NCBI GenBank assembly: GCA_001897995.1 | Contig: MKRV01000258.1 | Span: 1 to 64,000 of the forward strand | Direction of reading: 5' to 3' | DNA: 64,000 bases | Source of the DNA: Alphaproteobacteria bacterium 65-37 | Lineage (GTDB): Bacteria; Pseudomonadota; Alphaproteobacteria; Reyranellales; Reyranellaceae | In this document: positions 1-64,000 of the stretch, one piece after another | Layout: each line of letters opens with the position of its first letter | How positions within the stretch are numbered: position 1 is the first letter of the stretch | Program-made: the position numbers and the translations under genes | The notes under the pieces: generated by a model | Databases searched by the model: none | What the model was told of the DNA's origin: nothing | What the model saw: only the letters and a program-made list of their open reading frames with translations

Positions 1-1057
1 GCGTCGGATTGAGAAGTGAAGCGGCGATCGTTCCTGCCACAGTCTGTACATAGACACTGACCTTCTCGCCGACGAACAGGACGTCGGCGATCTTGCCGGG
101 CAGAGAAATGTCTACCGACGTCGAAGCCGCCGCATCGGAGGCCATGTACACGCACTCGGGACGCACCATGGCAACGACGCGATCGCCGGCCGACAGGCCA
201 GGAGTCGCCGCGACGTCGATCGGCTGGTCCGGTCCGTCGAGCTGTAGCTGCATCCGGCCACCGTTCATCGATCGGATCGTTCCGCCGATGCGGTTGGTCT
301 GGCCGATGAAGTCGGCAACAAACGGCGTGGCCGGGCTGTTGTAGATTCGCGCCGGCGTGTCGAACTGCTCGATCCGGCCGTCATGCATAACGGCCACCCG
401 ATCGGCCATCCCCAGGGCTTCCTGCTGGTCGTGCGTGACGAAGATCGTGGTGATGCCCAGGGTCTTCTGCAGGCGCCGCAGCTCGATCTGCATCGATTCC
501 CGCAGCTTGGCGTCGAGCGCGCCGAACGGTTCGTCCAGCAGCAGCGCCTTGGGATGGGTGACCAGGGCACGCGCCAGGGCCACGCGCTGCCGCTGGCCGC
601 CCGACAGCTGCGCCGGGTAACGGCGCTCGAAGCCCGCCATCTGCACCAGCGCCAGGGCCTCGGCGATACGCCGGTCGGCGAAGTCGCCGCGGATGCCCTG
701 CATCTTCAGCCCGAACTGCACATTGTCGTGCACGGTCATGTGGGGGAAGAGGGCATAGCTCTGGAACACCATGCCGAGGTCGCGCTTGTGCACCGGCGTG
801 CGGGTGATCGGCAAGCCGTCGACCAGGATCTCGCCGCTGGTCGGCAGCACCAGGCCCGCAATGCACCGCAGCAGCGTGGTCTTGCCGCAGCCGGACGGCC
901 CCAGCAACGCCACGAACTCGCCCGGCTCGATCGACACGTCGACCGCCTTCAGGGCATCGACGGCGCCGAAGCTGTGACGCAAGGCACGGATGTTGACCAC
1001 GGCGCCGGACGCCGGGCGTGCACTGGTCGCGGGAAGCGGGCTGGGTTGGGCTGTCAT
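1..1057 (-). CDS. ABC transporter ATP-binding protein, PotA-like (3' end outside window)
   Basis: ATPase of a polyamine/opine-type importer; it powers the two permeases encoded just upstream. The 352 residues visible hold Walker A (GPSGCGKTT, near residue 51), the Q-loop region (MVFQSYALFPHM), the ABC signature LSGGQRQR, Walker B (ALLLDEPFGALD) and the H-loop (FVTHDQQEA). A TOBE-type substrate or regulatory domain follows to the window edge, where the frame is still open, so the C-terminus is missing. The ATG at 1057 lies one base after the stop codon of the upstream permease, so translation is probably coupled. The transported compound cannot be read from the ATPase. The gene neighbourhood suggests a polyamine, a gamma-glutamyl amine or a cyclic amide. 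Confidence 0.95.
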   Translation of the reverse strand, partial: MTAQPSPLPATSARPASGAVVNIRALRHSFGAVDALKAVDVSIEPGEFVALLGPSGCGKTTLLRCIAGLVLPTSGEILVDGLPITRTPVHKRDLGMVFQSYALFPHMTVHDNVQFGLKMQGIRGDFADRRIAEALALVQMAGFERRYPAQLSGGQRQRVALARALVTHPKALLLDEPFGALDAKLRESMQIELRRLQKTLGITTIFVTHDQQEALGMADRVAVMHDGRIEQFDTPARIYNSPATPFVADFIGQTNRIGGTIRSMNGGRMQLQLDGPDQPIDVAATPGLSAGDRVVAMVRPECVYMASDAAASTSVDISLPGKIADVLFVGEKVSVYVQTVAGTIAASLLNPT

Positions 1058-1058
1058 T

Positions 1059-1853
1059 CTAGTGCGACGTGAGCATGACGTTGCGAATACCAAAGGCCCT
1101 TTCGAGGATCAGGAGCGCCACCACCACGATGGCAATCTGGATGGTCGAGATGGCGGCGACGGCCGGATCGTAATTGTAGACGAGATAGCTCAGGATCGAG
1201 ACCGGCAGCGTCGTCGTGTCGGCCGTGGTCAACAGCAGGGCGACAGCCACCTCGTCGAACGACATGAGGAAGGCAAAGATCGCGCCGGCCATCACGCCCG
1301 GGCGGATGATCGGCAGGGTCACGTACCAGGCGGTGCGCCAGCGGTCCGCGCCCAGCACCCGCGCCGCATCCTCGATCTCGCGGTTCATGCCGGCATAGAC
1401 GCCAAGAACGGTGCGCAGCATGTAGGGCACCGTGATGATCACGTGGCCGGCGAGCAGCGACACGAAGGAATCGCCGATGCCCAGCCGAGCGGTGAAGAAC
1501 AGCAGGCCGACCGCCAGGATGATGGTCGGCAGGCTGAGCGGCGACAGCAGGAAGGCCTCGATCCAGCGCCGGCCCGGCAGGATCCCGCGGATCAGCGACA
1601 AGGCCGCGGGAATCGCCAGCAGGCTGCTGATGAGCGTCGCCATGACGCCGAGCCGGACGCTGTTCCATAGCGGCGTGATGAATTCAGGATCGCCCAGCAC
1701 CTTGTCGAACCAGCGCAGCGAGAAGCCGCTGGGCGGGAACATGATGAAGTCGCCGGCCGTGAACGCCGCAACGACCACGACCACGACCGGCGCGATCAGA
1801 AAAAGCGCCATCACGACGGTGTAGACGACCAGCGAACGAGGCAGGCCGCTCAT
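1059..1853 (-). CDS. ABC transporter permease, PotC-like
   Basis: Inner-membrane permease of the binding-protein-dependent importer, 264 residues with about six membrane segments. The first is LVVYTVVMALFLIAPVVVVV near the N-terminus. The cytoplasmic EAA loop that contacts the ATPase is visible as IEDAARVLGADRWRTAWYV followed by TLPIIRPG. I chose the ATG at 1853 because it overlaps the stop of the preceding permease as ATGA, the usual coupled arrangement. A longer reading from 1901 would begin inside the upstream gene and adds only an Arg/Ala-rich stretch. It is second in the permease pair and very likely forms a heterodimer with the product of 1850-2734. Confidence 0.95.
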   Translation of the reverse strand: MSGLPRSLVVYTVVMALFLIAPVVVVVVAAFTAGDFIMFPPSGFSLRWFDKVLGDPEFITPLWNSVRLGVMATLISSLLAIPAALSLIRGILPGRRWIEAFLLSPLSLPTIILAVGLLFFTARLGIGDSFVSLLAGHVIITVPYMLRTVLGVYAGMNREIEDAARVLGADRWRTAWYVTLPIIRPGVMAGAIFAFLMSFDEVAVALLLTTADTTTLPVSILSYLVYNYDPAVAAISTIQIAIVVVALLILERAFGIRNVMLTSH

Positions 1854-2734
1854 CGTTCGCCCCGCGCCGCAGAGACGCCGCGCAGCCACGATTGCAGCCA
1901 CAGCACGAACGAGACCAGGACCAGCAAGGTGATGCCCATCGCCGCCGCAAACGGCCAGTCCGAGCTGACCGTGAGCTGCTGGTAGATCAGCAGCGGCAGC
2001 ACCATGGTCGCCGTCTTGCCGAGCAGCAGCACGGTGACGAAGCTGCCGATCGCCAGGGTGAACACCAGGATCGCGCCGGTCACGATCCCCTCAAGGCTGA
2101 GCGGCAGGGTCACGTAGTAGAAGACCTGGGCCGGCGGCGCGCCCAGCACCATGGCAGCTTCCTCGATACGGCGGTCGAGCGTCTCGAGCGTGCTGGCGAT
2201 CGACAGCACCATGAAGGGAAGCAGGACATGGACCATCGCAATGGTCACGCCGGTCCAGTTGTACATCAACTCGAGCTTGGGCAGGCCGAGCGCCACGAGA
2301 CCGGCATTGAGCGCACCCGATCCGCCGAGGATCACCATCCAGCCGAACGAGCGGACGACGACATTGACCATCAGCGGCGTCACGACGACGAGAATGAGCA
2401 CGGCCTTGGCGGCGCCCTGGGCGCGCGCGATGGCGTAGCCCAGGGGATAGCCGAGCAGGATGCAGACGACGGTGACCCCCAGGCCGAACAGGAGCGTCTG
2501 GCCGATGACCGTCAGGTAGTAGCTGTCGCCGAAGATGCGCAGATACTGCTGCAGCCCTTGGCTGCCCCCGGGCTCCTTCAGGCTTTCGATCAGGTTCACC
2601 CAGATCGGGCCAACCAGGAAGACGAGCAGGAACAGGAAGAGCGGCGCCAGGCCGATCAGGGCGCCGCGCCCGATCCGGCTCCGCTCGCCACCCTTCTCGC
2701 CTTTCGTCGCGCCCGGGAGAGCGTGGTCGGCCAT
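1850..2734 (-). CDS. ABC transporter permease, PotB-like
   Basis: First permease of the importer, 294 residues. A charged, Gly/Lys-rich cytoplasmic N-terminus of about 22 residues is followed by a membrane segment (LIGLAPLFLFLLVFLVGPIW) and roughly five more. The EAA loop reads RRIEEAAMVLGAPPAQVFY then TLPLSLEG. The gene starts 10 bases after the solute-binding protein stops and ends in a 4-base overlap with the next permease. Order on this strand is binding protein, permease, permease, ATPase, as in PotDBCA-like operons. Confidence 0.95.
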   Translation of the reverse strand: MADHALPGATKGEKGGERSRIGRGALIGLAPLFLFLLVFLVGPIWVNLIESLKEPGGSQGLQQYLRIFGDSYYLTVIGQTLLFGLGVTVVCILLGYPLGYAIARAQGAAKAVLILVVVTPLMVNVVVRSFGWMVILGGSGALNAGLVALGLPKLELMYNWTGVTIAMVHVLLPFMVLSIASTLETLDRRIEEAAMVLGAPPAQVFYYVTLPLSLEGIVTGAILVFTLAIGSFVTVLLLGKTATMVLPLLIYQQLTVSSDWPFAAAMGITLLVLVSFVLWLQSWLRGVSAARGER

Positions 2735-2744
2735 AGTCGGCGCC

Positions 2745-3788
2745 TCAGCGCATTTCCTTGTTCCAGCGCTCGATCCAGCCGCCGAACTTGTCGAAGATCT
2801 GCTCGTAGGGCGGGACCATCACCTTGTCGGCCGGCATGACCTTGTCCTTGATCGCGTCGGGATAGGAGACCTTGGTGTTGGGCACGGCGTAGAGGATCGT
2901 CTGGGCGTGCTTCAGCTGGTTCTCCGGCGCCAGGGCGCAGTTGATGTATTCCCAGGCGATGGCCGGCGCATTCTTCACCTTGGACAGCATCGCCAGACCG
3001 ACGATGGTCTTGGGCGCCGGCAGATAGAAGCCGGCCCAGTCATTGCCCTTGTCGATGAAGCTGATCGCCCGGCCGTCCCAGTAGACCAGCACGTCCACTT
3101 CCTTGGTCCCGAACAGGTTGAGCGCCTCGACCGGGGTGTTCCAGAACTTGACGACGTACTTGGACGCTTCCTTGAGCTTGCGGAAGGCCATGTCGACATC
3201 GCCGCCGTATTGCTGCGAAACCAGCCAGATGAACTCGGGCCCCCAGGTATAGGTTCCGGCCGGCATCGAGACCCGCTTGCCGTACTTTCCGGCGGCGATG
3301 TTGTCGATCAGCTCGCGCCAGGAGGCCGGCGGATTGGGAACCGCCGCCTTGTTGTACATGACGCCGAGGCCGCCCATGTTCTGCGCCACCGAGTAGTCGT
3401 TCCACGGCTTGTGGAACTGATCCGGTATGTCGGCGAGGTTGGGCAGCTTCGCGACGGTCGCCTGCTCCAGCAGCCCCTCGCGGCCGGCCCGCAGGCTATC
3501 GGCCTCGGCGAGCGCCACGACATGGATCGGCGGATTGGTCGGATTGGCGCGAATGCGGGCCAGCCAGTCGGCAGACTCGCCGGTGATGATCTCGACCTTC
3601 GTGCCGGTCTTCTGCTCGAAGCACGGCACGAAGTTCTTACGGACCGAGTCCGACCAGATGCCGCCGTAAGCCGCCACGACGAGCTTGTCGGGCTTCGCCG
3701 GCGCCTGCGCCGAGGCCGTGGCGGCCATGCCCATGACCGATCCCAAAGCCGATGCAACGGCTGCTGCCAGAAAGAGTTTGCGCTTCAT
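2745..3788 (-). CDS. Periplasmic solute-binding protein, PotD-like (family 1)
   Basis: Periplasmic receptor of the importer, 347 residues. A typical Sec signal peptide (MKRKLFLAAAVASALGS then ATASAQA) is probably cleaved near residue 29. The mature protein opens with KLVVAAYGGIWSDSVRKNF, the usual start of family 1 and PotD-like receptors. The start at 3788 was chosen because it has a strong ribosome site (GGGAGGGG, 3 bases upstream) and begins the signal peptide exactly. A longer reading from 3941 would extend back into the hydantoinase gene. Specificity is inferred from context only: polyamine, opine or amide-like compounds. Confidence 0.93.
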   Translation of the reverse strand: MKRKLFLAAAVASALGSVMGMAATASAQAPAKPDKLVVAAYGGIWSDSVRKNFVPCFEQKTGTKVEIITGESADWLARIRANPTNPPIHVVALAEADSLRAGREGLLEQATVAKLPNLADIPDQFHKPWNDYSVAQNMGGLGVMYNKAAVPNPPASWRELIDNIAAGKYGKRVSMPAGTYTWGPEFIWLVSQQYGGDVDMAFRKLKEASKYVVKFWNTPVEALNLFGTKEVDVLVYWDGRAISFIDKGNDWAGFYLPAPKTIVGLAMLSKVKNAPAIAWEYINCALAPENQLKHAQTILYAVPNTKVSYPDAIKDKVMPADKVMVPPYEQIFDKFGGWIERWNKEMR

Positions 3789-3840
3789 GTCCCCTCCCAA
3801 TCGCCCTTCCGCGATACCGATATTCGCCACCCCGGCGTGA

Positions 3841-5523
3841 TTACGCCTGTCCGTACTGAGCCCGGGCCTGCTCGACACTGACCTTGCCGTCGGCAATGTC
3901 GGTCGCCAGCGCCGTGCGGTCCCGCGCCGTCGGCGCACCATTGCCGGCGCCGCCCGCCGTCTCGATCACGACACGGTCGCCGCGCTTCAACGTCGCCATC
4001 ATCTTCGAGGGAATGACCTCCTCGTCGCCATCGACGCGCTTGATCACGGCGTACGCCTTGGCGCCCTCGCCGCCGCCACGCGACCCCTGCGAGGCGAAGA
4101 AGTGCCGCTCGCCGCGGTAGGTGAAGGAGATGTCGCCGTCGAGGATCTCGTACTCCTTGACGACGCCCAGGCCCCCGCGCTGCGCGCCGGCGCCGCCCGA
4201 GTCCTGGCGCAGCGCGATGCGATGGACGCGGATCGGCGCGTCGATCTCCATGGCCTCGACCGGCAGGTTCATGCAGTTCGTCACGTCGGTCTCGATAACG
4301 TCGACGCCGTCGGACTCGAGCCCCGCGCCGCTGCCGCCGGCGATCAGCTCACCGGTGACGAAGGCGGCACCGTCGCGATAATGGCCGCCGAACATCAGCG
4401 CCAGCATCTCGCCGGAATTGTCCGCCGGGACACGCTCGGGCAGGACGTCCTTCAGCGCGCCCAGGATACAGCCCGTGATGCGCTTGATCGTCGAGGTCCG
4501 CGAATTCACCGGCGCCGGCTCGAGCGGATTGACCACGCTGCCCTTGGGAAGGGCGAGCGAGATCGGCCGGAAGCAGCCGGCATTGGTCGGGATGTCCGGA
4601 TCGGTGACCGCCCGGACCGCATAGCACGCCGCCGCCAGCGAGCCCGAGGGAACGCAGTTGAAAGGACCGCGGACCTGCGGCGAGGAGCCTGTGAAGTCGC
4701 AGTGGAACGTGCCGTCCTTCACGGTCACCGCGACCTCGAAGCGGATGTTCTTGTCGAGCTCGATGCCGTCATTGTCGTTGAAGTCGACATAGCGGTAGGT
4801 GCCTTCGGGGATCGACTTCAGCGCGGCGCGCGTCAGCTTCTCGGAGCGATCGAGCAGCTCGTCGAAGATCGCCAGCGCGTGATTGTCGCCGAGATCGGCC
4901 GCCAGCTCGGCGATGCGCCGTGCGCCGACATTGCAGGCGGCGAGCTGGGCGTTGAGATCGCCCATGACGGCGTCGGGAATGCGGACGTTCTGGCGGATGA
5001 TGGCGACCAAGGTCTCGTTGTACTTGCCGGCGTCGCGGAACTTCAGCGGCGGCAGACGCAGCCCTTCCTGGAAGATCTCCGTCGCATTGGTCGGAATCGA
5101 CCCCGGCGCCATGCCGCCCATGTCCTGATGATGCGTCATGGCGGCGGAGATCGCGATCGGCCGGCCGCCGACGAAGACGGGCTGGACGAGCGCGACGTCG
5201 GGCAGATGCGTTCCGCCGAGATAGGGATCGTTCATGCAGTAGACGTCGCCCTGCTTCATCGTAGCGAGCGGATAGACCTGCAGGATCTTCTCGATGATCG
5301 GGATCAGCGTCGCGAGATGGATGGGAATGGCCGTCGCCTGGGCCAGCGTCTCGCCGCGGATCGTGAACAGGCTCGACGACGCGTCGAGCCCTTCCTTGAC
5401 GATCGGCGAGAAGGACGACCGCAGCAGCGTCTGCTGCATCTCGTTAGCGATGCCTTCGAGCTTGTTGCGGACCACTTCGACGGTGATCGGATCGAGCTCG
5501 CGGTTGGCGGCGGACTTGGTCAT
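3841..5523 (-). CDS. Hydantoinase B / 5-oxoprolinase B-type subunit
   Basis: Homologue of the HyuB subunit of ATP-dependent N-methylhydantoinases, 5-oxoprolinases and acetophenone carboxylases, 560 residues. It starts with the family opening ELDPITVEVVRNKLEGIANEM and carries conserved stretches such as YCMNDPYLGGTHLPDVALV, FCDFTGSSPQVRGPFNC and SRTSTIKRITG. The ATG at 5523 has GGGGAG eight bases upstream. A GTG at 5532, which overlaps the stop of the A subunit as GTGA, is the alternative start. It almost certainly works with the product of the preceding gene as an ATP-using amide-ring-opening enzyme. The substrate is unknown: hydantoin, 5-oxoproline or a related lactam. Confidence 0.94.
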   Translation of the reverse strand: MTKSAANRELDPITVEVVRNKLEGIANEMQQTLLRSSFSPIVKEGLDASSSLFTIRGETLAQATAIPIHLATLIPIIEKILQVYPLATMKQGDVYCMNDPYLGGTHLPDVALVQPVFVGGRPIAISAAMTHHQDMGGMAPGSIPTNATEIFQEGLRLPPLKFRDAGKYNETLVAIIRQNVRIPDAVMGDLNAQLAACNVGARRIAELAADLGDNHALAIFDELLDRSEKLTRAALKSIPEGTYRYVDFNDNDGIELDKNIRFEVAVTVKDGTFHCDFTGSSPQVRGPFNCVPSGSLAAACYAVRAVTDPDIPTNAGCFRPISLALPKGSVVNPLEPAPVNSRTSTIKRITGCILGALKDVLPERVPADNSGEMLALMFGGHYRDGAAFVTGELIAGGSGAGLESDGVDVIETDVTNCMNLPVEAMEIDAPIRVHRIALRQDSGGAGAQRGGLGVVKEYEILDGDISFTYRGERHFFASQGSRGGGEGAKAYAVIKRVDGDEEVIPSKMMATLKRGDRVVIETAGGAGNGAPTARDRTALATDIADGKVSVEQARAQYGQA

Positions 5524-5528
5524 GGCTG

Positions 5529-7598
5529 TCACTCCCCGTCTCGCGTCAGGATGAGGTTGCCCGCAGCGTCGACGATGCCCGACCAGCCCGGCTCGACCAG
5601 GGTGGTGGTGTCGGACTGCTGGACGATCGCCGGCCCGGCGAAGGCGAAGCCCTCGGGCAGCGCATCGCGGTCATAGACGACGGCGGCGACGAACGCGGTC
5701 TCGCCGGCGACCATGATATCGCGCCGGCCGAGCTCCTTCGGCCCGTCGATTGGCGCAAAGCGCATTTCCTCGAGGACGTCGCTGCCGCCGGCGCGATGCA
5801 CGGCGTGCAGGCCCACGATCTTGGCCGGGCTGTCGACGCTGTGGCCGTAGATGCGGTCGTGCGCTTCCAGGAAGTCGCGGTAGAGGCGGCCTGCCGGATC
5901 GGGATCGTCGAGATGCAGCGGGATCTCGAGATTGTACGACTGGCCGATGTAGCATACGTCCGCCGAATAGGTGATCGTCACGGCCGCGGCCTCGACCTTC
6001 TCGGCGGCGATCAGCTGGGCGGCGCGCTTGTCGATCTCGCGCAGCTTGTCGCGCAGGGCGGCGAGGTCGAGCCCCTTGATCGGGGTCGCGAAATCGGCCG
6101 AGACCTCGTGCTCGATCGGCGCCGCCAGCAGGCCGGCGGCGGCCAACACGCCGGGGATGCGCGGCACGATGATGCGACGGATGCCGAGCTCGCGCGACAG
6201 CGCGGTGGCGTGGATGCCGCCGGCGCCGCCGAGCGGCACCAGCGAGTAGGTGCGCGGGTCGATTCCCTGGCGCACCGACACCAGGCGAATGCCCTCGGCC
6301 ATCTGGGTGTTCAGCACGCGATGGATGCCGAGCGCCGCCTGCGCCGTCGTCATGTCGAGCGGCTTGGCGACACGGCGCTCGATCGTCTCGGCCGCCTTAT
6401 CCGGCACGAGCTTGAGCCGGCCGCCGGCGAAGAAATCCGGGTCGAGATATCCCAGCACGACCGACGCGTCCGTGACCGTCGCCTCCTGGCCGCCGCGACC
6501 GTAGCAGGCCGGGCCGGGCTCCGAGCCGGCGGAATGGGGACCGACGCGCAGCCCGCCTGCGGCATCGAGATGGGCGATGCTGCCGCCGCCGGCACCGATG
6601 GTCGTGACGTCGACCATGGCCACGCGCACGGCATGGCCGGCGATGACGCCCTCCGACCGCAGCATCGGCTTGCGCCGGCTGATCAGGGCGATATCGGCCG
6701 AGGTGCCGCCGATATCGATCGTGATGAGATTGTCGGTGGCCGCCGACGCACCGACGATCTGGCCGCCGATGACGCCGGCCGCCGGGCCCGACAGGAACAG
6801 GCGGACCGGCCGGTCGCGCGCGACCCGGGCCGATGCCAGGCCGCCGCGCGACTGCATGACCTGCAGCGGCGCGGAGATGCCGGCCTGGGCGAGGCCGCCT
6901 TCGAGACGCGCGAGATAGCTGTCGACCCGCGGCTTGACGTAGGCATCGAAGGCGGTGACCACGGTGCGTTCGTACTCGCGGAATGCCGGGTCGACCTCGT
7001 GCGAGAGCGACAACATGAGGCCGGGATGGCGGGCGCGGATGAGGTCCGCGGCCTGCCGTTCGTGGGCGGGATTCTTGAACGAGAAGAGGAAGCTGATGGC
7101 GATCGCCTCGACACCTTCCTTCACGAGCTCGTCGGCCGCGCGGACGACGGCCTCCTCGTCGAGCGGCGTCAACACCGCACCGGTCGCGTCGAGCCGCTCG
7201 GGCACTTCCTTGCGGTAGCGCCGCGGCGCGAGGAAGACGGGCGCTTCCGGCTGCAGGACGACCCGATAGACCTGGGTGCGCCACTGCCGGGCGATCTCCA
7301 GGACGTCGCGGAAGCCGGCCGTGGTGATCAGACCGATCCGGGCGCCCTTGCGCTCCAGGACGGCATTGGTGGCGACCGTCGTGCCGTGCGTGAAGCGCGT
7401 GACCTCGTGGGCGCCGATGCCCCACCGGTCGCGGATTTCGGCAATCGACTTGATGACCGCCTCGCTCGGATCGCCGCGCGTCGTCGGCACCTTGATCACG
7501 TGCATGGCGCCGCCGGCCTCACGACAGACGATGTCCGTGAACGTGCCGCCGATATCGACACCGATTTCGAAACTGCGCTGGCTTGCTGCCGAAGTCAT
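5529..7598 (-). CDS. Hydantoinase A / 5-oxoprolinase A-type subunit
   Basis: ATP-binding HyuA-type subunit, 689 residues. The N-terminal actin-like phosphate loop is VDIGGTFTDIVC (residues 14-25), and a second ATPase motif is ITIDIGGTSADIALI. The family N-domain, the central hydantoinase A domain (FTHGTTVATNAVLERKGA) and the C-terminal domain (LEEMRFAPIDG, AIVQQSDTTTLVEPGW) are all present at full length. It lies between the FAD oxidase (31 bases upstream) and the B subunit (overlapping start). The A and B subunits as separate genes are the usual bacterial form. ATP-driven lactam or hydantoin hydrolysis is a safe general role; the exact substrate is not. Confidence 0.95.
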   Translation of the reverse strand: MTSAASQRSFEIGVDIGGTFTDIVCREAGGAMHVIKVPTTRGDPSEAVIKSIAEIRDRWGIGAHEVTRFTHGTTVATNAVLERKGARIGLITTAGFRDVLEIARQWRTQVYRVVLQPEAPVFLAPRRYRKEVPERLDATGAVLTPLDEEAVVRAADELVKEGVEAIAISFLFSFKNPAHERQAADLIRARHPGLMLSLSHEVDPAFREYERTVVTAFDAYVKPRVDSYLARLEGGLAQAGISAPLQVMQSRGGLASARVARDRPVRLFLSGPAAGVIGGQIVGASAATDNLITIDIGGTSADIALISRRKPMLRSEGVIAGHAVRVAMVDVTTIGAGGGSIAHLDAAGGLRVGPHSAGSEPGPACYGRGGQEATVTDASVVLGYLDPDFFAGGRLKLVPDKAAETIERRVAKPLDMTTAQAALGIHRVLNTQMAEGIRLVSVRQGIDPRTYSLVPLGGAGGIHATALSRELGIRRIIVPRIPGVLAAAGLLAAPIEHEVSADFATPIKGLDLAALRDKLREIDKRAAQLIAAEKVEAAAVTITYSADVCYIGQSYNLEIPLHLDDPDPAGRLYRDFLEAHDRIYGHSVDSPAKIVGLHAVHRAGGSDVLEEMRFAPIDGPKELGRRDIMVAGETAFVAAVVYDRDALPEGFAFAGPAIVQQSDTTTLVEPGWSGIVDAAGNLILTRDGE

Positions 7599-7629
7599 CC
7601 GTCACACCCCTGCGAAACTTGTGCCGCCG

Positions 7630-8979
7630 CTATGCCGCCGCCCTGCGCTCGGCCCGGATCGCCTTGGCGTCGAGGTGGCGATACCACGAGGCCACGATCT
7701 GCATGCCGGGAACCCGGAAGGCATGAAAAGGAATGGGCGCGAAGCGGTTGTCGCTCATCGGCCCGGCCTCGATGGCCTCGCCGCGCGCCAGGCGCGCCAG
7801 CAGCTTGCCGAGCAGGTTGGACAGCGCCACGCCGCGGCCGCCATAACCCATGGCGAAGGACACCGACGGCGACAGCCGGCCAATATGCGGGAAGTCGTCG
7901 CGCGTGACGGCGATCTTACCAGACCAGCGCTGACCGATCCGCGCTTCGCCGATCTGCGGAAAGGTCTCGACGATCTGGCGCTCGAGCATGGCATAGACGC
8001 CGGGATTGTCGCTGCGACCGGTGATGTCGCCGCGGCCGCCGAAGATTACGCAGTTGTCCGGCGTGATGCGATACCAGTTCATGATGTGCTTGGTGTCGGC
8101 GACCATCCGGCGCGCCGGCAGCACGGTTGCCGCGACGTTGGCGCTGAGCGGCCTGGTCGCAATGACCGAGGTGTTGATGGCGACGATCCGCCGGTCGAGC
8201 TTGCCGGGCGCAAATCCGGTGGCGTCCGTATAGGCGTTGGTCGCAATGACGGCGTGACGGGCGCGGATGCTGCCGCGCGGCGTCTCCACGCGCACGCTTG
8301 CTGGCTCTTCGACCAGGCGCAGCACCGGTGTCCGACCGTAGATCTCGACGCCGCGTGCCAGGAGAGCCGTCGCCAGTCCGCGCGTGTAGTTCAAAGGATG
8401 GATGCCGGCGCCGCGCGGATCGAGCCAACCGCCAACATGGCTGCCGCCACCGACCTCGTCCATGGTCTGGTGGCGGTCGAGGATGCGCGCCGCCTTGTCG
8501 CCGGCCTCGGACGCCATCCAGTCCCGATCGGCCTCCAGCGAGCGCAGATGCTCGCTCGAATGCGCGGCGGTGAGCTGGCCGCTGCGATGGAAATCGCAAT
8601 TGATATCGCAGTCCGCGACTATCGCCTCGACCGTGTCGACGGCCTCAAGCATGAGCCCATGCAGGCGACGCGAAACATCATTGCCGTAGCGCTTGGCGAT
8701 CGCCGCATAGCCCTTCTTGTACCGTGGCGGCAGCATGCCGCCGTTGCGGCCCGACGCCCCCCAGCCAGTGTCCTGCGCCTCGACGACCACGCAGGCGGTG
8801 CCAGCCTTCTGCAGATGGTAGGCGGTCGACAGGCCGGTGAAGCCGGCGCCGATGATGACCACTTCGGTCTGCAGGTCAGCCGCGAGCTCGGAGAGCTTGG
8901 GAGCGGGATTGCCGGTCGAAGCCCAGTAGGACGCAGGATGTGCAGTCGGGCGCAAATCCTGCTGGGATCGTCCGCTCAT
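7630..8979 (-). CDS. FAD-dependent amine oxidase of the DAO family (PuuB-like)
   Basis: Cytosolic flavoprotein of 449 residues with the dinucleotide-binding motif VVIIGAGFTGLSTAYHL near residue 41 and the family motif GWGASGRNGGML about 30 residues later. A C-terminal motif (FAMGYGGRGVALSNLLGKL) closes the FAD site. Overall it resembles gamma-glutamylputrescine oxidase and related amino-acid or N-methyl oxidases. It is the first gene of a minus-strand operon continuing with hydantoinase subunits and an ABC importer, and its start faces the XRE-cupin regulator across 206 bases. Inference: it oxidises the imported amine or its gamma-glutamyl derivative. Confidence 0.92.
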   Translation of the reverse strand: MSGRSQQDLRPTAHPASYWASTGNPAPKLSELAADLQTEVVIIGAGFTGLSTAYHLQKAGTACVVVEAQDTGWGASGRNGGMLPPRYKKGYAAIAKRYGNDVSRRLHGLMLEAVDTVEAIVADCDINCDFHRSGQLTAAHSSEHLRSLEADRDWMASEAGDKAARILDRHQTMDEVGGGSHVGGWLDPRGAGIHPLNYTRGLATALLARGVEIYGRTPVLRLVEEPASVRVETPRGSIRARHAVIATNAYTDATGFAPGKLDRRIVAINTSVIATRPLSANVAATVLPARRMVADTKHIMNWYRITPDNCVIFGGRGDITGRSDNPGVYAMLERQIVETFPQIGEARIGQRWSGKIAVTRDDFPHIGRLSPSVSFAMGYGGRGVALSNLLGKLLARLARGEAIEAGPMSDNRFAPIPFHAFRVPGMQIVASWYRHLDAKAIRAERRAAA

Positions 8980-9038
8980 CGCGGAACCCGGATCGCGTCA
9001 CGGCTGTCCGGACTAACCTTCACGGTAGCGTTCACCCC

Positions 9039-9070
9039 CATTGAATATCTTCAAATGATCTTCATCAATG
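9039..9070. promoter_or_regulatory. Candidate operator between oxidase operon and XRE-cupin regulator
   Basis: The 206-base divergent gap holds nested dyads. TTGAA-N4-TTCAA occupies 9041-9054, and CATTGA pairs with TCAATG across 9039-9070. The gap is more AT-rich than its surroundings. PuuR-type regulators normally bind such sites between their own gene and the target operon. The sequence is directly visible; the function is inferred. Confidence 0.4.
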
Positions 9071-9185
9071 AGAGTGAAGCCGTCAACAGCTATTGTGAAC
9101 AGATCGTTCGTCAAGTGTGGCCTCAACTTGCGTGAAAGACTCTGAAATGCGACTTTGGCTAACGTTTTGCTAGGAGAAGCGGCTT

Positions 9186-9845
9186 TTGAGCGACACACCC
9201 TTGGCGCCTCAGAATGAAGACCAGGCATTTAGTCAGAGTGAAAATCTCGACCTGCCTTTGGACGATGAGCGGTGGCTGGGCGTTCGGCTGAAGGCGCTTC
9301 GGCGCGAGCGCAAGCTCTCCCTGCACAATCTGGCCGAGCTGTCGGGGCTCTCCACCGGCATGCTGAGCCAGATCGAACGCGGCCTCTCCAGCCCGTCGTT
9401 GCGGTCGCTGCGCCTGCTCGGCGTGGCACTGCGCGTCCCTATCTCGTGGTTCTTCGCCCTGCCCGAGAACGACGAGACGCCGGAATCGCGCTACATCACG
9501 CGCCGCGGCCACCGCCGACTGTTGAAGCTCACGCCGACAGGCGTGATGAAGGAACTGCTCAGTCCCGTGTCGTCCGAACTCATGGAGATGTACGAGCTGC
9601 TGCTGCAGCCGGGCGGTTCGTCAGGCGACGACTTCTACAGTCATCAGGGAGAGAAAGCGGGAATCGTCGTCGCAGGCACGCTTCAGCTCTGGCTGGACGC
9701 CCAGCCGCACCTCCTGCGCGAAGGGGACAGCTTCCAGTTTCCCAGCATGCTGCCACACCGTTTCGACAATCCCGGGCGCGAGCCCACCCGCGTGATCTGG
9801 ATGACGTCGCCGCCGATGCCCAAGAAGGGCAACACGGCGAGCTGA
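9186..9845 (+). CDS. XRE-family regulator with C-terminal cupin (PuuR-like)
   Basis: DNA-binding regulator of 219 residues. Residues about 30-85 form a Cro/CI helix-turn-helix (RLKALRRERKLSLHNLAEL, then STGMLSQIERGLSSPSLRSL). The C-terminal part from about residue 135 is a small-molecule-binding cupin (GGSSGDDFYSHQGEKAGIVV, GDSFQFPSMLPHRFDNPG). This architecture is that of PuuR, the repressor of putrescine use. The start is TTG at 9186, chosen for the AGGAG nine bases upstream. It is divergent from an oxidase/hydantoinase/ABC operon and is very probably its local regulator, sensing an amine or amide effector. Confidence 0.93.
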   Translation: MSDTPLAPQNEDQAFSQSENLDLPLDDERWLGVRLKALRRERKLSLHNLAELSGLSTGMLSQIERGLSSPSLRSLRLLGVALRVPISWFFALPENDETPESRYITRRGHRRLLKLTPTGVMKELLSPVSSELMEMYELLLQPGGSSGDDFYSHQGEKAGIVVAGTLQLWLDAQPHLLREGDSFQFPSMLPHRFDNPGREPTRVIWMTSPPMPKKGNTAS

Positions 9846-9847
9846 AC

Positions 9848-10333
9848 TCAATCCCAGGCGTGGCGGTAGCGCGGCGCGCGCATCTCGGCCAGCGCCGCTT
9901 TGAGCTGTTCGCCCACGTGCAAGCGTTCGGCCGGCGCCAGGAAGCGGCCGATCACGGTGCGGTTGCCGCGCGAGCTCACGACCAGCCGCTCCTCAGTCGA
10001 CTCGATCTTCAGCCAGTAGGCGTCGAGGCGCTGCTCCTCGCGTTCGCCGTCGGGTGCGACGCGGGAGACGATCAGCTCGCGCTCGGTCAGCAGCAGGGTC
10101 TCGCTGCGGCGGGCGTCGAGGTAGCTACGCTTGAACAGCCACCACAGCAGCAGGATGTCGAGACCCATGAAGCCGAACACCGGCCAGGCCCCCAGCATCA
10201 TCATCGGCAGGCCGACCAGCAGATTGGCCGCGATGGCGCCGCGGATCAGCCAGCGGAAGGCCTCGGGCGAGAGGCTCCGGTGCGGCGTGAGTGAAGTGGC
10301 GAAATGAACCGCCGGAAGGGGCGTTTCAACCAT
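9848..10333 (-). CDS. DUF2244 family membrane protein
   Basis: Protein of 161 residues with two closely spaced membrane segments (residues about 29-68: LIRGAIAANLLVGLPMMMLG and VFGFMGLDILLLWWLF) and a C-terminal cytoplasmic domain with the DUF2244 pattern (LTERELIVSRVAPDGEREE, RLVVSSRGNRTVIGRFLAP). The family is common in Alphaproteobacteria, and no biochemical role is established. Its start codon is only 13 bases from that of nth on the other strand, so the two promoters must lie within or across each other's 5' ends. It converges with the regulator gene at 9845, leaving 2 bases. Confidence 0.88.
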   Translation of the reverse strand: MVETPLPAVHFATSLTPHRSLSPEAFRWLIRGAIAANLLVGLPMMMLGAWPVFGFMGLDILLLWWLFKRSYLDARRSETLLLTERELIVSRVAPDGEREEQRLDAYWLKIESTEERLVVSSRGNRTVIGRFLAPAERLHVGEQLKAALAEMRAPRYRHAWD

Positions 10334-10346
10334 GCTATGAGGCTAT

Positions 10347-10997
10347 ATGGCCCTGATGAAGCCCGCCGTCATCCCCGAGTTTTTCGCCCGCCTGCGGCAG
10401 GCGATCCCCGAGCCGGAAACCGAACTCGAATACGACAACGTCTACCAGCTCCTGGTCGCCGTCGTGCTGTCGGCCCAGGCCACCGACGCCGGCGTGAACC
10501 GAGCCACCAAGCCCTTGTTCGAGAAGATCAAAACCCCGGCCCAGATGGTGGCATTGGGCGAGAAAAAACTGATCGACTACATCAAGACGATCGGCCTCTT
10601 CCGCACCAAGGCCAAGAACGTGATCGCGCTCAGCCACCTCCTGATCGAGCGGCACGGCGGCGAGGTGCCGCACACCCACGCCGAGCTTCAGGATCTGCCG
10701 GGCGTGGGCCGCAAGACGGCGAACGTCGTCATGAACGTGGCCTATGGCGAGGCGACCATCGCCGTCGACACCCACATCTTCCGGGTCGGCAACCGCACCG
10801 GCCTGGCGCCGGGCAAGAATCCGTTGCAGGTCGAACTCAAGCTCCTGAAGCGCGTGCCTGAAGAGTTCCGGCTGCACGCCCATCACTGGCTGATCCTGCA
10901 CGGGCGCTACACCTGCAAGGCGCGCACGCCAATGTGCCCAACCTGCGTCGTGAACGACCTCTGCACCTTCAAGGGCAAGACGACGCTCGCGGCCTAG
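10347..10997 (+). CDS. nth: Endonuclease III
   Basis: Base-excision-repair DNA glycosylase/AP lyase for oxidised pyrimidines, 216 residues, about the normal length. The helix-hairpin-helix with the catalytic lysine is LPGVGRKTANVVMN, the catalytic aspartate is in VDTHIFRVGNR, and the C-terminal iron-sulfur loop has the exact C-x6-C-x2-C-x5-C spacing (CKARTPMCPTCVVNDLC). GAGG lies four bases before the ATG. Its stop overlaps the stop of the convergent gene within a shared CTAG. Confidence 0.97.
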   Translation: MALMKPAVIPEFFARLRQAIPEPETELEYDNVYQLLVAVVLSAQATDAGVNRATKPLFEKIKTPAQMVALGEKKLIDYIKTIGLFRTKAKNVIALSHLLIERHGGEVPHTHAELQDLPGVGRKTANVVMNVAYGEATIAVDTHIFRVGNRTGLAPGKNPLQVELKLLKRVPEEFRLHAHHWLILHGRYTCKARTPMCPTCVVNDLCTFKGKTTLAA

Positions 10998-11308
10998 GCA
11001 GCCGCGTCGATCCGGCCGCTCTCATTGTCGACGATCACCGCCGTCTCGAAATAGCGGATCTCGGGCAGCGCGCCGTAGCGCTCCGCGATATAGGCCTGCC
11101 ACTGCGGCGTGTAGACCGCCTCGGCATCGATCCGGCTCTTCCAGAGATAGACGCCGCCGCCGATCCGCGACTCCTCGTCGAACAGGTAGTACTTGCGGAC
11201 CAGGCCCTTCACGCCGCGGTACTTGGGCGCCGAGGCCTCGAAGAGTTCGGCGGCCTGCTTGGCGTCAATCCCGGCCGGCAGCTTGAAGTTCACGATGGCG
11301 GTGATCAT
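10994..11308 (-). CDS. Small ferredoxin-like (YdhR/monooxygenase-type) protein
   Basis: Protein of 104 residues resembling the dimeric alpha-beta barrel group that includes YdhR and putative mono-oxygenases: MITAIVNFKLPAGIDAKQAA at the N-terminus, then APKYRGVKGLVRKYYLFDEE and GGGVYLWKSRIDAEA. No cofactor motif is visible, so an enzymatic role is uncertain. The start at 11308 is supported by AAGGAGGA just upstream; a longer form from 11353 would overlap the MFS gene. It is probably the last gene of a Nudix-MFS-this-gene transcript. Confidence 0.85.
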   Translation of the reverse strand: MITAIVNFKLPAGIDAKQAAELFEASAPKYRGVKGLVRKYYLFDEESRIGGGVYLWKSRIDAEAVYTPQWQAYIAERYGALPEIRYFETAVIVDNESGRIDAAA

Positions 11309-11319
11309 GCGATCCTCCT

Positions 11320-12693
11320 TCAGGCTTTTGCACGCTCCTCGCGCACGCTCCAAAGCAGCAGGAAACCTATCATCAGAAAGGCCAGTACGCAGGCCATGCC
11401 GATCCGCGTCGAGCCGGAGGCGGCGGTCACGATGCCGATGGCCAGGGGGGCCATCCAGGCCGTCGCGCGGCCGGACAGCGCGAAGAGGCCATAGAACTCG
11501 CCGGTCATGCCTTCGGGCGCCAACCGACCGATCATGGTCCGGCTGGCGGCCTGCATCGGCCCCATGCAGAAACCCAGCAGCAGGGCGAAGCCCATCAGCG
11601 TCTTTTCCTGCAACGAGCCGAACAGGCCGCGCGTCGGGCTGAGCGGCTCGGCCGGGATCACGTAGAAGACGCGCGTTTCCGTGACGCCGACGATGCCCAG
11701 GGTGGCGATGATCACGCCGGCAATCGCCAGCTGGACCGTGCGCTTGCTGCCGATCAGGTCGTCGAGCCGGCCGCCGAGAAAGGCTCCGGGGATGGCGAAC
11801 ACCGTCAGGATGATGCCGAAGATGCCGAGCGTCACGGTGCTCCAGCCGAAGGTCGCGGCAGCATAGACGCCGCCGAAGGCGATGATAGCGGCGAGCCCGT
11901 CATTGTAGAGCATGAAGGCAATCAGATAGGTGAGCGCGTTGCGGAAATGCCGAAGCTTGCGCACCGTCGACACCAGCGACGCGCCGCCCTGTCGGGCGGC
12001 GACCCACAGCGATTGGCGCCGTGCACCGGCCGAATCGGGCGTGAACAGGAACATCGGCAGCACGAAGATCGCAAGCCACAACGCCGAGGCCGGACCGACC
12101 AGCCGTTCGAGCTCGTGGGTCTCGGGATCCAGTCCGAACAACGGCCGATCGCCGGCCGCGAGCCCGAATAGCGACGGCATCGACACCGCCAGGACGGCAA
12201 ACAGCGAGATCAGACCGCCGCAATAGCCGAGGCCCCAGCCGAAGCCGCTCAGCCATCCGATGCGCTCGGGCCGCACGATGCCGGGGAGTTGCGCGTTGTT
12301 GAACACGATCGACATCTCGGCACCGACCGTGGCCGCGATCACCGCCCAGCTGATCGGCAGGATGAGGTCGGGTCGGCCGGGATAGGCCCACCAAAGGCCT
12401 GCACAGCCCACCGCCAGAAGAAGCTGAAAGGCGAAGATGTAGGGTTTGCGGCGACCGCCGGCATCGGCCATGGCGCCGAGGAACGGACTCATCAGCGCGA
12501 TCAGGATGCCCGACGTCGACTGCGTGAAGGCCCAGGCCGACTGGCCCTTCACCGGATCGCCCACCAGCACGTTGGCGAAGTAGGGCGCGAAGATGAAGGT
12601 GGTGATGATGGTGAAAAAGGGCTGGTTGGCCCAGTCGAACAGGGCCCAGCTGAACTGGCCGAGCTTCGACGCTTCCTTGTGAGGCGTGGTCAT
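11320..12693 (-). CDS. MFS transporter of the UMF1/Atg22-like type
   Basis: Integral membrane carrier of 457 residues with about twelve hydrophobic segments and the opening LGQFSWALFDWANQPFFTII, which is characteristic of the UMF1 (Atg22-like) branch of the major facilitator superfamily. An MFS loop is visible as FLGAMADAGGRRKPYIF, and a second as FLGGRLDDLIGSKRTVQL. The substrate is unknown; in fungi Atg22 relatives export amino acids from the vacuole, but this cannot be transferred here. The start overlaps the stop of the Nudix gene as ATGA, so they are co-translated. Confidence 0.92.
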   Translation of the reverse strand: MTTPHKEASKLGQFSWALFDWANQPFFTIITTFIFAPYFANVLVGDPVKGQSAWAFTQSTSGILIALMSPFLGAMADAGGRRKPYIFAFQLLLAVGCAGLWWAYPGRPDLILPISWAVIAATVGAEMSIVFNNAQLPGIVRPERIGWLSGFGWGLGYCGGLISLFAVLAVSMPSLFGLAAGDRPLFGLDPETHELERLVGPASALWLAIFVLPMFLFTPDSAGARRQSLWVAARQGGASLVSTVRKLRHFRNALTYLIAFMLYNDGLAAIIAFGGVYAAATFGWSTVTLGIFGIILTVFAIPGAFLGGRLDDLIGSKRTVQLAIAGVIIATLGIVGVTETRVFYVIPAEPLSPTRGLFGSLQEKTLMGFALLLGFCMGPMQAASRTMIGRLAPEGMTGEFYGLFALSGRATAWMAPLAIGIVTAASGSTRIGMACVLAFLMIGFLLLWSVREERAKA

Positions 12694-13142
12694 CTCCCGC
12701 CAGTATGCCTCAGAACGCGCCGCGGAAGCTGCCAGATCGCGTCACGGTTGGTCGGCGAGAAGGTTTTCTCCATGGCGTCCTGCCAGGGCAGCCAGACCTG
12801 ACCGGTATGTTCCTCGGGATCGAGGGTCACAGCGACCCCGTCCGGCACCGTGAAGCCATAGACATGCTCGACATTGTGGGTGACGCCGGGCGCATAGCGG
12901 CTTTGCCATTGCGCCCAGATCTCGTAGCGGTTGGTGAGCCGCCAGTCGGTCAGGGTGCCGGCCGACAGGCCGGTTTCCTCCCAGAGCTCACGGCGGGCGG
13001 TGGCGGCAAGGTCGAGGTCGCCTGGCTCGCGCGACCCGGTTACCGACTGCCAAAGGCCCTGCCGGGCCCGTTCCAGCAGCAGCACGTCCAATTGCGGCGT
13101 ATGGACCACGACCAGCACCGATTCGGGAATTTTGAACGCCAT
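12690..13142 (-). CDS. nudB: Nudix hydrolase, dihydroneopterin triphosphate diphosphatase-like
   Basis: Predicted cytosolic pyrophosphohydrolase of 150 residues that would remove pyrophosphate from dihydroneopterin triphosphate in folate synthesis. The N-terminus (KIPESVLVVVHT) and the tail (SPTNRDAIWQL) resemble NudB. The Nudix box is atypical: the helix part RELWEETGL (residues 51-59) is intact, but the loop GSREPGD (36-42) has Asp where Glu is usual, and the spacing to Arg-Glu is one residue longer than in E. coli NudB. It is divergent from dapD and translationally coupled to the MFS gene. Confidence 0.85.
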   Translation of the reverse strand: MAFKIPESVLVVVHTPQLDVLLLERARQGLWQSVTGSREPGDLDLAATARRELWEETGLSAGTLTDWRLTNRYEIWAQWQSRYAPGVTHNVEHVYGFTVPDGVAVTLDPEEHTGQVWLPWQDAMEKTFSPTNRDAIWQLPRRVLRHTGGR

Positions 13143-13163
13143 GCGCGGAGCTTAGCCGGATCA

Positions 13164-13191
13164 TTGACTCCCCGCCCCCCGCCGCTATGGT
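13164..13191 (+). promoter_or_regulatory. Predicted dapD promoter
   Basis: TTGACT (13164-13169) and TATGGT (13186-13191) are separated by 16 bases and point at dapD. Transcription would begin near 13198 and give a leader of about 20 bases that contains a T7 tract and GAGGG before the ATG at 13219. The inference rests on similarity to the sigma-70 consensus. Confidence 0.5.
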
Positions 13192-13218
13192 CCGGCGGCT
13201 TTTTTTCGAGGGATTTCG

Positions 13219-14058
<840 letters not shown>

Positions 14059-14085
14059 GCGCGGCCCTTCGAGGAGAACGCCGTC

Positions 14086-14880
14086 CTGGGCGCGCGGTCC
14101 GGAATCCCTTTCGATGTCCCGCGCGCCTGGCAGGCTGACCTGGCGGACTATGCCTGGACGGCACAGGAAATCGGCTGCTCGGCGGCCGCGGTCTTTCGAC
14201 TGGATGCGCGCGGGCGCCCGCCCCTGTTCGTCAAGATCGAGCCGGCCGGCGCGCTGGAGGAACTCCCCAGCGAGGCGCTAAGGCTGCGATGGCTCGCAAG
14301 CCAGGGTGTCGCGTGCCCGACGATCCAGCGTGAAGCCATCGACTCGGGACAGAACTGGCTGCTGATCTCCGCCCTTGCCGGTCACGACCTCGCCTCGTCA
14401 CCGAAGCTGGGAGCCGACCAGATCGTCGAGATCACCGCCCGCGCGCTGCGTCGTCTGCACGAGCTCGACATCGTTTCCTGCCCCTTCGATCACGGGATCG
14501 ATCGCCGGCTGGAGGACGCCCGCGCCCGCGTCGAGGCCGGCGCGGTCGATGAATCGGACTTCGATGCCGAGCGCGAGGGCCAGACGGCGCGCGATCTTTT
14601 CGAGGAACTCCTGGCCCGCCGGCCTCGCGGCGAAGACCTGGTGGTCACTCACGGTGACGCCTGCCTGCCCAACCTGATCGCCGACCAGGGCCGGTTCTCC
14701 GGCTTCATCGATTGCAGCCGATTGGGCGTCGCCGACCGGCATCAGGATCTGTCCCTCGCCGCGCGCAGCATCCGCAGCAACCTCGGCGACCCGTGGGGCG
14801 AGACATTTCTCCGGCTCTATGGCGGCCCCGTCGATCCGGAGCGACTGGCCTTCTATCAATTGCTCGACGAGTTCTTCTGA
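14086..14880 (+). CDS. APH(3')-like phosphotransferase, no canonical start codon
   Basis: Member of the aminoglycoside 3'-phosphotransferase/choline-kinase fold family. The catalytic loop VTHGDACLPNL (Brenner motif), the metal site FIDCSRLGVADRHQDLSLA and the C-terminal LYGGPVDPERLAFYQLLDEF are clear, as is the N-terminal VFRLDARGRPPLFVKIEP, where the Lys would bind ATP. No ATG, GTG or TTG occurs in frame between the dapD stop and the catalytic loop at 14641. CTG at 14086, nine bases after GAGGAG, gives 264 residues, exactly the usual APH(3') length, so I propose it as the start. The frame is otherwise intact. Chromosomal relatives often do not confer resistance, so the substrate is unknown. 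Confidence 0.82.
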   Translation: MGARSGIPFDVPRAWQADLADYAWTAQEIGCSAAAVFRLDARGRPPLFVKIEPAGALEELPSEALRLRWLASQGVACPTIQREAIDSGQNWLLISALAGHDLASSPKLGADQIVEITARALRRLHELDIVSCPFDHGIDRRLEDARARVEAGAVDESDFDAEREGQTARDLFEELLARRPRGEDLVVTHGDACLPNLIADQGRFSGFIDCSRLGVADRHQDLSLAARSIRSNLGDPWGETFLRLYGGPVDPERLAFYQLLDEFF

Positions 14881-14901
14881 AAATCCGGTCCGCCGCGACT
14901 G

Positions 14902-15369
14902 TCAGCCGGCGTGGCGCTTCCACTCCGGCTGCTGCTTCAGGTGCGCGCCCTCCTTGGCCAGGATCTTGGAGGTGCGTTCGGGTGGAAAGCCCAGTTCGAC
15001 GAAAGCCGGCCCGACATTGGCGACCTCGCGGTACTCGGCGATCTTGCCGTCGCGCAGCGCCATCATCGACACGCCCTCGAAGCCGACACGCCGGCCCTGC
15101 GCTTCGGGCAGCTTCGAGACGTAGCTGAAGGTGTAATAGGCATAGAGCCGCTGGCCATCGCTGACCGGCCGGTGCATCTCCCAGCGGAACTCATGGGCGG
15201 TGCGATAGAACCAGTCGTCGATCAGTTCGGCGATCTTCTGGTGGCCGGCAAAGGCGCCGTAGAACACGTCGTGATAGACGCCGTCCTCGGTGAACAGACT
15301 GGCAAAGCCCTTGCCGTCGCGCCGCTCCACGGCCGAACAGAACGCCTTCAGCAACGCTGACGTTTCCAT
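14902..15369 (-). CDS. SnoaL/NTF2-like protein
   Basis: Protein of 155 residues with the cone-shaped NTF2-like fold pattern: ALLKAFCSAVERRDGKGFAS, LFTEDGVYHDVFYGAFAGHQ, a Trp-rich central strand and FEGVSMMALRDGKIAEYREV. This is the polyketide-cyclase/ketosteroid-isomerase-like superfamily, in which catalytic residues vary, so no reaction can be given. It is convergent with the APH-like gene and divergent from lemA, with its own GGAGGGTCATCA upstream. Confidence 0.85.
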   Translation of the reverse strand: METSALLKAFCSAVERRDGKGFASLFTEDGVYHDVFYGAFAGHQKIAELIDDWFYRTAHEFRWEMHRPVSDGQRLYAYYTFSYVSKLPEAQGRRVGFEGVSMMALRDGKIAEYREVANVGPAFVELGFPPERTSKILAKEGAHLKQQPEWKRHAG

Positions 15370-15485
15370 TGATGACCCTCCCGTCGAGCCGCAATCATGA
15401 CTAAACTGTCGCGTGCGGCCAAGACCGCCCAGGAAATCCCGACAGGAAATCCGGGCAAGGGCATTTCGGTCAGGGAGATATCGGC

Positions 15486-16040
15486 ATGAGCTTCTGGATC
15501 GTCATCGGTATTCTCGTCGCGATCGGCGCATGGCTGATCGGGGTCTATAACGGCCTGGTCGGCAGCCGGAACCAGGGGCAGACTGCCTGGAGCCAGATCG
15601 ATGTGCAGCTCAAGCGCCGACACGATCTCATTCCCAATCTCGTGCAGGTCGTGAAGGACGCCATGGGGTATGAGCAGGAAACGCTCATCAAGGTGATCCA
15701 GGCGCGCAACGCTGCGGTCGCGGCAAGCGGCAATCCGGCCCAGGCCGGCCCCGCCGAAGCGGCGTTGACCGTGGCGACCCGCGGCCTGCTCGGCCTCGTC
15801 GAAAGCTACCCGCAGCTCAAGGCCAACGAGAACGTCAAGCAGCTTCAGGAAGAGCTGACGACGACGGAGAACAAGATCGCCTTCGCGCGTCAATTCTACA
15901 ACGACTCGGTCAACAACTATAACACGCGCCGTCAGAGCTTCCCGGCTGTGCTGGCGGCCGCGTCGCTGGGCTTCGGACCGATGGATCTCTTCACCATGCC
16001 CGAGACCGAAAAGGAAGTGCCCAAGGTCGCACTACGCTGA
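15486..16040 (+). CDS. LemA family protein
   Basis: Membrane-anchored protein of 184 residues. One N-terminal membrane helix (FWIVIGILVAIGAWLIGVYN) is followed by a long helical periplasmic or cytosolic domain with the family signature LVGSRNQGQTAWSQIDVQLK, RRHDLIPNLVQVVK and FYNDSVNNYNTRRQSFP. The molecular function is unsettled. LemA genes often sit beside HtpX/M48 proteases or TPM-domain proteins, as here, where the downstream protease starts in a TGATG overlap. A joint role in membrane-protein quality control is plausible. Confidence 0.94.
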   Translation: MSFWIVIGILVAIGAWLIGVYNGLVGSRNQGQTAWSQIDVQLKRRHDLIPNLVQVVKDAMGYEQETLIKVIQARNAAVAASGNPAQAGPAEAALTVATRGLLGLVESYPQLKANENVKQLQEELTTTENKIAFARQFYNDSVNNYNTRRQSFPAVLAAASLGFGPMDLFTMPETEKEVPKVALR

Positions 16041-17047
16041 TGAGCGACCTCTCGTCGGTCCGCGACACGGTGGCCCACGGTCCTGCGGCAGCCACCACCA
16101 CCGACTTCGTCGCCGCCCAGCGGGTCAATCGGCGCAACACGGCCCTGTTGCTGATCGCCCTGACCGCGCTGGCGGCGCTGCTTGGCTACATGATCGGCTG
16201 GACGATCGAGGGCGAGGCGACCGACAGCGTGCCGCTATGGAGCAGGCTGGGCGTCGGGGCCGCCGGTGTGATGGCCGCGGCCAGTGTCGGATGGAGTCTG
16301 GTGTCGCTGGCGGTCGGCGACAAACTGGTGCTCGGCATGGCCAGTGCCAAGGAGATCGACAAGCAAGACGCGCCGCAGCTCTACAACGTGGTCGAGGAAA
16401 TCTCGATCGCCGCCGGCGTGCCGATGCCCAAGGTCATGATCCTGGAAACCGACGCGCTCAACGCCTTCGCGACCGGCCCGTCGGTGCGGCGCGGCACCAT
16501 CGTGGTGACCCGCGGCCTGCTGAATACCCTCAATCGTGACGAGCTGCAGGGCGTGGTCGCCCACGAGATGTCCCATATCGCCAATCTCGACACCCGCTAC
16601 ATGGTGATCGTGGGCGTCACGGTCGGCCTGATCGCCCTGGTCTGCGACATGCTGCTGCGCACGCTGAACTGGGGCGGCTCGGCAGACAATCGCTCGTCGA
16701 GCGGCAAGAAGAAGAGCTCGGGCGGCGGTATCCTGATTATTCTGCTGCTGGTGATCGCCATCCTGGCGCCGCTCGCCGCCAAGGCCGTACAGTTCGCCGT
16801 CTCGCGGCAGCGCGAGTATCTCGCCGATGCGACCTCGGTCCAGTTCACGCGCAACCCCAACGGGCTGATCTCGGCGCTGCAGAAGCTGGCCGAGAAGGCG
16901 GCGCCCTTTCCCGGAGTGAGCCATGCCACGCAGCACCTCTTCATCGTCAATCCGGTGCAGCGCTTCACCAAGGACACGCCGGCCCTCCTGGCGACCCATC
17001 CCGACATCCAGGATCGCATCGCTCGCCTGCGCAATCTGGGCGCTTAG
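16040..17047 (+). CDS. M48 family zinc metalloprotease, HtpX-like
   Basis: Membrane protease of 335 residues. The zinc site is HEMSH (His175, Glu176, His179), with the third ligand in REYLADATSVQ. Two N-terminal helices (about 33-56 and 70-92) and a helix before the third ligand (GGGILIILLLVIAILAPLAA) match the HtpX layout. A Ser/Lys-rich loop (residues about 214-227) precedes that last helix. It is translated in a one-base overlap with lemA. Its 3' end appears to overlap the 5' end of the next gene by more than 100 bases. Confidence 0.94.
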   Translation: MSDLSSVRDTVAHGPAAATTTDFVAAQRVNRRNTALLLIALTALAALLGYMIGWTIEGEATDSVPLWSRLGVGAAGVMAAASVGWSLVSLAVGDKLVLGMASAKEIDKQDAPQLYNVVEEISIAAGVPMPKVMILETDALNAFATGPSVRRGTIVVTRGLLNTLNRDELQGVVAHEMSHIANLDTRYMVIVGVTVGLIALVCDMLLRTLNWGGSADNRSSSGKKKSSGGGILIILLLVIAILAPLAAKAVQFAVSRQREYLADATSVQFTRNPNGLISALQKLAEKAAPFPGVSHATQHLFIVNPVQRFTKDTPALLATHPDIQDRIARLRNLGA

Positions 17048-17954
17048 CGCGAGCCTCGCCGCCGCCTTCGACTTGCAGGGCCATCGCGGTGCGCGCGGCC
17101 TGGCGCCGGAGAACACGCTGGCCGGCTTCAAGGTGGCGCTCGATCTCGGCGTCACCACCTTGGAAACCGATCTCGCCATCACCAGGGCCGACGAGGTGAT
17201 GATCAGCCACGATCCGGCGCTGAACCCCGATATCACACGCGGCCCCGACGGACAGTGGCTGGCCGCGCCCGGTCCGGCGATCCGCACGCTCACCGCCGAC
17301 GAGCTCAGGCGCTACGACATCGGCCGCATCAACCCCGCCAGCAAGTACGCTCAGCAGTTTCCCGAGCAGAAGCCTGCCGACGGGCAGCGCTTCCCGACCC
17401 TGGCCGAGCTCTTCGCGATGGCGGGCCCTACGACGCGCTTCAACATCGAGATCAAGACCGATCCCGGCAAACCCGACCTCACGCCCGACCCGGCGCGCTT
17501 CGCCCGTCTCACGGTCGAGGCGATCGCCAAGGCCGGAGCCGCCGGGCGCAGCACCGTGCAGTCCTTCGACTGGCGCGGCCTCCTCGAGGTGAAGAAGCTC
17601 GCCCCCGAGATCGCCACCGGCTGCCTCACGATCGAAAGCCCCAACTTTGACACCGTGCGCCGCAATGCCGGTCCATCGCCCTGGCTGGCGGGCCTGGACC
17701 TCACTCAGCACGGTGGTTCGGTACCGCGCCTGGCCAAGGCCGCCGGCTGCGCCGTCTGGTCGCCGTTCTGGCGTAACGTCTCGGCAGATAACGTAAAAGA
17801 GGCCCAGACGCTGGGTCTCAAGGTGGTGCCCTGGACAGTAAATGTCCCGGCCGAGATGACCCGCCTGATCGACCTCGGAGTCGACGGCCTGATCACCGAC
17901 TACCCCGACCGCGCCCTGCCGGTTCTTGCGGTCAAAGGGCTGAAATCTCGCTAG
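16923..17954 (+). CDS. Glycerophosphodiester phosphodiesterase, probably exported
   Basis: GDPD-family enzyme that hydrolyses glycerophosphodiesters to glycerol 3-phosphate and an alcohol. The family core is plain: QGHRGARGLAPENTLAGF, ETDLAITRADEVMISHDPAL and the C-terminal GLKVVPWTVNVPAEMTRLID with DGLITDYPD. The start is uncertain. From the ATG at 16923 the first 30 residues are Arg/Ser-rich and overlap the protease gene by 125 bases. They lead straight into a signal-like stretch (SLACAIWALSASLAAAFD). The next canonical start (TTG 17073) would remove that signal, so I keep the long form. A periplasmic location is inferred. Confidence 0.87.
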   Translation: MPRSTSSSSIRCSASPRTRRPSWRPIPTSRIASLACAIWALSASLAAAFDLQGHRGARGLAPENTLAGFKVALDLGVTTLETDLAITRADEVMISHDPALNPDITRGPDGQWLAAPGPAIRTLTADELRRYDIGRINPASKYAQQFPEQKPADGQRFPTLAELFAMAGPTTRFNIEIKTDPGKPDLTPDPARFARLTVEAIAKAGAAGRSTVQSFDWRGLLEVKKLAPEIATGCLTIESPNFDTVRRNAGPSPWLAGLDLTQHGGSVPRLAKAAGCAVWSPFWRNVSADNVKEAQTLGLKVVPWTVNVPAEMTRLIDLGVDGLITDYPDRALPVLAVKGLKSR

Positions 17955-17958
17955 GCGG

Positions 17959-17990
17959 TTGACTCTAGGCATTGTGTGTTCTGTATACAG
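17959..17990 (+). promoter_or_regulatory. Predicted gntR promoter with overlapping GntR-type operator
   Basis: TTGACT at 17959-17964 is a good -35 box. The perfect palindrome CTGTATACAG (17981-17990) contains TATACA (17984-17989, 19-base spacer) as the likely -10. Its GT-A-T-AC core matches the operator type bound by FCD-class GntR regulators. A repressor here would block its own promoter. The start point would fall at or next to the ATG at 17998. Confidence 0.5.
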
Positions 17991-17997
17991 ATCCACC

Positions 17998-18669
17998 ATG
18001 CGACCTATCCTGCCCGAGCCTGACCTCTCCGAACGCATTCATGATTCCGTCCTCGAGGCGATCTGCTCAGGCGAACTGAAGTCGGGCGCGCGCATCACCC
18101 AGGAAGAGCTCGCTCAGCAGTTCGGCGTCTCCCGCCAGCCGGTGCTGCAGGCCATGATGCTGTTGCGCCGCGAAGGCTTCCTGATCGATGCCGGCCGCAA
18201 GGGGGTCTGCGTGGCGCCGCTCGACGTCCAGCAGGCGCGCAATCTCTACGCCGTGCGCGCCGCCCTCGACGGTGCCGCGGCCCGCCATGCCGCCGCCAAC
18301 TACACGCCGCGCCTCGTGCAGCGCGGCCGCGCACTGCTCGATGTCGGCCGCCGCGCCGTGGCCAGCGGCTACGTGCCCTCGGTGATCGAGGCCGATATCG
18401 ATTTCCATCTCTTCATCTACGAGGCTTCGGGCAACCCGTTGTTCGGCGAGACTGCCCAGCCGCACTGGCAGCATCTGCGCCGCGTCATGGCGGCCGCCCT
18501 CAGCGAAGAGGATCTCAGGGTCAGCGTCTGGGACGAGCACGAAGGCATCCTGCGCGCCCTCGAAGCCGGCCAGGCGGCCGAGGCCGAAGCCCTGTGCCGC
18601 GGGCACGCCGAACAGATGGCCGACATTCTCACGGGACGGCTGAAGGTCGTCATTTCCAGCGCCGCCTGA
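17998..18669 (+). CDS. GntR family regulator, FCD subfamily
   Basis: Transcription factor of 223 residues. The N-terminal winged helix (LSERIHDSVLEAICSGELKS, ITQEELAQQFGVSRQPVLQA) is followed by an all-helical FCD effector domain (RNLYAVRAALDGAAARHA, DIDFHLFIYEASGNPLF, WDEHEGILRALEAGQ), which binds a small organic acid through metal-ligating Asp/His residues. I use the ATG at 17998; an upstream TTG at 17959 coincides with the -35 box. Downstream lie a PhyH oxygenase and an oxidoreductase, its probable targets. Confidence 0.93.
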   Translation: MRPILPEPDLSERIHDSVLEAICSGELKSGARITQEELAQQFGVSRQPVLQAMMLLRREGFLIDAGRKGVCVAPLDVQQARNLYAVRAALDGAAARHAAANYTPRLVQRGRALLDVGRRAVASGYVPSVIEADIDFHLFIYEASGNPLFGETAQPHWQHLRRVMAAALSEEDLRVSVWDEHEGILRALEAGQAAEAEALCRGHAEQMADILTGRLKVVISSAA

Positions 18670-18730
18670 CGGCGACGCTCACGACAAGCCGGACCATTCG
18701 GCCGGCCAAATTCGACAAGGAGGAACCGCC

Positions 18731-19531
18731 ATGAAGCTCACCTCTGAACAGCTCCGGCAATTCGACGAAGAGGGCTACCTCTTTTTCCCCGACTATTTCT
18801 CGGCGGCGGAAACACAGATCCTGAAGAACTCGGTGCCCGAGGTCTTCGCACAGCGCCGCGAGGAGAACGTACGCGAGAAGACCGGCGACGTGGTGCGTAC
18901 GGCTTTCGCCGTTCACACCTATCACCCCGTCTTCGAGGCGCTGATCCATCATCCGCACTTCGTCGAGCCGGCCGAACAGCTGCTCGGCGACAAGACCTAC
19001 ATTCATCAGTTCAAGATCAACGGAAAAGCCGCCTTCGACGGCGATGTCTGGCAGTGGCACCAGGACTACGGCACCTGGAAAGCCGACGACGACATGCCCG
19101 AGGCGCGCGCCATGAACCTCGCGGTGTTCATGGACGACGTGAACGAGTTCAACGGCCCGCTCTGGTTCATCCCGAAAAGCCACAAGAAAGGCGCGATCGA
19201 GGCCAGCCACGATCTGACGACGACGTCCTATCCGCTTTGGGTCATCGACAACGACACGATCGCCAAGCTGGTGAAGCAGGGCGGCATCGTGGCGCCCAAG
19301 GGCGGCCCGGGATCGGCGATCTTCTTCCACGGCACGCTGGTACACGGCAGCCCGCCCAACATGTCGCCGTGGGACCGGCAGATCATCTACGTGACCTACA
19401 ACGCGGTCTCCAACGCCATCCGCCGCTTCAAGCGGCCGGACTACATCGCCCATCGCGATTTCACGCCGATCGATGCCTGGGAGGACGACGCCGTGCTGCG
19501 CGCCGCCCGTCGCAAGGCCGCCGCGGAATAA
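18731..19531 (+). CDS. Phytanoyl-CoA dioxygenase family (PhyH) oxygenase
   Basis: Fe(II)/2-oxoglutarate oxygenase of 266 residues. The iron ligands are His110 and Asp112 in WQWHQDYGTW and a distal His205 in GTLVHGSPPN, with Arg216 in SPWDR for 2-oxoglutarate. The stretch MPEARAMNLAVFMDDVNEFN, then GPLWFIPKSHKKG, resembles ectoine hydroxylase and its relatives, but there are no ectoine synthesis genes here. AAGGAGGAA precedes the ATG. The gene sits between the GntR regulator and a SAF-domain oxidoreductase (31 bases on). The substrate may be a small polar metabolite or an organophosphonate-type compound; this is inference. Confidence 0.92.
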   Translation: MKLTSEQLRQFDEEGYLFFPDYFSAAETQILKNSVPEVFAQRREENVREKTGDVVRTAFAVHTYHPVFEALIHHPHFVEPAEQLLGDKTYIHQFKINGKAAFDGDVWQWHQDYGTWKADDDMPEARAMNLAVFMDDVNEFNGPLWFIPKSHKKGAIEASHDLTTTSYPLWVIDNDTIAKLVKQGGIVAPKGGPGSAIFFHGTLVHGSPPNMSPWDRQIIYVTYNAVSNAIRRFKRPDYIAHRDFTPIDAWEDDAVLRAARRKAAAE

Positions 19532-19562
19532 CCAAGACAGTCTTCTGAGTTCGGAGGAAACG

Positions 19563-20927
19563 ATGAGCCTTCACCGCATGCTCATGGCGCGCGCCGCCGA
19601 AGCCAAGCCGCTGCGCATCGGCGTGATCGGCGCCGGCAAGTTCGGATCGATGTATCTCTCGCAGATACCGACGACGCCCGGCATCCACCTGCTGGGCATC
19701 GCCGACCTGTCGCCCGACCGTGCCCGTGAGAACCTGGCGCGACTTGGCTGGAAGCCCGACGTCACCGCCGCCACCTCGTTCGCCGATGCCCGCCAGCACG
19801 GCAGCACCTACCTCACCGATGACTGGCGTGCTCTGGTCAGCCATCCCGAAATCGACATCGTGGTCGAATCGACAGGCGATCCCATCGCCGCCGTGGAGCA
19901 CGCGCTGGAAGCCTTCCGCAACGGCAAGCACGTGGTCATGGTGACGGTCGAGGCCGATGCGTTCTGCGGGCCGTTGCTTGCCCGGCGCGCCGCCCAGGCC
20001 AGGGTGATCTACAGCCTCGCCTACGGCGACCAGCCGGCCCTGATCTGCGAGCTGGTTGACTGGGCGCGCACCTCGGGCTTCGAAGTGACGGCGGCCGGCC
20101 GCGGTCACAAATGGCTGCCGCATTTTGCGCAGTCGACGCCGGAGACCGTGTGGAAGTACTGGGGCCTCAACGAGGAGCAGGCCAAGCGCGGCGGCCTGAA
20201 CCCCAAGATGTTCAACTCCTTCCTCGACGGCTCCAAGCCCGCCATCGAGAGCACCGCCGTGGCCAACGCCACCGGCCTGACCCCGGCACCGGATGGCCTC
20301 GCCTTCCCGCCCTGCTCGGTCGAGGATCTGCCCTTCGTGATGCGGCCGATCTCCGAAGGCGGCCAGCTTCATCACAAGGGCCAGGTCGAAGTGGCGTCGT
20401 CGCTGGAGAAGGACGGCCGGGCGATTCCCTACGAGATCCGCAAGGGCGTCTGGGTCGTGTTCGAGGCGGCCACCGACTACCAGAAAAACTGCTTCGAGGA
20501 GTACATGCTCTGCACCGACCCGTCGGGCCGGTACTCGGTGATGTACAAGCGCTGGCACCTGATCGGCCTCGAGGTCGGCATGTCGGTGGCCTCGATCGGC
20601 CTGCGCAAGGAACCGACCGGCTGCCCGATCGGCTTCCATGCCGACGTGATCGCCACCGCCAAGCGCGACCTCAAGCCCGGCGAGATGCTGGACGGCGAGG
20701 GCGGCTACACGGTCTACGGCAAGCTGTTCCCGTCGGAGAAGTCGACGACGCTCGGCAGCCTGCCGCTCGGCCTGGCGCACAACGTCAAGCTCTTGAAGCC
20801 GATCAAGGCCGGTCAGTCGCTGACCTACGCCGATGTGGCGATGGACGAGACCCTGACGGCGGTCAAGCTGCGGCGTGAGATGGAGCGCGATTTCGCCCCG
20901 GCTGCGGCCAAGATCGCTGCCCAGTAG
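19563..20927 (+). CDS. NAD(P)-dependent oxidoreductase with C-terminal SAF domain
   Basis: Protein of 454 residues with an N-terminal Rossmann fold (LRIGVIGAGKFGSMYLSQI, about residues 18-36) like homoserine dehydrogenase and Gfo/Idh proteins, and a middle catalytic-type region (YSLAYGDQPALICELVDWAR). The C-terminal SAF domain reads DLKPGEMLDGEGGYTVYGKL and LLKPIKAGQSLTYADVAM. This fusion is common near sugar or sugar-acid transporters in proteobacteria, but no single reaction is established for it. The ATG at 19563 follows CGGAGGAAACG; the longer reading from 19473 would overlap the PhyH gene. It probably acts in one pathway with the PhyH enzyme. Confidence 0.88.
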   Translation: MSLHRMLMARAAEAKPLRIGVIGAGKFGSMYLSQIPTTPGIHLLGIADLSPDRARENLARLGWKPDVTAATSFADARQHGSTYLTDDWRALVSHPEIDIVVESTGDPIAAVEHALEAFRNGKHVVMVTVEADAFCGPLLARRAAQARVIYSLAYGDQPALICELVDWARTSGFEVTAAGRGHKWLPHFAQSTPETVWKYWGLNEEQAKRGGLNPKMFNSFLDGSKPAIESTAVANATGLTPAPDGLAFPPCSVEDLPFVMRPISEGGQLHHKGQVEVASSLEKDGRAIPYEIRKGVWVVFEAATDYQKNCFEEYMLCTDPSGRYSVMYKRWHLIGLEVGMSVASIGLRKEPTGCPIGFHADVIATAKRDLKPGEMLDGEGGYTVYGKLFPSEKSTTLGSLPLGLAHNVKLLKPIKAGQSLTYADVAMDETLTAVKLRREMERDFAPAAAKIAAQ

Positions 20928-20994
20928 GTCGCCGAGCAGGCCGGCTGGAGGAACGAAGCCGAAACGACCTGAGTTCGTTTGACGTCACCAAATG

Positions 20995-21046
20995 TTCATG
21001 TGAAATTCATATGAACAAAATGGAAGCACTGCAGTGTTCATTTGAA
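20995..21046 (+). promoter_or_regulatory. Three phased TTCA-N2-TGAA operators upstream of deoR-type gene
   Basis: TTCATGTGAA (20995-21004), TTCATATGAA (21006-21015) and TTCATTTGAA (21037-21046) are three copies of one dyad. The wider consensus is TGTTCANNTGAACA. Their centres are 11 and 31 bases apart, close to one and three helical turns, so all face the same side of the DNA. They lie just upstream of the DeoR-family gene and its ABC operon and are its likely binding sites. Confidence 0.65.
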
Positions 21047-21047
21047 C

Positions 21048-21899
21048 ATGCAGACTCAACGGGACGGCAAACGGGCTCAGGATTCGGCAATGCTGGCGGA
21101 AGATCGTGCGCGCGCCATCGTAGAGCTCGTCCGGCGTGACGGGTTCCAGGCCATCGACGCCCTGGCGCTCCAGTTCGGGGTGACGCCCCAGACGATCCGC
21201 CGCGACGTCAACCTGCTCTGCGACCGCGGTCTGCTGCGCCGCCGCCATGGCGGGGTCGAGTTGCCGCCCGAGGGCGAGAACCTCGCCTATCCGGCCCGCC
21301 AGGTGCTGAACATCGATGCCAAGCGCCGCATCGCGCAGCTCGTGGCGCGCGAGGTGCCCGAGGGCGCGTCGCTGTTCTTCGGGATCGGCACGACGCCGGA
21401 GCAATGCGCGCTGGCGCTCGCCGATCATTCGGGCCTGCGGGTGATGACCAACAACCTCAACGTCGCTTTGGCCTTCAGCCGCAACGCCTCGTGCGAAATC
21501 ACCGTGGCCGGCGGACGCCTGCGCACTCTCGACCGCGACGTCGTGGCGGGCGACGCGCACGGCTTCTTCAGCCGCTTCGCCGTCGATATCGGTATCTACG
21601 GCGTGGGCGGCGTCGCCGAAGACGGCACCCTGCTCGACTTCAGCACCGACGAAGTCGCGATGCGCAGCGAGCTCGCCCGGCACTGCCGGCAGCGCTTCCT
21701 CGTGCTCGATCACTCCAAGTTCGGCCGCGGCGCCACGGTGCGTGGCGGCCATATCGCCGAGGCGAACGTCGTGTTCACCGATCGCCCGGTTCCTGCCGCC
21801 ATCGCCGACCAGTTGCGCGATGCCGGCGTGCGTCTCGTGTCCTGGTCCGACGACATCGCGTCGACGGCCACACCAAGTCAAACAAGGAGGAGGGGCTGA
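21048..21899 (+). CDS. DeoR family transcriptional regulator (GlpR-like)
   Basis: Regulator of about 283 residues. The N-terminal helix-turn-helix is RARAIVELVRRDGFQAIDAL, then QFGVTPQTIRRDVNLLCDRG, followed by the hallmark LLRRRHGGVEL. The C-terminal sugar-phosphate-sensing domain (ASLFFGIGTTPEQCALAL, MTNNLNVALAFSRN, DIGIYGVGGVAEDGTLLDF) is of the DeoRC type. The start is uncertain: ATG 21048 sits on the third operator and has no ribosome site, while ATG 21090 has AGGA eight bases upstream and leaves all operators outside the gene. The ABC receptor starts four bases after the stop, so regulator and importer share a transcript. Confidence 0.9.
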   Translation: MQTQRDGKRAQDSAMLAEDRARAIVELVRRDGFQAIDALALQFGVTPQTIRRDVNLLCDRGLLRRRHGGVELPPEGENLAYPARQVLNIDAKRRIAQLVAREVPEGASLFFGIGTTPEQCALALADHSGLRVMTNNLNVALAFSRNASCEITVAGGRLRTLDRDVVAGDAHGFFSRFAVDIGIYGVGGVAEDGTLLDFSTDEVAMRSELARHCRQRFLVLDHSKFGRGATVRGGHIAEANVVFTDRPVPAAIADQLRDAGVRLVSWSDDIASTATPSQTRRRG

Positions 21900-21903
21900 C
21901 CTC

Positions 21904-22929
21904 ATGTTGAAACGTCTCGCTTTTGCCGCCGCGCTCGGCATCGCCACATTGGGCATCGTGACAGTCGGCACCGTGACAGGGGCCGCCGCCCAGCAGCGTG
22001 CCCTCTGCTACAACTGCCCGCCGGAATGGGCCGACTGGGGCTCGCAGCTCAAGGCGATCCAAGCCAAGCTCGGCATCCAGGTGCCGCCCGATAACAAGAA
22101 CTCGGGGCAGGCCATTGCCGCTCTGATCGCCGAGAAGGCCAATCCCGTGGCCGACGTGACCTATCTCGGCGGCATCGCCGCCGACCCTGCCAAGGATGCA
22201 GGCGTGCTGACGCCGTACAAGCCCAAGAACTGGGAGAAGATCCCGGCCGACCTGAAGGATGCCGACGGCAACTGGTTCACCATCCACTCCGGCACCTTGG
22301 GCCTGTTCGTCAACAAGGCGGCGCTGGGCAACAAGCCGGTGCCGCAGAGCTGGGCCGACCTGCTGAAGCCTGAGTACAAGGGCCTGGTCGGCTATCTCGA
22401 TCCGACCTCGGCGGCCGTCGGCCAGCTCGGCGTCATGGCGATCAACCTGGCGCTCGGCGGCACCTACGACAACCTCGATCCCGCGATCAAGTTCTTCAAG
22501 GAGCTGGCCAAGAACCAGCCGATCGTGCCGAAGCAGACGTCCTATGCCCGCGTGATCTCGGGCGAGATCCCGATCCTGCTCGACTACGACTTCAACGCCT
22601 ATCGCGGCCAGTACACCGACAAGGCACCGGTGCAGTTCGTCATCCCGAAGGAGGGCACCTTGGTGTTCCCCTACGTGATGGGTCTGGTGAACAAAGGCCC
22701 CAACCCGGACAACGGCAAGAAGGTGCTCGACTTCGTCCTGTCGGACGAGAGCCAGGCGATGTGGGGTAACGCCTATCTGCGCCCCGTCTTCGCCGACAAG
22801 CTGTCGGCCGAGGCCAAGGCGAAGTTCCTGCCCGACGCCGAATACGCCCGCGCCAAGGCGGTGGACCTGAAGGCCCTGGCGAAGGCGCAGCCGCAGATCG
22901 TCGAGCGCTACCGCAAGGAAGTGAACTGA
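21904..22929 (+). CDS. Periplasmic solute-binding protein (AfuA/PhnS-like)
   Basis: Receptor of 341 residues with an N-terminal signal (MLKRLAFAAALGIATLGIV, then GAAAQ) and a type-2 periplasmic-binding fold (DVTYLGGIAADPAKDAGVL, SGTLGLFVNKAALGNKPVPQ, WADLLKPEYKGLVGYLDPTS). The overall pattern is that of receptors for organophosphates, phosphonates, Fe3+ or polyamines. Two Cys lie close together just after the signal (ALCYNCPPEW). GAGGGG precedes the ATG by about eight bases. The two permeases, an ATPase and a GpdQ-like phosphodiesterase follow, which favours a phosphorus ester as ligand, by inference. Confidence 0.92.
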   Translation: MLKRLAFAAALGIATLGIVTVGTVTGAAAQQRALCYNCPPEWADWGSQLKAIQAKLGIQVPPDNKNSGQAIAALIAEKANPVADVTYLGGIAADPAKDAGVLTPYKPKNWEKIPADLKDADGNWFTIHSGTLGLFVNKAALGNKPVPQSWADLLKPEYKGLVGYLDPTSAAVGQLGVMAINLALGGTYDNLDPAIKFFKELAKNQPIVPKQTSYARVISGEIPILLDYDFNAYRGQYTDKAPVQFVIPKEGTLVFPYVMGLVNKGPNPDNGKKVLDFVLSDESQAMWGNAYLRPVFADKLSAEAKAKFLPDAEYARAKAVDLKALAKAQPQIVERYRKEVN

Positions 22930-23021
22930 AAGCTAGCGACCTGACTGGCGCTTCGACATCGAAAGCGGGGCGGGGAAGCCGGATGGCCACCCCGCCGACG
23001 CTCGTCTGAGGAAATGCCGAC

Positions 23022-23840
23022 ATGCGGCGCGACGTTCGACGACTGATCCTTCTTCTGCTGCCGGCCGGCATTTTCTTCGCGGCCTTTTTCCTGCTGCCGA
23101 TGGCGAAGCTGTTTGCCATCGGCGGCAGCGGCAAGACCGGCTGGGCGGCCTATGCCGCGATCCTCACCGACTCCAGTTATTTCGGCAGCCTGCTCTCGAC
23201 ACTGGGTGTCGCGGCCGCGACCACCGTGGCCACGCTGATCATCAGCGGCATCTCCGGCGTCTTCCTGCAGCGCCACAAGTTTCCCGGCAATGGCGCCCTG
23301 GTGGCGATGCTGACCTTCCCGCTGGCGTTTCCCGGCGTGGTGATCGGCTTCATGGTGATCATGCTAGCCGGCCGCCAGGGCCTGATCGGCCAGGTGACGC
23401 AGGCGCTCACCGGCGACAAGCTGGTCTTCGCCTACAGTCTGGCCGGCCTGTTCATGGGCTATGTCTACTTCTCCATTCCGCGCACCATCCTCACCGTGAT
23501 GGCCGCGGCCGAGAAGCTCGACCCGAAACTGGAGGAGGCCGCCCGTTCGCTCGGCGCCTCACCCTGGCGGGTCGTGCTGGACGTGATCATTCCCGGCCTG
23601 AAACCGGCCTTCATCTCCGCCGGGGCGATCTGCTTTGCGACGGCCGTCGGCGCGTTCGGCACCGCCTTCACCCTGGCGGCCAAGATCAACGTGTTGCCCA
23701 TGGTGATCTACACCCAGTTCACCCTGTCGGCGAACATCGCCATGGCCGCGGCGCTGAGCTTCGTGCTGGGCGCGGTCACCTGGATCGTGCTGGCGCTGGC
23801 GCGCACCGCGGCGGGTTCCACCGTCGCGGCAGCGGGTTGA
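23022..23840 (+). CDS. ABC transporter permease
   Basis: First permease of the DeoR-controlled importer, 272 residues with about six helices (LILLLLPAGIFFAAFFLLPM at the N-terminus). The EAA loop is LEEAARSLGASPWRVVLDV with IIPGLKP. The gene follows the receptor after 92 bases that hold no other gene. It pairs with the permease at 23857. Confidence 0.93.
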   Translation: MRRDVRRLILLLLPAGIFFAAFFLLPMAKLFAIGGSGKTGWAAYAAILTDSSYFGSLLSTLGVAAATTVATLIISGISGVFLQRHKFPGNGALVAMLTFPLAFPGVVIGFMVIMLAGRQGLIGQVTQALTGDKLVFAYSLAGLFMGYVYFSIPRTILTVMAAAEKLDPKLEEAARSLGASPWRVVLDVIIPGLKPAFISAGAICFATAVGAFGTAFTLAAKINVLPMVIYTQFTLSANIAMAAALSFVLGAVTWIVLALARTAAGSTVAAAG

Positions 23841-23856
23841 GGGAGCGGACGACGCC

Positions 23857-24663
23857 ATGAAGCATCGCGGCCTCTTCCTGCTGCAGCTCGGCTTCACCCT
23901 GCTGGTCAGCGCCTTCCTAATCGTTCCGGTCGTTCTCTCGATCCTGGCCGGGCTCACGGTGAATTATTTCGTGGGCCTGGAGAGTGGCCTCACCCTGCGC
24001 TGGGTGATCGAAGTCTGGACCGGCTATCGCGACACGATCTTCCTTTCGATCGGCCTGTCGTTGGCCTGCCTCGCCGTCACGCTGGTGCTGGGCATCCCTA
24101 CGGCCTACGTGCTCGCCAAACGCCAGACCGCGCTCACGCGCGCCATCGAGGAGCTGCTAGTGATGCCCGTCGCGGTGCCGGGGCTCGCGACCGCACTAGC
24201 GTTGATCGTGACCTATGGCGGCCTGGCGGGGTTCCGCACGTCGTGGCTCTTCATCCTGGTGGGCCATGTGCTGTTCACTCTGCCCTTCATGGTGCGCAGC
24301 GTCCTGGCTGTGCTGAGCGCCATCGACCTGCAGACCCTGGAGGAGGGCGCCGCCTCGCTGGGCGCCGGCTTCTGGGCACGCTTTCGCGACATCGTACTGC
24401 CCAACTGCCGTGCCGGCATCCTGGCCGGCTCGCTGATGGTGGTGACGCTCTCGATGGGCGAGTTCAACATGACCTGGCTGCTGCACACTCCGCTCACCAA
24501 GACGCTGCCGGTCGGGCTCGCCGACGCCTATGCCTCGCTGCGGCTCGAGATCGGCAGCGCCTACACCCTGGTGTTTTTCCTGATGATCATGCCGCTGCTG
24601 CTGGGCCTGCAGGCCTTTGCCAAGCCGCGCCCGACCAAGTTCGTGGCGGAGGAAACCGAATGA
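23857..24663 (+). CDS. ABC transporter permease
   Basis: Second permease, 268 residues, about six helices (LFLLQLGFTLLVSAFLIVPV at the start). The EAA loop has a Gly in the middle (LEEGAASLGAGFWARFRDI, then VLPNCRAG), a normal variant. Its stop overlaps the ATPase start as ATGA, indicating coupled translation within the operon. Confidence 0.93.
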   Translation: MKHRGLFLLQLGFTLLVSAFLIVPVVLSILAGLTVNYFVGLESGLTLRWVIEVWTGYRDTIFLSIGLSLACLAVTLVLGIPTAYVLAKRQTALTRAIEELLVMPVAVPGLATALALIVTYGGLAGFRTSWLFILVGHVLFTLPFMVRSVLAVLSAIDLQTLEEGAASLGAGFWARFRDIVLPNCRAGILAGSLMVVTLSMGEFNMTWLLHTPLTKTLPVGLADAYASLRLEIGSAYTLVFFLMIMPLLLGLQAFAKPRPTKFVAEETE

Positions 24664-25706
24664 CCGATAGCGGAAAGCCGCTGGCGATCGCGCTGCAGGG
24701 CTGCGCGAAGACCTTTCCCGACGGCACCAAGGCCCTGGAGCCGCTGGATCTCGCCATTCACGCCGGCGAGACCGTCGTGTTCCTCGGCCCCTCGGGCTGC
24801 GGCAAGACGACGACGCTCCGCATCATTGCCGGCCTGGAAGAACCTGACGCCGGCGGCAAGGTGCTGTTCGACGGCGTCGACGTCACGCCTCTGCCCATCG
24901 AGCAGCGCAATGTCGGCATGGTGTTCCAGTCCTACGCGCTGTTCCCCAACATGACTGTGGCGGGGAACGTGGGCTACGGCCTCAGGATCCGCCGGACGCC
25001 CGACGCCGAGATCCGGGCGCGCGTGGCTGAGATGCTGGCCATGATGCAGATCACCAAGCTTGCCGACCGTCGCATCGACCAGCTCTCCGGGGGCCAGCGC
25101 CAGCGCGTGGCCCTGGCTCGTGCCATCGCCGTGCGGCCTCGCGCGCTTTTGCTGGACGAGCCATTGACGGCGCTGGACGCCAAGCTGCGCGACACCCTGC
25201 GGCTGGAAATCGACTCGCTGCTGCGGTCGCTCGGGATCACTGCGATCTACGTCACCCACGACCAGGCCGAAGCGATGGCGCTCGGCGACCGCATCGTGGT
25301 CATGGAACACGGCCGCGTCGCCCAGATCGGCAAGCCGCGCGAGATCTACCAGCGTCCGGCGACGCGCTTCGTTGCCGAGTTCATCGGCACGATGAATCGC
25401 CTGACCGGCGTCCTGCAGGGCGGCGTGTTCACCTGCAAGGCCGGCACGCTCGCCTGGGCCGAAGCGCCCCGGCAGGCGACGGAGATCCTGTTCCGACCGG
25501 AAGACATCCGTATCGCCGAAAGCCAGGAGACGGCCGGCCTGCACGGCACGGTGGCCGCTGCCTTCTTCCTCGGTGACCGCACGCGACTGTTCGTCGAGGT
25601 GGGCGAGGCGCGGCCGCTGGTCGTCGAGAGCACGGCACGGCGCGACTTCGGCCACGGCGACGCGGTGCGGCTCGCCATCGATCCCCGCGGATTGCTGGTG
25701 CTGTGA
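24660..25706 (+). CDS. ABC transporter ATP-binding protein
   Basis: ATPase of 348 residues: Walker A GPSGCGKTTTLRIIAGL, Q-loop MVFQSYALFPNM, signature LSGGQRQRVALARAI, Walker B LLLDEPLTALDAKLRD and H-loop YVTHDQAEAMALGDR. A C-terminal TOBE domain (about residues 240-348) includes TEILFRPEDIRIAES. Length and domains match PotA/PhnT/UgpC-like subunits. It overlaps the permease by four bases and is followed 10 bases later by the phosphodiesterase. Confidence 0.95.
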   Translation: MTDSGKPLAIALQGCAKTFPDGTKALEPLDLAIHAGETVVFLGPSGCGKTTTLRIIAGLEEPDAGGKVLFDGVDVTPLPIEQRNVGMVFQSYALFPNMTVAGNVGYGLRIRRTPDAEIRARVAEMLAMMQITKLADRRIDQLSGGQRQRVALARAIAVRPRALLLDEPLTALDAKLRDTLRLEIDSLLRSLGITAIYVTHDQAEAMALGDRIVVMEHGRVAQIGKPREIYQRPATRFVAEFIGTMNRLTGVLQGGVFTCKAGTLAWAEAPRQATEILFRPEDIRIAESQETAGLHGTVAAAFFLGDRTRLFVEVGEARPLVVESTARRDFGHGDAVRLAIDPRGLLVL

Positions 25707-25716
25707 GGAGGGAACC

Positions 25717-26535
25717 ATGCTGATTGCCCAGATCACCGATACCCACATCAAGCTGCCGGGCAAGCTCGCCTACAGGAAGGTCGACACGGCGGCGATGCTG
25801 AAACGCTGCGTGCAGGAGCTGCTGGCGCTCGAACCGCAGCCCGACCTGGTACTGCTGACCGGCGACCTGGTCGATCTCGGCCGGCCGGAAGAGTACGAGC
25901 ATCTGAAGTCGATCCTGGCACCGATCCGGCAACGCATCGTGGCCATTCCCGGCAACCACGACGAACGCGGCGCCATGCGCGACGCCTTTCGCGACGGCGG
26001 CTACCTGCCGGCATCCGGCCCCTTCCTGCAGTTCGCCCTCGACGACTATCCCCTGCGCCTCATCGGTCTCGATACCTTGATTCCGGGCCAGGGTGGCGGC
26101 GAACTCTGCCGGGAAAGACTCGACTGGCTCGACCGGATGCTGGCGGAGAGGCCCGACACGCCGACCCTGGTGCTGATGCACCATCCGCCCTTCGTCACCG
26201 GCATCGGCCACATGGACAGGATCGGGCTCGAGGGCCGCGACGGCTTCGCTGCCGTCATGGAACGCCACGCCCAGGTCGAGCTCATCCTGTGCGGCCATCT
26301 GCATCGCACCATTCGGGCCCAGGTCGGAGGCCGGCCGGCATTGACCTGCCCCAGCCCGGCACATCAGGTGGCGCTCGACATCGATCCCGCGGCGCCCAGC
26401 TGCTTTCGCATGGAACCGCCGGGTTTCATGCTGCACTGGTGGAACGATGGAAAGCTGGTCACCCACACCGCCGTCATCGGCGACTATGAGGGGCCCTATC
26501 CGTTCTTCGGGGGCGACGGCAAGCTGATCGACTGA
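25717..26535 (+). CDS. Metallophosphoesterase, GpdQ/CpdA-like phosphodiesterase
   Basis: Binuclear metal phosphodiesterase of 272 residues. All five metallophosphoesterase motifs are present: QITDTH, LTGDLVDLG, IPGNHDER, LMHHPPF and CGHLHR. The phrase RPEEYEHLK and the C-terminal tail with YEGPYPFF resemble GpdQ of Enterobacter, a glycerophosphodiesterase; CpdA (cyclic AMP phosphodiesterase) is the main alternative. There is no signal peptide, so it acts in the cytoplasm. GAGGAGGGAACC precedes the ATG. As the last gene of an ABC import operon, it most likely cleaves the imported diester. Confidence 0.9.
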   Translation: MLIAQITDTHIKLPGKLAYRKVDTAAMLKRCVQELLALEPQPDLVLLTGDLVDLGRPEEYEHLKSILAPIRQRIVAIPGNHDERGAMRDAFRDGGYLPASGPFLQFALDDYPLRLIGLDTLIPGQGGGELCRERLDWLDRMLAERPDTPTLVLMHHPPFVTGIGHMDRIGLEGRDGFAAVMERHAQVELILCGHLHRTIRAQVGGRPALTCPSPAHQVALDIDPAAPSCFRMEPPGFMLHWWNDGKLVTHTAVIGDYEGPYPFFGGDGKLID

Positions 26536-26553
26536 AGTGACAGGCGGCGCACG

Positions 26554-27123
26554 CTATAGGGCGTGCTCGGGATCCTTGGCCGAGGCCGCAGGCTTGCCCT
26601 CGACCTCGTCGCGCTCCTTCTCCTTACGTGCCTTGAGAAGCTTGCGCAGGATGATGTTGCGCTTGAGCGCCGAGATATGGTCGATGAACAGGATGCCGTC
26701 GAGGTGGTCGATCTCGTGCTGTACGCAGGTCGAGAGCAGACCTTCGCACGCGAGTTCCTGGCTCTTCCCGTCGCGGTCGAGATAACGCACCGTGACCTTG
26801 GCCGGCCGCACGACGTCGGAGTAGTGTTCCGGCACCGAGAGACAGCCTTCCTCGTAGGACGCATCCTCGTCCGAGGCCTCGATGATCTCCGGATTGGCCA
26901 TGAACAGCGGACCGGTCTTGGCCTCCTCACGGTCGATATCGAGCACGATCACGCGCTTCAGCACGCCGACCTGCGGCGCGGCAAGGCCAATGCCGGGCGC
27001 GTCGTACATGGTCTCCAGCATGTCGTCCATGAGCTGGCGCACGCCGTCGTCGACAGCCTCGACCGGCAGGGACTTCTTCTTCAGGCGCGGATCGGGCGCC
27101 GTAAGGATGGGCAGGAGAGCCAT
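26554..27123 (-). CDS. def: Peptide deformylase
   Basis: Metalloenzyme that removes the N-formyl group from nascent proteins, 189 residues. Motif 1 GIGLAAPQVG, motif 2 EGCLSVPE (Cys ligand) and motif 3 QHEIDHLDGILF (two His ligands and the catalytic Glu) are all exact. The C-terminal tail is Lys/Glu-rich and about 15 residues longer than in E. coli. It follows argB on the same strand after 37 bases; usually def is beside fmt, which is not in the window. Confidence 0.97.
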   Translation of the reverse strand: MALLPILTAPDPRLKKKSLPVEAVDDGVRQLMDDMLETMYDAPGIGLAAPQVGVLKRVIVLDIDREEAKTGPLFMANPEIIEASDEDASYEEGCLSVPEHYSDVVRPAKVTVRYLDRDGKSQELACEGLLSTCVQHEIDHLDGILFIDHISALKRNIILRKLLKARKEKERDEVEGKPAASAKDPEHAL

Positions 27124-27160
27124 AATGCTTAGATATGCGGCAGATTTGGCGGATTCAAGG

Positions 27161-28075
27161 TCAGTTGCGCGTCACCATGGTGCCGACGCCGGATTCGGTA
27201 AAGACCTCCAGCAGCAGCGCATGCGGCACGCGGCCATCCATGATGACCGCCGCCTCGACGCCGCTGTTCACGGCATCGATGCAGTTCTCGACCTTGGGGA
27301 TCATGCCGCCCGAGATCGTGCCGTCGGCGATCAGGGCGCGGGCCTGCTCGACCGTCATGTCCGGAATGATCTTGCCGTCCTTGTCGAGCACACCCGGCAC
27401 GTCGGTCAGGAAGAGAAGACGCTTGGCTTTCATGGCGCCGGCGATGGCACCGGCCGAGGTGTCGGCATTGATGTTGTAGGTGAGCTCGTCGTCGACGCCG
27501 AAGCCGATCGGCGCGACCACCGGAATGACGTCGGCACGGCGCAGCTGTTCCAGCACCATGACGTTGATCTTGGCGGGCTCGCCGACCTGCTTGAGGTCGA
27601 CCTTCAACAGCTCACCGGTCTTGGGATCGCGCATCTCGGTGACCTTGCGCGCCAGGATCAGGTTGCCGTCCTTGCCGCAAATGCCGACGGCGATGCCGCC
27701 GCATTCGTTGATGTCGGCCACGATCGCCTTGTTGATCGAGCCGGCCAGCACCATTTCGACGATTTCCATGGTCGGGGCATCGGTGACGCGCAGCCCGTTC
27801 ACGAAGCTGCTCGTGATGCCGACGCGTTCCAGCATCTTGTTGATCTGCGGACCGCCGCCATGGACCACGATCGGGTTCATGCCGACCTGCTTCATCAGCA
27901 CTACGTCGCGGGCGACCAGATCGCCGAGCTTCGGATCGGTCATGGCGTGGCCGCCATACTTGATCACGAAGGTGGCGTCGTTGTGCCGGCGCATGTAGGG
28001 CAGCGCCTTGGAGATGGTCTCCGCCATGCGGATGAGCCGCTTCTGCTCCTTGTCGGTCTGGACCGGCTCGGCCAT
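27161..28075 (-). CDS. argB: Acetylglutamate kinase
   Basis: Second enzyme of arginine synthesis, phosphorylating N-acetylglutamate, 304 residues. Visible motifs are [11 protein letters not shown] (catalytic Lys), [17 protein letters not shown] (phosphate loop), [19 protein letters not shown] and a C-terminal [14 protein letters not shown] with [20 protein letters not shown]. The N-terminal helix ([17 protein letters not shown]) is the one that forms hexamers in arginine-sensitive forms, so feedback inhibition by arginine is likely. The start at 28075 is preferred over 28285, which would read through a palindromic repeat. Confidence 0.96.
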
Positions 28076-28113
28076 GTCGTCGTTTCCCGTACAGTGCGCC
28101 CAAGTTGGCAAAA

Positions 28114-28138
28114 GCCCCCTCCCGGTGCGGGAGGGGGC
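28114..28138. repeat. GC-rich palindromic repeat, perfect 10-bp arms
   Basis: GCCCCCTCCC and GGGAGGGGGC flank a 5-base loop (GGTGC). There is no T-tract on either strand, so it is not a clear terminator. It lies in the divergent gap between argB and the 2OG oxygenase. It is similar in type to the CTCCCCC/GGGGGAG palindrome at 57686-57710, suggesting an interspersed chromosomal repeat. Confidence 0.6.
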
Positions 28139-28206
28139 TAAGGCGGCATCATATATCAGGCGGGCCGCGGATAGAAGAAGTGGCAGGCCCGCGGCAGGAT
28201 GTCCGC

Positions 28207-28878
28207 ATGATGGATTACCAAGCCCTCGCAGCGCGCGGCTTTGCCGTGGCGCAAAACCTGATCGGCCCCGACGACTGCCGTGCACTGGCCGCGCTGTGGC
28301 CGGAACAGGGACGATTCCGCAGCCACGTCGTCATGCAGCGGCACGGCTACGGGCAGGGCGAATACCAGTATTTCGCCTATCCGTTGCCTGACCCGGTCGA
28401 GCGCCTGCGCCAGGCGCTCTACCCCGAGCTTGCCCGCGTGGCCAATGCATGGAACGAGCAGCTCGGCCGCCCGCATCGTTTTCCGCCCACCCTGAAAGGA
28501 TGGCTGCGGCAATGCCACGAAGGCGGCCAGAAACGGCCCACGCCGCTGCTCCTGCGGTACAAGGCCGGCGACTACAACTGCCTGCACCGCGACCTCTACG
28601 GCGAGCTGGTCTTTCCCCTGCAGGCCACAGTGCTGCTGAGCCAGCCCGAGCGCGACTTCTCCGGTGGCGAGTTCATGCTGGTCGAGCAGCGGCCGCGCAT
28701 GCAGTCGCGCGGCGAGGTCGTGCCGCTTGCTCAGGGCGACGCCGTGATCTTCGCTGTCAACGAACGGCCGGTGCAGGGCTCGCGCGGCTGGCACCGCACC
28801 GCCATGCGCCACGGCGTGTCGAGCGTGCGCACCGGCCAGCGCTTCACGCTCGGCATCATCTTCCACGACGCAACTTGA
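28207..28878 (+). CDS. 2OG-Fe(II) oxygenase (DUF2086-type)
   Basis: Iron/2-oxoglutarate oxygenase of 223 residues. Iron ligands are seen in LHRDLYG (H-x-D) and [12 protein letters not shown], with the 2-oxoglutarate Arg in [13 protein letters not shown]. The stretch [16 protein letters not shown], then [20 protein letters not shown], matches the prolyl-4-hydroxylase-like group PF09859. Its substrate is unknown; some relatives of this fold act in DNA or protein repair. It lies on the plus strand between engB and argB, which in many Alphaproteobacteria are neighbours on one strand, and so looks like an insertion. Confidence 0.88.
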
Positions 28879-28905
28879 GAGGCGGTGCTGGAGAACCGCG
28901 CCGAC

Positions 28906-29556
28906 TCAGATGCCGGCGACGGCCTTGAGCTCGGCCCTGAGTTCGGGGATGCCGAAGCCGGTCTCGCTGCTGGTCGGCAGAACCACCGGATGGGCGGCGC
29001 CGTGTTGGCGGGCGACCGCTTCGGCGGCGGCCACGGCGCGCGGCAGGTCAGCCGCCTTGAGCTGATCGGTCTTGGTCAGCACGATCTGATAGGAGACGGC
29101 CGCCCGGTCGAGATTCTTCATCGTCTCGCGGTCGCTGTCCTTCACGCCGTGGCGCGAGTCGATCAGCAGGCAGACGCGCACCAGGGTCGGCCGCCCGCGG
29201 AGATAGGCCGAGGCAAGATCCTGCCAGGTCTCCTTCATCGACCGGGAAACCTGCGCAAATCCGTAGCCCGGCAGATCGACCAGGAGCAGGTGCTGCGCCA
29301 GGTCAAAGAAATTGACCTGCCGCGTATGGCCGGGCTTGGCCGACACGCGCGCCAAGGTGCGCCGGCCAGTCAGCGCATTGACCAGGCTCGACTTGCCGAC
29401 ATTGGAGCGGCCGGCGAATGCCACCTCGGGATGCGTCACCGGCGGCAGGGATTCGAGCGAGGCGGCGCCCGAGACGAAATCGCAGGGGCCGGCAAAGAGC
29501 TTGCGGGCCGCCTCGATCTCGTCCGGGGTGCGTTCTTCTCGCTTATCCGAGGACAT
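28906..29556 (-). CDS. engB: Ribosome-biogenesis GTP-binding protein YihA/EngB
   Basis: Essential GTPase for large-subunit assembly and cell division, 216 residues. G1 GRSNVGKSSLVNAL, G3 VDLPGYGFAQVS, G4 LTKTDQLK and G5 PTSSETGFG are all in order, with a TRQVNFF switch-I region. The start codon overlaps the yidC stop as TGATG, so the two are translationally coupled, as usual in this gene order. Confidence 0.97.
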   Translation of the reverse strand: MSSDKREERTPDEIEAARKLFAGPCDFVSGAASLESLPPVTHPEVAFAGRSNVGKSSLVNALTGRRTLARVSAKPGHTRQVNFFDLAQHLLLVDLPGYGFAQVSRSMKETWQDLASAYLRGRPTLVRVCLLIDSRHGVKDSDRETMKNLDRAAVSYQIVLTKTDQLKAADLPRAVAAAEAVARQHGAAHPVVLPTSSETGFGIPELRAELKAVAGI

Positions 29557-31376
29557 CAGCTCTTCTTACCCGAGCCTTTGCCGCTCTTCTTGGCGCCATT
29601 AGCAGAGGCCGGAGCAGCCGTCGCGGCCGCGACCGGTGCCTTGCCGCCGCCGATCGGCGTGCCGTGCCGGCGCATGATCGTGTACTGCTGGGCGATCGAG
29701 AGGATGTTGCTCCACGCCCAGTAGATCACCAAGCCGGCCGCGAACGAGCCCAGCATGAAGGTGAACAGGATCGGCAGGAACTGGAACACGCGTGCCTGAA
29801 CCGGATCGGTCGGCTGCGGGTTCAGCTTCTGCTGCATGTACATCGTGATGCCCATGAGGATGGGCCACAGGCCGATGTTGAAGAAGTGCAGGAACTGCGG
29901 CACGTCCCAGGCGAACAGGCCGAAGCCGGTCAGGATGGTGAGCGGGTCGGGCGCACTCAGGTCCCTGATCCAGCCGAAGAACGGCTGATGGCGCATCTCG
30001 ATGGTGGTGTAGAGCACCTTGTAGAGCGCGAAGAAGACCGGGATCTGCACCAGGATCGGCAGGCAGCCGGCCGCGGGATTGACTTTCTCGCGGCGATAGA
30101 GCTGCATCAGCTCCTGGTTCATACGCTGGCGGTCCTCGCCATAGCGCTCCTTGAGCTTCTCCATTTCCGGCTGCAGCGCCTTCATCTTGCTCATCGCCGC
30201 ATAGGACTTGTTGGCCAGCGGGAAGAACACCGCCTTCACGATCACGGTGAGCACCAGGATCGAGACGCCGAAATTGCCGAGCTGCACGTAGAGCCACTCG
30301 AGCAGCCAGAACAGCGGCTTGGTGAAGAACCAGAACCAGCCCCAGTCGATCGTGAGGTCGAACTTCTCGATGCCGTACTTCTTCTCGTAGTCGTCGATGA
30401 TGCGCACGATCTTGGCGCCGGCATAGAGGCGGGACTCGTTCACAACGCTGGCGCCCGGGGCCGCGGTCAGGCCGGTCGCACCGACATAGTCGATCTGGTA
30501 CTTGAGATCGGCGCCTGCGCCGGTCTGCTTGATCGATGCGTCGAGCTTGGCCTTCTGGTCGGGCACCAGGGTGGCCATCCAGTACTTGTCGGTGATGCCG
30601 AGCCAGCCGCCCGTGGTGGTGAGCTTCTGCTGCTTGTTGCCCTTGAAGTCGGAGTAGCTGAACTCCTTCAGCGCCCCGTTGAACACGCCGTAGGGGCCTT
30701 CGTGCAGGATGTACATGCCCTCGGCATGCGGCTCGCCGTAGCGCACGACCAGATTCCAGGGGAACAGGGTCACCGGCTTGTCGGTCTTGTTCTCGAAACT
30801 CTGCTTCACATCGAACATGAAGAAGTCGTCGATCGAGATCGTGAGGCCGAAGATCAGGCCTTCACCATTGTCCCAGGTGAGCTTCACCGGCTTGCCGGGC
30901 GCCACCGTCGTGTTGTCGGCCGTCCAGACCGAATCGGGCTGCGGCACCTTGATCGCCGGGTCAGCCGACGACCAGCCGAACTCGGCATAGTAGGGATGGG
31001 CGGTGCCGATCGGCGACAGCACCGGCACGGCCGGGCTCTTGGGATCGATGGTCTCGCGGTACTTCACGAGGCGCACGTCGTCGATGCGCGCGCCCTTGAG
31101 CGAGATCGAGCCTTCGAGCTCGGGCGTGTTGAAGGTGACGCGCGGAGTCTGGGCGAGGGCTTCGCTGCGGCCGACCACCGGCTGCTGCGCCGCCGCCGAA
31201 CCGGTGCCGGGAGCGCCCGGAGCGCTGGGCGCGCCGGCCGGCGCCTGCGGCGTGCCGGACTGGGTCGTCTGCTGAGTGCCGTTGACCTGCGGCTTGGGCG
31301 GCGGAAAGGCCCACTGCCAACCCACGATGATCAGCACCGACATGACGATGGCGACGATGAAATTCTTCTGATCCAT
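29556..31376 (-). CDS. yidC: Membrane protein insertase YidC
   Basis: Inner-membrane insertase/foldase, 606 residues. The first helix (NFIVAIVMSVLIIVGWQWAF) anchors a large periplasmic beta-domain (about 60-360) joined by a Pro/Gly/Ala-rich linker. The conserved 60KD_IMP region follows, with SILVLTVIVKAVFFPLANKS, the coiled-coil cytoplasmic hairpin (MKALQPEMEKLKERYGEDR) and MYMQQKLNPQPTDPVQARVF. The tail is a short Lys/Ser/Gly-rich basic stretch (KKSGKGSGKKS) that may contact ribosomes. It follows yidD by 36 bases. Confidence 0.98.
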   Translation of the reverse strand: MDQKNFIVAIVMSVLIIVGWQWAFPPPKPQVNGTQQTTQSGTPQAPAGAPSAPGAPGTGSAAAQQPVVGRSEALAQTPRVTFNTPELEGSISLKGARIDDVRLVKYRETIDPKSPAVPVLSPIGTAHPYYAEFGWSSADPAIKVPQPDSVWTADNTTVAPGKPVKLTWDNGEGLIFGLTISIDDFFMFDVKQSFENKTDKPVTLFPWNLVVRYGEPHAEGMYILHEGPYGVFNGALKEFSYSDFKGNKQQKLTTTGGWLGITDKYWMATLVPDQKAKLDASIKQTGAGADLKYQIDYVGATGLTAAPGASVVNESRLYAGAKIVRIIDDYEKKYGIEKFDLTIDWGWFWFFTKPLFWLLEWLYVQLGNFGVSILVLTVIVKAVFFPLANKSYAAMSKMKALQPEMEKLKERYGEDRQRMNQELMQLYRREKVNPAAGCLPILVQIPVFFALYKVLYTTIEMRHQPFFGWIRDLSAPDPLTILTGFGLFAWDVPQFLHFFNIGLWPILMGITMYMQQKLNPQPTDPVQARVFQFLPILFTFMLGSFAAGLVIYWAWSNILSIAQQYTIMRRHGTPIGGGKAPVAAATAAPASANGAKKSGKGSGKKS

Positions 31377-31412
31377 TTCAGGCGATCTTTCTCAGACGAT
31401 CTTTCCGGGCGC

Positions 31413-31682
31413 TCAGGAGCGCTCAGCGGGGTGACAGGAGAGGGTTCGATGCGAACGCCGCGCCGCGGCCGGCGGGACGGGATCCCAACCGCCGGCACCC
31501 CAGGGGCCGCAGCGGCAAAGTCGATGCGCGGCCAGCCAGCTTCCGCGCAGCGCGCCGTGCGTCGTCACTGCTTCGGCAGCATAGGCCGAGCAGGACGGCT
31601 CGTAGCGGCAAGCGCCGACAAAGAAGTAGGCGAGCGTGAGCTGATAGAAGCGGATCGCGCCACGCAGGACGAGGGACATCAT
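31413..31682 (-). CDS. yidD: Membrane protein insertion efficiency factor YidD
   Basis: Small peripheral membrane protein of 89 residues assisting YidC. The signature is [16 protein letters not shown], preceded by the amphipathic [15 protein letters not shown], with a C-terminal [14 protein letters not shown]. It lies between rnpA and yidC as in most Proteobacteria. The tail after the signature is about 10 residues longer than in E. coli and rich in Ala/Arg. Confidence 0.95.
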
Positions 31683-31734
31683 GCGGCCCGGAAACTGGCG
31701 GCTTAACCGGGCGCGCGCAAGCAGTCCGTGCAGG

Positions 31735-32133
31735 TCATGGCGTCGCGACGGCCTGCACCTTGAGGCGCTTCAAGGCCTCCTGCAGTTCCCGTCGCAGGAC
31801 AGCGAAGTCGCGGGTGAGGGCAGCCTGGCGGCCGATCAGGACATAGTCGAGGCCTGGCCGGGCTTCCGCCGGGATCACCTGGCGCGCGATCTCACGCAGA
31901 CGGCGGCGAACGCGGTTGCGCACCACCGCGTTGCCGACCTTGCGGCTCACAGTGAAACCGACCCGGATGGCAGCGGGCCGATCAAGCTCAGCAGGGACCG
32001 GGCCGGCGGACGCGAGATCGGCGGGAACAGGCGCCACCTGGAGCACGAATCCAGGCATGGCACAGCGGCGTCCGGCCTGGACGCGCAGAAAATCGCGACG
32101 ATTCGGCAGACGCCCGAGGCGCGCCGCAGCCAA
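31735..32133 (-). CDS. rnpA: Ribonuclease P protein component
   Basis: Protein subunit of RNase P that helps mature tRNA 5' ends, 132 residues. The diagnostic RNA-binding motif [13 protein letters not shown] is present, with the N-terminal [13 protein letters not shown]. An insertion of about 15 residues rich in Pro/Ala ([20 protein letters not shown]) sits before [13 protein letters not shown]. The start is TTG at 32133, six bases after the rpmH stop; no better in-frame start or clear ribosome site is visible. It is cotranscribed with rpmH. Confidence 0.94.
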
Positions 32134-32139
32134 AAGAGG

Positions 32140-32274
32140 CTAGGCCGACAGGCGCTTGCGGCCCGAGCGGCGGCGGTTGGCGATGACCTTGCGGCCGCCG
32201 ACCGTCGCCATGCGGGAACGGAAACCGTGCCGACGCTTGCGCACCAGCTTGCTCGGCTGATAGGTGCGTTTCAT
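32140..32274 (-). CDS. rpmH: 50S ribosomal protein L34
   Basis: Ribosomal protein of 44 residues, exactly the usual length, beginning [18 protein letters not shown] and ending [11 protein letters not shown]. It leads the rpmH-rnpA-yidD-yidC-engB string. A strong AAAGGAGT lies seven bases before the ATG. dnaA, which is next to rpmH in many bacteria, is absent here, as is common in Alphaproteobacteria. Confidence 0.98.
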
Positions 32275-32297
32275 GACGCAACTCCTTTAAAGACAAC

Positions 32298-32320
32298 GCC
32301 CCCGCGCGGTGCGCAGGGGC
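32298..32320 (-). promoter_or_regulatory. Hairpin in the rpmH leader
   Basis: GCCCC-C-GCGC and GCGC-A-GGGGC pair around a GGT loop with one mismatch, ending a few bases before the rpmH ribosome site. It would lie in the leader of the transcript from the promoter at 32338-32366. A role in translational control of L34 or in mRNA stability is possible. There is no U-tract, so it is not a clear attenuator. Confidence 0.35.
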
Positions 32321-32337
32321 AAATTCCGTGGCGGAGC

Positions 32338-32366
32338 GTAATAAGCGCGAGACGTCGGCGAGTCAA
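32338..32366 (-). promoter_or_regulatory. Predicted promoter of the rpmH operon
   Basis: On the minus strand, TTGACT (32366-32361) and TATTAC (32343-32338) are 17 bases apart, the ideal sigma-70 spacing. Transcription would begin near 32331, giving a leader of about 55 bases containing the hairpin at 32298-32320. The -35 sequence TTGACT is the same as those proposed for dapD and gntR. Confidence 0.55.
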
Positions 32367-32394
32367 CGAGGCCCAGTCGAGCTAGAAGAGGCCG

Positions 32395-33126
32395 ATGAAG
32401 CTCTTTCTGCACGGCTACCGCTACAGCGTCTACACCCGGATCGCCCGGCTGGCCCTGGCCGAGAAGGGTGTGGCCTACGCCCAGGTCGAGGTGAACCCCT
32501 TCGCGCCCGATTGCCCGGCCGAGTATCTCGGCCTGCACCCCTTCCGCCGGGTACCGACCCTCGTCCATGACGGCTTCGTCCTCTACGAGACCGGCGCAAT
32601 TGCCCGCTACGTCGACAGGGCTTTCCCGGGACCGGCACTGCAGCCCAATACGCCGGCTGGTCTCGCCCGCATGGACCAGATCATCGGCGTGGTCGATTCC
32701 TACGGTTACTGGCCCATGGTCCGTCAGGTCTTCGTACATGACGTCTTCCGCCCGCGCCTGGGCGGCGACGTCGACATCGCGGAACGCGATCGCGGTCTCG
32801 AGGCGGCCGGCCGCGTCCTCGATGCCCTGGAGGCGCTGATCTCCGACCAGGCCTGGCTTGCCGGCCCAGAGGTCTCCTTGGCCGATCTGCATCTCGGCGC
32901 CATGGCCGCCTACTTCACCCTGTCGCCCAGGGGCACCGCGTCGCTCGGCGCGCGCCCACGCCTGGCCGCCTGGTGGCAGCGCTTCGGCAGGCGCCCCAGC
33001 CTCGCCGCGACGGATCCCGGCCTGCCGGATTCCACACCACCGGATTCGGGCCCATCGGACGCGGGCCCATCGGACGCGGGCCCATCGGATCGCGACCGAT
33101 CCTCCGCTCCCCTCACCGAGCCGTGA
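32395..33126 (+). CDS. Glutathione S-transferase family protein
   Basis: Protein of 243 residues with an N-terminal thioredoxin-like GST domain (MKLFLHGYRYSVYTRIARLA, RRVPTLVHDGFVLYETGAIA, where V-P-T-L and E-T-G-A bind glutathione) and a C-terminal helical domain (LAGPEVSLADLHLGAMAAYF). The conjugated substrate is unknown. The last 40 or so residues form a disordered tail built on a 15-base tandem repeat giving GPSDA units, absent from ordinary GSTs. The start at 32395 lies in the divergent gap with rpmH. Confidence 0.92.
   Translation: MKLFLHGYRYSVYTRIARLALAEKGVAYAQVEVNPFAPDCPAEYLGLHPFRRVPTLVHDGFVLYETGAIARYVDRAFPGPALQPNTPAGLARMDQIIGVVDSYGYWPMVRQVFVHDVFRPRLGGDVDIAERDRGLEAAGRVLDALEALISDQAWLAGPEVSLADLHLGAMAAYFTLSPRGTASLGARPRLAAWWQRFGRRPSLAATDPGLPDSTPPDSGPSDAGPSDAGPSDRDRSSAPLTEP
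33048..33092 (+). repeat. Three tandem 15-bp repeats in the GST 3' end
   Basis: GGGCCCATCGGACGC occurs at 33048-33062 and 33063-33077, and an imperfect third copy spans 33078-33092. The period keeps the reading frame and adds GPSDA units to the tail. Such a tract could expand or contract between strains. Confidence 0.85.
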
Positions 33127-33191
33127 CAGCATGTGCTTTGAGGTCCGCCCGCCGCGAGCGATGATCGGGATCAGGCGATGCGTACCGCGAG

Positions 33192-33902
33192 ATGAACCTG
33201 TCGATGCTCCGCCGGCTGCTGCCGGTGGCGATCCTGCTGGGTGGGCTGGTGGCTTTCCTGCTGCTCGGTCTCGAGCGCTATTTCACCTACGACCTGCTCT
33301 ATCGCCATCAGGCGACGCTCGCCAAATGGGTCGCCAAGCATGGCGCGATCGCCGCCGCCGTGTTCGTGATTGCCTACGCCGTCGTCGTCGCCTTCTCGCT
33401 GCCGGTCGCGATGCTGGTGACGCCCGTCGCCGGCTACCTGTTCGGCACATGGCTCGGCGCCGGCCTGTCAGTGATCGGCGCGACTCTGGGGGCGATCGCC
33501 GTCTTCCTCGCCGCGCGAACGGCTTTTCGCGATCTCTTTCGCGCGCGCGCCGGCGCGGCGCTGTCGCGCCTGGAGACCGGCTTCCGGCGCGACGACTTCA
33601 GTTACCTGCTCTTCCTGCGACTGGTGCCGATCTTTCCCTTCTGGCTGATCAATATCGTGCCGGCATTGCTCGGCATGCGACTCGGCCGCTTTACGCTGGC
33701 GACCATGATCGGCATCGTGCCGGCCGCCATCGTCTTTGCCAGCGTCGGCGCCGGGCTTGGCATGGTGATCGAACGCGGCGAGCGGCCCGACCTCGGCATC
33801 CTCTTCGAATGGCGCATCCTGCTGCCGCTCCTGGGCCTCGGTGTGCTGTCGCTGCTGCCGGTCGTCTTCTCCCATCTGCGCAAGCCCCCGGCCGTGCATT
33901 GA
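33192..33902 (+). CDS. TVP38/TMEM64 family membrane protein
   Basis: Integral membrane protein of 236 residues with about five to six helices. The family motif is PVAGYLFGTWLGAGLSVIGA, followed by the re-entrant-loop stretch FSYLLFLRLVPIFPFWLINI and IVPALLGMRL. The family is related to DedA and thought to be involved in lipid scrambling or membrane homeostasis; the exact role is not known. It ends one base before the start of the flavoprotein at 33904, so the pair is cotranscribed, a common association. Confidence 0.9.
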   Translation: MNLSMLRRLLPVAILLGGLVAFLLLGLERYFTYDLLYRHQATLAKWVAKHGAIAAAVFVIAYAVVVAFSLPVAMLVTPVAGYLFGTWLGAGLSVIGATLGAIAVFLAARTAFRDLFRARAGAALSRLETGFRRDDFSYLLFLRLVPIFPFWLINIVPALLGMRLGRFTLATMIGIVPAAIVFASVGAGLGMVIERGERPDLGILFEWRILLPLLGLGVLSLLPVVFSHLRKPPAVH

Positions 33903-33903
33903 G

Positions 33904-35328
33904 ATGAACCGGCATCTCACCCCCGATGTCTGCGTGGTCGGCGGCGGGTCGGCCGGTCTGGTCGTGGCCGCCGGAGCCGCCCAACTCGGCCTCGACACGG
34001 TGCTGATCGAACGCGCCGAGATGGGTGGCGATTGTCTCAACTTCGGCTGCGTGCCGTCCAAGGCCCTGATCGCGGCGGCAAAGGCTGCCCAGGCGCAGCG
34101 CAGCAGCGCGGCCTTCGGCATCGCGCCGGTCGAACCGCAAATCGATTTCGCGCGCGTGATGGATCATGTCACGGAGACCATCGCCGCCATCGCGCCCAAC
34201 GATTCGGTCGAACGCTTCGAGAAGCTCGGCGTCCGCGTCCTCCAGGAGGAGGCGCGCTTCGTCGGTCGCACCGAGCTGCAGGCGGGCCCTCATCGTATCC
34301 GCAGCAAGCGTATCGTGCTGGCGACGGGGTCACGCCCCACCCTGCCGCCGATCGCAGGCCTTGCCGAAACACCGCATTTCACCAACGAGACGATCTTCGC
34401 CAACCGCACCTTGCCCACGCATCTGCTGGTGATCGGCGGCGGACCAATCGGCATCGAGATGGCACAGGCGTTTCGCCGCCTTGGCGCACAGGTCACGGTA
34501 CTGGAGGCTGCGACCCTCCTGGCCAAAGACGACCCCGAGCTAGCCGCCCTCGTCGTTGCCCGCCTGCGCGCCGAAGGCGTCGATCTGCGCGAAGGCGCGA
34601 AGATCGAGCGCGTGGAACGTACACTGGCGGGCGTCGCGGCCCTTCTGAGCGACGGAACGCGGATCGCAGGATCGCATCTGCTGGTTGCCGCCGGCCGCAG
34701 CCCGACGGTCGAGGGCCTCGACCTGGAGAAAGCCGCGATCGCCTACACCAGGCACGGCATCACCGTGAATGCCGCCCTGCGCACCTCCAATCGCCACGTC
34801 TGGGCGATCGGCGACTGCAACGGCCTCTACGCCTTCACCCACATGGCCGGCTACGAAGCCTCGTTGTTCATTCGCGGCGCCCTGTTTCGCGCGCCCGCGA
34901 AGCTCGATCCTGCGATCGTGCCCTGGGCGACCTACAGCGATCCCGAGCTGGCGCAGGTCGGGCTCGGCGAAAGGGAAGCGCGGCAGAAACACGGCGACGG
35001 CATTAGGGTCCTGCGCTGGTCGTTCGCAGAGAACGACCGTGCTCACACCGAACGGGCGACCGAAGGCCTGGTGAAGGCGATCACCAATGCACGCGGCCGC
35101 ATTCTGGGCGCCACCATCGTCGGACCGCAGGCCGGCGAACTGATACAGCCCTGGTGCCTTGCAATCTCGCGCCGCTTGAAGATCTCGGCGTTGGCAAGCT
35201 TCGTGCCGCCCTATCCGACGTTGGGCGAGGCCGGCAAGCGCGCCGCGGGCAGCTACTTCACCGAGACATTGTTCGGTCCGCGCACACAACGCCTGGTGCG
35301 CTTCCTGTCGCGGCTGCCCGTTTGGTAG
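33904..35328 (+). CDS. Mercuric-reductase-like pyridine nucleotide-disulfide oxidoreductase
   Basis: FAD flavoprotein of 474 residues. The FAD site is DVCVVGGGSAGLVVAAGAA, the redox-active disulfide GGDCLNFGCVPSKAL, the NAD(P) site LLVIGGGPIGIEMAQAF and the second FAD motif HVWAIGDCNG. The C-terminal dimer interface (AHTERATEGLVKAITNA) lacks the His-Pro active-site pair of lipoamide dehydrogenase and reads FVPPYPTLGEAGKRAAG instead, as in MerA-like proteins of unknown substrate. There is no N-terminal heavy-metal domain and no vicinal C-terminal Cys pair, so mercury reduction is not supported. Confidence 0.91.
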   Translation: MNRHLTPDVCVVGGGSAGLVVAAGAAQLGLDTVLIERAEMGGDCLNFGCVPSKALIAAAKAAQAQRSSAAFGIAPVEPQIDFARVMDHVTETIAAIAPNDSVERFEKLGVRVLQEEARFVGRTELQAGPHRIRSKRIVLATGSRPTLPPIAGLAETPHFTNETIFANRTLPTHLLVIGGGPIGIEMAQAFRRLGAQVTVLEAATLLAKDDPELAALVVARLRAEGVDLREGAKIERVERTLAGVAALLSDGTRIAGSHLLVAAGRSPTVEGLDLEKAAIAYTRHGITVNAALRTSNRHVWAIGDCNGLYAFTHMAGYEASLFIRGALFRAPAKLDPAIVPWATYSDPELAQVGLGEREARQKHGDGIRVLRWSFAENDRAHTERATEGLVKAITNARGRILGATIVGPQAGELIQPWCLAISRRLKISALASFVPPYPTLGEAGKRAAGSYFTETLFGPRTQRLVRFLSRLPVW

Positions 35329-35385
35329 ATTGATCTTGGTGGACAGATAGATCGAGTCCGCGACACAGCGCCGAGGAGCGCAAGC

Positions 35386-36636
35386 ATGGCCCGACCGCAC
35401 ATTGTCATCGTCGGTGCCGGCTTCGGGGGATTGAGCGCCGCCCATGCGCTCGCCAACGCCGAGGCCGACGTCACCGTCGTCGATCGGCGGAACTATCATC
35501 TCTTTCAGCCGCTGCTCTACCAGGTCGCCACCGCCGGCCTGTCACCGGCACAGATCGCCTCGCCGATCCGCGCGATCCTGCGCCGCGCGGCCAACATACG
35601 TGTCGTGCTCGGCCGGGTTTCCGGCGTGGACAGGCAGCGCCGCACGGTCGAGGTCGACGGCCACGAGATCGAATACGATCAGCTGGTGCTGGCGACGGGA
35701 TCGCGCCACGCCTATTTCGGCCACGACGAATGGGAGCGCGTGGCGCCCGGCCTCAAGAAGATCGACGATGCCACCGGCATCCGCCGGCGCATCCTGACCG
35801 CCTTCGAACACGCCGAGGCGATGGCGCCGGCCGAGGACAGGCGGCGCTTCCTCACCTTCGTGGTCATTGGGGCCGGACCGACCGGCGTGGAGATGGCCGG
35901 CGCCATCGCCGAACTCGCCCATGTCGCCTTGCGTCACGACTTCCGCACCATCGATCCGCGCGAGGCCCGCATCGTCCTCGTCGAGGCGGGGCCGCGCGTG
36001 CTGCCGGCTTTTCCATTGGAGCTGAGCGCCGCCGCGCAAAAGGCGCTCGACCGGCTGCATGTCGAGGTTCGTCTCGGCACGCCGGTTTCCAATTGCGACG
36101 AGACCGGCGTGACGATCGGCGAGGACCATCTGCCCGCCGCAACGATCGTCTGGGCGGCGGGGGTCGCGGCCTCCCCGGCGGCGCGTTGGCTGGGGACGGA
36201 GGCCGATCCCGTCGGGCGCGTGGTCGTCGGCCCCGATTTCACCGTGCCCGGACATCCCGAGATCTTCGTCATCGGCGACACCGCCCATGCCTTGGATGCG
36301 AACGGCAAGCTCCTGCCCGGCCTGGCGCCGGTCGCCAAGCAGCAGGGCGCCTATGTCGCGCGGGTGCTGCGCGCCCGGATCGCTGGGAAGCGGCCGCCCG
36401 GACCTTTCCGATATCGCGACTGGGGAACCATGGCGACGATCGGCCGGCGGGCCGCGGTCGCGGATTTCGGCTGGCTGCGGCTCAGCGGCACGCTCGCCTG
36501 GCTGATGTGGGGCCTGGTCCACGTCTCGTTCCTGATCGGCTTCAGGAATCGGCTGGTCGTGATGCTCGACTGGATCTGGTCCTATCTGACCTTCCAGTCG
36601 GGCGCGCGCCTGATTGTTGGCCCCGGATCGCACTAA
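35386..36636 (+). CDS. ndh: Type II NADH:quinone oxidoreductase
   Basis: Peripheral-membrane NADH dehydrogenase of 416 residues that passes electrons to quinone without pumping protons. FAD motif HIVIVGAGFGGLSAAHAL, the NDH-2 signature RRNYHLFQPLLYQVATAGLS, NADH motif VVIGAGPTGVEMAGAIAEL and the quinone-side AHALDANGKLLPGLAPVAKQ all fit. The C-terminal GLVHVSFLIGFRNRLVVMLD, then WIWSYLTFQSGARL, is the membrane-binding amphipathic region. It has its own small gap upstream. Confidence 0.94.
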   Translation: MARPHIVIVGAGFGGLSAAHALANAEADVTVVDRRNYHLFQPLLYQVATAGLSPAQIASPIRAILRRAANIRVVLGRVSGVDRQRRTVEVDGHEIEYDQLVLATGSRHAYFGHDEWERVAPGLKKIDDATGIRRRILTAFEHAEAMAPAEDRRRFLTFVVIGAGPTGVEMAGAIAELAHVALRHDFRTIDPREARIVLVEAGPRVLPAFPLELSAAAQKALDRLHVEVRLGTPVSNCDETGVTIGEDHLPAATIVWAAGVAASPAARWLGTEADPVGRVVVGPDFTVPGHPEIFVIGDTAHALDANGKLLPGLAPVAKQQGAYVARVLRARIAGKRPPGPFRYRDWGTMATIGRRAAVADFGWLRLSGTLAWLMWGLVHVSFLIGFRNRLVVMLDWIWSYLTFQSGARLIVGPGSH

Positions 36637-36786
36637 GAATCGCACTGAACGTCCGGATTGCGCCGATCGAATGTGCAGGGGCAGCGCTAACTTCACGAAG
36701 AAGTGCCCGTTGGGGGGCCACCGAAGAGGCCGGCACCGCCGGCTGGCCGCTAGGCCACATCGAATGACTTGGCTAGACTCCCGGCA

Positions 36787-38232
36787 ATGACCGCCGACGT
36801 CACCGTCCCGGCCCAATCCGTTCGTCCCACCCGCCGCCGCAATGCCACCTTCGGCCTATCCTGGCGGATTCTCGGGCTGGTCGTGGCTGCCGTCATGGCT
36901 GCGGAAGTGGCGATCTTCCTGCCGTCGATCGCCCGCTTTCGGCTCGTCTATCTCGAGCAGCTGATCGAAAGCGGCACGCTCGCGGCGCTGGCCCTCGACG
37001 CCACGCCCGACAACATGATCAACGAGAACGTGAAGCGCGCGCTGCTCGATCATGCCCGGGTCGACGCCGTGGCCCTGATCGAGCCCAACCGGCCCAAGCG
37101 CGCGCTGATGAATATCGAGCCGCGGCCGGAGATGCCGGGCTACAAGCTCAAGGATCGCGACGCGCTCGGCCTGATCTGGGATGCATTGTCGGCCATGGCG
37201 CATGACGGGTCACGCCATATCAAGGTGGTCGGCGGCTCGATGCGGCTGCCCAAGGCCAAGGTCTGGATCGTGGTCGACGAGATGCCGATGCGCGAGGCCA
37301 TGTACGACTATGCCAGCCGCATCCTCGTCCTCTCGATCATCATCGCCTTCTCGACCGCGGCACTTCTCTATCTGGCACTGCGCTGGATGGTGGTCCGGCC
37401 CTTGCAGTCGCTCTCGGCGGACATGACAACGTTCCGCCATGCCCCCGAGGAAGCCGGACCCGAGCGGCCGCCGACCGCGCGCAACGACGAGATCGGTGTG
37501 GTCGACCGCGAGTTCCGCAACCTGCAGCAAGAGCTGCGCGCGTCGTTGCGCCAGAAGTCGCGCCTCGCCGAAGTCGGCGCCGCCACCAACAAGATCAACC
37601 ATGATCTGCGCAACATGCTGTCGACGGCGCGGCTGCTGTCTGACCGGCTGGCAAGCAGCGGCGACGAGCGGACGCGCGCCCTGGCGCCCACCATCCTCAA
37701 CACCATCGACCGCGCGACCCGGCTCGCCAGCGACGCGATCGAATACGTGCGCGAGCGGCCTACCCCCAAGCTCGCCGAGGTCGATCTCACCGACCTCGTC
37801 GACGAAGTCGGCATCGTGCTGCAGGAGCAGGGCGAGGATCGTGATCCCAATCTGCTGCGCAGCTGGCAGAACGAAACCGGCGGCGAACGCGTCCAGGCCG
37901 ACCGCGACCTGCTCTACCGTGTGTTCCTCAATCTCGGCCGCAATGCCTTCGAGTGCGGCGCGACTGCCGTCACCGTGCGCAGCCGGGCCAACGGTGGCTT
38001 TCTGCTGATCGACGTCGTCGACAACGGCCCGGGCGTGCCGCCGGCCGTTGCCAGCCAGCTCTTCCGGCCCTTCACCACTGGCGGCCGCGCCGGCGGCGCG
38101 GGCCTCGGCCTCGCGATCGCCCGCGACCTGGTGCGCGCCCATGGCGGCGATATCACGCTCGCGGACACGAGCAGCCAGGGCACCACGTTCCGTTTCACCC
38201 TGCCCTGCAGCAGCGTCAGCCCTCGGCCTTGA
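36787..38232 (+). CDS. Sensor histidine kinase
   Basis: Membrane sensor kinase of 481 residues. Two membrane helices (about residues 27-45 and 180-205) bound a periplasmic sensor of about 130 residues. A HAMP-like linker follows, then the phospho-acceptor in NHDLRNMLSTARLLS (His272), the N-box LGRNAFECG and ATP-lid motifs DVVDNGPGVPP and GGAGLGLAIARDLVRAHGG. No response regulator is next to it, so it is an orphan. The ATG at 36787 was chosen over the TTG at 36769. It converges with and overlaps the DUF1499 gene by 17 bases. Confidence 0.93.
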   Translation: MTADVTVPAQSVRPTRRRNATFGLSWRILGLVVAAVMAAEVAIFLPSIARFRLVYLEQLIESGTLAALALDATPDNMINENVKRALLDHARVDAVALIEPNRPKRALMNIEPRPEMPGYKLKDRDALGLIWDALSAMAHDGSRHIKVVGGSMRLPKAKVWIVVDEMPMREAMYDYASRILVLSIIIAFSTAALLYLALRWMVVRPLQSLSADMTTFRHAPEEAGPERPPTARNDEIGVVDREFRNLQQELRASLRQKSRLAEVGAATNKINHDLRNMLSTARLLSDRLASSGDERTRALAPTILNTIDRATRLASDAIEYVRERPTPKLAEVDLTDLVDEVGIVLQEQGEDRDPNLLRSWQNETGGERVQADRDLLYRVFLNLGRNAFECGATAVTVRSRANGGFLLIDVVDNGPGVPPAVASQLFRPFTTGGRAGGAGLGLAIARDLVRAHGGDITLADTSSQGTTFRFTLPCSSVSPRP

Positions 38233-38965
38233 GACGCGCCAGGAAGGTGCGCACCCGTTCGACATTGCCGCCGAGATCGGCTTCGCCGATACGGCTCTTG
38301 GAACGGATGTCGACACGACAGCCTGTGCCCTGGGGCCGAATGCGGACGACGATATCGTCGCGGAAGCCGAACCACTGGCTGGTGGCGACCGCTTCCAGCC
38401 GTCCCTCCGCCGGCGCACGGGCGACGACGTTCCAGCCCATCGCCGCGGCGACCTGGTCGGCTCGCCGGAAGGCCTCGTCGGGCGGTACCGGCAGGACGAG
38501 GGCTTCGATGTCGGGGAAGGCCGCCTTCTGCAAAGGCGCGCTGGCGGCAGGGTAGGCCGGTGGATTGGACGCGCCGCGGCGCAACGGCAAGGTGGCGACC
38601 AGCGGCGGCGGGCTGCCGAGGTCGGTGGTGATATCGTTGATCGCCGGCAGGGTCTGGGCCTGCAGGAACCAGCGCAGCGGCACCCACGATGCCGCGACGC
38701 CGATCACGATGCCGAGAAAGGCCGCCACGAAGCCGCGCCGCCGATCGCCTGGCCGCGTCGGCAGGATCGTCGCGAGCCCCAGGGTCGCCCCTGCAGCAGC
38801 CACGTAGAAACCGTAGCGGAAGACGGCGATGGCCGCTTCGATGTCGAGCTCCAGGAAGCGGTGAAGCGGCCCGGAGGCGGCCACGATGAGGGCGCCCACG
38901 CAGGCCAGAATGAAGGCCATGCGGGCCAGGCGATGGCTTATCGGGTTGCTCGGCCGAACAAACAT
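38216..38965 (-). CDS. DUF1499 family membrane protein
   Basis: Protein of 249 residues with about three membrane helices at the N-terminus (RMAFILACVGALIVAAS, YGFYVAAAGATLGLATILP, FVAAFLGIVIGVAASWVPLR). The C-terminal DUF1499 domain has INDITTDLGSPPPLVATLPL and DDIVVRIRPQGTGCRVDIRS with SRIGEADLGGNVERVRTFL. Function is unknown; the domain is widespread in Alphaproteobacteria and plant plastids. The start at 38965 is preferred to 39034, as it gives a compact N-terminus. Confidence 0.88.
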   Translation of the reverse strand: MFVRPSNPISHRLARMAFILACVGALIVAASGPLHRFLELDIEAAIAVFRYGFYVAAAGATLGLATILPTRPGDRRRGFVAAFLGIVIGVAASWVPLRWFLQAQTLPAINDITTDLGSPPPLVATLPLRRGASNPPAYPAASAPLQKAAFPDIEALVLPVPPDEAFRRADQVAAAMGWNVVARAPAEGRLEAVATSQWFGFRDDIVVRIRPQGTGCRVDIRSKSRIGEADLGGNVERVRTFLARLKAEG

Positions 38966-39050
38966 CCACGCTCCACGGCGGCATCGTAACCGCGAAACGA
39001 AAACAACGCACCCGCTCGACAAGGCGCACTGCATTCTCTATGCGGCCCCG

Positions 39051-39938
39051 ATGAATGCAGCCAACACCGTCCGGCGCCGCGCCATGGCGGCAGGCCTCGT
39101 GGCCATCGGGCTCTGGAGCATGCTGGCGGCGCTCTCGGTGCTGGTCGGTCCCGTGCCGCCTTTCCAGATGGTCGCAATGACCTTCACCGTCGGCGCCACC
39201 ATCGGCATCGTCCGCGCCCTGCGCCGTGGTGTCGGCTGGACCGGTCTGGTTGGCTGGCCGGGGCCGGTCTGGCTGCTGGGAGTAGGCGGCCTCTTCGGCT
39301 ATCACGCGCTCTACTTCGCCGCGCTGCAGCTCGCGCCGCCGGCCGAAGCCAACCTGGTCAACTACCTCTGGCCGCTGTTGATCGTGCTGCTGTCCGCGCC
39401 GCTGGCCGGTGAAAAACTGAGTTGGTCGCATCTCCTGGGAGCGCTGCTGGGTTTTGCCGGCGTGGCGCTTCTCGCCTTCGGCCGCGGCGTTCATTTCGCC
39501 GGCGACCACGCGCTGGGCTACGCCCTGGCGGCCGGCTGTGCCCTTTCCTGGTCGCTCTACTCGGTGCTGTCGCGCCGCTTCGGAGAAACGCCGACCGACG
39601 CGATCGCGGCCTTCTGTGCAGCATCGGCGCTGCTGTCGCTCGTCTGCCACCTCGTCTTCGAGCGCACCGTTTGGCCGGCGACGCCCACCGCGTGGCTCGC
39701 CGTGCTGGCGCTGGGCTGTGGCCCGGCCGGGACCGCTTTCTATTTCTGGGATCACGCCGTGAAACGGGGCGACATTCGCGCGCTGGGCGCTCTGTCCTAT
39801 GCGACGCCCATCCTCTCGACGGCGATCCTGATCGCCTGCGGGCTCGCCCAGCCCACCAGCGCGCTGCTGCTCGCCGCCCTGCTGGTCACGGCAGGCGCCG
39901 TCCTCGCGTCGCGCGACCTGTGGCGCCGAGGCCGCTGA
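39051..39938 (+). CDS. DMT superfamily (EamA-type) transporter
   Basis: Metabolite exporter of 295 residues with ten hydrophobic segments in two EamA halves; the first begins AMAAGLVAIGLWSMLAALSV and the second GYALAAGCALSWSLYSVLSR. Glu in APPAEANLVNYLWPLLIVLL is the typical EamA position. It resembles YddG-like aromatic amino-acid exporters, but the substrate is unproven. It is divergent from the DUF1499 gene and convergent with the cupin gene, 9 bases apart. Confidence 0.9.
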   Translation: MNAANTVRRRAMAAGLVAIGLWSMLAALSVLVGPVPPFQMVAMTFTVGATIGIVRALRRGVGWTGLVGWPGPVWLLGVGGLFGYHALYFAALQLAPPAEANLVNYLWPLLIVLLSAPLAGEKLSWSHLLGALLGFAGVALLAFGRGVHFAGDHALGYALAAGCALSWSLYSVLSRRFGETPTDAIAAFCAASALLSLVCHLVFERTVWPATPTAWLAVLALGCGPAGTAFYFWDHAVKRGDIRALGALSYATPILSTAILIACGLAQPTSALLLAALLVTAGAVLASRDLWRRGR

Positions 39939-39947
39939 GGCGGAAGC

Positions 39948-40373
39948 TTAACCCGGCATCCAATTGGCCGGAGCGAGTTCAAAGCCGGCAAAATCGAAGG
40001 CCGGCGCCACGGTGCAGCCGACCAGGGTCCAGGCGCCGAGCGAGCGTGCCGCCTGCCAGACGCCGCGCGGCACCACGATCTGCGGCGTTTCTCCACCGGC
40101 GAGGTCGCTGCCGAGCCGCAGGTGGCGCATGGTCTCGCCGTCGTCGCTCATCGACAGCTCGATCGGCGCTCCCGAGTAGTAGTGCCACACTTCGTCGGCA
40201 TCGACGCGGTGCCAGTGCGACCGCTCGCCCGCCTTGAGCAGGAAGAAGATCGCCGTACTGGCGCCGCGTCCTCCGGAACCGGAAGGGTCGGCAGCACGGA
40301 AGGTCTCACGAAAATGCCCGCCCTCGGGATGGGGCTGCAACCGGAGACGGACGATGATCTCGTCGGCGGTCAT
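39948..40373 (-). CDS. Cupin_5 (DUF985) family protein
   Basis: Small beta-barrel protein of 141 residues. Family motifs are LQPHPEGGHFRETFR near the start, AIFFLLKAGERSHWHRVDAD (the possible metal or ligand His pair) and VPRGVWQAARSLGAWTLVGC with VAPAFDFAGFELA. It belongs with YML079-like cupins; no reaction is established. The start at 40373 leaves 14 bases after the GST stop, so they are probably cotranscribed. Confidence 0.92.
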   Translation of the reverse strand: MTADEIIVRLRLQPHPEGGHFRETFRAADPSGSGGRGASTAIFFLLKAGERSHWHRVDADEVWHYYSGAPIELSMSDDGETMRHLRLGSDLAGGETPQIVVPRGVWQAARSLGAWTLVGCTVAPAFDFAGFELAPANWMPG

Positions 40374-40387
40374 TGTCGCGCAGGCGA

Positions 40388-41008
40388 TCAGGCCGGCGGC
40401 GGAACGGTGGCCTTCATCGAGGGCAGCCTGGAGAAGGTCGCGAACCACTTGGCGAGCTTGGGATGCTTGCCGCGCCAGTCGTAATTGCCGAAGCGGAAAT
40501 CGAGATAACCCAGCGCGCAGCCGATCGAGATGGTGCCGATGGTCGGCTTGCCTTTCAGAGCCTTGGCCTCGGCCTCGAGCTGGCCGAGCACGCCGTCGAT
40601 CTTCTTCATCTGGCCCTTGGTCCAGTCGGGCCAGCGGCGCTCCTCGGGCCGCAGGAAGCCTTCGTAACGCGCCAGCAACGCCGCATCGAGCAGGCCGTCG
40701 CCCATCGCCTGCTGGCGCAACGCCATCCAGCGGTCGCGGCCCTTGCGCGGAAAGAGCTTGCGGCCCTTGTGCTGGTGGTCGAGATACTCGCAGATCACCG
40801 GCGAGTCGAAGAGGTCCATGTTCTTGATCGACAGCACAGGGATCTTGCCGACCGGATTGTGCTTGTCGACGTCGGCATTGGGCGCCACCGGCGACAGGGC
40901 GACGTTGACCATGTCGAGTTTCTTGTCGAGCTTGGCCTCGATCGCCAGCACCCTGACCTTGCGGGCATAGGGCGAGGACGGCGAATAGTAGAGCTTCATC
41001 TTGGCCAT
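40388..41008 (-). CDS. Glutathione S-transferase
   Basis: GST of 206 residues. The N-terminal domain has KLYYSPSSPYARKVRVLAIE (active Ser in the S-P-Y region), NPVGKIPVLSIKNMDLFDSP (cis-Pro) and SPVICEYLD. The C-terminal helical domain includes TISIGCALGYLDFRF with the N-capping box. This resembles the YibF-like branch. It lies between the Ldh-type dehydrogenase and the cupin gene on one strand. Confidence 0.93.
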   Translation of the reverse strand: MAKMKLYYSPSSPYARKVRVLAIEAKLDKKLDMVNVALSPVAPNADVDKHNPVGKIPVLSIKNMDLFDSPVICEYLDHQHKGRKLFPRKGRDRWMALRQQAMGDGLLDAALLARYEGFLRPEERRWPDWTKGQMKKIDGVLGQLEAEAKALKGKPTIGTISIGCALGYLDFRFGNYDWRGKHPKLAKWFATFSRLPSMKATVPPPA

Positions 41009-41034
41009 GGTCGGTCTCCTGTCTTCCGGTCGCG

Positions 41035-42138
41035 TCAGGCGCCGGCCATCCGGGGGATTTCCGTATCGTTCAGCCTCACCAGACGGGCGGTGTCGACGAG
41101 CTGCTGCCAGGTCGTGCTGTCGATCGGAATGCCGTTCGTCTCTCGGTCGAGCTTGCGGGCCCGCTCGGGCTCGCCGGGCACCAGCACCTCGTCGACGCCG
41201 GGCTGCGGCTTGGCCGACTTCACCCAGCCGATGAAATTGTCGACCTCGTCCTCGAAGAACGCCGTGCCGCCCATCGCCTCGGGATCGATGATGATCGACA
41301 GCATGTTGTTGATGATGTCGGTGCCGTCCTTCTTGATCGTGCGCGGGCTGTGCGTGCGGCCGCCGGTCAGCGCACCGGCCAGCAGGTCGCAGATCACGGC
41401 AAGCCCACCGCCCTTGTGCAGGCCGAACGGCAGGATGGCGCCGTAGGGCGGGTTGTACATGACGCCCGGCTCGGTCGTGGCATTGCCGGCCGCATCGATC
41501 AGCAGGCCAGGCTCCATCTGGATCTTCTTGTTGTTGGCGACGCGTACCTTACCCATCGCCACCTGGCTGGTGGCGAAGTCGAGCACGATCGGCTCCTGGC
41601 CCTTGCGCGGAATGGCCGTGCAATAGGGGTTGGTCGTGAAGCGCGCCTCGGCGCCGCCGAACGGCGCCACCAGCGACTTGTGGCCGTGCACATTCACCCA
41701 GTGCGTGCTCACCATGCCGGCGCGCGCGCACTGCTCGCCCCAATGGCCGATGCGGCCGATGTGATGGGAATTCTTCAGGCCGACGACGCAGACGCCGTGC
41801 GTCTTCGCTCGCTCGATGCCGATATCCATCGCTTCCTTGGCGATGACCTGGCCGTAGCCGGCGCCACCGTCGACCACAATCACCGCACCATTGTCGCGAT
41901 CGATCTTCGCATGGTGGTTGCGCTTGCAGGCGCCGTTCGTGGTGTTCTGAATATAGTGCGGCATCATGCCGACGCCGTGGCTGTCATGGCCGAACAGGTT
42001 GGCGAGCACGAGATGGTCGGCGACCAGCTTCGCTTCTTCCGCCGAGCTGCCATCTGCCCGACAAATCGCCATCGTGAAGCTATGCAGGCGGTCAGGCGCA
42101 ATCCGGACCTCGCCCACAGAGCTCTGCCCTTCGGCCAT
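41035..42138 (-). CDS. Ldh family oxidoreductase (malate/L-lactate/ureidoglycolate dehydrogenase type)
   Basis: NAD(P)-dependent 2-hydroxyacid or 2-ketoacid dehydrogenase of 367 residues in the LDH2 family, which is unrelated to classical Rossmann lactate dehydrogenases. Characteristic features are SAEEAKLVADHLVLANLFGH with DSHGVGMMPHYI (catalytic His), GVCVVGLKNSHHIGRIGHWG, PFGGAEARFTTNPYCTAIP and DFATSQVAMGKV. The substrate cannot be told from sequence alone. GGGGGAGAGAAAGAC precedes the start, and downstream are the GST and cupin genes. Confidence 0.93.
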   Translation of the reverse strand: MAEGQSSVGEVRIAPDRLHSFTMAICRADGSSAEEAKLVADHLVLANLFGHDSHGVGMMPHYIQNTTNGACKRNHHAKIDRDNGAVIVVDGGAGYGQVIAKEAMDIGIERAKTHGVCVVGLKNSHHIGRIGHWGEQCARAGMVSTHWVNVHGHKSLVAPFGGAEARFTTNPYCTAIPRKGQEPIVLDFATSQVAMGKVRVANNKKIQMEPGLLIDAAGNATTEPGVMYNPPYGAILPFGLHKGGGLAVICDLLAGALTGGRTHSPRTIKKDGTDIINNMLSIIIDPEAMGGTAFFEDEVDNFIGWVKSAKPQPGVDEVLVPGEPERARKLDRETNGIPIDSTTWQQLVDTARLVRLNDTEIPRMAGA

Positions 42139-42346
42139 GTCTTTCTCTCCCCCGGTCGACGCTTTCGGCGCGCAAGGTTCCGCGTCGTCAAGGCCCTGTC
42201 AACGACGAAGCGGCAGGCCTTGATTTACCTTGGAAAAAAGACGCCCTGATTTCGCCCCGCTGAGCCGCCAAAGACGGGGCGACCCGACGGCACCGGCCGT
42301 GGTAGGACCACAAAGCCCCCAGTTGTTTTCCGGAATCGCGCACCGA

Positions 42347-44812
42347 ATGCGATCTCTAGCCCGTTTCACCCTGTTCGTGCTGCTGCTGGCCGGTATTGCG
42401 GTCACGGCGGTGGCCCAGACGCCGCCGCAACAGCCGCAGCGGCCATTCGGCCAGCTGATCGACCTGTGGACCCGCCAGCTCGACCGCATCGCCACGCGCA
42501 CCGAACAGGCGGGGCTGCTGCCGGCCGAGATCGACGTGCTGCGCGACCAGACGACCGATGTGCGCGCCGCGGCCCTGGCGGCGGCGGCGCTGGCGCGCAG
42601 CGACCTCGCCGACACAAAGAAGCTGCTGGCGCCGCTCGAGATCAAGCCGGGGACCGACGCGCCCCCCGAAACCGATGCGGTGAAGGCCGAGCGGGAACGG
42701 CTGACCAGCCAGGCGACGCTGAACGAAAGCCGGATGAAACAGTGCGAGGTCGTGATCGCGCGGGCCGACCAGCTGCTCGAGCGCATGACCAAGCTGCGCA
42801 GCGACCTGGTGTTCCAGAATCTGATGCGGCGCGACCCGTCACCCCTGTCGAGCGATGTCTGGATCAAGATCGGCCCCCAGCTCGCCGCCGCCGTCAACGG
42901 GCTGGCGAGCGCCACCGCGACCTGGTTCGGCAACGGCCTGGCGCCGCTGCGCAACCAGGACCTTCTGCCCCCCGCGCTGTGGGCCGCCGTCACCATCTTC
43001 CTGTGGTGGCTCGGCCGTGTCCTGCGCCGGCGGTTCGGCCGTGACGGTACCCATGTCGACCTGCAGCAGTACCGCACCATCGCGACCGCCATCGACGGTG
43101 TCGGCCTAGTGCTGGTGCCGGTCCTCGCCGTGCTGCTGGTCAGCAAGCTGCTGCAGGCCACCGCGCCGCCGGCGCCGCTCGACCAGCTGGTTCCCGACAC
43201 GGCGATCCGCCTGATCTGGCTGCTTCTGGTCTTCGGCCTGACGGCGGCCGGCCTGTCGCCGGGCCGACCGGAATGGCGTTTTCTGCCCCTCACCAACGAC
43301 AGCGCCCAGCACCTGTCGCACAGCCTGCGACGGCTGATGGTCGTCGGCGTTCTGCTCGACCTCGTCTATGTCGCGCTGAGCCGCGGCGGCGACAGCAGCT
43401 CGATCGTGGCGGTCGGCGCGCTGGTGCTGGCGACAACGGTGGCGCTGCTCGCCCTGCCGGCGCTCTCCAATCGCTCCTGGCAGGCGGCACGCCCGGAAGG
43501 GTCTGACCTGCCGGCGATGATCGGCGGCACCTGGTGGTCGGTGACCCGGCTCGTTCTGTCCGCGGTCGTCCTGTCGTCGATCGCCTTCGCGCTCGCCGGC
43601 TATGCCACGCTCGCCTCGCACCTCCATTCGGCGATCTCGGCGACCTGCCTGCTGATTGCCGTCGCCCTGCTGCTGCACCAGCTGGCCTCCGACCTGCTCG
43701 AAGCGGCCGCGGCGCCCAACACGCCGTCCGGCGCCTGGGCCCGCCGCCGCCTAGGGCTGCCGACCGACGCCAAGGTGCGCGGGCAGTATCTGCTCCTGCT
43801 GCTGTTTGATGTCGCACTGGTGATCCTGCTGGCGATCGCCATTCCGATCACCTGGAACGTCGATATCGACGCGATTCTCGACGGCTTTGGTCAGCTTCTG
43901 CGCGGCGTGAAGATCGGCGGCGTCACGATCTCGCTCGGCAATGTCGGCATGGCGATCATGGCCTTCGCGGTCTGCATGCTGCTGGCGCGCCTGATCCGCA
44001 GCATCGTGCGCGACCGCGTGCTGCCGACCGTCGACACGCCGCTGCCGCTGCGCCAGTCGATCGACGCCGGCCTCAACTATATCGGCGTGATCGTCGCCAT
44101 CCTGATCGCCATCGGCGCGCTCGGCGTCGATTTCACCAACCTTGCCATCGTGCTGGGTGCTCTGTCGGTCGGTATCGGCCTCGGCCTGCAGAACATCGCC
44201 AACAACGTGATGTCCGGCGTGATCCTGCTGATCGAGCGGCCGATCAAAGCCGGTGACTGGATCGTGGTCAGCGGCCACGAAGGCTTCGTGCGGCGCATCA
44301 ACATCCGCGCCACCGAGATCGAGACCTTCCAGCGCACGCATGTGATCGTACCCAACAGCGTCTTCCTGCAAAATCCGGTGGTCAACCGCACCTATTCGGA
44401 CACGTCGAGCCGCATCGAGATCAAGCTCACCGTGCCGCTGGGTACCGACGTCGCCGTCATGGAGAGCATGCTGCGCGAGGCGGCCCTAGGCCATGCCCGC
44501 GTCCTGCGCGTGCCAGCACCGGTCATTCGTTTCGTCAAGGTCGCGCCGAGCGGTCTCGATTTCGAGCTCTTCGTCTTCGTGGCGCGGCTCGAGGATCGGC
44601 AGATCGTGATCAACGACCTCAACCGGGCGCTGCTCGCCAAATTGATCGAACAGAAGATCATCGACCCGGCACCAGTTCCGGAATTCAAGGTCCGCGGCCT
44701 GGATCGACTGGGTGTCCTGCTGCATGCCGACCCCGAGCCGGACACCAGGGCCGCCGGCAAGGACGGCTCGGCGGAAGGAACCGGTGATGCCGGCGCGGCG
44801 CCGAAGGCCTGA
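42347..44812 (+). CDS. Mechanosensitive channel protein with N-terminal DUF3772 (MscS/MscK-like)
   Basis: Large inner-membrane channel subunit of 821 residues. A signal or first helix (FTLFVLLLAGIAVTAVAQT) precedes a periplasmic DUF3772 domain with coiled-coil character (about 30-180), then about ten membrane segments. The C-terminal MscS core has the pore helix LGALSVGIGLGLQNIANNVM and SGVILLIERPIKAGDWIVV, the beta domain THVIVPNSVFLQNPVVNRTY and the alpha-beta cage. It would open on membrane tension during osmotic downshock. The last 26 bases overlap the start of the hydrolase gene. Confidence 0.94.
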   Translation: MRSLARFTLFVLLLAGIAVTAVAQTPPQQPQRPFGQLIDLWTRQLDRIATRTEQAGLLPAEIDVLRDQTTDVRAAALAAAALARSDLADTKKLLAPLEIKPGTDAPPETDAVKAERERLTSQATLNESRMKQCEVVIARADQLLERMTKLRSDLVFQNLMRRDPSPLSSDVWIKIGPQLAAAVNGLASATATWFGNGLAPLRNQDLLPPALWAAVTIFLWWLGRVLRRRFGRDGTHVDLQQYRTIATAIDGVGLVLVPVLAVLLVSKLLQATAPPAPLDQLVPDTAIRLIWLLLVFGLTAAGLSPGRPEWRFLPLTNDSAQHLSHSLRRLMVVGVLLDLVYVALSRGGDSSSIVAVGALVLATTVALLALPALSNRSWQAARPEGSDLPAMIGGTWWSVTRLVLSAVVLSSIAFALAGYATLASHLHSAISATCLLIAVALLLHQLASDLLEAAAAPNTPSGAWARRRLGLPTDAKVRGQYLLLLLFDVALVILLAIAIPITWNVDIDAILDGFGQLLRGVKIGGVTISLGNVGMAIMAFAVCMLLARLIRSIVRDRVLPTVDTPLPLRQSIDAGLNYIGVIVAILIAIGALGVDFTNLAIVLGALSVGIGLGLQNIANNVMSGVILLIERPIKAGDWIVVSGHEGFVRRINIRATEIETFQRTHVIVPNSVFLQNPVVNRTYSDTSSRIEIKLTVPLGTDVAVMESMLREAALGHARVLRVPAPVIRFVKVAPSGLDFELFVFVARLEDRQIVINDLNRALLAKLIEQKIIDPAPVPEFKVRGLDRLGVLLHADPEPDTRAAGKDGSAEGTGDAGAAPKA

Positions 44813-45857
44813 AGCGCGGCGACGGCCCTGGCCGCTTTTCCTGCTGTTCGCAGCGGGCGTGGCGACCGGTGTGGCGTTGTGGGCCTATGCCCCGTCGTTG
44901 CCGGCCGAGACGTTGATCGCACGCTATGCCGGCGATCGCTCGCGCTTCATCGATGTCGGCGGTGTGCGTGCCCATATCCGTGACGAGGGCAACCCCGAGG
45001 GCGTGCCGATCGTCCTGATCCATGGCTCGAACGGCTCGCTGCAGGTATGGGAAGGCTGGGCTCGCGAACTGGGTGCCACGGCGCGCGTGATCTCCGTCGA
45101 TCTGCCCGGTCACGGCCTCACCGGTCCCTGGCCACGCGACGAGTACACAGTCGAAGCCTATGCCGACTTCATCGAGGTGTTGATCGACAATCTTCATCTC
45201 GACAAGGCGGTGGTCGCCGGCCATTCCCTGGGCGGTGCCGTCGCCTGGACTTTTGCCGCAACGCGCCCCGATCGCGTCAGCCAGCTCGTGCTGGTCGATT
45301 CAGCCGGCTACCCGCGCGACAGCGAAGCAGATGCGCCGCTGATGGCTCGGCTCGCCCGCACGCCGCTGCTGGGCGATGTCGGCATCTACTTCAAGCCCGA
45401 AAGCCAGGTGCGGCGCGCCCTTGCCGACGCCTATGCCGATCCCGCCCAGGCCACGCCCGAGCGGGTCCGGCGCGCCGCCGAGTTGCAGCGCTTCCCGGGC
45501 AACCGCGAGGCCACCCTGCAGCGCGCCCGCACGCAGGAGCCGCTCGATCCGACGCCGCTGAAGCGCATGGACGTCCCGACGCTCATCATATGGGGCGGCA
45601 AGGATCGCTGGGTGCCGGCAGCCGATGCCCTCCGTTTCCAGGCCGACATCAAGGGCGCGCAGCTCGAGATCTTCAGCGCCCTCGGCCACAATCCGATGGA
45701 AGAGGATCCAAAGGCGACGGCCGCGACCGTGATCGCCTTTCTTGCCGGTGCGCCACTGCCGCCGCCCCCCGCAGAACCCGCACCGCCACCCGAGCCGGAG
45801 CCGGCCGGCAATGCCGATCATGCGGTGCAGCCGTCGGTGATGCCCGAGAAGGACTGA
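44787..45857 (+). CDS. Alpha/beta hydrolase, membrane-anchored or exported
   Basis: Hydrolase of 356 residues. A basic N-terminus (PARRRRPEARRRP) and one hydrophobic segment (WPLFLLFAAGVATGVALWAY) suggest anchoring with the enzyme outside the cytoplasm. The alpha/beta-hydrolase core has IVLIHGSNGSLQVWEGWA (oxyanion), AGHSLGGAVAW (nucleophile Ser), the acid in IIWGGKDRWVP and the His in ALGHNPMEEDP. The C-terminal 40 residues are Pro/Glu-rich. The ATG follows GGAAGGAACC and overlaps the channel gene. The substrate is unknown. Confidence 0.9.
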   Translation: MPARRRRPEARRRPWPLFLLFAAGVATGVALWAYAPSLPAETLIARYAGDRSRFIDVGGVRAHIRDEGNPEGVPIVLIHGSNGSLQVWEGWARELGATARVISVDLPGHGLTGPWPRDEYTVEAYADFIEVLIDNLHLDKAVVAGHSLGGAVAWTFAATRPDRVSQLVLVDSAGYPRDSEADAPLMARLARTPLLGDVGIYFKPESQVRRALADAYADPAQATPERVRRAAELQRFPGNREATLQRARTQEPLDPTPLKRMDVPTLIIWGGKDRWVPAADALRFQADIKGAQLEIFSALGHNPMEEDPKATAATVIAFLAGAPLPPPPAEPAPPPEPEPAGNADHAVQPSVMPEKD

Positions 45858-45865
45858 GCGGAAAC

Positions 45866-46840
45866 CTAGGAGCTGAGCAGCGCCTCGACCTCGGCGTCGA
45901 TGAACACCGCATCCTCGGTATTGTCGCGCGGATTGCCGGCGCGATGGCCCCACACCGATGGGATCTCGACCAGCCGACCGTACTTGAGATGCGGCAGCTC
46001 GGCACGATTGTCGTCGGTCTGGAAATAGAGGTCGGTGGCCGACGGCATCAGCAACACCTTCGCCTTGATACCGGCCAGCGCCATTTCGAGATCGCCGCGA
46101 TAGAGATCGTTGGCGGCGATGTCGCCGTTCTGCCAGGTCCAGAGCTGGGCCAGCAGATCGCGTCGGTCGCGGCGCAGAAAGTTTGCCTCCCAGGAACGCA
46201 CCAGGAAGTCCTCGAGGCTCGTGAAGCCCAGCCCGCGCCACATCTCGCGACGATAGAAGGTCTGGCTGAGGGCCCAGCCGGCATAGATGCGGCCCATCGC
46301 CCGCAGGCCCTCCTCGGCCGTCCGCGCCGCGAGAAGCGTGGTGCGAATGCCTTCGAGGAAGACGAAGTTATGCGGCGCTGTCCGTGCCGAACCGCAATTC
46401 ACCACGATGCGCTCGACGGCATCGCCGAACAGCGCCGCCCAGTGGTAGGCCTGCTGCGCGCCCATCGACCAGCCATAGACCATCTTCAGGCGATCGACGC
46501 CGAACAGCTCGTTCAGGAGACGACGCTGCTGCAGGACGTTGTCGTAGGTCGTGACCTGCGGGAATTCTCCCGACGTGTTCGACGGCGAGGAGGAGAGGCC
46601 GTTGGTGAACATGTTGGGGATGACGATGAAATAGCGGCTGGGATCGAGGCAATGCTCGGGCCTCACCAGCCATTCGATGTCGGTGTGCTGAGCGCCGTAG
46701 CTCGTCGGATAAAGAATGACGTTGTCGCGACGCGGCGAGAGCTGGCCGAAGGTCTTGTAAACGATGCGGGCGTCGCGAAGGGTGCCGCCGCGTTGCAACG
46801 GCAGATCCCCGCACTCGAAGACACCTTCGCTGGTTCTCAT
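45866..46840 (-). CDS. Homoserine O-acetyltransferase-like alpha/beta hydrolase
   Basis: Protein of 324 residues in the MetX-related group. The opening FECGDLPLQRGGTLRDARIV, then NVILYPTSYGAQHTDIEW, replaces the usual HALTG motif. The nucleophile is in MVYGWSMGAQQAYHWAALF, and the C-terminal Asp and His are in MPSATDLYFQ and SVWGHRAGNP. The Ser-Asp-His triad is therefore present, but the lack of the MetX signature argues against methionine synthesis; an esterase or acyltransferase role is more likely. The ribosome site is weak. Confidence 0.86.
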   Translation of the reverse strand: MRTSEGVFECGDLPLQRGGTLRDARIVYKTFGQLSPRRDNVILYPTSYGAQHTDIEWLVRPEHCLDPSRYFIVIPNMFTNGLSSSPSNTSGEFPQVTTYDNVLQQRRLLNELFGVDRLKMVYGWSMGAQQAYHWAALFGDAVERIVVNCGSARTAPHNFVFLEGIRTTLLAARTAEEGLRAMGRIYAGWALSQTFYRREMWRGLGFTSLEDFLVRSWEANFLRRDRRDLLAQLWTWQNGDIAANDLYRGDLEMALAGIKAKVLLMPSATDLYFQTDDNRAELPHLKYGRLVEIPSVWGHRAGNPRDNTEDAVFIDAEVEALLSS

Positions 46841-46874
46841 GAGAAGGAAGGAGGATGGGAACGAAGGCGAACGA

Positions 46875-47549
46875 TCAGGTGATTGGCGCCCACAGCCCTT
46901 CCCGGTAGGCGCGCTCCGTGGCCGCTTCGCGCTGCACCTTCTCTTCCTCGGAGAGCCCGACCTGGTCGCCCACCATGCGGCTGATCGACGGGAAAGTTCC
47001 CTTGGGCTGGCTGTAGTCGCCCGTCCACAGCCGCGAACGCAGCAGCGCCTTGGCACAGTGCAAATAGGCTTGCCGCACTGACACGATGATGGCGCATTTC
47101 GGCGCCTTGCCCTGGACTGCCATCTGCTCGAGCAATGCCGGATCGACGGAAAGACGCGCCATGCCCGCCACCCGCACCGTCTCGTTGACGCCGGGTAGAA
47201 GGAAGATCAGCGCGATCTCGGGATTCTCAAGCAGGTTCTTCAGCGTATCGAGCCGGTTGTTGCCCGGCCGGTCGGCAATGGCGATGGTCTTTTCGTCGAG
47301 CACCTTGAATGAACCCGGCGGGTCGCCGCGCGGCGTGACGTCCTGCTTGCCCGACGCGTCGGCCGTCGCCACCAGGCAGATCGGTGCGAGTGCAATGAAG
47401 CGGCCCATGTGCGCGTCGATGCGGCCAATATCCTTCACGGCGGCCGTCTTCGAGACCGGGGCGTAGGACGCCACCAAAGCGGCGGCACCAGCGGCATCGA
47501 GCAGCTCGGGTTCCCGCGGCGAAGCAGAAATCGGAATGGAATCAGGCAT
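46875..47549 (-). CDS. PPOX-class FMN-dependent flavoprotein (pyridoxamine-phosphate-oxidase fold)
   Basis: Split-barrel flavoprotein of 224 residues of the MSMEG_1061/DR_2398 type. Family features are FIALAPICLVATADASGKQD, TPRGDPPGSFKVLDEKTIAI, ADRPGNNRLDTLKNLLENPE and IALIFLLPGVNETVRVAGMA; the C-terminal region (AYLHCAKALLRSRLW) contains the usual Cys. The physiological substrate is unknown. GGAGG precedes the start at 47549; a far longer reading in this frame to 48230 is not supported. Confidence 0.92.
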   Translation of the reverse strand: MPDSIPISASPREPELLDAAGAAALVASYAPVSKTAAVKDIGRIDAHMGRFIALAPICLVATADASGKQDVTPRGDPPGSFKVLDEKTIAIADRPGNNRLDTLKNLLENPEIALIFLLPGVNETVRVAGMARLSVDPALLEQMAVQGKAPKCAIIVSVRQAYLHCAKALLRSRLWTGDYSQPKGTFPSISRMVGDQVGLSEEEKVQREAATERAYREGLWAPIT

Positions 47550-47660
47550 TTGTTCGACCTCCAACCTTGGCCGGCAGGCTAGCAGCCGCGTCATTTGTTG
47601 GAAACCATTCACCCGGGCGAGTCGTTTGCAGAGGGAGACACCTTCCACAAGGAGGACCGG

Positions 47661-47957
47661 ATGAGCGACTACAACCCCAACGATTTGGGCCCCAACCGTG
47701 ACCGTTACGGCCGTGATCCGGCGTACGGAACAGACAGCGGCAATTCGGGTTTCGCCCTGCTGGCCATTCTGGCTGGCGTCGCTTTGGTCGGCGGATTTCT
47801 CTATTTCGCCAACCCGCAGAATAACAGCGAACAGCAGGCCCAGACTCCGCCCACTACCGAACGGACGCTGACACCCAAGGCCGACCCGAACTCGATGCCG
47901 GGCATCGATCGCCCCAAGCCGCCGGGCTCGGCCGCGCCTACCGCGCCGCAGGAGTAG
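47661..47957 (+). CDS. Small single-pass membrane protein, unknown function
   Basis: Protein of 98 residues that I cannot assign to a family. A polar N-terminus (MSDYNPNDLGPNRDRYGRDP) is followed by one membrane helix (GFALLAILAGVALVGGFLYF) and a Pro/Thr-rich tail that is probably periplasmic and unstructured. AAGGAGGACC before the ATG is a strong ribosome site. It is followed three bases later by a second small membrane protein of the same plan, so they form a two-gene operon. Confidence 0.8.
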   Translation: MSDYNPNDLGPNRDRYGRDPAYGTDSGNSGFALLAILAGVALVGGFLYFANPQNNSEQQAQTPPTTERTLTPKADPNSMPGIDRPKPPGSAAPTAPQE

Positions 47958-47960
47958 GAA

Positions 47961-48221
47961 GTGGCCAGTAGCGATCTGAAGACACCCAGCCGCGCGTTCG
48001 CCGTTGTGGTTGGTGTCATCGCGGTGCTGGTGATCGCGGTCGGCGTGCTGTTCGCATCGGGCACGGTCGAGTTCCAGAGGGACACGGCTCGGGCTCCGAT
48101 GGATCCGGCAGAAACCACCCGCCCGACCGACGAGCCGCGGACCCCGGCCATACCAATGCGGCCTGCCCCGGCACCAGCACCGACTGAAACCACGCCGTCG
48201 CCGGGGCCGGCTCAGCAATAG
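47961..48221 (+). CDS. Small single-pass membrane protein with Pro-rich tail
   Basis: Protein of 86 residues, start GTG at 47961, with AGGAGTAGGAA upstream overlapping the previous stop. It has a short cytoplasmic N-terminus, one membrane helix (AFAVVVGVIAVLVIAVGVLF) and a Pro/Thr/Ala-rich tail. I recognise no family. Its layout mirrors the preceding gene, though the sequences do not obviously align. Confidence 0.75.
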   Translation: MASSDLKTPSRAFAVVVGVIAVLVIAVGVLFASGTVEFQRDTARAPMDPAETTRPTDEPRTPAIPMRPAPAPAPTETTPSPGPAQQ

Positions 48222-48293
48222 GGCCGGCACCCTGGTCGGGCCCCTCGGCCGGCTCGAGCCGCCAAAAGCCGGGCCGACGAAAAGAGCCCGGAC

Positions 48294-48329
48294 AAAAAAA
48301 GAGCCCGACCGCGAGTTCCGCGATCGGGC
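48294..48329 (-). terminator. Intrinsic terminator for the patatin gene
   Basis: On the minus strand, GCCCGATCGCG pairs with CGCGGTCGGGC (one mismatch, 5-base loop, 48303-48329), followed by a CTC and then a run of seven T (48300-48294). It lies about 115 bases after the end of the patatin-like gene. No T-run follows on the plus strand, so it works in one direction. Confidence 0.8.
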
Positions 48330-48444
48330 GCACAGGCCTTAATCTCTGCAATCCCGAGTTAGCAGTTTGGCAGGCGGCGGACCAGAGCGTCCGTCGCTTT
48401 TTTCGTGCATAGCTTGCCTGCATTCGTTTCACTCGGAGCGAACA

Positions 48445-49872
48445 TCACCCGGATGGGGGACGGGCGGGCGCCGGGGAAGGCGCCGGTGGAACGATCGCAG
48501 GGCGAGTGACCCGCCCGCCGCGAATGGTGAGGCGCCAGGGGATGGGATCGGACCGGCCCATGGTGGCGCCATGATCCGCCAAACAACGCTGGAAGGTCGG
48601 ATCGAACATGCTGTCGGTGGCGTCGCCCCCGGGCACTTGGCAAGGGCCGGCCGGCGGCAGGCCGGGTTGCGGCACCTGGGCGCCATAGTCGATCAGCGAA
48701 GCGGCGTCGACATAGCGGGCGACGTTGCCGCGCTGGCGGCCGACGGTCAGCAGGGATTCGACGCTGGACCGCAGCAGCTGGTCGATTGCGATCGACGCGG
48801 TACGGCCGGCGATGCTCAAGAGGTCGAGGCCGTCCTTGCCGGTACAGTCGCGACCGACCTTCATGTCGCCGGAAACGACGATGGTGAGATCGAGCCGATT
48901 GTCCTGCAGCGCAGCCTGCAGCTGACGCGTGAGGAAGACATGCATGCGCACGCCGCCATCGACATAGAGGTTGTTGTCGATGAACTCCGGCGGGAAGCCG
49001 ATGGGAACGGCGGCTGAAGCCATGATGGCCGCGACCATGCGCTGACGTTTCTGCGCCATGGTCATGTCGGGATGCGCCGCGATCTCCGTGAGATCGAAGA
49101 TCTCAGGCACGCCGCTGTCGAGATTGGTCGCCATCACCGCAAGAGTGCGCCGACCGTTTTCTGCGGCAATCGCTTCGACCATTTCCTGGTCGAGGATATC
49201 CTCGACCTTTCGCCGCAACGGCGCGGTGTCGTAGAGCGACGTCGCGGTGAGCAATGACAGGGTCCCGCGCGACGTGAAGACGTCGTTGCTGCCGAGGTTG
49301 GAGTAGAGGTCGCGCAGCTTGGCCATGCGCTTGGCATCGCCAAGAAAGATCACCGGCGCGATCATCGAGCCGGTGCTCACTCCGGTAACGACGTCGAATT
49401 TCGGCCGCGGCTCCAGGTTGTTCTCGCCCCATCCCTGGAGAAATCCCACCGAGAAAGCACCCCAGGCACCGCCGGCAGAGACCGACAGTGCATAGGTCGG
49501 TGGCTTGGCCGGCGGCGCGACGGCACGAAGTGCGCCGGGTGGCGGAGGAGGCGGTGGCGCCTGCTGACGCGCTGCGGCCTGCGCCGCGATCTTGTTGCGA
49601 AAAGCTTCGTTGCGCACCGAGCCGCCGGCGGCCGTAGCAGGAGGCAATGGCGGCGGCGGTGCAGCAGCCGGCGGGAGACCGCCCGGCGGCACGGGCGCCA
49701 TCTGCGCCTGAGCATCGATCACGCTCTGATAGATGTCGGGCCAGGGATAAGGCGATCGCCCCGCCTTGGCGATCGATTTGCAGACCTCTCCCTGCAACGC
49801 TTCCGGCCGCGGCGCTCCGCAGCCAGCCACCAACAGCGCCATCGCGGCGCAAGCAAGCCGACGTTTCCTCAT
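48445..49872 (-). CDS. Patatin-like phospholipase, predicted lipoprotein
   Basis: Serine lipid hydrolase of 475 residues. The N-terminus (MRKRRLACAAMALLVAGC) ends in a lipobox with Cys18 as the likely lipidated residue, so the protein should be membrane-tethered outside the cytoplasm. A Pro/Ala-rich linker (about 58-123) leads to the patatin domain. It has an oxyanion loop GGAWGAF (134-140), nucleophile GVSTGS (Ser166) and the dyad Asp in DGG (Asp305). The linker includes a run of seven Pro. A Leu-Leu-Val-type lipobox and the linker resemble other outer-membrane lipases; the lipid substrate is unknown. A terminator follows at 48294-48329. Confidence 0.91.
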   Translation of the reverse strand: MRKRRLACAAMALLVAGCGAPRPEALQGEVCKSIAKAGRSPYPWPDIYQSVIDAQAQMAPVPPGGLPPAAAPPPPLPPATAAGGSVRNEAFRNKIAAQAAARQQAPPPPPPPGALRAVAPPAKPPTYALSVSAGGAWGAFSVGFLQGWGENNLEPRPKFDVVTGVSTGSMIAPVIFLGDAKRMAKLRDLYSNLGSNDVFTSRGTLSLLTATSLYDTAPLRRKVEDILDQEMVEAIAAENGRRTLAVMATNLDSGVPEIFDLTEIAAHPDMTMAQKRQRMVAAIMASAAVPIGFPPEFIDNNLYVDGGVRMHVFLTRQLQAALQDNRLDLTIVVSGDMKVGRDCTGKDGLDLLSIAGRTASIAIDQLLRSSVESLLTVGRQRGNVARYVDAASLIDYGAQVPQPGLPPAGPCQVPGGDATDSMFDPTFQRCLADHGATMGRSDPIPWRLTIRGGRVTRPAIVPPAPSPAPARPPSG

Positions 49873-49954
49873 ATCCCTCTCCCCAGAGGATCAGGTGCCG
49901 ATTGTGCGGACAGGGCGGGCCGGGCGTCCAGTGCCCGGCCCGCACATCTCCCGC

Positions 49955-50599
49955 TCAGGCCTTCTTCTTCCTTGCGGCCTTCCTCTTGGCGACCTTCTTC
50001 TTCGCAACCTTCTTCTTGGATGCTCTCCTCGGGAGCTTTCTTGCAGCGGCTCTCGTCCTGGCCAACGTCGACGAGAACGGATCCTCGCCCGGCGGATCCT
50101 CGCCCGAAGAACCTGGATCGTCTTCCATTGTGCCGTCCGTTTCGGGCGTCTGCAGGATGATCAGGGTGATGAACTGTGACGGATCCTGCGGCAGCGGAAT
50201 GCCGCTGGCGGTAACACGCAGATCCGTGCCGGTCACGGCAGCAAACTTGATTGCCTCGCAATCGTCGTCGAGCAACGCAGTCTTGATGAACTTCTTGATG
50301 TCTTCCGCTGCGTCGCTGCTGCCGCCAGGGGCGTTGTTCGCCTTGCTGTGCAGGGCCTTGAGGAATCCCCACCATCGCTTCGAATGAATGGTGGTCGGCC
50401 CTGCCGGATCACCCCAGATCCGCATGCGCCGAGCGATCTTTTGCAGTTTGAGACCGGCACTGCCGGGATCGAAACGTTTCAGCCGGCCCGGCGTGTTGCG
50501 GATCTTGGTGATGCCGCTGTTGGGCCCGCTGTCGCTGAACTTGAAATCCAGCCGGGCGACGATCTGCTGGATCTGCGCGTCGTTGAGCCAAAGTCCCAT
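49955..50599 (-). CDS. Unknown protein with histone-H1-like basic tail
   Basis: Protein of 214 residues that I do not recognise. The N-terminal part (about 1-100) is mixed helix with many aromatic and basic residues (KRWWGFLKALHSKANN). A middle acidic stretch (TMEDDPGSSGEDPPGEDPFS) separates it from a 27-residue Lys/Ala/Arg tail (KLPRRASKKKVAKKKVAKRK onward), like those of alphaproteobacterial H1-like DNA-binding proteins. The ATG at 50599 has GGGGAG nearby. Its first 121 bases overlap the upstream HEXXH gene in another frame. DNA or RNA binding through the tail is a guess. Confidence 0.7.
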   Translation of the reverse strand: MGLWLNDAQIQQIVARLDFKFSDSGPNSGITKIRNTPGRLKRFDPGSAGLKLQKIARRMRIWGDPAGPTTIHSKRWWGFLKALHSKANNAPGGSSDAAEDIKKFIKTALLDDDCEAIKFAAVTGTDLRVTASGIPLPQDPSQFITLIILQTPETDGTMEDDPGSSGEDPPGEDPFSSTLARTRAAARKLPRRASKKKVAKKKVAKRKAARKKKA

Positions 50600-51054
50600 G
50601 GTTCGCTCCCCTGTCGAGCTTTCAGGTGCGCGACTCGTTTCGCTTCTCGACGGCCGACGGTCGCGTAGCGACGGCCGAGCGATCTGCCGAACACGCTTTG
50701 CAAACCACAGACTGCCGCCCATTCGTCGGCGCGCTCCTCGGAGCTCAGCCAGAAATAGTGCGGGTGCAGGGGAGGGCCGCCCATATGGTGGCCGGTCTCA
50801 TGAGCCATCACCCAGGCAATACCGGCGATGGAGAGGCCGCGGTGCCGGGCGAGTCCACCATAGAGGCGAACATGCTTGTGGCCGTCGAGCAGGAAGGCTT
50901 GCGCGTTGCAGGTCGGTGACGACCACAAGATGTCGAAACGGATAACGGGAAAGTGAACGGCAAACTGCCCGACAATCCGTTCGATGCGGGTGCGATGCCG
51001 GAAATCTCGTAAAGATCGTAGATAACGCTTGGGCGTTGCTGATCCCAGGAGCAT
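50479..51054 (-). CDS. Putative zinc metalloprotease-like protein (HEXXH)
   Basis: Protein of 191 residues with a zinc-protease core: VMAHETGHHMGG (HEXXH at about residues 85-89) and a probable third ligand in SSEERADEWAAVCG, a spacing like gluzincins. Upstream sequence (RFDILWSSPTCNAQAFLLDG, VRLYGGLARHRGLSIAGIAW) looks like the strand that lines the substrate cleft. There is no signal peptide or membrane helix. The last 40 or so residues (Ser/Arg-rich) are read from DNA shared with the next gene and may not be part of the fold. Proteolysis is inferred from the motif only. Confidence 0.65.
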   Translation of the reverse strand: MLLGSATPKRYLRSLRDFRHRTRIERIVGQFAVHFPVIRFDILWSSPTCNAQAFLLDGHKHVRLYGGLARHRGLSIAGIAWVMAHETGHHMGGPPLHPHYFWLSSEERADEWAAVCGLQSVFGRSLGRRYATVGRREAKRVAHLKARQGSEPWDFGSTTRRSSRSSPGWISSSATAGPTAASPRSATRRAG

Positions 51055-51186
51055 GCCAAGGTCTCCAGCAATCGACGCTTGAACTTAGTGCGGGAAAGGC
51101 AAAGGAGTCTACAACTCGCACGAGCCGGACTCCTCTAACGTCGACGGAACCGCTAAGCTCAGGCTGCACCACCGTCGGGTGAGACG

Positions 51187-54100
51187 ATGCGCTGCGCGAG
51201 TTGTGAAACCGAAAACGCCCCGGACAACCGCTTCTGCAGTTCCTGCGGCGCGGCACTGGGGCGGTTATGTTCCTCGTGTTCGCATCACAATTTTGCCACA
51301 GCGCAATTCTGTACCCAGTGCGGCACGGCGCTCGAACGCATGCCGACATCGACCGCCCCACCGGCTGGCGAGCTCAAGCAGATCACCATTTTGTTCGCCG
51401 ACGTCTTCGGTTCGACTGAGCTGATCGAAGCACTCGACCCCGAGGAAGCCGACCGACGCCTGTCGCCCATCATCGACGCCATGAAGGAGGCGGTTCATCG
51501 GTTCGAAGGGACAGTCGTGAAGGTCCAGGGTGATGGCATCATGGCTCTGTTCGGAACGCCCAACCCACAGGAGGATCACGCGGTGCGCGCCTGCTGCGCG
51601 GCACTTGCGATGCAGGCGGCACTGAAGGCATTGCCTCCGGGAACCCCGTCGGTGCGAGTCGGACTGCATTCCGGCGAAGTCCTGGCTCGGGTGGTCGCGA
51701 ACGATTTCGCCAACGAGCTCGACGCCACCGGCCTTGCCGTTCACATCGCCAACCGCCTGCAGAACCTGGCGCCACCTGGCAGCGTCGCCCTCTCGGCATC
51801 GACCTTGCGCGGCGCCCGGCAGTTCGTTTCCGTCGAATCGCTCGGTACCCAGCAGATCCGTGGCCTGTCGGCGCCGACCGAGATCTTTCTTCTCACCGGC
51901 CTGCGGCGCGGCCCCAACAGCCAGCGCTTCAGCGGTGAGGCCGGCCGGTCCGCCTTCGTCGGCCGTGACGCCGAGCTTCTGCTGCTCGAACGCGGCCTCG
52001 AGCGGGCATCAGAAGGCGACGGCTGCGCGGTCGGGCTGGTGGCCGACGCCGGCATAGGCAAGAGCCGGCTCTGCTTCGAGTTCGCTGAACGGTGCCGCAG
52101 CCGCGGCGTGCGCGTACTGGAAGGCCGCGCCCTGGCGCACAGCCGGGCCACGCCCTTCGAGGCGGTGATCGATGTCGTGAAGGCCTATTTTGAGATCACG
52201 TCCGACGACACACCGGAACGCGGACGCAGCAAGATCGATTCGGTGCTGAAATCGATCGGCGCCGACTTCGGAACCGATCTTGTTCTGTTGTTCGATTTTC
52301 TCGGCGTCGGCGATCGCGCCGTCACCGTGCCGCGCAGCGACCCGGCGGCGCGACGCGAGCGACTGAACGGCCTGTTCCGGCGGCTCATTCGGACAGCCGG
52401 CACGAGGTCGCCGGCCGTCATCCTGGTCGAAGATCTGCATCTGCTCGATTCGGGCAGCGAGTCGCTGCTCGAGGTGCTCTCCGACGCGCTGCCTGGCACA
52501 CGCATCCTGCTGGTGGTGAACTTCCGGCCCGGCTATGCCGCCAACTGGATGCACAGCGATCACTACGATCAGTTTTCGCTGGCGCCCCTGCGGCGCACTG
52601 CTGCCGATTCCTTAGCCGCTCGCCTGCTGGGAGGCGACGAATCGACAGTGCCGCTGCTCGCCTTGATCGCCGATCGGGCGTGCGGCAATCCGCTGTTCAT
52701 CGAGGAGCTGGTGCGCAAGTTCGAGGAGAGCGGCCATCTTGCCGGCGAGCAGGGCGCCTATCGCCTGCTGCGCCCACCCGACATGCGCCTGGTCCCCGAT
52801 ACGGTGCAGGCGATCATCGGCGCGCGAATCGACGGGCGGACCGAGGCCGAGAAATCCATCCTGCAAACCGCCGCCGTGATCGGCCGCGAGTTCGCCCTGC
52901 CGGTGCTGGCGCGGCTGGTCGGCAGCCTCGCCGCGCAGCTTGGCAACATGATGCATCGCCTTGCCGGCGCCGGCCTCGTCTATGAGAGCGGCACGGCGGG
53001 CAGCGAGGGCCTCTTTGCCTTTCGGCACCCCATGGTGCAGGACGTCGCCTATCGCTCGATTCTTTCGGAAAAGCGGCGCAACCTGCATGCCGCGGTCGCC
53101 ACTGAACTCGAGAAGACGCTGCCCGATCCCAACGGCGCGCAGGCGAGCTTTCTCGCCTACCACTGGGAAGAGGCCGGAAATCCTCTGCAGGCCGCGTCCT
53201 ACAGCATGAAGGCCGGCACTTGGCACGGTACGCGCGATCCGGCCCAGGCACTGCAGGCCTGGAAGCACGCGCGACGGCTGCTGGTCGGCCTGTCATTGCA
53301 GGGACCGCAGCGTTATCCGCTGCTGATGGCGAGCGGCCAGATCGTGAACCTGGCCTGGCGTGAGGGGCTGACGGCCGCCGACGTCGAACCCTATTACGCG
53401 GAGGCGCTAGCGATCGCCCGCGAACTCGGGGATATGCGTGCCGTCACCCTGGTGACGGCGGCTTATGGCCGAGCGCTGGCGGCCAGCGGTTCCGCCGAGG
53501 ACTATGTGACGACCGTCGCCGGCGTGCTGGCGATGGTCGACGACAGCCGCCCACATGCGAGCCTGAAGGCCGTGTTGACGGCAATCCTCTGCCATGCCTT
53601 GCGGCTGGCCGGCGACTTGCCGCGGGCGCTCGAAGCCAACGACCGTGCGCTGATGCGCGTGACGGATATCGACGAAATCGACGAGCAGACCCTGGGTTTC
53701 AGCGTCGCCGTCTGGGTAAGGGGCATGCGCGCGCAGATCCTTGCCATGATGGGACGGTTCGAAGAGGCGCGACCGCTTGTCGATGCCCTGATCGCTGCCG
53801 ACGAAGCGACCGTAGACGTGCTACATCGCCTGCAGGCGCATGCCGTGCAATGCGACATCGCCTGGGCGACAGGCGACCTCGAGTGTCTGCGAGCCCATAG
53901 CGATCAGGCGCTGCAACTCGCGGAACGCAGCGGCAATCCGTACCTGCTGGTCTATGGCAAGGGCTACGCCGGGCTCGCCCAGGCCATGCGCGGTGCTCAC
54001 TCCGACGCGAGCACGACCTTGAGCGAAGCATTGGCCTACGCGCGACGACGCAATGCCGGACTGGAGAACGAGGCGCGCCTGCTCGCCGACCTCGCCCATG

Positions 54101-54300
54101 TCCAGCTGCGTGCCGGCCTGACCGATCGCGCGCGCGGCACCGCCGAGGAGGCGGCAGCCGTCGCCCGTCGCCGTGGCGCCAAGGTATGGTTGGCCTACAG
54201 CGAATGGCTGATGGGTGGCCCAGGCTCGCCATCATTCAATCTGCTGGTCGAATCGACCGGCGCGGAGCTGTTGCGGCATCTCACTCATCCGGGCGGATGA
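51187..54300 (+). CDS. Zinc-ribbon / class III cyclase / AAA-ATPase / TPR signalling protein
   Basis: Multidomain protein of 1037 residues. Two CxxC zinc-ribbon pairs (Cys 3, 6, 17, 20 and 28, 31, 42, 45) precede a class III nucleotide cyclase domain (about 62-238) with metal Asp72 in ILFADVFGST and Asp116 in VKVQGDGIMALFG. The usual transition-state Asn is His186 in VHIANRL, while Arg190 is kept. A STAND-type ATPase follows (P-loop ADAGIGKSR, 286-294, where the first Gly is Ala; Walker B VILVEDLHLLD), then helical TPR-like repeats to the end. This layout is common in soil bacteria; cyclic AMP synthesis is likely but not certain. Confidence 0.93.
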   Translation: MRCASCETENAPDNRFCSSCGAALGRLCSSCSHHNFATAQFCTQCGTALERMPTSTAPPAGELKQITILFADVFGSTELIEALDPEEADRRLSPIIDAMKEAVHRFEGTVVKVQGDGIMALFGTPNPQEDHAVRACCAALAMQAALKALPPGTPSVRVGLHSGEVLARVVANDFANELDATGLAVHIANRLQNLAPPGSVALSASTLRGARQFVSVESLGTQQIRGLSAPTEIFLLTGLRRGPNSQRFSGEAGRSAFVGRDAELLLLERGLERASEGDGCAVGLVADAGIGKSRLCFEFAERCRSRGVRVLEGRALAHSRATPFEAVIDVVKAYFEITSDDTPERGRSKIDSVLKSIGADFGTDLVLLFDFLGVGDRAVTVPRSDPAARRERLNGLFRRLIRTAGTRSPAVILVEDLHLLDSGSESLLEVLSDALPGTRILLVVNFRPGYAANWMHSDHYDQFSLAPLRRTAADSLAARLLGGDESTVPLLALIADRACGNPLFIEELVRKFEESGHLAGEQGAYRLLRPPDMRLVPDTVQAIIGARIDGRTEAEKSILQTAAVIGREFALPVLARLVGSLAAQLGNMMHRLAGAGLVYESGTAGSEGLFAFRHPMVQDVAYRSILSEKRRNLHAAVATELEKTLPDPNGAQASFLAYHWEEAGNPLQAASYSMKAGTWHGTRDPAQALQAWKHARRLLVGLSLQGPQRYPLLMASGQIVNLAWREGLTAADVEPYYAEALAIARELGDMRAVTLVTAAYGRALAASGSAEDYVTTVAGVLAMVDDSRPHASLKAVLTAILCHALRLAGDLPRALEANDRALMRVTDIDEIDEQTLGFSVAVWVRGMRAQILAMMGRFEEARPLVDALIAADEATVDVLHRLQAHAVQCDIAWATGDLECLRAHSDQALQLAERSGNPYLLVYGKGYAGLAQAMRGAHSDASTTLSEALAYARRRNAGLENEARLLADLAHVQLRAGLTDRARGTAEEAAAVARRRGAKVWLAYSEWLMGGPGSPSFNLLVESTGAELLRHLTHPGG

Positions 54301-54374
54301 GGACGGCGTAGGGCCTGTGAGAGCGCGCCGACCGTCCGGTCGCTTATCTCCGGCCATGAGCTCCGCAAGAGGTG

Positions 54375-55283
54375 TTAGCCAAGTTCTGCCTTCAGCGCCT
54401 CACCGAGCTGGCGAAACGTTTCCTTGCGTGCCGAGCTGCGGCGCCAGACGAGACCGATGCGGCGGTGGGGCGTCTTGCCCGAGAGCGGCCGAACGGCGAC
54501 GTCGAGGCCGCGGACGATGCCGGCATCGAGGGCCATCTGCGGCATCAGGGTGACGCCGAGATCGTTGGCCACCATCTGCGCCAGGGTATGCAGGCTGGTG
54601 CCGTTGAAGGCCGCATTGCGCCGCGCGCCTTCGAGCTCGCAAGCTGCCAGCGCCTGGTCCCGCAGGCAGTGGCCGTCCTCCAGCAGCAGCAGGTTCTCGC
54701 CTGCGATGTCGGCAGGCGTCGCGGCTTCGGCCTGAGGCAGGTCGTGCCCCGCGGGATAGACGACGGAGAAACGATCCTCGCCGAGATCCATCACCTCGAG
54801 ATCGCCCAATGCGTAGGGTAGTGCCAGCAGCACAGCGTCGAGTTCGCCGGCCTCCAGTCGTTCGATGAGCCGCGCGGTCTGATCCTCGCGCAGGTAGAGC
54901 TGCAGCTTGGGATAGGTCTCGCGCAGACGCGGCAGGGCGCGCGGCAACAGGAAGGGACCAATGGTCGGGATGACGCCGAGATGCAGCGGCCCGGCCATCG
55001 GTTCGCGGGCCGCCCGCGCCAGATCGACCAGCTCTTCGGCGCCCGACAGCAGGCCGCGCGCGCGCTCCGCCAGGTCACGGCCGAGCGGCGTCGGCACGAC
55101 CGTGCGCTTGGTGCGCTCCAGCAGGATGGCGCCCAACAGGTCCTCGAGTTCCTGGATGCCGGCGCTCAAGGTCGACTGGCTGACATTGCAGGCCGAGGCC
55201 GCCTGGCCGAAGTGACAGCGATCAACCACGGCAACCAGATACCGTAGCTGTCGCAGGGTCGGAGTTGGTTTCACCGATCTCAT
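54375..55283 (-). CDS. oxyR: Hydrogen peroxide-sensing LysR regulator OxyR
   Basis: LysR-type activator of 302 residues. The N-terminal winged helix (TLRQLRYLVAVVDRCHFGQA, NVSQSTLSAGIQELEDLLG) is followed by the regulatory domain carrying the peroxide switch LLLEDGHCLRDQALAAC. Cys206 and Cys215 have the same nine-residue spacing as Cys199 and Cys208 of E. coli OxyR, so oxidation to a disulfide is expected to activate it. It is divergent from ahpC across 132 bases containing an AT-rich inverted repeat. Confidence 0.95.
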   Translation of the reverse strand: MRSVKPTPTLRQLRYLVAVVDRCHFGQAASACNVSQSTLSAGIQELEDLLGAILLERTKRTVVPTPLGRDLAERARGLLSGAEELVDLARAAREPMAGPLHLGVIPTIGPFLLPRALPRLRETYPKLQLYLREDQTARLIERLEAGELDAVLLALPYALGDLEVMDLGEDRFSVVYPAGHDLPQAEAATPADIAGENLLLLEDGHCLRDQALAACELEGARRNAAFNGTSLHTLAQMVANDLGVTLMPQMALDAGIVRGLDVAVRPLSGKTPHRRIGLVWRRSSARKETFRQLGEALKAELG

Positions 55284-55299
55284 GTAATCGTTTTTTTCG

Positions 55300-55332
55300 A
55301 TTATTAAATTCGGTATTTTGCGATTTAATAAA
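55300..55332. promoter_or_regulatory. AT-rich inverted repeat between oxyR and ahpC
   Basis: ATTATTAAAT (55300-55309) and ATTTAATAAA (55323-55332) form arms matching at nine of ten positions with a 13-base spacer. The surrounding 55290-55340 is strongly AT-rich in a GC-rich genome. A -10-like TATTAG follows at 55333-55338, with no -35. An activator-dependent ahpC promoter bound by an OxyR tetramer is the natural reading. Confidence 0.6.
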
Positions 55333-55415
55333 TATTAGAACGCTCCTAAGTCTTAGTGCGTCGCCGAGGTCAGCCGTCGCCTCCTCGGCACGACCGAAAT
55401 CCAAGGAGTATCGAA

Positions 55416-55985
55416 ATGTCTTTGATCAACACCGAGATTAAGCCGTTCAAGGCGACTGCCTTCCAGAAGGGCAAGTTCATCGACGTCACCGACGCCAACC
55501 TGAAGGGCAAGGGCAAGTGGTCCGTCGTGTTCTTCTACCCGGCCGACTTCACCTTCGTCTGCCCGACCGAGCTCGAGGACCTGGCCGACAGCTACGCCGA
55601 GTTCAAGAAGCTGGGCGTCGAGATTTACAGCGTCTCGACCGACACGCATTTCAGCCACAAGGCCTGGCACGACACGTCGCCCGCCATCAAGAAGATCGAC
55701 TACGTGATGGTCGGTGACCCGACCGGCACGATCACCCGCAACTTCGGCGTGATGATCGAGGAAGCGGGCCTGGCCGATCGCGGCACCTTCGTCGTCGATC
55801 CCGACGGCAAGATCCAGATCGTCGAGATCACCGCCGGCGGTATCGGTCGCGATGCCAAGGAGTTGCTGCGCAAGGTGAAGGCCGCCCAGTACGTCGCCGC
55901 CCATCCGGGCGAGGTCTGCCCCGCCGCCTGGAAGGAAGGCGAGAAGACCCTGGCCCCGAGCCTCGACCTGGTCGGGAAGATCTAA
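55416..55985 (+). CDS. ahpC: Alkyl hydroperoxide reductase subunit C (peroxiredoxin)
   Basis: Typical two-cysteine peroxiredoxin of 189 residues that reduces H2O2, organic peroxides and peroxynitrite. Peroxidatic Cys49 lies in [11 protein letters not shown] and resolving Cys168 in [13 protein letters not shown]; the C-terminal [20 protein letters not shown] is as in E. coli AhpC. The ATG at 55416 has CAAGGAG upstream; the longer form from 55356 would run into the promoter. It is followed by a stem-loop and ahpF, its reductase. Confidence 0.98.
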
Positions 55986-56002
55986 CTCCCTCGTCCGCTC
56001 GT

Positions 56003-56027
56003 CCCCTCGGCGAACGCCGCCGAGGGG
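56003..56027 (+). other. Stem-loop between ahpC and ahpF
   Basis: CCCCTCGGCG and CGCCGAGGGG pair perfectly around AACGC. Only TTT follows, three bases on, so termination would be partial. Such intercistronic hairpins commonly protect an upstream message, which would fit a need for far more AhpC than AhpF. Confidence 0.55.
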
Positions 56028-56059
56028 AGGCTTTCCGAGATCGCAAAAGGACCCATGTC

Positions 56060-57640
56060 ATGTTGGACGCCAACCTCAAGACCCAGTTGCAGGGATACCT
56101 CGAGCGCCTGACGCAGCCGGTGGAGCTGGTGGCGTCGCTCGATGAGGGCGAGAAGTCGCGCGAACTGCAGCAACTCCTCGAAGACATCGCTTCACTCTCC
56201 GACAAGGTGACCTTTCTGCGCCACGGTGACGACGCCCGACGGCCCTCCTTCGCTATCGTCCGCACCGGAACGGACATCTCGGTCCGTTTTGCCGGCCTGC
56301 CGATGGGCCATGAATTCACCTCGCTGGTGCTGGCGCTGCTGCAGGTCGGCGGCCATCCCAGCAAGGAGACGGCGGAGACGATCGCCCGCATCCAGAGCCT
56401 GGAAGGCGAGCGGCGGTTCGAAACCTACTTCTCCCTGTCGTGCCAGAACTGCCCCGACGTGGTGCAGGCATTGAACCTGATGAGCGTGCTCAATCCGAGT
56501 GTCCGCCACGTCGCGATCGACGGAGCGCTGTTTCAGGACGAGGTCGAGAAGCGTGGCGTGATGGCCGTGCCCTCGGTGTTTCTGAACGGCGAGCCTTTCG
56601 GGCAGGGTCGCATGAGCCTGGAGCAGATCCTGGCCAAGCTCGACACCGGCGCCAGCGAACGTGCCGCCGAGGAGATTGCCGCCAAGGCCACCTTCGACGT
56701 GCTGGTGGTGGGCGGAGGCCCGGCCGGCGCGGCAGCTGCGATCTACGCGGCGCGCAAGGGCATCCGTACCGGCATCGTCTCCGAGCGATTCGGCGGCCAG
56801 GTGCTGGACACGATGGGCATCGAGAATTTCATCTCCGTCTCCCATACCGAGGGGCCGAAGATGGCCGCGGCGCTGGAAAGCCACGTCAAGGACTACGAAG
56901 TCGACGTGATGGACCTGCAGACCGCCACCAGGCTCGTGCCGGCGGCACAGCCGGGCGGCCTCGTCGAACTGCAGCTGAAGAGCGGCGCGACGCTCAAGGC
57001 GCGCACCGTGGTGCTCTCACCCGGTGCCCGCTGGCGGCAGATGAACGTCCCGGGCGAAGCCGAATATCGCAACAAGGGCGTGGCCTATTGCCCGCATTGC
57101 GACGGTCCGCTGTTCAAGGGAAAGCGCGTGGCGGTCATCGGCGGCGGCAATTCCGGCGTCGAGGCGGCGATCGATCTGGCGGGCATTGTGGCGCACGTCA
57201 CCTTGATCGAGTTCGACAGCCAGTTGCGCGCCGACGCGGTACTGCAGGCGAAGCTTCGCTCCCTGCCCAACGTCACCGTTCTCGTCTCCGCGCAGACGAC
57301 GGAAGTGCATGGCGACGGGGCCAAGGTGACGGGTCTCACCTACAAGGACCGCACCCATGACGCGAGCAAGCGGGTCGAGCTCGACGGCATCTTCGTGCAG
57401 ATCGGCCTCGTACCCAACACCGAATGGCTGAAGGGTGCGATTGCGCTCAGCCCGCGCGGAGAGATCGAGGTCGACGCCCGCGGTGCCGCCTCCGCGCCTG
57501 GCCTCTTCGCCGCCGGCGATGCCACGACCGTGCCCTACAAGCAGATCGTCATCGCCATGGGCGAGGGCGCCAAGGCCGCCCTTTCGGCCTTCGACTACCT
57601 GATCCGCACTGAGCCGGTCGATCTCGCCAAGGCCGCGTGA
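56060..57640 (+). CDS. ahpF: Alkyl hydroperoxide reductase subunit F
   Basis: NADH-dependent flavoprotein disulfide reductase that re-reduces AhpC, 526 residues (E. coli 521). The N-terminal double thioredoxin fold carries the Cys128-Cys131 pair ([11 protein letters not shown]), followed by a thioredoxin-reductase part. That part has FAD motif [24 protein letters not shown] motif [19 protein letters not shown], the second redox pair Cys344-Cys347 (YCPHCDG) and [26 protein letters not shown] is nine bases before the ATG. Confidence 0.98.
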
Positions 57641-57685
57641 TCCAGCGACGGTCGTCCAGTCGCGAGGCAGCACCCACTCACCCTG

Positions 57686-57710
57686 CCTCTCCCCCGAAAC
57701 GGGGGAGAGG
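57686..57710. repeat. GC-rich palindromic repeat with 11-bp perfect stem
   Basis: CCTCTCCCCCG and CGGGGGAGAGG flank a 3-base AAA loop in the convergent gap after ahpF. There is no T-tract on either strand. It is similar in composition to the palindrome at 28114-28138 and probably belongs to the same class of interspersed repeat. Confidence 0.6.
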
Positions 57711-57744
57711 AGCATGACGATGGACGATCGCGGAGGTTGGCCAG

Positions 57745-58119
57745 TCAGCCCGGCATCTTGTCGATGAAACCCACCACCGAAGCCAGACGGCCATCCGGCG
57801 CCAAGGTGCAGAAATCGACACCCTCGACGACCGACGGTCCTGCCGCCGGTCCCAGCGACCACGAAAAGCGCAGCGCCCCGTTATGGTGGTCGACCTTGGA
57901 TATCCGCTTCAGCACGAAACCCGGGAACTTGGCCTGCACGCCCGCCAACATGGCGTCCACGCCGCTGTGACCGTCACTGATCATCACCGGATCGCGATAA
58001 GTACCTTTCTCCGCGAAGGCCTGTGCGACGGCCGCGGCGCGGCGCTCGGCATCGGTCTCGTTCCAAGCGGTAACGTAGGCTTCGATCGTGGCATCGGGCG
58101 ACGTAGTGGTGACAGACAT
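57745..58119 (-). CDS. SnoaL/NTF2-like protein
   Basis: Protein of 124 residues with an NTF2-like fold pattern: TIEAYVTAWNETDAERRAAA, FAEKGTYRDPVMISDGHSGV and LRFSWSLGPAAGPSVVEGVD. It resembles short cyclase-like or ketosteroid-isomerase-like proteins; no catalytic residues can be named. AGGAGCAA precedes the start. It lies downstream of the PAS kinase gene on this strand with an 77-base gap. Confidence 0.86.
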   Translation of the reverse strand: MSVTTTSPDATIEAYVTAWNETDAERRAAAVAQAFAEKGTYRDPVMISDGHSGVDAMLAGVQAKFPGFVLKRISKVDHHNGALRFSWSLGPAAGPSVVEGVDFCTLAPDGRLASVVGFIDKMPG

Positions 58120-58196
58120 TGCTTGCTCCTCTGCATGGTTGGTCCACGAGGGAGATAAGCGTGAGACAGTCGCCGGAGCGATTTCCTGGGAGGTAA

Positions 58197-60821
58197 TCAG
58201 GGCGTGCCGGCTGCCGGCTGGGTCGCGGCCGCCTCCGGCAACACCACCGTGAAGCGCGCACCGCCATCCGGTTTGTTAGCGGCAGCGATAGACCCACCCA
58301 TTTCCTCGACGATGCGCTGGCAGACAGCGAGGCCGAGGCCGGTACCTTTGGCACGCGACTTGGTGGTGACGAACATCTCGAACAGGTGCGGCAGGATGTG
58401 CTGAGCAATGCCGGGGCCGTTGTCGTCGACGATGATGCGCACCGCCCGGCCCCGCGGCGTCATGATCGCGGCGGCGGTGACCGCGATCGCCATGTCGTTG
58501 CGATGCGCCTCGGGATCGCTTTCGGCGAGGGCATCACGCGCATTGTTGATCAGGTTGATCAGCACCTGCTCCAGCCGGCCGACATGCCCCATGACCAGCG
58601 GCAAAGGCTCGCCCTGTTCCAAGGTCAGCGTGATACGCGCATTGCGTACGGCCGCACCCGCGAGATCGACGCCAGCCGCAAGCGCCGCCCGCACGTCGAA
58701 GGGTGTCGGCTTTTCGGCAGCGGTGGACCGTGAGAAGGCACGCAGTTCGCCGGTGAGGCGGCTCATACGGTCGACCTGCTTCAGCACGCGCTCGAACCGG
58801 GTGGCCACCGGGCCCGGCTCGACCGTCCGGTGAGCGCGTTCGGCCGCTTCCAGATCCTCGAGCGCCGCCTCGGCCGCCAGCGTGATCACCTGCAAGGGCT
58901 GATTGACCTCGTGGATCACCGTCGCAGCGATGGCGCCGACACTCTTCAGGCGCTCGGCATCGAACAGGGCGCGTTCGGTCTCCCGGCGTACCGTATCGTC
59001 GACGCCGACGAACACGATCTGACGAACGAGCCCCTCGGCGTTCAGTACCGGCTTGGCAGTGACCTCGAACACGCGAACCCGGCCGTCGGCGTCGGGAACG
59101 GTAAGCGTGCCGCGCGCTGCGACCAGCGCCTCCTCGGTCCAAGAACGATCGAGCCAAGCCGCCAGGATGAACGGATCGACCGGCTGGGCGAAGACGGTGC
59201 GCAAGGAACGGCCGATCGCCTGGTCGGGCGAAAGGCCGCTGAAGGCCGCGAACTCGTGGTTCACCATCAGCATGTCGAGATTACTGTCGGTCAGCACCAC
59301 CAGCGCCGCGCTGGAATCGATGATCGACCGCAGGCGGGCGCGTTCCTGCTCCAACCGCCGAGAAAGCCTCACCTCGCTGTCGATGTCGCGCACTACGCCG
59401 CTCACGATCGCCGTGCCATCTTCGCGCACGTAGCGGCGGAAACGTGCCTCGGCGTGGCGCACGGCATCCTCGGCGTCGACGGCGGCGCGCAGAATGCGGA
59501 AGCGTATTTCGCGAACCCTGCCATCGTCGCTGCGCGGCTCGCCACGAAGAGCATCGCGCAGCCGTTCGTGGTCATCCGGATGGACGCGATCGAGCACGGC
59601 CGTTCCCATCAGCTCGGCAGCCGGCATCCCGAACAGATCGGCGGCAGCGGCACTTACGAAGATCAGCACACCCCGCACGACGTCGATCTCGAACACCATG
59701 TCGGCCATCGATTCGACGAGCCGCTGATAGTCCCGGCGGGCCCGATCACTCTGCAGCTGCAGCGTCTTGAGATGAGTAACATCGATGCGCAGGCCGACGG
59801 TACGGCCCGATGCCGTCCTCTTCTCCGACCATTCGTACCAGCGGCCGTTGGGCGCGATTTGGGTCTGCTGCATTTCCTTGGAACGGAAACGCTGAACCCA
59901 GGCCTGCACCGTCTCGTGCTGTTGTGCGGCGTCGCCGCCGCGGGACGCCGCTGCCCGCATCGCGAGCTCCGTATAGGTCAAGCCGATCGCGTCGGGCTGC
60001 GAAAGGCTCGGGCTCGCATCCCGAGCAGTGACGTTGAACAGGATCAGCCGCTCGTTGGTGTCATAGACGGTGAGGCCGGCCGGCAACGCTTCGACGGTCT
60101 CCGAAAGGAGGGCCTCGGCCTCGCGCGCCTGGGTATAGAGGGCATGACGTTCCAGCGCCGCACGGCCCACCAGCAGCAGCAGCACCGATCCTGCCACGAT
60201 GAAGCCCAGCGTACTGAGCGCCAGCGCGCCCAATGCCGTCTGGTAGCGGTCGATCACGCGGTCGATCACCCCTTCGAGGTCGCTGGCGACAATTGCCCCG
60301 GCACGGTTCAGCTCAGCGAAGGCCTGCAGCACCTGGCGCATCTCGTCATGGCCGAAGAGCGGCGGTTGTTCGGCCAGGATCGGCGTCAGGATGTCGGCGA
60401 GACGCTGCGCATCGGCGCAGACCGGTCCCCCTGGCAGCACGCACTTGCGCTCGACCTGCGCTTCAAAGCGCGTCCAGGCGGTGCGCAAGGTCGGCAAAGC
60501 ATGAACGGAATGACGACCGCCATCGGTATAGGCCTGCACGGCATAGACCAGCTCGCCACCGGCACGTGCGAGATCGAGGATTTCGGCCGACTTGCGTCGC
60601 GCCGCCACGGTCTCGTTCTGATGCAGGGCCAGCCAGAGATAGAGGAACGAGGCGAGGCAACAAACGAGGAACAGCGCCGCCGCGCCGGTCGCCCACGCGA
60701 CGCCCGGGGTACCCAGCGCCCGACGTACCAGCATCGGCAGCGAGCGCAGCAGGCCTGCAAACGACAGGGGCTGCGACCGCGATGCCGTCTCCGGAGAGGA
60801 ACTCGCTGCGGACATGTCCAA
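58197..60821 (-). CDS. PAS-domain sensor histidine kinase, hybrid-free
   Basis: Membrane sensor kinase of 874 residues. Two helices (about 43-66 and 196-220) enclose a periplasmic sensor of about 130 residues containing two Cys (CVLPGGPVCAD). Three PAS domains follow in the cytoplasm (about 235-345, 355-480 and 490-610). The transmitter has phospho-acceptor His637 in IHEVNQPLQVITLAAEAAL, the N-box LINLINNARDAL, DDNGPGIAQHILPHLFEMF and TTKSRAKGTGLGLAVCQRIV. No response regulator adjoins it. The similar HEVNQPL box places it with FixL/DctB-type kinases; signal and target are unknown. Confidence 0.93.
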   Translation of the reverse strand: MDMSAASSSPETASRSQPLSFAGLLRSLPMLVRRALGTPGVAWATGAAALFLVCCLASFLYLWLALHQNETVAARRKSAEILDLARAGGELVYAVQAYTDGGRHSVHALPTLRTAWTRFEAQVERKCVLPGGPVCADAQRLADILTPILAEQPPLFGHDEMRQVLQAFAELNRAGAIVASDLEGVIDRVIDRYQTALGALALSTLGFIVAGSVLLLLVGRAALERHALYTQAREAEALLSETVEALPAGLTVYDTNERLILFNVTARDASPSLSQPDAIGLTYTELAMRAAASRGGDAAQQHETVQAWVQRFRSKEMQQTQIAPNGRWYEWSEKRTASGRTVGLRIDVTHLKTLQLQSDRARRDYQRLVESMADMVFEIDVVRGVLIFVSAAAADLFGMPAAELMGTAVLDRVHPDDHERLRDALRGEPRSDDGRVREIRFRILRAAVDAEDAVRHAEARFRRYVREDGTAIVSGVVRDIDSEVRLSRRLEQERARLRSIIDSSAALVVLTDSNLDMLMVNHEFAAFSGLSPDQAIGRSLRTVFAQPVDPFILAAWLDRSWTEEALVAARGTLTVPDADGRVRVFEVTAKPVLNAEGLVRQIVFVGVDDTVRRETERALFDAERLKSVGAIAATVIHEVNQPLQVITLAAEAALEDLEAAERAHRTVEPGPVATRFERVLKQVDRMSRLTGELRAFSRSTAAEKPTPFDVRAALAAGVDLAGAAVRNARITLTLEQGEPLPLVMGHVGRLEQVLINLINNARDALAESDPEAHRNDMAIAVTAAAIMTPRGRAVRIIVDDNGPGIAQHILPHLFEMFVTTKSRAKGTGLGLAVCQRIVEEMGGSIAAANKPDGGARFTVVLPEAAATQPAAGTP

Positions 60822-60936
60822 GCCGCCTTCTTACATCACGACGCCGGTGCCGGTCGCTGCAATGCAGCGGCCACGCCGGACAAAGTGATGTGCAGCGGAA
60901 TATTGCGGGCGCTGCGCGAGATTATCGACCTTGGTC

Positions 60937-61308
60937 TTATGCCGGTACGCTTTCGATCCAGCGTCGTGCCTTGTCGAGGTCGTCGAAGATCCGCATCGAG
61001 CGGTCGGCCGAGGCGAGAACACCGAGCGCCCGCGAAACCCGTTCGGCCTGGGCGTCGGTCACCACCAGCGCCAACGCCCCGACCGGGCCACGCTGGTGAT
61101 AGCCGCGGAACAGCACGCTGACGGCCAGCATGTCGTCCTGCCCCATGGCCGGCCGGCCGTGGCGGGCATCGAACAGCTTGCGCCACGCCACGGCGCCGCC
61201 CCCGTCGACGGCCCTGAGGTAGGCCTCGAGATCGGTTCGTGTGAAATCGCCCTCGGCCGTGACGGCGACCAGCCGCGTGCGCGAGTCGATGATCCAGTGA
61301 AGCGGCAT
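60937..61308 (-). CDS. Conserved small protein, SpoIIAA/STAS-like
   Basis: Protein of 123 residues. The pattern LHWIIDSRTRLVAVTAEGDF, then TRTDLEAYLRAV and WRKLFDARHGRPAMGQDDML, resembles the SpoIIAA-like/STAS-related fold found near sensor kinases in Alphaproteobacteria. No catalytic residues can be assigned. It is encoded just upstream of the large PAS kinase on the same strand (115 bases, no other gene between), suggesting a shared role in stress signalling. Confidence 0.75.
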   Translation of the reverse strand: MPLHWIIDSRTRLVAVTAEGDFTRTDLEAYLRAVDGGGAVAWRKLFDARHGRPAMGQDDMLAVSVLFRGYHQRGPVGALALVVTDAQAERVSRALGVLASADRSMRIFDDLDKARRWIESVPA

Positions 61309-61354
61309 CCCTGTCTTGGTCTTTCCGTCGAGCTCTCGCGTTCCGTCACGATGT

Positions 61355-61945
61355 CTATTTCGATGCCCGCTTCGTCTTCGTCGCCGGCACCCAGCGCACC
61401 ACGCCGTTCTCCAGACACTCGTTCATGAACTGCACCGTCTGCTGGATACCACGCGCAAAGGCTTCCTGTTTCTGCTGGCGCTGCACGATACCCGGCTTGG
61501 TAACGTAGTGGGCGCGTCCTTTCTCGACGATTTCCCCGAGCTCCAGCAGCCGCTTCAGCTTGCGGCGTACGGTCTCGCGGGGAATGCCCGACGTACTGGC
61601 GATCGACGTAGCGTTGACGGCGCGCTGTCCCTCGATGCCGATCACGCTCTCGAAAGTGTGGTGCTTGGCGCGAAAGGCGGCGTCGCGCATGCCGGGCTCG
61701 ATCGCCGCCGTACCGATGATTTCAGACACCAGGGCGAGGTCGAGATCGCCGCCGTAGAGCCCACGGCGTTCCCGTTCGATGCGGTGCAGATAGTTGCCGA
61801 TCAGCAGGATGAAGAGCCGAGAGACGGCGGAGTTGTCGGCAAGAACTATTCGGCCCTCGGGAGCAATCGCTGTCGCGCGCCGGCGGGGCATGGGGGTCTC
61901 CTCGCCGGCCTTTTGTGGGACGGCTCGTTGGGAACGCCTCACCAT
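61355..61945 (-). CDS. Winged-helix transcriptional regulator
   Basis: Protein of 196 residues. The C-terminal half holds a winged helix (NATSIASTSGIPRETVRRKL with KRLLELGEIVEKGRAHYV), while the N-terminal half (ADNSAVSRLFILLIGNYLHR onward) is helical and of no known effector class. Starts at 61945 (AAGGAGAA) and 61891 (GAGGAG) are both plausible. It is divergent from the autotransporter gene across 127 bases that contain two palindromes, so it is a candidate regulator of that gene. Confidence 0.8.
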   Translation of the reverse strand: MVRRSQRAVPQKAGEETPMPRRRATAIAPEGRIVLADNSAVSRLFILLIGNYLHRIERERRGLYGGDLDLALVSEIIGTAAIEPGMRDAAFRAKHHTFESVIGIEGQRAVNATSIASTSGIPRETVRRKLKRLLELGEIVEKGRAHYVTKPGIVQRQQKQEAFARGIQQTVQFMNECLENGVVRWVPATKTKRASK

Positions 61946-61971
61946 TTCTCCTTGTCGGTTTTTACGTGCCT

Positions 61972-61988
61972 ATGGGCAGATCGCCCAT
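61972..61988. promoter_or_regulatory. Inverted repeat near the regulator start
   Basis: ATGGGC-AGATC-GCCCAT lies 27 bases upstream of the winged-helix regulator start (minus strand). A regulator binding here could control itself. No other signal is evident nearby. Confidence 0.35.
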
Positions 61989-62051
61989 TTTGAGCAGTCG
62001 CCGCCTTGTCGGAAAGGTGTTTGCACCTAGTCTGCGGCGGCATCTTATCAA

Positions 62052-62063
62052 CAAGTATACTTG
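62052..62063. promoter_or_regulatory. 12-bp perfect palindrome upstream of the autotransporter gene
   Basis: CAAGTATACTTG is 9 bases before the ATG at 62073. TATACT (62056-62061) within it is a good -10 box, so a bound protein would block initiation. It shares the GTATAC core with the operator at 17981-17990. Confidence 0.45.
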
Positions 62064-62072
62064 GCGGGATCA

Positions 62073-64000
62073 ATGAGAGTTGCGTCTGCAAGGGCATCAC
62101 GAAAGGCAGTGCGCCGGGCGACCGGTGCCTTCTTGGGGTTCGCGGTGGCCGCTTTGCACGTCCCCGCCAGCGCCGAGACCTCGTCGCCGGCGGGGACGAC
62201 AGGTCTCTACGGCAATGCGCCGAGCATCGACCTGCAATACGTGAAGGGCGCCCTCAATCAGGCCGGCAAGGACTCGCCTGGTGCCGTTCTCAACCTGCAG
62301 GTCGGGAGCGGCGGCACGTCCGGCCAGTATTCCCAGTTCATCATGGATACCGGCTCGACCGGCATCGCCGTCTCGTCCGACTACTTCAAGCCCGGGCCCA
62401 ACGACAAGGTCGTAGGACAGGGCACCTCGACCTACACCAGCAGCGGCGTGGTGATCCACGGCACGTTCTACGAGACCACGGTCGTCCTGCGCGACGGTGA
62501 CGGCAAGGCGGTCGGCACCACGCCGGTAAAGGTTCTGCTGGCAGAACGTATCACCTGCGACTTCACGACGGCCGGCTGCAAGGCAACGGACCAACCCTCG
62601 GGAGTGAAGTACGCCGGCGTCGGTTACAACCGCAACAACATCGCCGGCACGTCGATCAACGGCATGAACCCGTTGGTGAACGTCAAGACGACGGCCGGCC
62701 AGCAGCTCCAGCCAGGCTACATCGTCGGCAATGACGGCGTCACCGTCGGGCTGTCGCAGGAAGCGACCAAGGGTTTCTCCCTGGTGAAGCTCACGCAGGA
62801 CCTCACGACGTCGGTTCCCGGTGCGCCGCAGTGGAACCAAACCAGCATGACCGTGCGGGCCGGCGGCGCCACCGGCTCCGGCAGCGTCCTGCTGGATGCC
62901 GGCATCGGCTACATGTTTCTGTCGCCGCCGCCCGGCAGCAGCCTCGACAAGGTGCCGGGCCGGACGCCGGCGCCCGACGGAACGCTGGTCGAAATCTGGC
63001 TGCCTGGGCAGAACAGCGCGGGCGCTTCGTACTGGTTCAAAGCCCGGAACACGGGCGAGACGAACTGCCCGCCCGACGCTGCCAATTCGCTCAATCCCTG
63101 CAACGTCACGGTGGTGCACGATCCCACCGGTACGTACGTCAACACCGGCCGCGAGTTCTTCTCGGCATTCGAATATCTCTACGATCCGGTGAACGGCTAT
63201 CTCGGCTACCGTTTGGCCGATAACGGCTTCAGCAACACCGGCAGCATCACGCCCGTCCTCGCCCTGCAGGGGCCCGTGCCGCTGCCCGGCGGCTTCCAGT
63301 CCACCTTGCCGGTCGCCCTGCTGCAGGCGACGACGCTGATCTCCACGGCCGGCGGCGCCACGTTCGTCGCCGCGGTGAACGGCTTCGGCAACAACCTCAC
63401 GCTTCAGGGCCCCGGGCTGGTCGCTTTCAACGGCGCCGTCGATCTCGGCGGCGGCACCTTCGCCGTCCAGCAGGGCACGGCCCAGATCAACGGATCGCTG
63501 GCAGCCACGACCATCACGGTCGGCCCGCAAGGGACGCTGACTGGCAATGGTCCCGTTGTCGGTGACGTGATCCATGGCGGCACGCTGGCGCCCGGCAATT
63601 CGATCGGCACCCTGAACATCAGGGGCAGCTTCACGCAAACCGCCGGCAGCACCTATCAGGTCGAGGTCAACAACCAGGGCCAGAGCGACCAGGTCGTGGT
63701 CACCGGCAAGGCGACCCTGCAGGGCGGCACGGTGACTTTCGTACCGCTTTCCAACAATTTCGCCGCCCAGCAGACCTACGCCATCCTGACCGCGGCCGGC
63801 GGCGTGACGGGCAGCTACGCGGGCGTGCAGAGCAACTACGCCTTCCTGTTTCCGTCCCTCGCCTACGACACCAACAACGTGTACCTGAACGTGGCGCGCA
63901 GCTTCGCGCGCGGCGGCCAGACCCCCAACCAGGCGGCCGTCGGCGCCGCCCTGGATGCCGGCGCGTCGGGCGCGAGCGCCGGCCTGGCGTCGACGCTCTC
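62073..64000 (+). CDS. Autotransporter with N-terminal pepsin-like aspartic protease domain (3' end outside window)
   Basis: The visible 642 residues begin with a long Sec signal (basic RASRKAVRRATG, hydrophobic AFLGFAVAALHV, cleavage after ASA near 34). Residues about 60-385 look like a bilobed A1 aspartic protease. It has FIMDTGSTGIAV (Asp92), a flap-like STYTSSGVVIHGTFYETTVV, a second site SVLLDAGIGYMFL (Asp275, D-A-G instead of D-T-G) and the pepsin-like C-terminal pattern FFSAFEYLYDPVNGYLGYR. Residues about 430-600 are autotransporter beta-strand repeats (GTLTGNGPVVGDV, GGTLAPGNSIGTLNIRGSF), ending in the pre-barrel linker GQTPNQAAVGAALDAG. The frame is open at the edge; a beta-barrel should follow. 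Confidence 0.85.
   Translation, partial: MRVASARASRKAVRRATGAFLGFAVAALHVPASAETSSPAGTTGLYGNAPSIDLQYVKGALNQAGKDSPGAVLNLQVGSGGTSGQYSQFIMDTGSTGIAVSSDYFKPGPNDKVVGQGTSTYTSSGVVIHGTFYETTVVLRDGDGKAVGTTPVKVLLAERITCDFTTAGCKATDQPSGVKYAGVGYNRNNIAGTSINGMNPLVNVKTTAGQQLQPGYIVGNDGVTVGLSQEATKGFSLVKLTQDLTTSVPGAPQWNQTSMTVRAGGATGSGSVLLDAGIGYMFLSPPPGSSLDKVPGRTPAPDGTLVEIWLPGQNSAGASYWFKARNTGETNCPPDAANSLNPCNVTVVHDPTGTYVNTGREFFSAFEYLYDPVNGYLGYRLADNGFSNTGSITPVLALQGPVPLPGGFQSTLPVALLQATTLISTAGGATFVAAVNGFGNNLTLQGPGLVAFNGAVDLGGGTFAVQQGTAQINGSLAATTITVGPQGTLTGNGPVVGDVIHGGTLAPGNSIGTLNIRGSFTQTAGSTYQVEVNNQGQSDQVVVTGKATLQGGTVTFVPLSNNFAAQQTYAILTAAGGVTGSYAGVQSNYAFLFPSLAYDTNNVYLNVARSFARGGQTPNQAAVGAALDAGASGASAGLASTL

Follow-up and report, generated by a model that had tools for sequence, protein, structure and literature searches.

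A linked gene module of a cyclase/ATPase protein, a partner protein and an exchangeable enzyme in Reyranella and Bradyrhizobium

The DNA analysed here (the window) is a 64,000-nucleotide stretch of contig MKRV01000258.1 from the 7.15 Mb genome of Alphaproteobacteria bacterium 65-37. It carries a gene pair, encoding a small protein with an HEXXH motif (a putative peptidase) and a partner protein with a basic tail, that diverges from a gene for a large cyclase/ATPase protein. Comparison of related loci gives good support for these linked genes as a module: from their linkage, the cyclase and the partner are its core, and the HEXXH gene is one of several interchangeable third genes. With middling confidence, we propose that the large protein is a sensor, the partner its dedicated adaptor and the third gene product an exchangeable output enzyme, the pair being the output half of the module.

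Results

The gene pair and its overlap

The first-pass annotation described two minus-strand open reading frames that overlap out of frame, and both are present in the sequence. The HEXXH ORF spans 191 codons (50479-51054, minus strand) and the partner gene encodes 214 amino acids (49955..50599, minus strand), so that the two share 121 bases (50479-50599). The partner ATG lies at 50599 and is preceded on the same strand by AGGGGAG (50606..50612), which reads as a Shine-Dalgarno-like sequence. The motifs named in that annotation were all found as well. The HEXXH protein contains the zinc-binding motif HETGHH (50785..50802, minus strand) and, downstream of it, ERADEWA (50716-50736, minus strand), part of an EERADEWA stretch (50716..50739, minus strand) that holds the candidate third zinc ligand, Glu106, and an AD.WA motif. 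The partner has an acidic linker and a 27-residue C-terminal tail of Lys, Arg and Ala (49958..50038, minus strand).

The pair had been regarded as joined by its overlap. The overlap exists, but three close relatives (L019, L020 and L021), whose HEXXH proteins are 80-83% identical to that of the window, all carry TAG directly after HEXXH codon 144, where the window has AAA and the frame continues for 47 codons into the partner gene. Residues 145-191 are therefore best read as a private read-through tail (codons 145-191 and stop, 50479..50622, minus strand), and the overlap that it holds is private to the window genome and probably meaningless; we rejected it as a functional feature. The conserved coding part, codons 1-144 (50623..51054, minus strand), gave dN/dS values of 0.10-0.15 against the three relatives, and the partner gave 0.15-0.19. 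Both frames are coding by this measure, and the HEXXH codons 1-144 and the partner are each under purifying selection as judged from codon substitutions.

The intergenic region between the divergent HEXXH and cyclase genes (51055..51186) was read in the sequence, and a simple scan found no sigma-70-like site in it; no Rfam match was obtained across 48000-55400. On the other side, the pair adjoins a gene (48445-49872, minus strand) whose product is patatin-like and has what looks like a lipoprotein signal (VAGC). It matches CBASS phospholipase models of NCBIfam (E 3e-18, below the cut-off) and PADLOC (8e-21). We rejected this gene as a part of the module: among the loci examined it was seen beside the pair only in the three closest relatives.

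The divergent gene encodes a cyclase/ATPase protein

The large protein from which the pair had been said to diverge is encoded at 51187..54300 on the plus strand (1037 amino acids), and a Pfam scan confirmed its nature. The order of parts is double zinc ribbon, class III nucleotide cyclase, AAA_16 ATPase and TPR; DZR, Guanylate_cyc (E 1.5e-21, 77.3 bits against a cut-off of 21.9) and AAA_16 scored above their cut-offs and the TPR match was weak. The catalytic residues of a class III nucleotide cyclase are present (both metal Asp residues and the transition-state Arg). In 48/48 aligned orthologues the two metal Asp residues are kept, as are a His/Arg pair, Walker A Lys/Ser and Walker B Asp. The residue before GDG, which may bear on adenine specificity, is Lys in 37 and Arg in 9 of these 48 proteins. 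The cyclase is predicted to make cAMP. Its dN/dS against the same three relatives is 0.12-0.13, which indicates purifying selection on this gene too.

The cyclase-AAA-TPR stretch resembles the TOMM system kinase/cyclase fusion TIGR03903 (E 5.9e-79), although its 266.2 bits do not reach the cut-off of 705.75. Unlike that fusion, the module protein showed a double zinc ribbon in place of a kinase domain when scanned with Pfam.

Linkage of the three genes

The survey covered 54 non-redundant loci in Reyranella, Bradyrhizobium and alphaproteobacterial MAGs related to them, with ORFs taken from a stop-to-start scan rather than a gene caller. Searches seeded with the HEXXH protein gave 35 loci with 36 HEXXH genes (the near copies L023 and L027 each counted). 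The first-pass annotation was to be discarded if the two genes never co-occurred or the HEXXH frame was non-coding; the frame is coding (above), and the partner was present in 35/35 of these loci, within 166 bp in 34/35; in the remaining one, L078, it lies on the far side of the cyclase gene. The cyclase was present in 30/35, the exceptions being L023, L027, L029 (at a contig edge), L034 and L082. Left out of these counts were L090, a distant match, and four loci (L042, L049, L088 and L089, the last two from Bradyrhizobium) with an M48-like domain and no partner found.

Searches seeded with the partner led to the same neighbours. In Reyranella, 17 partner genes were found in 16/61 genomes, with a cyclase beside 16/17. 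In Bradyrhizobium, 20 genes (21 rows, one gene being split) were found in 17/117 genomes, with a cyclase beside 20/20; 11 of these partners go with an HEXXH gene and 9 with a methyltransferase gene.

Searches seeded with the cyclase complete the set. Among 60 Bradyrhizobium genomes, 18 cyclases scored above 600 bits and 18/18 had a partner. Four of the 18 partners have diverged, with E values from 0.002 to 3e-8 when searched for in a small set; each cyclase has exactly one enzyme type, HEXXH in 8 cases and methyltransferase in 10. Among 46 Reyranella genomes, 11 cyclases scored above 600 bits. Eight have a clear partner, L124 and L126 a weak one and L122 a truncated remnant, and no recognised enzyme was found beside the cyclases of L122, L123 and L126. 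Lower-scoring cyclases (368-415 bits; L102, on a 3.1-kb contig, L128, L129 and L130) had a partner in 0/4 cases. Gene order and strand vary widely among loci while the linkage persists, and this linkage strongly supports the earlier suggestion of a regulated module tied to the cyclase/ATPase protein.

Some loci depart from the simple arrangement. In L122 an intact cyclase (1466 bits) is accompanied by no more than the C-terminal portion of a partner (genome G005, 10018-10392), which still has the acidic linker and the Lys tail; this looks like module decay. L076 has one cyclase flanked by two HEXXH-partner pairs and L083 has two partners with one HEXXH gene and one cyclase, arrangements that suggest recent duplications or nested modules.

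Rank correlation of protein distances was highest for HEXXH and partner (rho 0.69 in Reyranella, 0.64 in Bradyrhizobium), followed by HEXXH and cyclase (0.48 and 0.35) and by partner and cyclase (0.26 and -0.05). The ranking suggests that the tightest functional tie is that between HEXXH protein and partner, with shared descent contributing to the values, and the weak partner-cyclase correlation speaks against tight direct contact between these two proteins.

Exchange of the third gene

HEXXH and methyltransferase genes never share a locus (0/35 and 0/14 in the 54 non-redundant loci). The SAM methyltransferases match Methyltransf_25/12/11; their start codons overlap the partner stop by 4 bases in L166, L167, L168 and L173. 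A P450 lies within the methyltransferase ORF in L173 and L127 and nearby in L169. Other enzymes occur in the same place: an M14 carboxypeptidase (E 8e-52) adjoins the partner in L125. The window genome itself encodes another cyclase of this clade (L124, contig C79, 768 bits), with a gene for a beta-lactamase-fold hydrolase 25 bp upstream (E 1.5e-54) and a weakly matching partner downstream.

Three genomes (G698, G723 and G729) hold one HEXXH and one methyltransferase module each, at separate loci. A cyclase tree from a quick search, with L023 as a long branch that represents a different cyclase, requires 8 changes of enzyme label compared with a mean of 19.2 after shuffling. At least two of these are switches between M48-type and methyltransferase modules, and the methyltransferase loci fall in two separate clades.

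The HEXXH protein resembles M48 peptidases

Pfam M48 (PF01435) matches 24/24 aligned HEXXH members at E up to 1, the best at 3.4e-5. The window protein scores E 0.0033-0.0064 (16.8-17.7 bits), under the curated cut-off of 20.3, and for this reason we call it M48-like. HExGHH is kept in 36/36 module HEXXH genes. At the position of Glu106, 25 of the 36 have Glu, 5 have Asp and 6 have Gln; with Gln at the third-ligand position, some of these proteins may be inactive.

Structure prediction gave a confident AF2 model of the HEXXH protein (pLDDT 96.1), whose nearest folds are of the M48/minigluzincin kind. In a VIA comparison, BepA (113 aligned, 3.9 A), Ste24p (105 aligned, 3.0 A) and jannalysin (100 aligned, 3.5 A) each reached Z 7.6, lower than the 8 that counts as middling in this tool; selecase ranks next, and Wss1 and SPRTN lie lower at Z 5.1-5.7. 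Foldseek returned weak matches only and none under E 1e-3, and a sequence search of solved structures gave nothing convincing for this protein or for the partner. Sequence and model together make it a probable M48-like zinc peptidase, soluble by prediction. It shares with M48 peptidases and minigluzincins the HExxH motif and, less surely, the downstream E..AD and the predicted fold. Members of the M48 family are mostly membrane-bound or periplasmic; unlike these and the minigluzincins, the HEXXH protein has only 144 residues, shows no membrane or TPR part and always comes with a partner gene.

In the four loci left out of the counts, the M48-like domain lies in larger proteins after a Cys-rich stretch (ORFs of 479 aa in L049, 483 aa in L089, about 620 aa in L042 and about 790 aa in L088). 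The HEXXH motif is degenerate in L042, L088 and L089 and intact in L049. We take the Cys-rich stretch to be Hint/intein-like in appearance; Pfam gave no support for such an identity at E 0.01 in L049 and L089.

The partner protein

No curated family of Pfam, NCBIfam, PHROGs or PADLOC accounts for the partner; its Pfam matches are scattered over one member each, none being common to more than one. The AF2 model (pLDDT 80 overall) has helices followed by three strands as the predicted core, and by this model some 150 residues of the partner would form a folded core that is conserved. Searches with it returned nothing under E 0.3 in Foldseek and nothing at Z >= 5 in VIA, which may have missed a known fold. 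The N-terminus (MG, then N/T..T....LN..F) is the most conserved part. On these searches, with no Pfam entry and no fold match, the partner would represent a new protein family.

Partners of HEXXH and methyltransferase modules are homologous (hhalign 98.7%, E 2e-16). The profile that defines the family (A8) was built partly from loci that it later found. A profile from M48-type partners only (A6) recovers 10/14 methyltransferase-type partners, with E values no higher than 1.4e-4; of the other four, two score 0.077 and two are missed, and their membership comes from A8 and synteny.

The Lys/Ala-rich tail of the window partner resembles that of histone H1-like proteins. By a criterion of at least 5 Lys or Arg in the last 12 residues, 38/52 partners have a basic tail, compared with 1/34 HEXXH, 3/14 methyltransferase and 0/47 cyclase proteins. 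It is missing in 13/36 partners at HEXXH loci (present in 23/36) and found in 14/14 partners at methyltransferase loci, so the tail belongs to the partner and not to the protease; the M14-type partner of L125 is without it.

Genomic site and distribution

In Reyranella, 14 distinct loci have the module beside ileS (L022, L024, L025, L028, L031-L033, L035, L091, L122, L123, L125, L126 and L178), 13 of them also beside ribF. The enzyme at these 14 loci is HEXXH in 10 and M14 in 1, and none was found in 3, as if the ileS site were a fixed slot that holds the module with varying enzymes. The window module is not at this site.

Searches were also run beyond these two genera. A class-wide search of 385 genomes gave 3 weak matches only, and a phylum-wide search of 299 genomes gave 4 matches beyond the window, among which G514 is a full module; in 278 genomes of the order of G514, the one match was G514 itself. 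The flanks examined look like ordinary metabolic genes, and neither a transporter nor a modification operon was seen in them. We rejected a phage origin, as an HEXXH search of viral_contigs gave 49 candidate stretches and none was confirmed, and a plasmid origin, as the plasmid collection gave one distant Streptomyces M48 protein for HEXXH. That collection held no relative of the methyltransferase-type partner (one partner as query). The Streptomyces match (L203) is on the linear plasmid NZ_CP108710.1 of Streptomyces canus, where a stretch of 4 kb holds two genes for M48 family metalloproteases; the product of one has weak similarity to the HEXXH protein (34.6% over 81 residues).

Discussion

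In the mechanism that we favour, the sensor would be the large core protein, which combines a double zinc ribbon with a class III adenylyl-type cyclase, an AAA_16/STAND-like ATPase and TPR. Its TPR/AAA part would sense a cellular signal, ATP-dependent assembly would turn on the cyclase and a cyclic nucleotide would be made. The partner, as adaptor, would bring enzyme and sensor together; alternatively, its tail might dock the enzyme to an acidic surface, for example nucleic acid. Upon the signal the enzyme would be released or directed, and in the window module this output would be a soluble, minimal M48-like zinc peptidase. Here the linkage, the homology, the exclusive exchange of enzymes, the purifying selection and the intact catalytic residues are read directly from the sequences; the peptidase activity, the making of cAMP, the activation of the cyclase, the adaptor role and the direction of signalling are inferred.

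Another reading, which we consider rather unlikely, makes the partner the substrate of the enzyme, to be cleaved, methylated or perhaps oxidised by P450 like a RiPP precursor or a histone-like protein; the cyclase would then have a regulatory role. It is kept at this level because all the swapped enzymes could modify peptides or proteins. The overlap of methyltransferase starts with partner stops would fit it, as would the Lys-rich tail in every methyltransferase-type partner and its lack in the M14-type one, a co-variation of HEXXH and partner that exceeds that of either with the cyclase, and the score of the cyclase on the TOMM kinase/cyclase model. That score, however, is far from the cut-off (266 vs 706 bits) and comes without a kinase domain; a folded core under purifying selection is unlike a typical precursor peptide, the flanks examined yielded no transporter or modification operon, and the substrates of Methyltransf_25/12 domains are often small molecules.

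The idea of a cyclase with exchangeable effectors is known from Pycsar and CBASS, and the module might likewise be an anti-phage or conflict system in which a STAND-type sensor cyclase triggers a toxic effector enzyme. The class III cyclase and its exchangeable enzymes resemble PycC with its effectors PycTM and PycTIR, and the patchy spread over Reyranella and Bradyrhizobium genomes and the duplicated or shuffled modules would agree with such a role, as would weak matches to the PADLOC PycC profiles (E 5e-13 or weaker), which arise through the common cyclase domain only. The module differs from Pycsar in having AAA and TPR parts on the same chain as the cyclase, in using peptidases or methyltransferases as its enzymes and in its dedicated partner; no PycTM or PycTIR effector was found beside the cyclase, and neither HEXXH protein nor partner has a PADLOC match. 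The ordinary look of the flanks examined, the use of one housekeeping site (ileS/ribF) at 13 distinct Reyranella loci, the lack of relatives in viral_contigs (HEXXH as query) and, one distant Streptomyces M48 match apart, in the plasmid collection (HEXXH and one partner as queries) also argue against a conflict system, which we regard as improbable. We think still less of the DNA-associated protease system that the first-pass annotation raised as a possibility, taken here to mean that the H1-like partner would bring a Wss1/SPRTN-like peptidase to DNA. The tie to the cyclase has stood and a protease is plausible from sequence and model; the HEXXH protein is predicted to have a small HExxH peptidase fold, with SPRTN and Wss1 among its structural neighbours, and nearly two thirds of the partners at HEXXH loci carry the tail. 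Nothing specific speaks for its link to DNA: BepA, Ste24p and jannalysin outrank SPRTN and Wss1, Pfam scans recognised no DNA-binding domain, any DNA part would sit in a separate protein, unlike in these DNA-protein-crosslink proteases, and the tail goes with the partner, being absent from many HEXXH loci and present at all methyltransferase loci. That the genes stay together through common descent only, with no functional tie, is very improbable. The frequent ileS-ribF site in Reyranella does mean that part of the linkage is shared descent, but the linkage holds across two genera, at differing sites and in all gene orders and strands, the enzyme was exchanged at least twice between cyclase clades, and single genomes hold both kinds.

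The sensor-adaptor-enzyme reading, which we prefer, may tentatively be extended to an undescribed class of bacterial signalling systems, in which a sensor ATPase-adenylyl cyclase works through a basic-tailed adaptor of new fold and swappable output enzymes. We found no description of the gene set in open-licence literature, passages of PMC2887384 included. In these soil and plant-associated bacteria a genome has several large cyclase-ATPase-TPR proteins, judged from multiple matches in single genomes, and we found no described output for them. If the extended reading is true, the outputs would include an M48-like peptidase, an M14 carboxypeptidase, a beta-lactamase-fold hydrolase and a SAM methyltransferase with or without P450, and the swap of one gene would rewire the sensor core to other chemistry, sometimes at the same chromosomal site. 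The same core coupled to different enzymes would amount to a natural experiment, and a clade with, almost always, a partner and one swappable enzyme may offer a handle on what cyclase-ATPase-TPR sensors control.

Follow-up and report, generated by a model that had tools for sequence, protein, structure and literature searches.

The gene at the end of the analysed stretch of DNA (the window, 64,000 nucleotides, contig positions 1-64000 of a 7.1-Mb genome) probably encodes a type Va autotransporter that carries a bilobed pepsin-fold aspartic protease as its passenger. By computation, we found a complete autotransporter architecture, a pepsin fold, an invariant catalytic pair, and purifying selection. 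The passenger is most likely an active surface aspartic protease; we infer this activity from the invariance of the catalytic pair in both exported forms of the family, from the purifying selection, and from the active relative PecA. The host is a Reyranella species, a bacterium of soil and freshwater.

Architecture of the protein and fold of the passenger

The open reading frame extends from contig position 62073 to 65057 on the + strand and encodes 994 aa, and the window ends inside it at 64000. Read past this point, the frame stays open to 65057, with the stop codon at 65055-65057. The start codon is the ATG at 62073; a TTG in frame at 62061 could serve instead. The sequence and a full-length model gave the type Va order of Sec signal peptide, passenger, stalk, and helical linker, and the PF03797 barrel follows downstream of 64000, where the original prediction had proposed to look for it. 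The protein is therefore confirmed as a complete type Va autotransporter with a Sec signal, an N-terminal domain of ~350 aa, a beta-helical stalk, a helical linker, and a barrel (Table 1). The signal peptide was called by eye and by comparison with homologues, which have A-x-A followed by Q at the same cut site (A in 59/71, Q or E in 64/71).

Table 1. Coordinates of the autotransporter features and of the divergent neighbouring gene (residues numbered from the ATG start; conservation among 71 homologous domains).
Feature	Position	Strand	Evidence or conservation
Divergent syntenic neighbour, weak helix-turn-helix match	61355..61945	-	beside autotransporter in two further Reyranella genomes, 78% identical
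Signal peptide, residues 1-34	62073..62174	+	predicted cut between ASA and E
Pepsin-like aspartic protease domain (passenger), residues 35-385	62175..63227	+	AlphaFold2 fold matches, conserved catalytic motifs
N-lobe active-site motif D92-T-G-S	62346..62357	+	D, T, G 71/71; S95 70/71
Putative flap tyrosine Y121 (pepsin Tyr75 position)	62433..62435	+	Tyr 65/71; hairpin tip in model
Cys162 and Cys169, likely disulfide	62556..62579	+	both 43/71, neither 25/71, single 3/71
C-lobe active-site motif D275-A-G	62895..62903	+	D, G 71/71
Cys332 and Cys343, likely disulfide	63066..63101	+	both 16/71, neither 55/71, single 0/71
N357-T-G-R psi-loop and C-terminal F-x-Y-L-Y-D-P-V-N-G-x-L-G-Y strands, as at pepsin ends	63141..63206	+	
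Beta-helical stalk, residues 396-609	63258..63899	+	full-length model, pLDDT mostly >85
Helical linker, residues 611-687 (model helices 577-653)	63903..64133, past window edge	+	full-length model
PF03797 beta-barrel	contig 64221-64994	+	PF03797 E 4.5e-54 (genome), 6e-53 (protein)

The PF03797 alignment covers residues 721-978 of the TTG-start protein and the full profile (1-255). No other Pfam family matched the whole protein, even at E 10, which leaves the passenger without a direct match. Among the NCBIfam models, TIGR01414 matched stalk and barrel (511-998, TTG numbering), and NF051851 (EprS) gave a partial match below its cut-off (436-998, TTG numbering) that extended over stalk and barrel and left the protease domain uncovered. 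The stalk carries the LAPGNSIGTL region that is common to other autotransporters. The strands behind the passenger had originally been taken for PATR repeats, but this assignment was not borne out, as PF12951 did not match the query even at E 10, although it is present in some relatives (strong in L077 and L079, barely over the cut-off in L140).

The full-length model (mean pLDDT 81) contains the N-terminal domain, the beta-helical stalk, the helical linker, and the barrel. With this model, Foldseek retrieved autotransporters (EstA 5.8e-16, also AaaA, NalP, Ssp, EspP, and BrkA) and, in the same search, pepsin-type proteases (plasmepsin II 3.9e-10, also chymosin, renin, and pepsin). The AlphaFold2 model of the passenger domain (pLDDT 89, pTM 0.89) has the bilobed pepsin fold for which the original prediction had proposed to look, and the best 50 Foldseek matches of this domain in the PDB were all pepsin-type proteases. 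In the VIA comparison, in which rows differing by less than 1 in Z count as tied, the domain matched P. vivax plasmepsin with Z 19.7 (rmsd 3.6 A, 269 residues) and 4ehc, the PE_PGRS16 domain, with Z 18.7 (rmsd 3.1 A, 254 residues). D92 lies at a strand end ahead of a turn and the next strand (between model strands E58-63 and E67-71), and Y121 is at the tip of a beta-hairpin (model strands 83-92 and 97-111), which is the placement of the active Asp and the flap Tyr of pepsin. Fold model, invariant Asp motifs, and barrel together support the view that a pepsin-type domain is the passenger of this autotransporter.

Catalytic residues, selection, and the question of activity

Conservation was assessed in an alignment of 71 homologous domains, which share 30-70% of their residues with the query. 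D92, T93, G94, D275, G277, and D371 are invariant in this set, and D92, D275, and D371 are the only invariant ones among the 26 acidic residues of the query domain. A wider set of 111 distinct domains gave the same picture, with D92 in 107/107 and D275 in 110/110 of the rows having a letter there. As in the bilobed peptidases of clan AA, each lobe of the domain contributes one catalytic Asp, set in a conserved D-x-G motif. D-[TS]-G is found in lobe 1 of the query but not in lobe 2, which has DAG; 56/71 relatives have D[TS]G at this position, and the residue following D275 is Thr in 35/71, Ser in 21/71, and Ala in 15/71 (Ala276 in the query). The hydrophobic-Gly psi-loop motifs G182-V-G184 and N357-T-G359 and the C-terminal Y-L-Y-D-x-x-x-G-x-x-G are kept in the family, N357 being invariant. 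A chance origin of the motifs is ruled out by their conservation in the 71 domains.

The residues on which the original prediction had been based (Asp92-T-G-S-T, Asp275-A-G, Cys162/169/332/343, and FFSAFEYLYDPVNGYLGYR) were all confirmed. Its comparison of the C-terminal pattern with the end of pepsins gained weight, as Y368, D371, G375, and G378 are invariant in 71/71. The two Asp of the query are indeed 183 residues apart, as had been pointed out, but this spacing varies from 163 to 223 in the family, and we therefore regard it as coincidental and do not use it as evidence. The proposal of two disulfides agrees with the co-occurrence of the Cys pairs across the 71 domains: their paired presence or absence likely reflects two disulfides that would close short loops of 7 and 11 residues. 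In general, autotransport tolerates short disulfide loops. The caution about Ala in place of Thr in the second motif was fair, and Ala276 at the position of the second-motif Thr/Ser ('fireman's grip') may lower activity.

The passenger is under constraint, with dN ~0.22 and dS ~0.7 between species, and each of the three parts (passenger, stalk, barrel) has an interspecies dN/dS clearly under 1. Secretion, activity, substrates, and the release or retention of the passenger are aspects that we infer, and the following route is proposed. The precursor would be exported by Sec and its signal peptide cut after Ala34. The C-terminal barrel would then insert into the outer membrane and the passenger cross to the surface, where the beta-helical stalk would fold and the protease domain, held by the two short disulfide loops, would fold at the outer end of the stalk. 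In the cleft, Asp92 and Asp275 would lie opposite one another and activate a water molecule, and peptides of surface or environmental proteins would be cut, possibly including the own stalk or sister autotransporters, as with PecA in mycobacteria.

Three other readings have to be weighed against an active surface protease. As most relatives have Thr or Ser where the query has Ala276, a weakened enzyme or a binding module is possible, and in its stronger form this reading says that the pepsin fold is kept in a pseudo-protease that serves as a surface binding module or an inactive regulator. All of the 15/71 members with Ala at this position belong to the long, autotransporter-type class, and four of these 15 have also replaced the flap Tyr, which would fit such a loss. 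However, none of the 15 Ala members has lost either Asp, the first Thr, or either Gly, the query and its two orthologues have retained the flap Tyr, and a catalytic pair kept in 71/71 at 30-45% identity is unexpected of a binding module, so we consider a pseudo-protease rather unlikely. An ordinary autotransporter adhesin, with DTG and DAG arising by chance and a passenger that is beta-helical throughout, would agree with the absence of any Pfam match in the query passenger, but is extremely improbable; this reading is refuted by the confident pepsin-fold model, the invariant motifs, the PDB profile match, and the free-standing paralogues that end 1-6 residues past the domain.

A further alternative keeps the activity but narrows the target: the protein could be a dedicated processing enzyme that mainly cuts itself and sister autotransporters from the surface, like PecA and the serine-type NalP/SphB1, rather than digesting outside protein. 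PecA, a protease of the related mycobacterial type, cuts itself as well as further surface proteins, at least seven other PF03797 matches occur in the own genome, and several genomes have two such autotransporters in tandem. We regard this alternative as a real but not the expected possibility, since a broader role is suggested by the exported paralogues that lack a barrel. Our preferred reading remains an active surface aspartic protease.

Distribution, evolution, and gene neighbourhood

A search of the genomes of the order detected relatives in 43/76, all within the own genus, and matches were obtained in 9/385 genomes of a class-wide and 6/398 genomes of a phylum-wide sample. The 111 distinct domains comprise 60 in short proteins, nearly all of which terminate 1-6 residues past the domain, 36 in proteins with a barrel, 10 that are truncated at the end of their locus, and 5 in long proteins without a barrel match. 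Judged by these sequences, the family has expanded in Reyranella both as autotransporters and as exported enzymes that lack a barrel. The barrel-less form is also the one that most other alphaproteobacterial relatives have, and one lineage has the autotransporter as well. In a quick tree, the labels for the two forms need three changes. The main short clade of Reyranella, with 35 members, is nested in autotransporter lineages, autotransporters also occur in two Rhodospirillales MAGs (L152, L155) outside the other groups, and the Rhizobiales-type relatives are of the short form. Barrel loss is the probable direction in Reyranella as far as can be judged from this unrooted tree.

Several individual cases deserve mention. 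The genome of the window encodes a second, barrel-less member (L047, G000:C283:18959-20083), which is 37% identical and ends 2 residues past the domain. It also contains two adjoining PF03797 autotransporter matches at G000:C113:10758-14795 (L002, L004), one of them with a TAG in the barrel stretch. Tandem pepsin-like autotransporters on the same strand are found in several Reyranella genomes and in Enhydrobacter aerosaccus ATCC 27094 (L042, L051, L053, L057, L063, L069). The latter strain (L101, NZ_FUWJ01000002.1) clusters with the genus of the window in the genome set, which points to a Reyranella-like organism behind the name. A strong relative (L176, G719:C1:1006940-1008019; E 1.1e-93) is present outside the class, in a 2.1-Mb genome from elsewhere in the phylum, and its matched stretch contains one TAG in frame; horizontal transfer is possible in this case. 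A copy on a Xanthomonas sacchari plasmid is annotated as 'hypothetical protein'.

Three Reyranella genomes retain the autotransporter gene together with its neighbours. Upstream are a divergent regulator-like gene, a gene for an SpoIIAA-like protein, and a gene for a PAS histidine kinase, and downstream are genes for a small conserved protein and for cytochrome c maturation. In the window, the three upstream genes occupy 58197-61945 on the minus strand, in kept synteny, and may form a signalling unit that controls the autotransporter. The divergent gene itself gave only sub-threshold matches in Pfam.

Relation to known proteases and autotransporters

Searches with the single sequence were of little help. 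The query protein matched none of PF00026, PF13650, and PF20729 (PF00026 not even at E 10), phmmer against the PDB gave chance matches only, and a pattern-based search of genome and viral contigs with the single protein gave nothing, so that the family profile was required. Searching the own genome with PF00026 gave no match, but its controls gave none either, so this result is not informative by itself. With the family profile, the sole significant match among all PDB sequences was 4ehc (PE_PGRS16, E 9.8e-6), in an alignment that runs through DTGS and also aligns the second Asp of 4ehc. Among the 71 family members, Pfam detected PF13650 (Asp_protease_2) weakly in 40/71 and PF20729 (PE-PGRS_C) in 19/71 (best E 8e-7), and PF00026 was absent from the families listed. 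The more distant relative L159 from Oryzicola mucosus exceeded the PF13650 cut-off (25.3 versus 24.3 bits) and, as the best of the relatives tested, came close to but stayed below that of PF20729 (32.1 versus 33 bits). The HMM support that had been proposed as a check was thus found in relatives and in the profile, but not in the query. As the query has no PF00026 or PF20729 match, we call it a member of a pepsin-fold aspartic protease family near PE-PGRS_C and not a formal member of either.

The original prediction had held an aspartic autotransporter protease to be unusual, in agreement with two surveys. The peptidase passengers given in a 2018 survey of autotransporters are of the serine (S1, S6, S8/S53), cysteine (C1), and metallo (M10, M28) types (PMC5767081), a 2012 survey names serine proteases (PMC3419190), and the words aspartic, aspartyl, and pepsin are absent from both. 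In the open-access literature, with subscription papers outside this scope, we found no report of an aspartic-protease or pepsin-like autotransporter. We lean towards the view that these proteins are an uncatalogued class of aspartic-protease autotransporters, in which an active pepsin-like enzyme uses type V secretion, and which radiated in Reyranella, is shared with a second alphaproteobacterial lineage, has barrel-losing descendants that are free exported enzymes, and is related in sequence to mycobacterial type VII-secreted proteases. An exported, disulfide-containing bacterial pepsin family would mean that extracellular bacterial pepsins are broader than thought, and its members would be tractable models for the folding of a bilobed enzyme after outer-membrane crossing and for the function of a pepsin-like enzyme without a long prosegment.

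With regard to overall design, the protein resembles the subtilisin-type EprS/Ssp and the trypsin-type SPATEs such as EspP, with which it shares an N-terminal enzyme, a beta-helical stalk, and a PF03797 barrel, but the catalytic domain of these is a serine protease and that of the query an aspartic one. Rickettsia APRc and similar proteins are likewise alphaproteobacterial aspartic proteases, and APRc was once proposed to process autotransporters, but it is of the single-lobe retropepsin type and itself no autotransporter passenger. Pepsin family A1 (PF00026, including the cytoplasmic bacterial shewasins) has in common with the passenger the fold, the two catalytic Asp motifs, the psi-loops, the position of the flap Tyr, and the C-terminal strands; the query differs in lacking a PF00026 match and in its second motif, DAG. 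The signal peptide is followed by only ~20 residues before the alignment with mature pepsins begins, which leaves no room for the usual prosegment. The bacterial A1 homologues described earlier are cytoplasmic and without signal peptides (PMC2761423), and PecA of mycobacteria is the surface exception (PMC6819658).

The closest counterpart is the C-terminal domain of PE_PGRS16 and PecA (PF20729, 4ehc), which shares the bilobed pepsin fold, the pair of DTG and D[TS]G, and export to the cell surface; 4ehc is among the best structural matches in VIA and has the lowest rmsd listed there. PecA is an active surface protease that requires its DTG Asp and cleaves itself as well as other surface proteins, and PE_PGRS16 had no activity in the study that solved its structure, according to the same source (PMC6819658). 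The mycobacterial domains follow a PE/PGRS part and leave the cell through type VII secretion, whereas the query passenger belongs to a type Va autotransporter. If the proposed class is real, two unrelated secretion systems have each adopted the same kind of exported bacterial pepsin.
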